The notes beneath the pieces were generated by a model. It was not told the origin of the DNA, searched no databases, and saw only the letters and a program-made list of their open reading frames with translations. Below, one piece after another: positions 1 through 64,000 of a stretch of DNA of 64,000 bases (position 1 is the stretch's first letter; every line of letters begins with the position of its first letter). Source of the DNA: Antedon mediterranea (taxonomy: Eukaryota > Echinodermata > Crinoidea > Comatulida > Antedonidae). The translations under genes were made by a program, and so were the position numbers. Location of the stretch: the NCBI RefSeq assembly GCF_964355755.1, contig NC_092671.1, positions 13,186,501 through 13,250,500 on the forward strand, written 5' to 3'.

Positions 1-2460
1 ACTTGTGCTCAGGTTTAATTCTTTATAAGTTATACCCGACAATAGTTTTTTGTCACAAATTCACAAAACACTTATTGTTCGCCGTAGGGTATTAAGGTAT
101 CTTAGAAATTGATTTACAGAAATATACATTTATACATTATAGTCTGACTGATTGACCACAATTATGGCTACGCCCAAGGCAGAAACATGGCCGCCAAAAA
201 TAAATGGGGCAATTATAGGTCATAGTTTTATCAGCGGTTTGGCGGACTCATTTTCCCTCAAACACGGGCTAGGGGGCGAGCAATAAGTATTTACACATTT
301 AAGGGTTTATGATTCTAGGCGTATCCTTCACATTTTAACTACTTCATTATATTGCTATTTTCCGAATTGTAAAGATTTAATTCAATACTTATATAATAAT
401 AAATTCAAGAGATTTCACTAACACTACTGAAATCCAGAATATTTTGTAAATCTGAGCATAGTACAGATTGAAATAAAAGGCATTGTAATTAATCATTGAC
501 TCCAAAAATATATATAAAATCGAAACATTTGAATAGGCCACTGTAAATAACCCAGATGTTAATATGATAGAATAAACTAAATTGCAAAATAAGTCATAGA
601 TAGTGGCCATATTCTGTGTTGTGAAACCTTTGGAGACATAAACTTCAAATGAAGTGCAATTTTGTGGAAAATGTTCCATTACCAAAAAAATATACCAAAC
701 AAAATTCTAGTCTACAAACGTAGACAAGATACATGCTTTTGGTTTCACATTAAGTGTCAATCAAGATATATTTTGGTTCGCATTTTATAGGTTAGGATGA
801 AAGTCTGCACCGATTTTGTTACGAAATATGGACTATCAGGAGTGTATTACAGTACTTGCTTTATATTTTCAGATGACAGTATCTTGCTTTGTAAAGGTAT
901 AAGGGCCAAATTAAGCAATGCAAACATATATACAATTGTAGACCAAAGCATGCAGAAACTTAAAAAAATGAACACATTTTTGTTTTTTTATCATCATTGT
1001 CATTTCAATTGATTTTCTTTTCAAGAAGTACATTCACTAAAGAAGTTTGGATAAATAAAGAGTTATATATTATTTGACAGCTGCACAAAAGTCAAAGCTA
1101 GATGTGTAAACTTTGTTTGGAAAAATCTTACAAAAGTATTTTAAAGTAACCGAAACACGATTTTAAGTTTCGCAAATTTTAATAATTATTAAAATAATTA
1201 ATTTTACTGATAAAACTTTCTGAAGTTGAAATTGTGTTAATATTTAATAACTAGTATTACTTTTCTGCTGTTTCTGTAAATCGTAGATGTACACATACTA
1301 ATTATATTGTATGGATGATAAAGACAGTTCTAAAGTTGCAGAATCAAAATATCCATCTATTTAGAGAATTCATAAATAGTAAAACAAATATAGCTACATT
1401 TAGGTTGCACAGAGACGTATAGTCGATAATGCTTTGACAGTATTGATTTTGTAATTGAACGCCGTAAAGCATGATTTTGGAAGTCAAAAAAGAAGATTAA
1501 AAGAAGAATGGGTTTAGATATCAGACATTCCAAATGTATTACGTGACAGATGAAAATGTATAAATTGATAAAAACACAGGAAGTGAGAATAATCTATTTA
1601 AAAAAAATAATGTTAGTGATTGATGGTATCTAAATTAATCTTTGATCAAAAGAGGCAATCTATAGCCTTAACGTTACGTTTATATTTATATCACCATTCA
1701 AGAACCCATTCCATTAGAAACCTCATTCAGGGTGTATTTATTCCTTAACCTATTCATTATTAATGAATAATAAAGACATATGAAAAGGTGATACCTCAAT
1801 TTTGTCGGGGCTTATATTTGACATAAATGTAGTAAAATAACCAACTCTGTGTGCCTAATTGATTTGTAAATTCTTTTCAACAATAATAATACTAGTTTTT
1901 TTTACTAAATACTTTTTTTTTTTTAATATTTACTTCTATGCAATGTTACAATATTTGCCTACCGCACCCTCTATCATCTTTTCTTGTTTCTGACCAACAG
2001 CGGGCGTAAGGCATACTATTAACTCAAACATAAGGTACGATTTTTAAGTAGTATTTCGTAGTAGTATAATCGAAATCCTGCTTAAAATTTTCGCTAGTAA
2101 TTTTTAACTAGACTCATAATCATATAGTCATAGAAGCGAGTGTAATTTCCGTTTACTGTTCCTTGACGAGACGATTGTAAAAATTATAAATTTTAAAGAA
2201 TACATAATACAAACAATAGGCCTAGGCCTATATCTATAGGCCTAAAGTCAAGTGAACATTATTTTCTATTTAAAGATACTACTTAACAAAGTTTAGCAAC
2301 ATTTTTTAAGTTATCGTTATTTTTTATTCTTCCGAAAAAAAAACATCAACAAAAAGTAACAGATATTACTGTGAGAAAATCACACTTACTACCACTAACG
2401 TGGCAACACGGTTATTAAATGCAATGCTCTTGCTTCTTCTAGACATATTTGTTGTCTTAC
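1..2460. other. Gene-poor stretch downstream of peptide gene 1
   Basis: I see no convincing coding exon here. Further exons of the minus-strand precursor at 2656-2461 must lie in this stretch or beyond the left edge. Several AG acceptors could be joined in phase (for example just above 550 and 1330), but none yields a recognisable peptide. At 2217-2245 there is a cluster of overlapping TAGGCCTA palindromes. The rest is AT-rich unique-looking sequence with short homopolymer runs near 1912-1924. Confidence 0.5.
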
Positions 2461-2656
2461 CTTCAACGCCTGGTGCAATGTTATTTCGTAGCGAACGCAT
2501 GGCTGGTAAAGGATAATGTTTACTACAAACCATTCTTCCATTTCCATCCATCTCGCACCTCTGTCTTTTGTTAAGCTTACTAGCTGTAATACATTCTCCT
2601 TGATATGATAGCAATACTACATAAACGATTAGTCCTATAATACGGTTGGTATTCAT
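2461..2656 (-). CDS. Secreted cysteine-containing peptide precursor, first exon (partial)
   Basis: I do not recognise the family. The ATG at 2656 opens a hydrophobic signal peptide (about residues 1-22, ending near GEC). A LNKR dibasic site follows, then a segment beginning QRC, with two cysteines spaced C-x9-C and the stretch HYPLPAMRSLRNN. An N-terminal Gln after KR would become pyroglutamate, as in many neuropeptides. The frame runs into a good splice donor, G|GTAAGA, at 2460 (phase 1), so the protein continues in an unseen exon. A TATA-like box lies about 65 bases upstream. The layout (signal peptide, dibasic site, short cystine loop) suggests a peptide hormone or neuropeptide precursor. 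The downstream open frame past the donor is probably intronic. A chance ORF remains possible. Confidence 0.5.
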
Positions 2657-2717
2657 GATTTTTATGTTAGCTAATCGGCTACTACAAGTACGAATGAAAG
2701 CAGAATCTTCTCCAAGT

Positions 2718-2726
2718 TTTTAAATA
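2718..2726 (-). promoter_or_regulatory. TATA-like box of peptide gene 1
   Basis: Minus strand TATTTAAAA, about 62 bases upstream of the ATG at 2656. This would place initiation near 2690 and give a 5' leader of roughly 35 nt. The position matches that of the TATA boxes of the other two peptide genes. Confidence 0.4.
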
Positions 2727-2727
2727 C

Positions 2728-3663
2728 ATAGGTGCTACATAATAAGTTGTATAAAACTTATTACATAAGCAATTATATGATTACGGTATGTCAATTAATA
2801 ATCAGACAAAATAGATTATAATGAATTAATTTGTATTATCTATATAAATGTATATTTATATTAGTAAATAGATATTTAATTGAAATAATAGATACATATT
2901 CTCTGGAGAACGGTACTAATTACGAAATAAGTTTTGTGTTTATTCGATCTAACGAGAGGATGTGACGTTTACACCCATATTTCCAAATAGGTATCATTTC
3001 GTACAAATATTTATAATAAGTCTTCAAAGCAATTATGATTATATGGACATCAGATTATACTGGATGAAGCTTGTCTGGGTCTGTGTTTATAATCAAGGGA
3101 ATATGCATAATGTTCCACCGTCGTGGTCGATAGTTCTACAATCTAAAACAGCAAAAGCTAAAACACAAAAAATTCATCCCTTTGTGGTCCAAAGAGGGCG
3201 GTATTTACTTACTGTAAATTATGGATGGAATTTTACCTCTACAATTATTTAACGATGTGAGTATTAGGTTGATTGAAAAGTTCATTATTAGAATAATTTA
3301 GTTGTATTTTCGACATTGAAAAACAACACACAAACAACAACTTGTTCAAAATTTGTTTGTCGACTTTTTTAGGTACAAGAACAGTATTTACAGTTCGTTC
3401 CTATATTTAACTTAATTCTACGAATGATATACCGGTATAACGTCATTTGAAGGGGAAAAAAGAAAACAAAAAGGCTGTTCTTGTCAATTCCATTTTATGT
3501 ACCTAGTTGTACTCTTCTAAAATTTTAGGTTCCAGACGCCGATTCCACTTAAATTGCTATAAATATTTTGGCCCACATGGCATTTCATACGTACAATACT
3601 TTATCTTAGTTTTACGAAAATCGAAACGCTGACTGTTGGGCAACAACATAAGACAGAAAATAA
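2728..3663. other. Spacer between peptide genes 1 and 2
   Basis: This would be the 3' untranslated and intergenic part of the gene at 4260. I see no other gene. A forward open frame at 2962-3252 has no start context, domain or splice logic and is not called. Confidence 0.4.
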
Positions 3664-4260
3664 CTATACTTCGGGCAAGTATACAGTAGATGTATAGAGA
3701 TAATTATCTACTAAACTAACTACTAAAAATAATGAGTGTTATATAATCCTTCACCACATTTAAGGTTAAACTAAGACGTAACTACATTTACTTTATCAAA
3801 AACACATCGGGTAAACCAGAAATGTCTTCATTTTTATATAAACTAATAATGTAATCAATAATTGTAACATGATAAACTTACGTGTATTGGAGTTTGATAA
3901 GTACTCCATTCCAATGGGTGGGGTAAACGGTGTTGGATTTAGATTCAATTGATGATGACGGTGATAGTAGCCAGAGTCTTGAAAACGATCATCTTGATTC
4001 TCCAAATATATTCGGTTATCAACTGAGTAGGGACGCTGTGGTGGTAGACGGTACAATCCACTCAGCGAGTTACTGACAGCATCATGTCTTTTGCCAACAC
4101 GAATTGGAAACTTTGGTACACTGCGTTTTTTAATGTATTGTTCTGCATTATGCTGCCCTAATATAAAGCATCTTGATGGTGCTAGTAACACGTATAAAAC
4201 TAAGCACAATAAGTATATACATCTTTTGGACACGTTAGCGGTCATTTTGATGTTTTTCAT
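3664..4260 (-). CDS. Secreted neuropeptide-like precursor with an amidation site
   Basis: Exon 1 is 4260-3882. It encodes a signal peptide (about residues 1-31, with hydrophobic core YLLCLVLYVLLA), then a short spacer ending IKKR, then SVPKFPIRV followed by GKR. That is the standard signature for a peptide released by dibasic cleavage and C-terminally amidated. A long Pro/Tyr/Asn-rich propeptide with few further cleavage sites follows. Exon 1 ends at a near-perfect donor, C|GTAAGT, phase 1. A candidate terminal exon, 3722-3664, follows a pyrimidine-rich TTTTTAG acceptor, joins in phase and adds about 19 codons before a stop. That join is tentative. A TATAAAAG box lies 47-54 bases upstream. 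I cannot assign the peptide to a named family. Confidence 0.6.
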
Positions 4261-4306
4261 TTTGTAACTGAAGCGAATGTGTATGTTGAATTAATATCTG
4301 GGTGAT

Positions 4307-4314
4307 CTTTTATA
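4307..4314 (-). promoter_or_regulatory. TATA box of peptide gene 2
   Basis: Minus strand TATAAAAG, a strong consensus TATA box. It ends 47 bases before the ATG at 4260, placing the start site near 4280 and giving a leader of about 20-25 nt. Confidence 0.6.
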
Positions 4315-4320
4315 GTTTAA

Positions 4321-7300
4321 ATTTTAATTAAAAACTTGATGTTAATTTTGTCAAATTTGAATTATTTCATTTTGTTAAAAGCATTATCCGGAAACACTTG
4401 CATCAAGGGACATCTTACATACAACTTATGTTATTGTAAAATAACTCTGCTTCAATAAGTTCCATATTAATTTATGTTTCTTGTTTATATAAAATACCGC
4501 ATGCGTTGTAAAAAAGTTATGACAATATTAGGATGATTGATTATGATTGTAATTACTACACCAGTAGCTTACAATCATAACCTAGAAATATTATTAATTA
4601 TATATAAATATTAGGCTGCTATAAGTAAATTTATAGGTCAAATGTTACGAATGATGCGCATACGTTCATTGACTTTTGAACGTACTTTTTGCATTCAAAC
4701 GTAAGTTCTACCACAACTTTTGAAAATGGTGCTTCTAAAGTTACATTGAATACAGTAATTAGTATCAATAGACCAAAGGTGCTTTTAGTGTGGCATTGTC
4801 AATCGCTAGGATTGTTATTCGTATTTATTATGCTTCTTGTTTGTAGAAAGAGGAGGGGTTTTATAACCACAGTGCAATACAATACAAATATAAATAGATG
4901 TTCCATAATGTGTGTAGCTAAATATGACTGATGTAACTTATAGGTGATTTATCATGTAGAGTCCATTTATTCACTTTATAAATATGCACTGTCATTCCTT
5001 AAATTGCAATTGATCATATTTAAATTATGTTTTTACTGACATCCAAAATCGCAATATGAATATCATAATCATTCATCATTTATTTTTGAAAGAAGATATA
5101 TAGTATATAAATGCTTTTATTATTTTGTTTTTATGTGAACGTCTAATAATAGAATAAGGAATGTGTCGGAAATACCCGTTTGTCTCATAATAAAGATAAA
5201 TATTTACTCGCCCATGTCATGTTACTAAACTACTAATTCATTAATCAGTATTAGAAGTTGTAAACTCGTGTAGTCGGTTATTATTACACGAATTTACACT
5301 AGTGGTTCCCTCGGGTATGACAAGAAGCAAGACTGTATAATTATAGACGATTACGCACGAAGTCGATTATTATTAGCGATATAATTAATCATTTGAGTAA
5401 GATCTCAGGCAATGGAATTATGGACATCTCATTCATTAAAACAACTGAGTTGAATTAATTCAAACTTAATTCATTTGTTCGGTCATTCGTTTTATTTTTT
5501 AGTTCATTCACTCGTTCTTTCATTCGTTGAGCTGTTAGACTTTGTGTCAATTACTTAATCGCGCCAACTGTTAATCAGACATCCACACAGTGGCATCTAG
5601 CCTACTTTAGAAACCCATCCTTCAAGTAGCGAATTGAGTCAAAACTAAACCCAACTAAGTTTTATTTCGTACTCCAGGATTGAAAAAAAAGTAACGAGCG
5701 CCATCATTTGCTAGATGATTGCTAAATGCGTTTCAGTAAACACCTACCTGTGAAGGTAGTTTGTAAATATGTTACGTATGTTTCAGACTAATATTACACA
5801 AGGTTAACCACCGAAACAAGTAGACATAATATTAATAACATTTCAGAGCTTTTCATTTGGTTAATCACAAATAAAATATTAGCCCACCTTAAATCCAATC
5901 TAGACCTCTCCTCTGTACTGCACACACTGATATTACCGTAAATATCCAATAGGCCTACACAAGTAGGGTTACTCACGTCGTCGCTACCGATGATCCTTGC
6001 ACAAGGTCATGACGGGTGTAACAGCGTAATTACGTTGACAGGGCCTAAGTCCAATAGAGCCTTTAAAACACGTTTGCTTCAAACAACGTAGATTCTGAAT
6101 ATATTCTAGATTAAAATTGAACCCCAAAACCCAATTGGTGAAGACATATTATAATTAATTTGTGTAGAACCATGGAGGGTAGAACTAAGAATTTTGTTAA
6201 CGGTTACTTTAAAAAAAACTCACATCCGTTACGTCAAACGTCACAATATTTTCTAAACAGTTGACGCCCTCTATATGAATATTTTACGTTTAAACCACGA
6301 ACATAAAATTATTGACTTCCAATAAGAATCATTTAAAAATAACTAATGCCCTCTATAAAACTAGAAATAATCTATTTTAGGCATAAATAAAACAAACAAT
6401 TATTGGATAAACAATTGTGTGTACTAGGCCTGATAACTGTATTATATATTTGTTACTTAAATCTATGTCGGTATTATCAGGGAAGAGTGATATTGAATTA
6501 TCGAGATGACAGTAGTTCAAATAAAGACCACTGAACTGAAATACAATTAAATAAGTTTTATAACGATTAATTTCCCATAAACTACAATGACGTTTACGAG
6601 AATTCAATTTATGTATTTTAAGCAGACCTCAATTTTAATAGGAAATTGACGTACGTAGATTGATCGATATACGAAAGTTGTGACGCTTCCAAAAATGTGG
6701 GTTTTGTCGTGTCTTGTGTTTTATGTATTGCTTTTCATTTGCCGTTTATTATTATGCTGTTTAAGATGTACAGTAATTTTCAAATACAATTGAAATATTG
6801 TTGAACATTCTTGACACGTTCTTAAAAAGTACGACCATTTACATTTACATGTTGATTAATGTAACGACATTGGTGTTACAAACAGACATTAAAGACGTTA
6901 AACTTGATGATAGATAATCGTGAATCAAGAGTTTTTGCACGGCTTTTTGCCGTGGGTCAATATGGTAATTGACGAGTTCTAAGACGTTGTATGTATAATA
7001 ATCACGCTCTAATGTATTTTCTACTTTTAGCACATAAAATACAGTTTATTTAAACATTTTATTCATTCAAAAAATACATTGAATATACTAGTATGTATTG
7101 AAACTGATTTAATCTTGTGAATGATTAAATAAAAACATTTACTAGGCATACACATAAGCCTACATTTGTGTGAGTTACGGTATTAAATACCTCAAACTAA
7201 TTTTGTTGATAATTTTAAACTTACTGATTAATTATTACCCGTTATGTTCCATTTATTTAAGAGCATATTCTATGCTTATTTGTGTTAAGGTTGAAGGGAA

Positions 7301-8029
7301 TGGGAGTGGGTTCTTCACCCAGATATAAACACATCAACACAACCATTTACTGTACATGACAATTTGTAATACACAAAAATATTATAAAAATGTTCTCCGT
7401 AATTTATAATACGTATTATGTAAAGTCATGTACGCTTACTGAATTTCTTATTTCTAACACATGAGGACAAAGCGAATCACCAGTAAACTACATAATTTAA
7501 AAGAAGGTTTCTGCTTAACCACATTAATTAGAAATAGTAATGATGAATTTGAAAATGAAGCAATCATTCAATACCATGCGCATCTTAAATAATAAACGAT
7601 GAATAGAGTGCTTATTTGAATATTATTCGTTTTGTGTCATCTGTAAGATGTCGAACAATTTATCCATTTTCATCTACGCAATGTAGTCAACTGCAGAATT
7701 GATGCCAATTAACATTATTGGAAAAACGGAAAATTCATTTAATTAATCTTGGATAAAAGATAATTTACATTATCTTTTTATATTCCATTTAATGATCGTT
7801 CACATTCATAAACAATTTAACTTAACAATTTACAAATTAAACTCGAATTATAAAGGTTATGTATATCTAATGGAGATCAAATTCTCGGTGTATTCTATAT
7901 TCAAACACCACCAAAATTGTACTATAATACTTAAGCCATATCTTTTATAACTAAAAGATATATATTTTATACTACTATTGCTAACTTTTTTTAGGCCGAG
8001 TATTCTCAAGCCCTGTCAAAGGAATATGG
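4321..8029. other. Gene-poor AT-rich region
   Basis: No exon could be supported on either strand. At about 5460-5530 there is a degenerate direct repeat of a TTCATTCGTT-like unit. Scattered TAGGCCTA palindromes occur (for example 5951). Donor-like and acceptor-like sites are present but do not assemble into a model. Confidence 0.5.
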
Positions 8030-8300
8030 TTTTCCAAATGTTCGACACTTTTACTTTATCGTTTTGATTTAGTTTTTTGTTTATTTTATTTGATCTCCAT
8101 TAAGATCCAGCGACTGATTCTTTAATACAATTCTAATACGATGAGCTAGTCACATGACAGTCTCTGTATGTTTTATTTGCATTTTAATGTGTTGTTTGTA
8201 AAAATGTGTATAACGTCTTCCAGGCTTTGCCTTTGTTATCACGTCCCCCGTTTTAATGTGTTTTTTGTTTTGATGGAGATAAATAAAGATTGATTGATTA
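8030..8300 (+). repeat. 3' end of a non-LTR retroelement
   Basis: The segment around 8053-8118 is nearly identical to 56397-56460 (CGTTTTGATTTAG, then CTCCATT[A/G]AGATCCAG). The element ends at 8295 with AATAAAGATTGATTGATTA, a polyadenylation-like signal followed by a short GATT repeat. The same kind of tail is seen at 62395-62440. A truncated LINE 3' end in plus orientation is the simplest reading. No coding part is visible. Confidence 0.5.
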
Positions 8301-9559
8301 ATTTATTAGATCCGATCACGTTGATCGTCAATAGTGCAACTTGCTGCTTGGTGAAGCAGTGTGCTTAGAAATATGTAGTCAAATTCAATTTAACAGGATC
8401 CTTTATTCAATCACATTACCTAAAAATAAATAAAGTTCGTATGATACTAAAACACCTTAAACACCTTAACCTTCTGAGACCAAGCAAAAACCCATGATGA
8501 ACACTTCAGAACTTTAAATGAATTAGAAAAAAAGTATACAGTTCCATCATTAATTATGAGAACTATACATAATTTCATTTGCAGATATTACATATTTATT
8601 TATAATCGTCGAATCATTGCTAATTCGAAATGGATAAAGGGAGGCTTAAAATCCCCAGAGTGCATTATTTGAAATGAAAGTAATTTTACGTAATTCACGT
8701 ATTTGGTATTTGCACATTCATAAACAATTTAACTTTAAAGCGGTCACGACGTCATTACACAGATTGATAAACTCGAATAATCAGCATAATGTTTTAACGG
8801 GATAAGATGTAACAGCACTTGAGTGGGAAAAACGTCCAACGTAAATAAGTGGAATTGTCTTTGATTACAGTTGCCAAGGTATATGAGATGATCTTTGTGT
8901 TATCATATAATTAATTACCGTACCTGATATATTAAAGATGATCGACGGTATAAAAGCAATGAGGGGTTCTTCCTCAAGCCATAGGTTAAAACTACTCTAT
9001 TCAAGACGTGGTTTCCATAATTGAATAGTATATTAGTTATGTGAAGTGTTGAAGATAAATATGTCCTCGATGGTTAAATATTCTGTTATGTAATATTTGT
9101 TACGATAGTTTTGTGGTGAATTACATAAACCACTAAAAACCGTAAGACTTTTTTCCACTCCATAATCGACATTGGTTTGCGCATTTAAACTTTTTGAAAC
9201 CAATAATTGTGTTGAATAAAATAATATAAATTTACTTTACATATTTCCAAATACTTGTTTGCGATGCGAAAAACGCGCAAACCAATCATAACGAACTGTT
9301 CGATTCATGGCAAATAAATTCGCATAATAGTGAAAAAAAAGGTTTTAGAAGAGAAAAAATATCCTAGCAAAGTAAACATTACAATCCCATAATGTGTATT
9401 TGACGAAGGTAATTTCGTATCATAATAGTTTAAATGTCGATTTGAACTCCCTGGTGACGTTTTAAGGGGGATATTATTCATGGCGATGACGTACTGAAAG
9501 GTGACATGCATATAATACATATGTATGATACAGCAGACGAACAAGATAAATAGGTCATT

Positions 9560-9760
9560 CTATTTGACAAACCTCCTGCATACAACCTCCTCTGCACCCC
9601 GTTCCAACCGTTTACTCATCTGTTTTAATAACCGGAAGGGGCCTCTTTTGAAATAAAGCCTTTGTTTCGCATGATAAAATGAATTATCTTTGTGGTTACA
9701 AACTGGTACTTCAAAAGAAGGATACACGGGCACGAACGTACTCGACAAAATGTAATAATT
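9560..9760 (-). CDS. Candidate terminal exon, basic cysteine-containing peptide (tentative)
   Basis: An open frame of 66 codons plus stop follows an AG dinucleotide at 9762-9761. It is rich in Lys/Arg with several dibasic pairs (KR, RR) and two cysteines. It has no ATG of its own, so it would have to be an internal or terminal exon. Its phase (0) matches the phase-0 end of the peptide-gene exon at 15684-15629, so it could be that gene's last exon. The polypyrimidine tract is poor and no AATAAA is close downstream. A rival terminal exon just after the acceptor near 15467 gives only about ten codons before a stop. Either or neither may be right. Confidence 0.25.
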   Translation of the reverse strand, partial: NYYILSSTFVPVYPSFEVPVCNHKDNSFYHAKQRLYFKRGPFRLLKQMSKRLERGAEEVVCRRFVK

Positions 9761-12700
9761 CTATATTGTTGGCCTAGTAAAACCAATAATTCCAATAATT
9801 GATGATACTAACTAGATGGCTCGGTGTATTTATTTTGTTTTAAATGTATGGGGCTCCCTCTATAATGGTTGCGTTATCTTACTGTACTTATAGTTTGTTT
9901 TTTGATTAACATATACCGTTTATTATTATTATTATTAAAATACACAGCAGATTATTGACTTCAATTCATAATGCTATGCTCGTCTAGCAGGTAATTTTCT
10001 TTAAACGTTGCGATATTATTATTCTTTATTGCCAGTATTATAACAGAAACGACGTGATAAACTATTCCTAATACATTAATAGGAATCAAAATCACAATAA
10101 CCACATGTTAAGATTAAGCTACCAACAAAGTCTGTGAACTTTTAACCGAAGTTGAAAGCAAAGTTAAATACCATTAATTAAATACCAGTTGAAGTAGTAT
10201 TTTCAATCGGTTTATGTTGCTTAAGTAGATTTTCAATTTTCAACCAAGCAAAAATTAATTGCATTACAAAATGCAATAATAGAAATTTCATTCGGCTGAT
10301 GTTGCCATAAGTCATTCTTCTTCCGAAAACAAAAGATATTTTGAATCAATTATTTATTTGAAAAACATTGTCGTCATCAATGTCTCAAGTAAACAAGTGT
10401 TAGTGAGCGGGATCGAATCTCGTTCTTCGAACTACAAAATATTTTGGACGAAATATAAACTGAAAAACAAGGTTGTTCATACGATGATGTTAGAATACGG
10501 CGAATAAAAGTCTTTCGTCACACACTACACATTTTGTCATTAGGCGAAAACAAATTGCAATAACTTAACGGATCAACTTAACCTATGACCCGAACGAAAT
10601 TGACTGTCATTAATTCTTAAAAGGAGGAACGTAAACAAAAATAAGTACAATTACCGTAAGCTTTATATTTAAAGGGTTGCTGCACTTTTATAGACAGCAA
10701 TTTATTTTAATCATTAGAGAAAATGACGCCTCGCTTAAAAGCTGGTATACATAGGAAGTACTATGACGAATAGACGTCAACTTGTTATAATGTTCGAGCT
10801 CTTCAATTACCATTTGCAAATGTAAGAACTTAGCCGAAGCCAAATTAATAATAATTAATTCATGTTATTGATTATTAGAATATTTTGTTTAATGTTATTA
10901 TGTAAGCGACTCGAAAACACCAGTACAAAATGTAGGCACGCCTACTTAGTATTTTTCTTTAGGCTAAAAATATAACATTATTTGCAACCACTTGTTTTTG
11001 GTGGTAAATCCAATGGATCATTATTAAATATATAGACCTAACCTTTAAAACAAGTTATTGTTCCCGAAAGGATTTTGACAGATTTCAGTCTTCTGCCAAC
11101 CTTGTTGCTTGTTTCTAGTTGCTATTAGTAGTAAGTTTCATTATATTGCATATTTATGTAGTTTCATTTACATTTTATATTAACATACATAGACTCCTCA
11201 AAATATGGGTATCGAGTGAGGACACTGTCATTGACACGCGTGCGCACTGGAAACCTGACTGAACTATTTCCTATCTCATTTTCTTTGCATATTTCTATAA
11301 CTTTATGAAACTATACATGAATGTTCATGTATCATATGGGGAGGAAACTATATTCAATCCGACAAAAACACCGAATACTCTAAAGACCTTTAAAAGTCAA
11401 CAGACTAGAAATTCAATTTCCAATCAGAGACCAAGGATGAACTTTCAACAAAGAATTAAATTAAATTTACGATTGAATTAGTTTATTCTGTAAGCCCACT
11501 GTTTCTACATTCTACAAATTATCATTCTAATTCCCTATTTGCACATTTAATTTCCATAAATAACAAATAAATTAAGATGAATTGGCCATAAGTAAGTTGT
11601 TTGTAGACGGATGCAGATTGAAAATAAAGTACATGAGTGGTCTGTAAAATGTCACTACTAATTATTCTTCGTAAAGATGTTCAATTTTGTACAAAATGAA
11701 TGCGACAGAATTGTTTCTATTAAAATAAATAAATCAAAGTTTAACGCTGGATGCATAACCAGAAACAAGCATATTCAATGCTATGTTGTTAGCAAATGAG
11801 CTGTTAACATTAAGTTAGTGCCCTGAAAGTAGGCCTACTGCATTTTAAACGATGATATGAATATAACATTTTAGATAATGTGCCGGTTGGGCGATTCTGA
11901 AAAATCCGAAAAATAGGTACGTCCAAAGTCCAACAGCCTTATAATATTCATCATCACGAACGCTAAACGTCTTGCGACTTAACAAAACTTTTCCCATCAG
12001 AGCGATTACTTTTGTTTTGGGTGGTTTTGGGTCATCCTCTTGGTTTCTTGGCTTTTCTCATAGATTCGGATACAGATGGGATATAAGAGTCAGACAAAAA
12101 AGGTGTCCACACATGTCAAGCGTCTTTATCACACTGCTTCACTTTTCCTCGTTTGTGCTGTTATATAAATCTTTGTTTGTTATTGTATTAGGCCATCTGA
12201 TGCCGAAAATATGTCAATTTCGTCTTCAATTATGCAATTCACAGTCCAAAGTTTACTAAAGAATATGCTTGCCACATAATTGTTTGAAAAAGAGCAGTTT
12301 AAAATGCAAAGAGAAAACCCCTCTGATCAGCTATAATTCGAAGTGAGTTTACAGAATATTAACATGTTGTATAATATACATACATTTCATGATTTATATC
12401 AGATACAATACTTCGTATTGATTGCTGTAATTTATAGGCAATATTATTATGATGAATATATAAATATTATTTGAAGGCTGTATTGCGTTAAAGGTAGTAT
12501 GTAAATGTTGTAGAGTTCGATTTGATTTACATGTATTAAATCTGAATTTGTATGAGAACAGGTGAGACGAGACAACGTCATGCTCATTTCTGTAGAAGAA
12601 TGATTGTCATTTAATATCAAAGTGTCCGATATTGCTATAATCATCATGAAAAGGCAATATAATTTGATTTCAGGATTTGTTCAGCCGATTTTGAAAGGGT

Positions 12701-15628
12701 ATCATGTCTAGCAACTAGATAAACAGTTTGTAAGTATCGTGTCTACAGACGACCCCTTTCCACTAAGACTCCATTTAAATATCAGCATACTCCTTATGCC
12801 TCTCTTAAATGCATGTGAATGGATTTCTACTGTTGGGAGTGACTAAATTCACAAATTAAAATATAATACAAAAACATACTTTAAACTATTGTGATTAAAC
12901 TAGACTCACTGGATAGTATAACAATAGCAAGCTGTTTTGAAACTACAAAAACATTACAAGAATGAAAAAGCGATTAAAACCATACAAAGGCAATATAATA
13001 TATTCATTTCATTCTTTCCATAAAACTAAACAAATGTATTAATAGCTACAATAACAAATGCGATAGAAAAATATTGCCCTGTATCTTGTTTGGTAATAGG
13101 TATATTTTCGTACGATAAAAGGAGGTTATTTTTTGTAGTGATGCCCTAGATTGTAGGCTATACAACAGTTTTAATGCAAATGTGATTTTTATTATTACTT
13201 CGAAGGCAATTTATATTAATTGTCGAGATGAAAACCGAATGATCATATTTTACTAATTCGGAGTAAATTTTCTATTATCAAAGCCGCAAGCACTTCTGTC
13301 TGTTTTTTTTATTACTTTTTGCAGCTTAAGATACCTATGTTATAAAATATGCAATTGTAACCATCAGATTACTTACCACTGACAGCCTAATCACGTTATA
13401 ATTATACTTGTCGTAGCTAATTTTCTGACCTTTATTTTAGGTGATAAGTTCTTATTAATCTTTATGTCATTGAATTAAATGAATGAAATCTGAGTAGTGC
13501 TTCAACAACACGTCTAACTACTCAAGCTAAAACATTAAAACATTTCATTAACTGATAATAATTTTACTCGAACGTATATCGGCTTACATTTCTAATAAAT
13601 ACTACAAGTAGGATTTGAGACTCAAGCTGGATAAATTACCAACGTTACAACGGCAATCAAATAACCATAAAGTGAACTTCATAATCAGAAAGATTTCCGT
13701 TGATGTAGAATAGTTAACATTTAACTTTACACGAGCGGGATGGACTCGCGGTTTTTCGAGTGAAATTCGATAAATTGTTTTTTTTTAAAAAACAATTATG
13801 GCTACGTAATCGTATTTGATTGATTAATATAAAGAGGGACCACGCGTTTTGCACGAATATCATATCACGGGAGACAATATTCACTGATTTTAGCAATGCC
13901 TACCATGGCTACCAGGGTCAATGGATTAATAGGCCTACGGTTAGTCTACCAATACCAGGTCAAAGGAGTAGCCTACGAGCTGGGCCAGAAAACATCTGAT
14001 ATTACACATAGCCCTACCTTAACTTTAACTTATAAAACTTAAAATGTAGGAAACACTACGTAGTATTGATAATCACTCAACTTCAATCTTTATTGCTGGT
14101 TTTTAATTGCGCTTATTTCCCACCACTACATGCACTTTTCAATGAGGCAGTCACTTTAATTAACAACTAAAGCTTAAGAGATTTCAAAGCTATTGTCTAA
14201 TCACCTGTGCGTAAAATAATTCAACAAACAAGTAGCTTAAAGGGTAGCTCCGGTTAAAAAATATATTGTTTATTATATAGGCTACCTTTGCAACAACATT
14301 GATAGTGATCAAACTTTTTTTCCGAAAGGGATGAAGCCGAGCGAGCGTTGTAAAAAAAGCCGATGATTTTTTTTTTATACGAAAATTGACATTTTATGTA
14401 AATTCGAGGCATAATTCTTAAGGGAGGATATAAATCTAAAGAATAATCAATTTTACATAGGAAATTACTATTTTTATGGTAAAATTTTAACCGGTTAACG
14501 ATAGTAAATCACTGAAAATAATCAATCTAGGCCTATACGGTAACTTTACACATTTTCTAGCACCACTTTTTAAAAAGAAGCCTATTTAACGAAGCTTATT
14601 CTGTCGATAAGTAAGCGATGTTATGTTTTAAAACAATATACGTTTAACCCCAAAGAGCTAACCTTTTAAAGTCGATAGGCGTGATCGTTAATCCAATAAT
14701 GATAGTTGAAACATTATTTATTTCCCCTAGAAGTTACTCATAGGGATTTTATTTGCAAATATACATAGGCCATGGCCTAAAATACAAAATAATAATTTTA
14801 TACAACAAATCCTTTCTTGGAGAGCCAACATAATATTGAATACCGAAAGCAACACAAGTAAGTTGTTTTTTGTCTAATAACTTAACATTTATTTTATTTC
14901 AACATCGTTTTTTTCTCTATAAGATAAATGTAATATCTGTGATTGTTTTCAAAATACTCAATCTCAACAGAAATTTTTCTCACGTTGATAGTTAATATAG
15001 ATTATAATCCCTAAGGCGTTACGTTTAGTTGATTAACAATCCCTAATGCTTAAAACGTTGGCGCATGCCATTAAACTTCCTTATTAATTTCCTCGAATTG
15101 GATGGCATAGAATATCTCATTTACCAAATTAATCACATAATTATGTTTTTTTGTATCTGACATTTAAAAAGTTTTTATACTATATTACACTATAACGTCT
15201 AGTGATACCCAAACAAATGTAATTAGTGGGTGTCAAATACCACGAGTTATCATTTAACTAAAACGTTTCATGTTACACCATTTAAATATTTAACGACACG
15301 ATCATTTGTCCATATAATTCGTGTTCCATGCCTAAAAAGAAATCACAAAATAAAGTTTAGTAACATGGAGTATTAATGCATACGGTACTTAAGTTGCCTC
15401 AACAGAGCTGCGCATGCGCACACTTCAACCAACGGTAGAGTACAATTTCACTCTTCTCTGATTTAACGGATACGAATAAAACAATGACACAAGCGATGAA
15501 GATACGAATGCAGTGATTGTCAGTAGTTGAATATAAGAATATTGAAATTTGAATGTTCAATTTTGTATATTATTTATGATGATTTATCTACAAATATTTT
15601 AATATAAATGATAAAACTTTAAACTTAC
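9761..15628. other. No gene seen (possible last intron or 3' flank)
   Basis: AT-rich sequence with no supported exon apart from the alternative acceptor near 15467. It contains isolated TAGGCCTA palindromes (11830, 13931, 14529) and a short TTA repeat at 9921-9939. Confidence 0.4.
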
Positions 15629-18600
15629 ATCTTTACGAAACATTTCTAATAGTGGCAAGCGTAGATTATCATAGTCTCTTTTACCTGAAAAGTAAATATC
15701 AATAATTAAAGTACATTTTAGGAAAACAAAGCTTGTTGAAATTTTTTCAGAATTAATACTGATCCTTATGTATTATTTTCATTATTTACACCAAGAAGGA
15801 TATAATTTAGCGTTTAAAAAGTGGAACTTTTAGCTGGGACTTCTAGCTCCCGAGTCCCATACGTTTTTGTCGAACAAATAGATGGAATTAAATAAAAATA
15901 AGCCGGTGACTTGTTAAATGATCGTAAGAAACAGTGTCCTAAAGCAGGGTGGTAACAATATTATAAGGAAATTATAAATCACATTTAGGCCTAAATGTTA
16001 TTTTAAATTTTAACAATCTGACGTAATAGACATCTGATCTTCTGAGGCACCACAAAGATGTGCACAATTTGGTATTGGAAATTATTAATTTTAACTACAA
16101 CTATTAAGGCTACCACATACAAAAACAATAATCAAACTGTATTATATTTGAACATGATTTGTATCTATATTGAATGATAGTGTCTTTGAAATTGTGAAGT
16201 CAATATCTCAACAGCATTTTGCTAATGCAATGATTACTTTTGCTGTTGTGTGTATTTATCAGCCACAAACTGCCACCTCGGTTTACGCACGTTTCGCTTA
16301 TAATTAACCCGGACACTGCACTTCAGGTGTTGCCTGTTTCAAAACAGATCAATTAGCCTTCTTACCAATCTATTCTGTGATCAAATATTCTTTAGTGATA
16401 ATGAGTTTGAATGTGTTTACATTACTGAAGTCCTCCTTTTAAAGAATCTTTTATAACCTATTCCAGGAAGTAGCAATTTTTTGTAGTTATGAGCACTTAC
16501 CAGCAATATGCGAACTACATACTTTAGCAATACAGGATATCTTGTAATTGCACCGTTTGCTACAAGGAACTCTCTTCTCTATTAAAGCACCTATGAAAAC
16601 AAAAATAAGACACTAATAAAAAGCCCGTCAATACAAACATACAACTGGCATTCCCAAGAGCAGAGAGTGCTGATTGTTCACACTTGTTATTTCTTTGAAT
16701 TACATTTTACAAAATGATAAGCAAACATTTTAAACTCATAAAAACAGTACGATGCCATTAGAAATGCCGATTTCTAACAAGCTGGTGTGTTAATGTGTTC
16801 GAGTAATGATACTATTATTATATTTCGAATTGAATCGGTAGACCATTCGGTTTTATTGACATTACCGTATAGTGCACCAAGTCAAAGAACACGGTACTGT
16901 TTTTTTAAATCAGTTATATCATGGTTAAGTATTATACTCGTGCTGATAACTAAATTGCTTCTATTCAAAGATTATTCTATTTGGCAGTGCAATCAAGTTG
17001 AATAATCTATTGGATCGGTTTGATGATTATCCAATTTTGTAATAATATGAAACTGTAATGATATTGTGGTTAATCAATTGGAATCAAGAGATATTGAATA
17101 TAGATGAAAATCCAATTGAGTGTATTGTTTCATTTACATAAATCTGGAGGAGAAGCCACACTGTATATAGAATGATTTTAAAGCATTGAATTAAATACAT
17201 CAATGTTTCCAATTCATATTTTGTTGGGAACATGATGTGTTAGTGTGTGTGTGGGTTGTGCAATAAGTCGTCGCCATACTTCGATAATCAAATAATGGCA
17301 CACCCCATGGAGTATATGAAATTCAAGCATGATTTCAAAATATAAAATACAGAAATACAGTATGTGCACTGTGCAATAATAAATGTGTAATGATCAATTT
17401 CAATCCATTATGGATTATGCATACGATATTCACTAAAAAAATAAATACATAAAAATATATGAAATGAAAATACAACATGTTCAGTATTATTTAAATACTT
17501 TCAATCAGACCTCCAAACACTAAACAAGATAGTATGCGGAGACTAAGAAAATGAAAGAAAAGTCAGATTAAAATAAAACGTCCTGAACTAGATCGACTAA
17601 AGCTGGTTATATATTTTTTTTCTTTAAAAATCATTATATATTTATATATATATATTATTGTCAATGAGTTTCTCTATTTACATAACGGAATCAAAATATT
17701 CATCACACGTTGAATACTATTACTCGGAAAAAATCCTTATAATAATCATAACTGTCTAACACTATAAATTTGTCTAGGCCTAATGATTTCATGGTATTTT
17801 TTTGTTAACCTTGACTGATTTTCCCTGATTGAATATCATGCCTTCTAATCCACTCCTACTCTCAACTGTGTTTATTAGAAACCAATCAATTTATAACCTA
17901 TTCGAGATTTTCAATTTAATCTCAAGCAACCTAAGCTTCCAGGCCAATTGACCCATTAATGTTGACTTCTTTTTTTAAATAATAAATGTTAGTTTCAAAG
18001 AGAAATTTCAATTTTACAACAACAATAGTTAATTATGAATTGTATAACAGCGTGCATATTGCCGTTGACATTGTTTTTAATTAGTTTACAAAATAGATAA
18101 AGTGGTTGAAATTGACTGATACTTCAGAAAATACAATTTGTCAGTTAACAGTTATCGAGGTAATTGCAAAGATAATTCACTTGAAAATCGGTGCACTCTG
18201 TTTTCTAATACAATTATAAACACAATACGTCCTTATCTTCAAAAGAAAAACATAATATGCCTATATATGTTTCAGCATTATAGTAGAATCAGAATGATAT
18301 CAGAAATGTGTGTCATTCATTGTATAATTTAAGGGCTAGTGTATCATTTTAGCAAAAAAAGTTCACTTGTTTGTTGTACACTTCAGCTGGTTGTCTATTA
18401 AGATGAAAACGTGGTTTATGCGTGCCTCTAATAACTATAGATAACAAAAATTAGAAAAATACCGAGTACGATGAAGATAACCCATAATCACATTGGCATT
18501 GGATATAAGCATACGTATTCAGAACTTTCTAGTATGTTTAAAATGATCCACACAAGGTACATTAATATAATGTTGAATTTAAATGAACAATTACAGTACG

Positions 18601-21600
18601 CTATTAGATTTTTTTTTATCTCATAACAAATGATAATTTAGCTAATTCACGTTAGCTACAGTACAACGGTGCTGGGAAAATTGGGATTTACTTTTTTCAT
18701 ATTAAGAACACGATATTCTTTATAAGTACTGCAGGAAATCATCATGTCTGCTTTTTGTAATATGTTACAGTATACCTTAATTTTAATAAGCGAGTGCTTA
18801 GTATTGATATATAATGTGGTTTAAGCTTGTATAATTCGGAAACGCTCACTCAGATATCACGTGACAGTCCTACTGAGTAAACTAATATGTTTTAATTTAG
18901 ATTAAGCTCAGGAAGAATCTCACATTTTATTTGACTAAAGATACTGAATTTCCTTATCTTTAAATAACGCCGTGATTTTGCGTTTACATAATGGCTTTAA
19001 TTAAACGTCGCTATCGGCAACAGCTCAACAACCATTTGCTATTTTAGGCAAAGACACGGGGCTGGCAGGCAGGAACAGCATCCCAAAAAGTGAATACGGT
19101 ACATCGTTTCTGCTAAAAAGATATTACGTATTTTAAACAACATCGTATTTTAATAATGGTATACACTTTCAGTACAAAACCGATTCTTATTAATGGCAAA
19201 TCGATAAACCAATACATAATTCAAAACAATGATTATTGATAACCTTGGATGAACTCTATTCGAATACAATGGGAATGTTGGAAAACACATAATGTTAATA
19301 TACTTAATCGCTTCGGCTTTTAGATTTTTGACGCAATCATTCATCTATAATTTATTTATATATGCAGTCTCGATGTCAATAGAACTTCAATTAATCACCT
19401 AAAGTAATAGCGTTAAAACATAGCAAGATGTCATTTTGAAGTTAATAATTTTTTTTTAATTCAAAGGTTAATACAATATAATTTAGGATCAGCCCTTGTC
19501 GTCAAGCATTAAGTGCTGCGGATTAATTTTAAGATAATGTCAATATCACCATGTTAAGCAAATTCATTCATTTTCAAACGTAAAATTCATAAAACTGAAC
19601 AAAAATGGCTTACTGAAACCCGCCTTTCAAATCTATTTGGAATTACAATGTTGGGCACATTACGCTAACACAGAAATTAGTATTACAATAACAGTATTAA
19701 CGATTAATACCTTGCTTTAACTTTCCTTAATTCATTTGTTGTTGAAAATTAAGAATTAATCAGCATAGTTATACCCCGGTAAACTATTTTTCCTACTTTA
19801 TATAAACTGCCGTAACTAATATTTTACAAATAGATGCCCATTGTTGTAATACCGTGTAGGTTTTACTTCAGTGTCGAGTTCCAAAATTAAATTAAAAAGT
19901 ACAAGTATTTGATGGGTCCAGTGGCCGTATTCACCAACCACACTTGAGTGAGATAGAGTCCTTAAGTGTTTCACTTAAGCTAATGAAAGGTATTCATTTA
20001 GATAAAAGAATTGTTTAATTGTAAGGGTCTCCCTTCGCATAAATGGAAATGGTGTTTGGAAAAATGTGATACAAACTACTGAAAATAATTATTCCAGTTT
20101 ACTACATTTAGGAGGACAGTAAGAAAAATGAGAATATGCCAGATTTATCAAAAATGTTTCAATCGAAGTTGAATTCCTTGTATTGATATATTTCGACGCT
20201 AAATTCAAATTGACAACTGCTCTGTCAGGCCTTTGACTACTTTCAAACTAAAATAATGAAAAATTCGTCCGCATCATCATCTTACACTATTATTGTTACG
20301 ATCGCTGCCACTTATTAAATATAGGTATTGGTGGCAAAGTATCATTAGTAAACAAGTATTCGAATCTATTTGCTATTAGTGCGATGTGATACGAAGCTTT
20401 ACATCAATAAACATAGCATTTATGGTGATGAAATATTGAATTGCATTTGATTTATATGAGCTTATATTTCTTATAATATACAATATAGATATTATATGTA
20501 GGCCGAATCCGATATTTAAAGTAAGTTTTAAGAAAGCTCAGAAACATAAATCTTCATAATTATGTCGAAAAAACTCGATATCGTTCTAGTTTGACAGTAT
20601 AAATAAAGATTGAAAAATCCGTTAATCCTGCCTTCTCAATTGTAAATCTCGTTTTTAATTCTTTCTGGAATAGGTTGGTTAAGGTAGATTATTCTAGGTG
20701 GAAGAGATAGCCTGCAATAGTCGGTTTTATTTCTAAGCATGTAGACTTTCGTAGATGATGACAATATAATAGTAATAAATATATATAAGCAAAAAACACT
20801 AAAAAAGAAGAGATGAATATTTGCTGCGATAGAGCTTGGATATCTAGAGAGTTGCGACACGGATACTCGTGAAACTTTCTACTGGAGGTTTGTCAGACCT
20901 GATTAGATCCCGTTAAACCGGTGTGTACTCACGTCTTGATGCAATCAACGACCATGTGTAACGTTAAACTGGTAAACGTAAAAGTTGGTAGAAGAAAAAG
21001 AGAAATCAAGCGAAATAGTAGTAGAGCGCTCTAACGGATATTTTGGATATAGTATGGTTAAAAATTAATGTAAAACATAATTAACTAAGACGCCAAATGT
21101 ATATGGATAAAAAGGTGAACAGTTCATTAAAATGGGCGATCAGTCATGTAACGATATTTAACGCTTCCGGCCTAAGTATATCTCAGATCACTGACAGTTT
21201 TAATTAACATGAATCAAAGTTTAAATTGGCGCAATTGGAAATGGAAAAACATTTAGCGATTTTCTATTTGTTATTAAAAATATTGTGTTATCTAATATTT
21301 TCACAGCAGTGTAAAAATGCATACATGGATTTGTGTTCGTTTAATGTAGGCCTACACGTACTAACATAAAGATTTGTTGCAGACACCGGCTAATGTTGCA
21401 TATTTATTATACTGATGAAACACGTTTAATTGAAAACTACTATTACGGTTGAGATATAATTATCTGTTATATTTTATTTGAAAACTATACAGTATAACAC
21501 AAATAATTATTTTTATTTGTTTCACTAAAATTGTCCACCGTTTAAAATATTATGTACATGTGTTATTGGGGTGTAAAGTTTCATTCCCTTTCTAAGATGG

Positions 21601-24600
21601 ACAATTTGTGCAACTTAAAAGAAGCCGTTATATTTGCATCAGTTTGTACCTTTATTACATCTTATTTTTAGGTTTGCATCTCCCTTTAGCGGCCTACTAA
21701 ATACAGTTATATCTAGGCCTATTATCAAACACAGTATATTGCTAGTATTTGACATGGATTTACAACAATACTGTCAAGTCCAAAATATTATCAATTCCCT
21801 CAAGTTTGTTTACATTTCCTTTATAAATTAAACTCAATATCACTTATTAAATTATGAAGTATTAATAGCATAAATAGAAGCCTGTCTTCTTTTCAATTAC
21901 GAAGAACGATTCTTATGAATACATGACTTAATTGGCTCTCAGAACAATTCCATTATCTGAGCCGATATTAGTGTGTTATGCATTTAAAACACTTCTTATA
22001 TAAACATAAGCTTCACTTCTCTATTAGTTCTTCTCTTTCAAACGCTACACAAACAATTGTTTTAAGGCGTGATTTATGTTAAAATAATTATTATTGAAGT
22101 ATCAGAAACACAACTAAAATTAGTTTTAATGATGATATATATATTCTGTCTTCCTAGTTGTTAGCCAATTAAGATTTCTTCTACTTCGGTTGCATTCGGT
22201 CTGTAATTCAATAACTAATAACTAAACAAACTCAAACACTTAGATTTTATATACAGCATTTTGATAAAAACTATACGAATTTGACCGAAATTTACCTAAA
22301 TCAACCTAAAAATGTTCGTATTTTGTTGCGAGCAATGTTACACGCACATTTCAATGCAACATAACTCTTACTAACATTCAATAGTTACCTGAAACTGGAT
22401 TGATAATAAAGTCGTTTCCCATGTCTAATGTTTTGCTGTCTGTTTTTATTTATTTATTTCTTTCATGTGATAAAACTCTAAAAGTGGATCACAGATACAT
22501 AAGAAAGTTTTATGAAATTTTTTTTTCTTTTTATATTTGGTGAATTAAGCCTCGCAACCAGTTGTAGACAACTTAATGGAAACTCTAAAAATATCAAGGT
22601 GATGTAGATATTAGGTATTTATCATCGGTTTTATTCTTTAAATTTCCAATATAATTAAACTTGACTATTTCTTCTTATCAATAAAAGCGTTTTTCAAATC
22701 ATTTTTTATACATATATGTTCAATTAAAATCCCCATTAGCAAATACAAAAATGTATATTGTATAGAATATCGAGTTACAGGTTGGCATGTTATATTTAAT
22801 CTTTAGGCAATTATTCCGAATTGGATTTTCGAAAGGACAATCAAATGAACTATACAAACTATGATTTGTATATGAATTTACCTTTATAAAACGGTGACGT
22901 GACATTTATTTATGGTTAATGAATTTAATTGAAGGTCATTTTACGAGAAAGATGAATTTATCTTGAATGATTGAAAAATGTTTTGTATAAGAAAAACTAA
23001 TTACACCTCTATTGCAGGTAAATTGATTTTGAAACTGTTTTCAAACTTAAATGAGTTACTGTACATTGTTAGCTAGATATATTTTCTATGTGTCTACCAA
23101 AAATGTATCTTCATTTTCACCGATAGCAATTCGATTTAGTTTTTTGTTTTAAATTTCAATATGGAATACAACAAGGGAAATTAGCAATTAGGCTTGTAAT
23201 GAATGAACAACATTGTAGATCGTGCGATTACACACCTTTAAATGATTTGGGGCGCTGTGTTTTCTCAATTATGATGCAAATGCAATGAAACTAATTCTAA
23301 CCTTAAATTGGAATACATACTTGAATGCTAACAATGCTCTTAATTTTTTGAAAAAGAAAAAAAAAAGACATACATACTGAATGTTTGACGTACTGAACTA
23401 AGAATATTTTTGGAAGGAATGGTAACTGAAAACCTCGTATTTGCATAAACAATGGGTATATCAAAAATATTAAAATAGTGATTAATGGTGATGTTGATGT
23501 TATATGATATAAATTAATTATGTACAACAATGTACCACCAGTAGTTGACAACACTTATGATTGATATTTTAATATTATGTTAAAAACAATGATTGATTTA
23601 ATACAGAGTGTACCAGATGTATTTATAAACCAAAAAAAGTGATTAATTATTGCATTAAATGATAATGAAAATGGCGTGAAAAAAATATAATAATGCCAAT
23701 TAATCATTTTAGTAAATAAAATTCCATGACAAGCAATACTGTATAAATGACAGATTTACATACACCTAAAGATGTGACGTTGATGAAAAGAATTGATTTG
23801 TAAAGGTTGAGGAAACGATTATGAGAAAATGACCACATTGATACCATTAATTGATGATGTCAACTTTGGCAGTTTTAAGAATATTAAACATAGCATTGAT
23901 TAAAGAGTATAGTTAATTATGGAAACTCAATATCAAATCGATTATGCTATCTAGCAATAACTACAAGAATATATTACTACTATTCATTTGGTGTATAATG
24001 AACTTAAAAGAGTAATAAAGTTAATAATGTGCCGAAGACTGTATATTATTGATACTCGACCTAAATAAAACAAGTGGTTATAAACTAAACCTAGTTAACC
24101 TGAAAAGAGGAAATCAATTATTCTTTTAAAGACAATATTACTAAATTGTGTTCGCTTTTAATCTAATAAAGGCATTTATATCCAGTTCCTTTCTATTTTA
24201 GACACTACACTATTTTTAGAGAATTTTTACAAGAACAAAAATACAGAAAATGCACATTAATGTGAAACGGTAAAGATGACAAAATATGCGACTGGTGAAA
24301 ACAATTAACCTAAACAAAATTCCCACAGAAAGCTGGTTTGGAGTTTAATTCACCGTAATATTTTCACTTTACATGATTTTTATCTTAACCGTTTTAAATT
24401 CTCTTTATATCATCTTAAATAAAGAGCGGAAAATCTATAAGTGTCTTTCTTTGTGCTATCTAAGTAAAGCATAAAATATCATGGGTTTTGTTTTCAATGT
24501 TTTCAAAATTACTTGTTGGAAAATTACTTACATTCACCTACAATAATGTACTTCTTAAATACAAACACATACTTTAAGAAAAATGAACTAGTATGCTTTG

Positions 24601-24796
24601 TTTATAAATGGATTCTACAAAAAATTGTTAAGTTTTTATATCTTAGCTTACAGTTACCTGTTAACGAGTTCGTATAGGGTCCTATAGTACGTATTTAAGA
24701 ATAAAATGAGGCAAACATGAGTATTTGACAAATAACGTACTTACCTGTTGTACACATGAACATGAAAATAAGGCAAATTAACGTTGTGTGTTTCAT
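15629..24796 (-). CDS. Spliced four-cysteine amidated neuropeptide precursor (3' end unresolved)
   Basis: Exon 1 (24796-24745) encodes a 17-residue hydrophobic signal peptide from the ATG at 24796 and ends at a G|GTAAGT donor, phase 1. An optional exon (22439-22389, 51 nt, phase 1-1) adds a short propeptide. Exon 16590-16501 has a strong TTTTCATAG acceptor and a G|GTAAGT donor. It encodes an EKR cleavage site and then a peptide with cysteines spaced C-x3-C-x5-C-x4-C, ending SSHIA. Exon 15684-15629 (acceptor TTACTTTTCAG, donor T|GTAAGT) completes Gly-Lys-Arg, so the four-cysteine peptide would be cleaved and amidated, and adds a 16-residue tail. All joins keep phase. A TATATAAG box lies upstream. 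The order signal, two-disulfide peptide, GKR resembles orexin-type and other cystine-bearing precursors, but I do not assign a family. The last exon is not resolved. Confidence 0.7.
15685..16500 (-). other. Intron of the four-cysteine peptide gene
   Basis: This sequence lies between the two best-supported exons. It starts GTAAGTGC at 16500 and ends TTTACTTTTCAG at 15685. I see nothing else in it. Confidence 0.6.
16591..22388 (-). other. Large intron of the four-cysteine peptide gene
   Basis: AT-rich, with no supported internal exon. It holds a short (TA)n stretch at 17636-17655 and scattered TAGGCCTA motifs. A minus-strand frame at 20860-20636 has a hydrophobic segment but no donor or promoter and is not called. 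Confidence 0.45.
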
Positions 24797-24866
24797 GATG
24801 ATTGAAAATGGTCTGCACCCGTATAGTAGCATTCAAATTTGAATCAAAGCTGTGAATTCTCGGAAA

Positions 24867-24874
24867 CTTATATA
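24867..24874 (-). promoter_or_regulatory. TATA box of the four-cysteine peptide gene
   Basis: Minus strand TATATAAG, 71-78 bases before the ATG at 24796. It predicts initiation near 24840 and a leader of about 45 nt. It directly follows a TAGGCCTA palindrome. Confidence 0.6.
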
Positions 24875-25084
24875 GGCCTACAGTGAGGCAGTACAGAACT
24901 GCTGTAGCATCAGCCAATGAATGAAGCCATGTATAATTAGACCTGAGAGTGGTACGAACTCAAATCTTATTAACAACATTCCAAGTTTAATTATTGTGAT
25001 TATGTCGTTTGATCCCACGTAAAACGTTTCAAATAATACAATGGGCAATTTCATTGTGTTGTTCACGAATAATAATGTTTTATA

Positions 25085-25166
25085 GTAGGCTATAGTAAAG
25101 GTAAAGGTGAATCTCGTATTCATATTGAACCCATGTATGACAAATGTTATAACCACTCGGCTACAC
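25085..25166 (-). repeat. Decayed tRNA-derived SINE head
   Basis: Read on the minus strand, GTAGCCGAGTGGTTA matches a polymerase III A box. A degraded B box (GGGTTCAATATG) follows at the right distance. Stem pairing is poor, so this is a SINE head or tRNA pseudogene rather than a working tRNA. The overlapping open frames on both strands are by-products. Confidence 0.45.
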
Positions 25167-26099
25167 AGCCCATATCTTGCTAATTATGTACAAGTTACTG
25201 TAACAGTTCATACGGTATTATGTCTAGCGACACTAAACAGCACGTATCGTTTCTTGTCTGCTGACTACAACCTTTCTCCCACATGGCCTCCACATGGTTT
25301 AGTGTCTCATGAAACTTACGAATAATAAAATGGGTGTAACATTTGTTGTTTATGAACAATTTTGTTCCCAACATTATTTATAATACGTTATTGGACTCGC
25401 GTACACGCTTCAAACATTACAATGTGTTTTGTGTGTTTATGTACAATTTTCCAATGTTATAGACACGTTATGAACAATTGTTTTTTAGCACCATAATATA
25501 CCTACTACTTTGGTACAATTTCAAATCTTCATGACTTCAAAGTTTCATTATTGTAACAATGCAGTTTGAAACCACGGTGTGTTTAATAACATTACAATAT
25601 TACGCACAGATGGCAGGATATTTGTGTTATATTATCATATAAGTTGCTTCTATTTTATAACAATAGGATTAATTTCCTGATATAAGGTTAAAAAATGATG
25701 CATCATCATCGAATTAGAACTTTATCTAATTTTTCGAGGAAATTTAAAACGTGTATTTGACAATAAGCCTTTATATGTAACCTACACATTTTATGAAAGA
25801 ACTATCACTAAAGTTTGCTTTATAATTGATGAAATATGCTGTATTATGACAAAATAATTTACAAAGACCGCAAAACAAGGAGTATATCTTTACATACACT
25901 CCGATTCACATATGTCTATCATAAATTCTAACAACAACGTCTTACTGTACATTCCACGTACAAAGATCATGTTGGTAAGATTTGGTATCATCCTGCCTCT
26001 CGGTGGTATTTTCAAAACCAATTTACGTGGCATACGGTACATTGTACGGTACTTTGTACAAATACTGAAACAAAAAATACAAAGCTTGTTCATAGGTCA

Positions 26100-26290
26100 G
26101 GTAACAAAATGGTACCATCTTACCCCATACGAAAAATTAACTTGGTTCACGAGCCAGAATTGTACACTGAACTTCCAATTCCGAGAAGACGTCTACCACC
26201 TGAACTATGAATGTTCGGAAATTAAGTATGCCTGTGGATTGCAGTAAAGGCTATAGGCCTATCTTAACAGTTCGGCCACTCTACTACCGT
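26100..26290 (-). repeat. Diverged copy of the SINE found at 41.4-41.7 kb
   Basis: The pieces CCGAGAAGAC, TCTACCACC, GAACTATG and, at the end, CTTAACAGTTCGGCCACT match 41600-41708 in order, with indels. The 111-codon forward frame at 25912-26247 runs through this repeat and is therefore not a gene. Confidence 0.5.
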
Positions 26291-27490
26291 TAACTATTTG
26301 GCAAATGGATAAACTCACTTAAAATTTCAGTTCAATTGTTAGGAATAGTGATGATATTCGTCATTAATATGAATCATCTTGAAAAGTAATATATACTATA
26401 AACACACATTACTATTTTTATTATAATTTAAAAAATTCAGCCCGAAGTGCATTGATTAAATATTTCCTTTATTCCTAAAACTACGCATGTCTGGATCTAT
26501 TGTTATTGAAACATCTTATCAGCTAAACATTAAATATAGTACAGTTTTTTTTAAATGAAATAATATTATTGTTTGTCAAACCAACATAAATATTACGAAA
26601 ATCAGAGCCCCAACACTGAATGACTGTCGACCCTATTTCGTTAACATCACAAACATGGAAATCAGAATACCAATTTTTAATGTGCACTCTCTTTGATATC
26701 TGTCATTATTAACTATTGATTTTAAAACTGTTTTCCTCATCATACGTGCATTTAAACATTTACATAATTACATTTAAATGTTTTTTAATCGAAGTATTGA
26801 TTTGATTATGCGTACTGTTTCAATGAATCGAAACATGTAAATCAAATCACAACATTGTCCCCTTGAGGTGTGAACATTATTTAGCACTCGGTGCAGTTAC
26901 TTACCAATTTTAGTGTAGCTCATTCAAAAGCAGATTTACAATCATTACACTGTAATCAATCACCTTGTAAATTACAACGTTGAGTTATTTCCAAGATGTT
27001 GTCAAGTTCGTTAACATGAGTTGGATGATACGCTAAAGGGAATAAGACCGTGTCTGACGTACATTTCCCTTTGATGTCCGCAAGGCACTAACAGGTTAAT
27101 CATACTATAATATATAATGTGGAAACGGAAGACATTACGATCACTTCCACACTCGTGGTGTTAAAACTTTTATTATTTTTATTTTATATGTGTTTATTTT
27201 GGCGAGAATTTCGACACCAGCAGAATATTTATTCCTGTCGGGACTAAAGCTTGTCTAATGATGCTTATTTTCAAGAATTTTGTTCAAGTTCCCTTATACT
27301 AACATATTACCTTTAGTTTGATAAGCGGACCAAATCATATCTTGGAATTAGATAAGTGTTGAAATAATTATTACGTGTTAGCATAATTAGTGTTTAATTT
27401 TATTGAAGTTTTTTACTTTTGTGTATTGCTTGTAATCTTTTTTTGTATATTGTTATTATGACCAAGTTAATGAATTATTGAACAAAGAAC

Positions 27491-27499
27491 TATTTATAA
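27491..27499 (+). promoter_or_regulatory. Possible TATA-like element upstream of the cyclase gene
   Basis: TATTTATAA, 105 bases before the ATG at 27604. This would allow a leader of about 80 nt. The leader would contain two TAGGCCTA-type palindromes at 27552-27586. Weak support. Confidence 0.25.
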
Positions 27500-27603
27500 C
27501 CAGGTACAATCATATGACAAATAGTTTAATCATTGACCTGATGATGTTATCTAGGCCTACGATACAGTTTTAATAGTAGGCCTAGGCCCTCTGTTATCTA
27601 AAA

Positions 27604-30600
27604 ATGGCAACCATTTACGTTAGAATACCCGGGAGAATACCATTACAGTATTGCGTTATGTTATGTCTTTTACATGGCCTGTGTAGTTCAAGCATGTTTA
27701 TTCAAACGGATGCAGAAAATACGGGAACAACTTCAAATTTGCAGGATATATTCCTTGCACGCTGCCACGAATATGACGATTGTATTCATAGTAGCTTATC
27801 CAACACAAATTGTCCGCAGGAGAAAAGGTAGGCTGATACACGTCACATATATTTATAAGGGCCTAATAATAATTGTAATAGCACTTCTATTCTCCGGTTA
27901 TTGGCAAGAAAAATCACCATCAACAGGGTTCGATTCAGAGATAGCTAATTATTTTGCCAATGGATAATACGTGTGCTCCAATTTCAGAGATCTGTTGTCG
28001 AAAACTATTATATAAAATATTAGGTACATCATTACACATTTAGTAATCTTTATTGATGACGTCATCTTCTCCCTTTCTAGACAAATTTTTTCCCCTTATC
28101 TTTATAATAAAAAATAATAACAACCATGTATGTTTAGTCTGCAACACGTAGATGCTCATGGCGCAGGATTAGGCCCGGAGTTAAAAGTCTCTCGTGATCA
28201 GCATACCGGTAAAAAATCCCCTACTCGTTTCGAATAATAGTATACATAAATATAACAATACTGTAGGTCTTTGTTGTGCTCATGAATTGTCTTTTTTTCT
28301 CGATAGCGTATTAATTTGTCCAGTATCATAGGAAAATTCTGTAATACACATACAACAGTAAACAAATGATACACATATGACGCCTGTATCATATGCCATA
28401 AGCTTAACCCAACTTTATAAAGGAGTCACAGTATGACACTGTATTAAAGAATGTCCTGATAGGCCTACTGATAAGATAATACCTAATGTTCTGTATTGAC
28501 CAGTACGATGAATCGTCAATGATCATACAATTAAGAATATAAACCGCTTTGCCATTTACAAAAATCGAAATGTTGCATAGCGGCCTAGCCTATATCCTTA
28601 ATTTACTATCTTTCATAATAGTAAAATAAACTGTAGCCTGCTATACGGAATATTTCTGAAAAGTTTCCAGTATCAGGAACCATGTAAAACAACACGAGAT
28701 TCTTACCAGACTTACTTACGGTCAATCACAGAACCAATCAAAGAAAATCAGGTTTGTTGTCTTTAATATCCATACTTTTTAAAGCTGTTTTTACCGTCTA
28801 CTGGACGAGTGTTGCCTGCTGATGGGACATTATGTGACTGAATAACGCAGACAACACATAATAAGCTACCAAAGCTAATTGTGACAACAACTGTTGGTAA
28901 AATTCGGACAGGGGATCTTCCGTTGTTGATTCATATGCTTTGTCATTACGATATGAATAGCTACAAATGTTAAAATAGTTTTAAAAACTATATCTTTTCG
29001 TAATAAATGACAGTATGATTCATGCGTAGGCGTTCTCAGACAAATATAATAATTTATATTAAATTCTTTTCAACGCCTACTGTAAATCAATGAATAGGCC
29101 TACATGATTACGTTATTTCCAGCGTCTTTTTTTTTATTATCATCGACTCCAGTCGAACATGACGTGAAATATAGTGGACACACTTCCTAACATGACGTCA
29201 TTCAACCATTAATTCATCAATGGCCTTCATTTTATTCAATTGTATTCATTTTCTATTTTAGTAAAATATGACACAGGATAGGATACCTTAATGTAATGAG
29301 ATAAATGACAAACTGTTTTGCATTATGCGTAAGAACATCTAGGTTTAGCCACCTCTTAATAACTATATTAATTGGGAATTAGAAAATTAATCATCATTAA
29401 ATCAAGCCTAAGTATATACTTAAGTCAGGGTTAAACTCCATATAAATAGTTGAGGTTAAAGAACAAAGCCTGGAGCCAAATAGAACGATATATTTGTTTT
29501 GTTTTTGACGTCAATATGATACTTGACATTGAATCGACCCTAGACTCTTTTCACCTTACTTATAACAGGTATTAAACATCTAATACTGTAATATATTCCA
29601 ATTAAGAAGTTACAAATTAATATTAATTGAAGAGTATTAGTTGCTTGGCCGTGCGACTATCAATATTTTTCTCTGGAAAATTCTATATTTAACTACTGCA
29701 ATTGCAATGTATTATTCAACCAATGGCTAGGTTCTATTTTTCTAAAATTATATTTAAATGTATTAATTGTAGTCTATTAACCCTGTAATTTACAGCTATA
29801 AAAACATCGTACTATTTAAACAACGCGGTTTATATCTTTAAGAACATCACTAATAAAAATAAAAACCATAAAATCACCAATCACAATAAAACAACCAATT
29901 GATGGCAGTATTATAGATCAAAACTGTCTAAAATGCCTAATGCTTGTTCTGCCAGCATTTAAAATATACAAACGTTGTATTGAGTTATAACAATAACACT
30001 CGGTTCCATGTCCTGGTCGAATGATAGGCTTATTATTTTAATCATTATGTTGACCAAAACAAATTACAGAAAGAGATGTATTAACCGTTATAACATATTT
30101 TAAAAATAAACTCCATTAACTCATGAATTTGTTGAAATTGTAGACTCTTCTTTGGTCTGGGACGTTTGAGATCGCACACCAGCTTGCATTGGTTACGAAA
30201 AGGTACAAAACGCTTGCAGACTTTCGAATAGGGTACTTAGTTGGTGGGATGATCTGGTGTGGACAGACAGCAGAACCGGGAATAAACTACCAACAATGCC
30301 CAAGTTACCGTGGATGTCATTTTGAAAACATGTTCGAGTATTACTCAGCGGCCTCTGCAGTGGTATGCTTACTATTATTGTTTCTTTAAAAAAAAAATCA
30401 TCATTAAGAACAGGATGATAAAATTGACTAGCTAACGCTTCTCCGTTTAATTTCCTTAATAAGCCCCTGATTTCTCAACACCCCTGATGCTTGTGACTTT
30501 GAATGATCATTGTCGTCATTTCATCACCATCGCACTTTCACCAAAATAATCTAAAATCAACATTATCGATTGGCAATGTATTAATTTGAATATTTTAAAT

Positions 30601-32537
30601 TACATTATAGCTCGCTCGGCAATCAAGTGGGTATGTTACTGTAGTCTTAAATGGAACCCGAGACAGTGCCTTTCAAAACAACAGGTAGGCATGTTAAGCT
30701 CACGTTCACGATGATTTAAAGTGTATGTTGAAAATGTATTGTCCCTTTGACTATATTTCGAAAAAAAGTGGGTCATATTAAAGTATGATAATAGTTATTA
30801 ACTTTTACTAAAAATTAGTCGAAAAAAAAAATTTAACTAAAATGCATACGTTTTTTTGTTAAAAAAAAACATATCTCATAATGCAACGCGCTTGTTTGGC
30901 TACTCTGTATGCATAATCATAAAACTTCTTCGCGACCTGTGTGAAAACACCTTCTCAATCGTGACGAGTTGTAAACAATCCTATTTAGCAACATGCATAA
31001 TGCATACTCGTGGTTTGATTTCTTGGTTTACTTTCGCCGACGATTTTCCAAACAAAATGTAATCAAATTAATTTACCTGTTAATTACGTAAACTTGTTTT
31101 TGGCTTAAATTTTCGACTTAAAGTGAATAACTTTAATATTACTTTGATTTGGCTAATTTAAACCTTCATTTTTTTTGTGTTTCAAGGGACAATACATCTT
31201 TAAATTATAAACACTACACAAGTTTACTAGTATTTTATGTAACTATTGATGTTCTAAAATGAGAAGCACCGTTGTGGCATGGATGAGCGAGAGACTTGGG
31301 CAAAGACAATTTTTGTCACTTGAAAGTGCATGAGAGACTTTAGAGACACATCCTAGACCGCAAGACACTAAGTTCTGCGAATTAAACATTAATTATTGAT
31401 ACTTGCAGTGAACACATATGCAGCAAATGTTACCACACATACGTACTCTGACGAACTTTGTAGCATTTCCAAACAGCATAGATTATGATTGATTACCATA
31501 TCCTGTTTTGAGTTGTAATGTGTCTGTGATCTTTTACAGTATATTCGCACTATCTGAGCTGCCAAACCTAAGGCAAGGCTACGTAAAAGGAATAAATGTT
31601 ATCGTTGTCCATGATCTTGGTGGCGAAATCAAGTAAGTGATAATGTATTGTGTTGATTTATGTGAGAAGGACGTGCAATATAGGCTATACCATGTCTATA
31701 CTATACTGCTAATATATAACATGTATTTAGGCTAAGCATACACATTTTGTATCATTGCAATTATGCAATGTTCAATGGTTATGTGCAAATACATTCGAGT
31801 ATTTAAGAAAAGACTTTGCAGATAATGTTTCGTACATTAGTGCATATTTTTAAATAATGTATAATTTTATTATTATTAAGAAAAGTTAAATGGGTGGGGG
31901 GGGGGGAGGGGACTGTTTAACCTATAATGAAATACAGTTCAGCTGAAAGTTAATCAGGTTCTAGCTTCGTGGCTTTGTAGGCCTAATGTGTGTAATGCCG
32001 GTTATTACACATTCATAATAATATTACGATGTAGTGAAATATAAAGTCCTCCAGTACTGGAACAGTATATTGTTTCCAAATGTTTAATAACAACTACTTA
32101 TGAAGTTTTGTTATAGAATAGGACATTGTCGTAGGATATGCTATTTAAATATTGAAGATAATGAATATATTATTTAGAGAAAGATGTGGTGGAGGTTCCA
32201 TTGCCGTTTTAGAAGATACTGTTAAACACTATGGATTCCAATATTCCTGTGTTGATGATCCCGAGTAAGTATCTTAATTTAAGCATATTAATTGTTAAAG
32301 TAAAGTTTTCTAATTATTCATAAATAATACAAGGGATTGACGATATAGTTATTTAAATACGACTTTGTTTCTTCAGTGCATTGGATCGCCACCTAATCTG
32401 CAATAGTTTATGCTCCGTATTAAAATAAAATTAAAAATTTACGACATGCAACCTTTTTCCATTACAGCGAGACATTAAATCTGCAGTGTACTTCCAATCC
32501 ACATGCACAATGTACAAGGAGGATAAACAAGCGATAG
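27604..32537 (+). CDS. ADP-ribosyl cyclase (CD38/BST1 family), seven exons
   Basis: Exons: 27604-27827, 28622-28752, 30144-30362, 30611-30684, 31540-31632, 32178-32264, 32468-32537; about 298 residues. The family makes cyclic ADP-ribose from NAD, a calcium-mobilising messenger. Seen: a signal peptide (about 1-30); GTT..LARC near the mature N-terminus as in CD38; a C-x12-F-x4-PC block; LLWSGTFEIAHQ; GYLVGGMIWCG; CP-x4-C; VVLNGTR; SELPNLR with the catalytic-type Glu; a C-terminal YSC...LQC...C pattern. The Trp of LLWS is kept. The Glu of the usual TLED motif is Ala, the usual Asp pair after GYL is Gly-Gly, and the usual active-site Trp before the LNG block appears to be Tyr. There is no C-terminal hydrophobic tail, so it is probably secreted rather than GPI-anchored. 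Exon 2 ends in phase 1 while exon 3 needs phase 0 (see findings). The other junctions keep phase. Confidence 0.9.
27828..28621 (+). other. Intron 1 of the cyclase gene
   Basis: It starts GTAGGC and ends CTATCTTTCATAATAG. I see nothing else in it. Confidence 0.6.
28753..30143 (+). other. Intron 2 of the cyclase gene
   Basis: It starts GTTTGT after the exon ending AATCAG and ends GAAATTGTAG. No repeat family was recognised apart from one TAGGCCTA at 29096. Confidence 0.55.
30685..31539 (+). other. Intron 4 of the cyclase gene
   Basis: It starts GTAGGC and ends GATCTTTTACAG. AT-rich with poly-A and poly-T runs near 30820-30870. No other feature seen. Confidence 0.6.
31891..31912 (+). other. 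G-run inside intron 5 of the cyclase gene
   Basis: TGGGTGGGGG followed by more G and AGGGGA: almost twenty guanines interrupted once each by T and A. It is striking in such AT-rich DNA and could fold as a G-quadruplex on the sense strand. Confidence 0.6.
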
Positions 32538-32599
32538 TGGTTATAAAAACCATCGAGTTCTATACACCTGGTTTGCAAGGAGTGTTTTTTATGATACTG

Positions 32600-32605
32600 A
32601 ATAAA
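32600..32605 (+). terminator. Polyadenylation signal candidate of the cyclase gene
   Basis: AATAAA, 63 bases after the TAG at 32535-32537. It is the first such hexamer downstream of the stop. Confidence 0.5.
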
Positions 32606-32875
32606 CAAATGATGGTTTCAACCCGGATAGAGGGTGTAATTTCCCTGCTTAAACATATTAAATGGTCCGTTTTGTTTAATCACAAGTAAGGCCTAGTTTA
32701 ACATTATAACAGCATACAATAAGAACAGCATACAACTACTTAGGTTTATTGTGAACAGACGATATAACAGAAGTTATTAGTTTGTTCTAAAAATATTATA
32801 CAAAATTAAACTGATAAAAACAGTAAATGGTGGTTTATTTAGCACTGCCATATTAATTTGTTTTTATTTACAGTA

Positions 32876-33060
32876 TAGAACCTCTTCTTTGGAACACCCC
32901 TATTCAAGAAACACCCTATTTAGGGGACACTGTCAAATAATTACACAATTCTTTCATTTGTGTAATACAGCTCCAATTATCTTTCAAGGGGTTTCCATTC
33001 TGAGAATAATGTGATAATTAGTTGTATATTGGAAGAGGTTGACAAAATAAAAATTAAATT
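32876..33060. repeat. Possible small inverted-repeat element
   Basis: GAACCTCTTC near the left end and GAAGAGGTT near the right end are inverted copies. The inside (GGAACACCCC, GGGGACACTG) looks like the terminal region of a DNA transposon. Boundaries and target duplication are unclear. Confidence 0.3.
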
Positions 33061-33496
33061 TTGAAATCAAAATCGTCTTGTTGTCCGTAGTTTATTTCAG
33101 AGCTTCTACTTCTATAATTCAACTTTCTAAAGTTACAAAATATTATAAAACATAAATATCACAATACTAAAAGCGCTAAAACCTAATTATAATGACATAC
33201 TGTACAACTACTGATTCAACTGAAAGCATTCTTACGGTTTTAAATAACTTAGTTGACATTCAGAACATGAAATGAAAGCAAAATCTAAATATATGCATTG
33301 CTATTTTGTTTGCAATTATGAATATTTAGATAAAAATAACGTTAATTGTCTCAGAGGGAGGTTCCAAGATGGTTAACTATCTGACTTACAAAACTGAGTA
33401 ATATTCCTAATAACTAATTGTAAATTGTTTGCGTAATATGAAGCAAAGAAAGCATACTTAAAATACATAATTGATCAGTGCTCTTTCTTGTTTTCT

Positions 33497-33502
33497 TTTA
33501 TT
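33497..33502 (-). terminator. Polyadenylation signal candidate of the mucin-like gene
   Basis: Minus strand AATAAA about 590 bases after the stop at 34093. Other candidates may lie further downstream, so this one is tentative. Confidence 0.25.
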
Positions 33503-33748
33503 TCAAATCTGAAAATTAAAATCAAAATTGCGTAAATTAAATAGGAAAAATAGATATTAGCTTTGTTTTTTAATACCACTAAATTTTTGTTTGTTAGTTA
33601 CTGATAATTATATTACTTTATATCAAAGGTACTGTGTATCATGCCTTGTACCATGGGAGTGTGGTCGTTGCACTCATTGTAAAGAAATATATAGGCCTAC
33701 ATCACATAAGAAATCTATGCACAGATATATTTCCAGGATAAATAACCA

Positions 33749-33910
33749 ATGGTTGCAGTAGCTGTTACAAATGCCGAGGCAGTTGAAAATTCAGAGGTAG
33801 TTGCAGATACAGTTTTAGATGCAGTTGCAGAGGCAGATAAAGTTGCAGATACCATTTTAGTTGCAGATCCAGGAAAGCTCAAGGCATGTAACTTTCAATT
33901 AAGTTCTTAA
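33749..33910 (+). repeat. Degenerate GTTGCAGA tandem array with an open frame
   Basis: The motif GTTGCAGA[TG] recurs about six times between 33751 and 33866. The array lies within a 53-codon frame starting ATG GTT GCA and reading as Val-Ala-Asp/Glu repeats. I see no promoter, splice site or domain, so I treat it as a minisatellite near the 3' end of the convergent mucin-like gene, not as a gene. Confidence 0.45.
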
Positions 33911-34092
33911 GCTCATATTACATCTTTTGCATTATATTTACCAAACTTTAGGAAGGGGGCAGGCTGGAAAGAGATGCATGATGCGACTGTAGTTTGTATT
34001 GTTTGCATTTCACAAACAAAATTATGGAAATTCATTTCTGCTAATTTTAAATAAAAGATAATTGTTAAAATATAATAGCAATAACATACTCA

Positions 34093-64000
<29,908 letters not shown>

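What the first reader, a model, noticed from the sequence alone, without database searches (positions are those of the whole stretch)
15629..24874. Hidden four-cysteine amidated neuropeptide gene
Seen: a TATA box, a signal-peptide exon, an optional 51-nt exon, an exon with EKR then cysteines spaced C-x3-C-x5-C-x4-C, and an exon completing GKR, each with good splice sites and agreeing phases. No exon is long enough to stand out as an ORF. Known: signal peptide, dibasic site and Gly-Lys-Arg define secreted amidated peptides. Inferred: a two-disulfide neuropeptide, possibly orexin-like or lineage-specific.
Basis: partly seen in the sequence, partly recalled or inferred. Interest (0 to 1): 0.85.

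Follow-up and report, generated by a model that had tools for sequence, protein, structure and literature searches.

The report
Feather star amidated two-disulfide peptide gene
A feather-star genome carries a small, multi-exon gene that very probably makes a secreted, amidated signalling peptide held by two disulfide bonds; it is not an orexin, and may be one of two such crinoid peptides already predicted in print.

Summary
The gene model largely holds. On the minus strand, exons 24796-24745, 16590-16501 and 15684-15629 join in phase to a signal peptide, a dibasic site and VPCSKRCNYKISCIAKVCSSHIA-Gly-Lys-Arg. Exon 1 has the best of 559 donors in that 10 kb. No such model arose in 300 simulated 64-kb strands, nor an exon like the third in 108,709 bases of other DNA of this genome. 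I add a likely terminal exon, 15331-15302, giving 75 residues. The optional 51-nt exon is poorly supported: 3 of 16 acceptor pyrimidines, against 8-15 in 14 comparison exons.

The genome is a crinoid close to Antedon: it encodes crinotocin and matches an A. mediterranea orexin primer exactly. Its six-cysteine orexin lies about 13 Mb away, so the orexin reading is rejected. A 2022 crinoid survey reports two amidated four-cysteine precursors, AnjapPCNP6 and AmedPCNP7, whose sequences I could not see; this may be one of them. Best reading: a crinoid peptide hormone precursor without detected paralogs. Main rival: a cationic antimicrobial peptide. No transcript or peptide evidence was available.

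The parts
24867..24874 (-). TATA box (TATATAAG), about 70 nt before the chosen start codon
   Evidence: read; consensus match only
24745..24796 (-). exon 1 (coding part): MKHTTLICLIFMFMCTT + G; signal peptide; phase-1 donor CAG|GTAAGT
   Evidence: (donor 9/9, the only 9 of 559), hydrophobic core
22389..22439 (-). claimed optional 51-nt exon; poorly supported
   Evidence: donor 8/9 but acceptor 3/16 pyrimidines; 14 comparison exons 8-15/16
16501..16590 (-). exon 3: ALIEKR then VPCSKRCNYKISCIAKVCSSHIA; four-cysteine peptide; phase 1 on both sides
   Evidence: the only exon of this kind in the window, both strands, at the two stricter settings
15629..15684 (-). exon 4: completes Gly-Lys-Arg and encodes DYDNLRLPLLEMFRKD; donor GAT|GTAAGT, phase 0
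   Evidence: acceptor TTTCTTTTTAG|G, 12/16 pyrimidines, first of four such acceptors listed down to 9000; sequence
14893..14898 (-). candidate poly(A) signal AATAAA for the proposed last exon
   Evidence: such hexamers are common in this AT-rich DNA, so weak

Best explanation
A real crinoid gene encoding a small secretory peptide precursor (75 residues in the short form), with no paralog detected. Shown by sequence: start codon, hydrophobic leader, in-phase exons with strong splice sites, EKR before and GKR after a 23-residue peptide with four cysteines. Inferred: the leader is removed, prohormone convertase cuts after EKR and GKR, carboxypeptidase trims Lys-Arg, the exposed glycine is turned into a C-terminal amide, and two disulfides form, giving VPCSKRCNYKISCIAKVCSSHIA-NH2 (calculated monoisotopic mass 2504.23), which acts on a cell-surface receptor as a neuropeptide or hormone. 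It may well be the gene, or an ortholog, of one of the two four-cysteine amidated crinoid precursors already predicted (AnjapPCNP6, AmedPCNP7), but their sequences could not be compared.
For: Joined frame and agreeing phases. Donors of 9, 8 and 7 of 9 and acceptors of 14 and 11 of 16, against 7 and 7 for donors and 15 for the acceptor of the crinotocin gene, and 8-12 for 13 EGF exon starts, in the same genome. 0 of 300 simulated strands with a full model; 0 like exons in 108,709 control bases, both strands. Only its own three exons are found in the genome at E 10 or better. The genome is an Antedon-like crinoid, and a crinoid survey reports two amidated four-cysteine precursors (PMC9793003). 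A second amidated-peptide-like ORF lies on the same strand about 11 kb downstream.
Against: No transcript, peptide or second-species sequence could be examined. No Pfam match at E 1 or better. The peptide holds an internal Lys-Arg (CSKRC) that convertases might cut. Intron 1 is 8.1 kb, so another first exon is possible (an ATG exon at 26093 also fits the loose model). The terminal exon is a prediction; reading through the last donor also ends in a stop (VSLKFYHLY), with an ATTAAA at 15603 beside it. The genome search is exon by exon on short exons, and the query held the read-through tail, so diverged paralogs could be missed.
Confidence: 0.75

Rival explanations
1. The peptide is a cationic, amidated, two-disulfide antimicrobial peptide of blood or epithelial cells, working like the beta-hairpin peptides of horseshoe crabs and spiders, rather than a hormone.
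For: Net charge +4 from Lys/Arg with no acidic residue, 23 residues, four cysteines, an inferred amide. Two-disulfide beta-hairpin antimicrobials in the review passages seen have 16-25 residues and, where stated, charges of +4 to +8; tachyplesins and gomesin are amidated (PMC4410394 passages).
Against: No paralogs found in the genome, whereas antimicrobial families are often multi-copy (general knowledge). An EKR site separates leader and peptide. The single-sequence fold gives a short hairpin, but only one of five models rises above mean pLDDT 53, so it decides nothing. The only sequence match among solved structures has E 3.8.
Confidence: 0.15
2. A highly diverged orexin-type precursor.
For: Amidation signal, several cysteines, secretory precursor.
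Against: Four cysteines, not six; no adjacent or near-adjacent first pair; spacing C-x3-C-x5-C-x4-C. A frame that fits the published orexin is elsewhere in this genome, and only one orexin precursor is reported for A. mediterranea (PMC9793003).
Confidence: 0.03
3. The exons are a chance alignment of good splice sites and open frames, or belong to different transcripts.
For: A looser search (donor 6+, acceptor 9+) lists 6 like exons in the window, 3 of them variants of this one, and 198 in all over 200 simulated strands, so open cysteine-containing pseudo-exons are common when splice sites are weak.
Against: At the strict setting that this exon meets (8, 14) none arose in 200 simulated strands, and 13 at (7, 11); with flanking signal and GKR exons, none in 300.
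Confidence: 0.07

Closest known systems
AmedPCNP7 and AnjapPCNP6 (predicted crinoid neuropeptide precursors, PMC9793003)
   Same: Crinoid, secretory leader, one C-terminally amidated peptide with four cysteines, dibasic cleavage (text description)
   Different: Cannot be compared: the sequences are in figures and supplementary files not held here. It can match at most one of the two, since the paper says that these are probably not homologs of each other
Ambulacrarian orexin-type precursors (ArOX1/2, AjOX1/2, AmOX)
   Same: Short secretory precursor, amidated cysteine-rich peptide before a dibasic site
   Different: Six cysteines with the first two adjacent (or split by one Lys in AmOX); this has four with other spacing; the orexin frame of this genome is at another locus
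Chordate orexin-A type
   Same: Four cysteines (PMC4772807); amide recalled
   Different: Recalled spacing begins with two adjacent cysteines; no Pfam match of any kind here
Beta-hairpin antimicrobial peptides (tachyplesin, polyphemusin, gomesin)
   Same: Small, cationic, two disulfides, amidated (PMC4410394)
   Different: Tachyplesins and gomesin are shorter (17-18 residues) and tachyplesins more strongly charged (+6 or +7); no Pfam match

Membership tests
Secreted amidated neuropeptide precursor (general class) | N-terminal signal peptide | tested here: met
   MKHTTLICLIFMFMCTTGA, nine-residue hydropathy peak 3.17; no dedicated predictor was run
Secreted amidated neuropeptide precursor (general class) | Dibasic site before and Gly-Lys-Arg after the peptide | tested here: met
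   EKR and GKR in the joined frame
Secreted amidated neuropeptide precursor (general class) | Expression in neurons or endocrine cells | not testable with these tools
   no RNA data
Echinoderm orexin type | Six cysteines, first two adjacent or split by one residue | tested here: not met
   four cysteines at positions 3, 7, 13, 18 against PMC4772807, PMC6586643, PMC9793003 (passages)
Echinoderm orexin type | Is the orexin locus of this genome | tested here: not met
   orexin-fitting frame at about C2:26.27 Mb; window lies at C2:13.19-13.25 Mb
AmedPCNP7 / AnjapPCNP6 | Sequence identity or orthology with the published precursor | not testable with these tools
   sequences only in figures and supplements that are not held; text gives four cysteines and an amide
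AmedPCNP7 / AnjapPCNP6 | Crinoid; one amidated peptide with four cysteines | tested here: met
   description; the amide is inferred from Gly-Lys-Arg in both cases
Beta-hairpin antimicrobial peptide | Antibacterial activity; hairpin fold with two disulfides | not testable with these tools
   single-sequence model unreliable

The most novel reading that the evidence does not exclude
A crinoid-lineage peptide hormone family with its own two-disulfide framework (C-x3-C-x5-C-x4-C, amidated), distinct from orexins and from both published four-cysteine crinoid precursors, missed by transcript surveys because it is encoded in several short exons and little expressed.
Probability: 0.25. Interest if true: 0.5.

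Novelty: new member of a known kind. Interest (0 to 1): 0.35.

Why it matters
Crinoids are the sister group of the other living echinoderms, and the 2022 survey found no relatives for most of its newly predicted crinoid precursors (PMC9793003, section 45). An exact gene model, a calculated mass and exclusion from the orexins make this peptide directly testable. It is one more predicted precursor rather than a new kind of system.

Tried and rejected
Orexin membership: rejected on cysteine number, spacing and locus. A first orexin search with the sea cucumber peptide found nothing; that empty result alone proved nothing, and a published primer sequence was used instead. That pattern search gave four places, one without mismatch and three with three mismatches; the backward control pattern gave nine, so only the perfect one was followed. 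The partner primer matches with one mismatch, closing a 462-base product. Pfam: no match for either form of the precursor at E 1 or better. Solved structures: one chance-level match, E 3.8. Fold prediction of the exon-3 stretch: mean pLDDT 71.9 in the best model but 47.9-52.8 in the other four, so no fold search was made. Searching the literature for letters of this gene and of the two neighbouring ORFs: 0 papers for six terms. Looking for other texts on PCNP6/PCNP7: only the 2022 paper. Alternative start codon at 24832, in frame: possible, but it would lie about 11 nt from the expected cap (inference). Alternative acceptor at 16612 that would prefix CLIFVFIG: a reading of the pyrimidine tract, seen only at the loose setting. 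A query of three published A. mediterranea peptides found one place, encoding the first of them; the other two gave no match in that joined query, which does not show absence. Dropped rows: 14 EGF motifs were listed, and the one at 47952 was dropped as an exon start because its frame continues from the EGF unit before it (its AG has 7/16 pyrimidines); the other 13 are predicted, not transcript-proven, exons. In one search the row for exon 5 was given a coordinate one base off and returned nothing; the figure used comes from the scan in the same call.

Full report
What was checked. The claimed exons were read from the minus strand and joined. The short form reads MKHTTLICLIFMFMCTTGALIEKRVPCSKRCNYKISCIAKVCSSHIAGKRDYDNLRLPLLEMFRKD without a stop; the exon borders agree in phase; the glycine of Gly-Lys-Arg is split across the intron before exon 4. 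The TATA box and the cysteine spacing are as stated. No stop-to-stop ORF of 100 residues or more overlaps 12260-24877.

Splice sites. In the 10 kb from 25000 to 15000, minus strand, the donor of exon 1 is the only one of 559 GT sites that matches the nine-base consensus fully; the donors of exon 3 and of the claimed optional exon are two of six scoring 8; exon 4's is one of 22 scoring 7. Exon 3's acceptor has 14 of 16 pyrimidines (2 of 236 YAG sites have 14, one has 15); exon 4's has 11, as have 19 of 236. As a yardstick, the crinotocin gene of the same genome has a first donor of 7, a neurophysin acceptor of 15/16 and a next donor of 7, and 13 EGF exon starts of the mucin-like gene in the window have acceptors of 8-12/16, with candidate donors of 6-8 where any were listed. 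A fourteenth EGF motif lies inside an exon and was dropped. These comparison exons are predicted, not proven by transcripts. The proposed sites are therefore within or above what likely real exons show here. The 51-nt exon is the exception: acceptor 3/16.

Chance. A scan for a signal exon, a four-cysteine exon after a dibasic site and a Gly-basic-basic exon, at cut-offs equal to the model's weakest sites, found on the real minus strand seven signal exons, one cysteine exon and one GKR exon (three models that differ only in the first exon), on the plus strand no model, and in 300 order-3 Markov strands of 64 kb no model. The cysteine exon alone, in any phase, arose 0 times in 200 simulated strands at the strict setting it meets, 13 times at the middle setting and 198 times at a loose one; the window itself holds 1, 1 and 6, three of the six being variants of this exon. 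In 108,709 bases of other DNA of this genome (15 loci), both strands, it arose 0 times at the strict and middle settings. The cut-offs were chosen after the model was known.

Completion of the gene. The first acceptor with 12 or more pyrimidines downstream, 15331 (one of four listed down to 9000), opens a phase-0 reading of AWNTNYMDK and a stop. This gives a 75-residue precursor. Reading through the donor instead would give VSLKFYHLY and a stop, with an ATTAAA beside it at 15603. Poly(A) hexamers are too common here to decide.

Whose genome. The window lies in a 354-Mb assembly of 18 contigs. Its one neurophysin match has about 8 kb upstream an exon encoding CFWRTCPVG-GKR, the crinoid peptide crinotocin (PMC9793003); that the two exons form one gene is inferred. 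A primer for A. mediterranea orexin matches once without mismatch, its partner with one mismatch, and a published A. mediterranea peptide, GLFPTGGMDPLGASYFT followed by GKR, is present letter for letter. The host is thus Antedon or a very close feather star; no call names the species.

Not an orexin. Between those primers lies a frame with KCKCPDARSGDCRIPPGCRCPLVRALCRSKPKSTLVGKR after a leader-like stretch: counted from the residue after Arg-Arg, 37 residues with the glycine, six cysteines, the first two split by lysine, as the paper describes for AmOX. It is about 13 Mb from the window on the same contig. Four cysteines spaced C-x3-C-x5-C-x4-C do not meet the defining features of echinoderm orexins.

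What it most likely is. A search of the genome with the precursor found only its own three exons (diverged paralogs could be missed). Amidated by inference, dibasically flanked and secreted, it best fits a peptide hormone or neuropeptide precursor. The 2022 survey of three crinoids lists AnjapPCNP6 and AmedPCNP7 as amidated four-cysteine precursors that are probably not homologs of each other. Their letters are in figures and supplements that I could not read, so I cannot say whether this is one of them; I put the chance that it is already in print at somewhat over one half (judgement). The chief functional rival is an antimicrobial peptide: positive charge, two disulfides and an amide are shared with tachyplesin-like peptides.

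Limits. No transcript, no second crinoid genome and no dedicated signal-peptide or splice predictor were at hand. The single-sequence fold is unreliable. Cleavage, amidation and disulfides are inferred. The internal Lys-Arg could be cut.

Noticed in passing
window 3796-4290, minus strand (start codon about 4260): ORF with signal peptide, KKR, SVPKFPIRV and GKR: a second candidate amidated peptide (SVPKFPIRV-NH2), with a TATA-like box (CTATAAAAGA) upstream. No Pfam match; its only other genome match is weak, E 1.66; 0 papers for the letters searched.
   Followed up: partly
window 2366-2719, minus strand (start codon about 2656): ORF with a signal-like leader, NKR and then QRCEMDGNGRMVCSKHYPLPAMRS: possible two-cysteine secreted peptide; may be single-exon with AATAAA soon after the stop, or spliced after VEG. 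No Pfam match; the genome search for it did not complete. With the finding and the ORF above, three peptide-precursor-like genes lie on one strand within 23 kb.
   Followed up: partly
window about 42100-60300, minus strand: Mucin-4-like gene: NIDO, MUC4-type C8-3 and EGF_CA matches over cut-off, AMOP below its cut-off, and 14 DIDEC-type EGF motifs.
   Followed up: partly
window 63036-63155, minus strand: LDL-receptor-class-A-like exon ([39 protein letters not shown]; family name recalled, letters).
   Followed up: no
window 56670-56742, minus strand: tRNA gene, 38.4 bits, within the span of the mucin-4-like gene.
   Followed up: no
L022 (G000:C3 about 159143-159229, minus strand): The frame with GLFPTGGMDPLGASYFT-GKR continues into further copies such as AFPGSGGMDTLGNGYFT-GKR, whereas the 2022 paper describes AmedPCNP4 as having a single amidated peptide.
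   Followed up: no
window 53424-54071, minus strand: ORF that ends in a stretch resembling the C-terminal part of a retrotransposon reverse transcriptase (recalled; no Pfam match).
   Followed up: no
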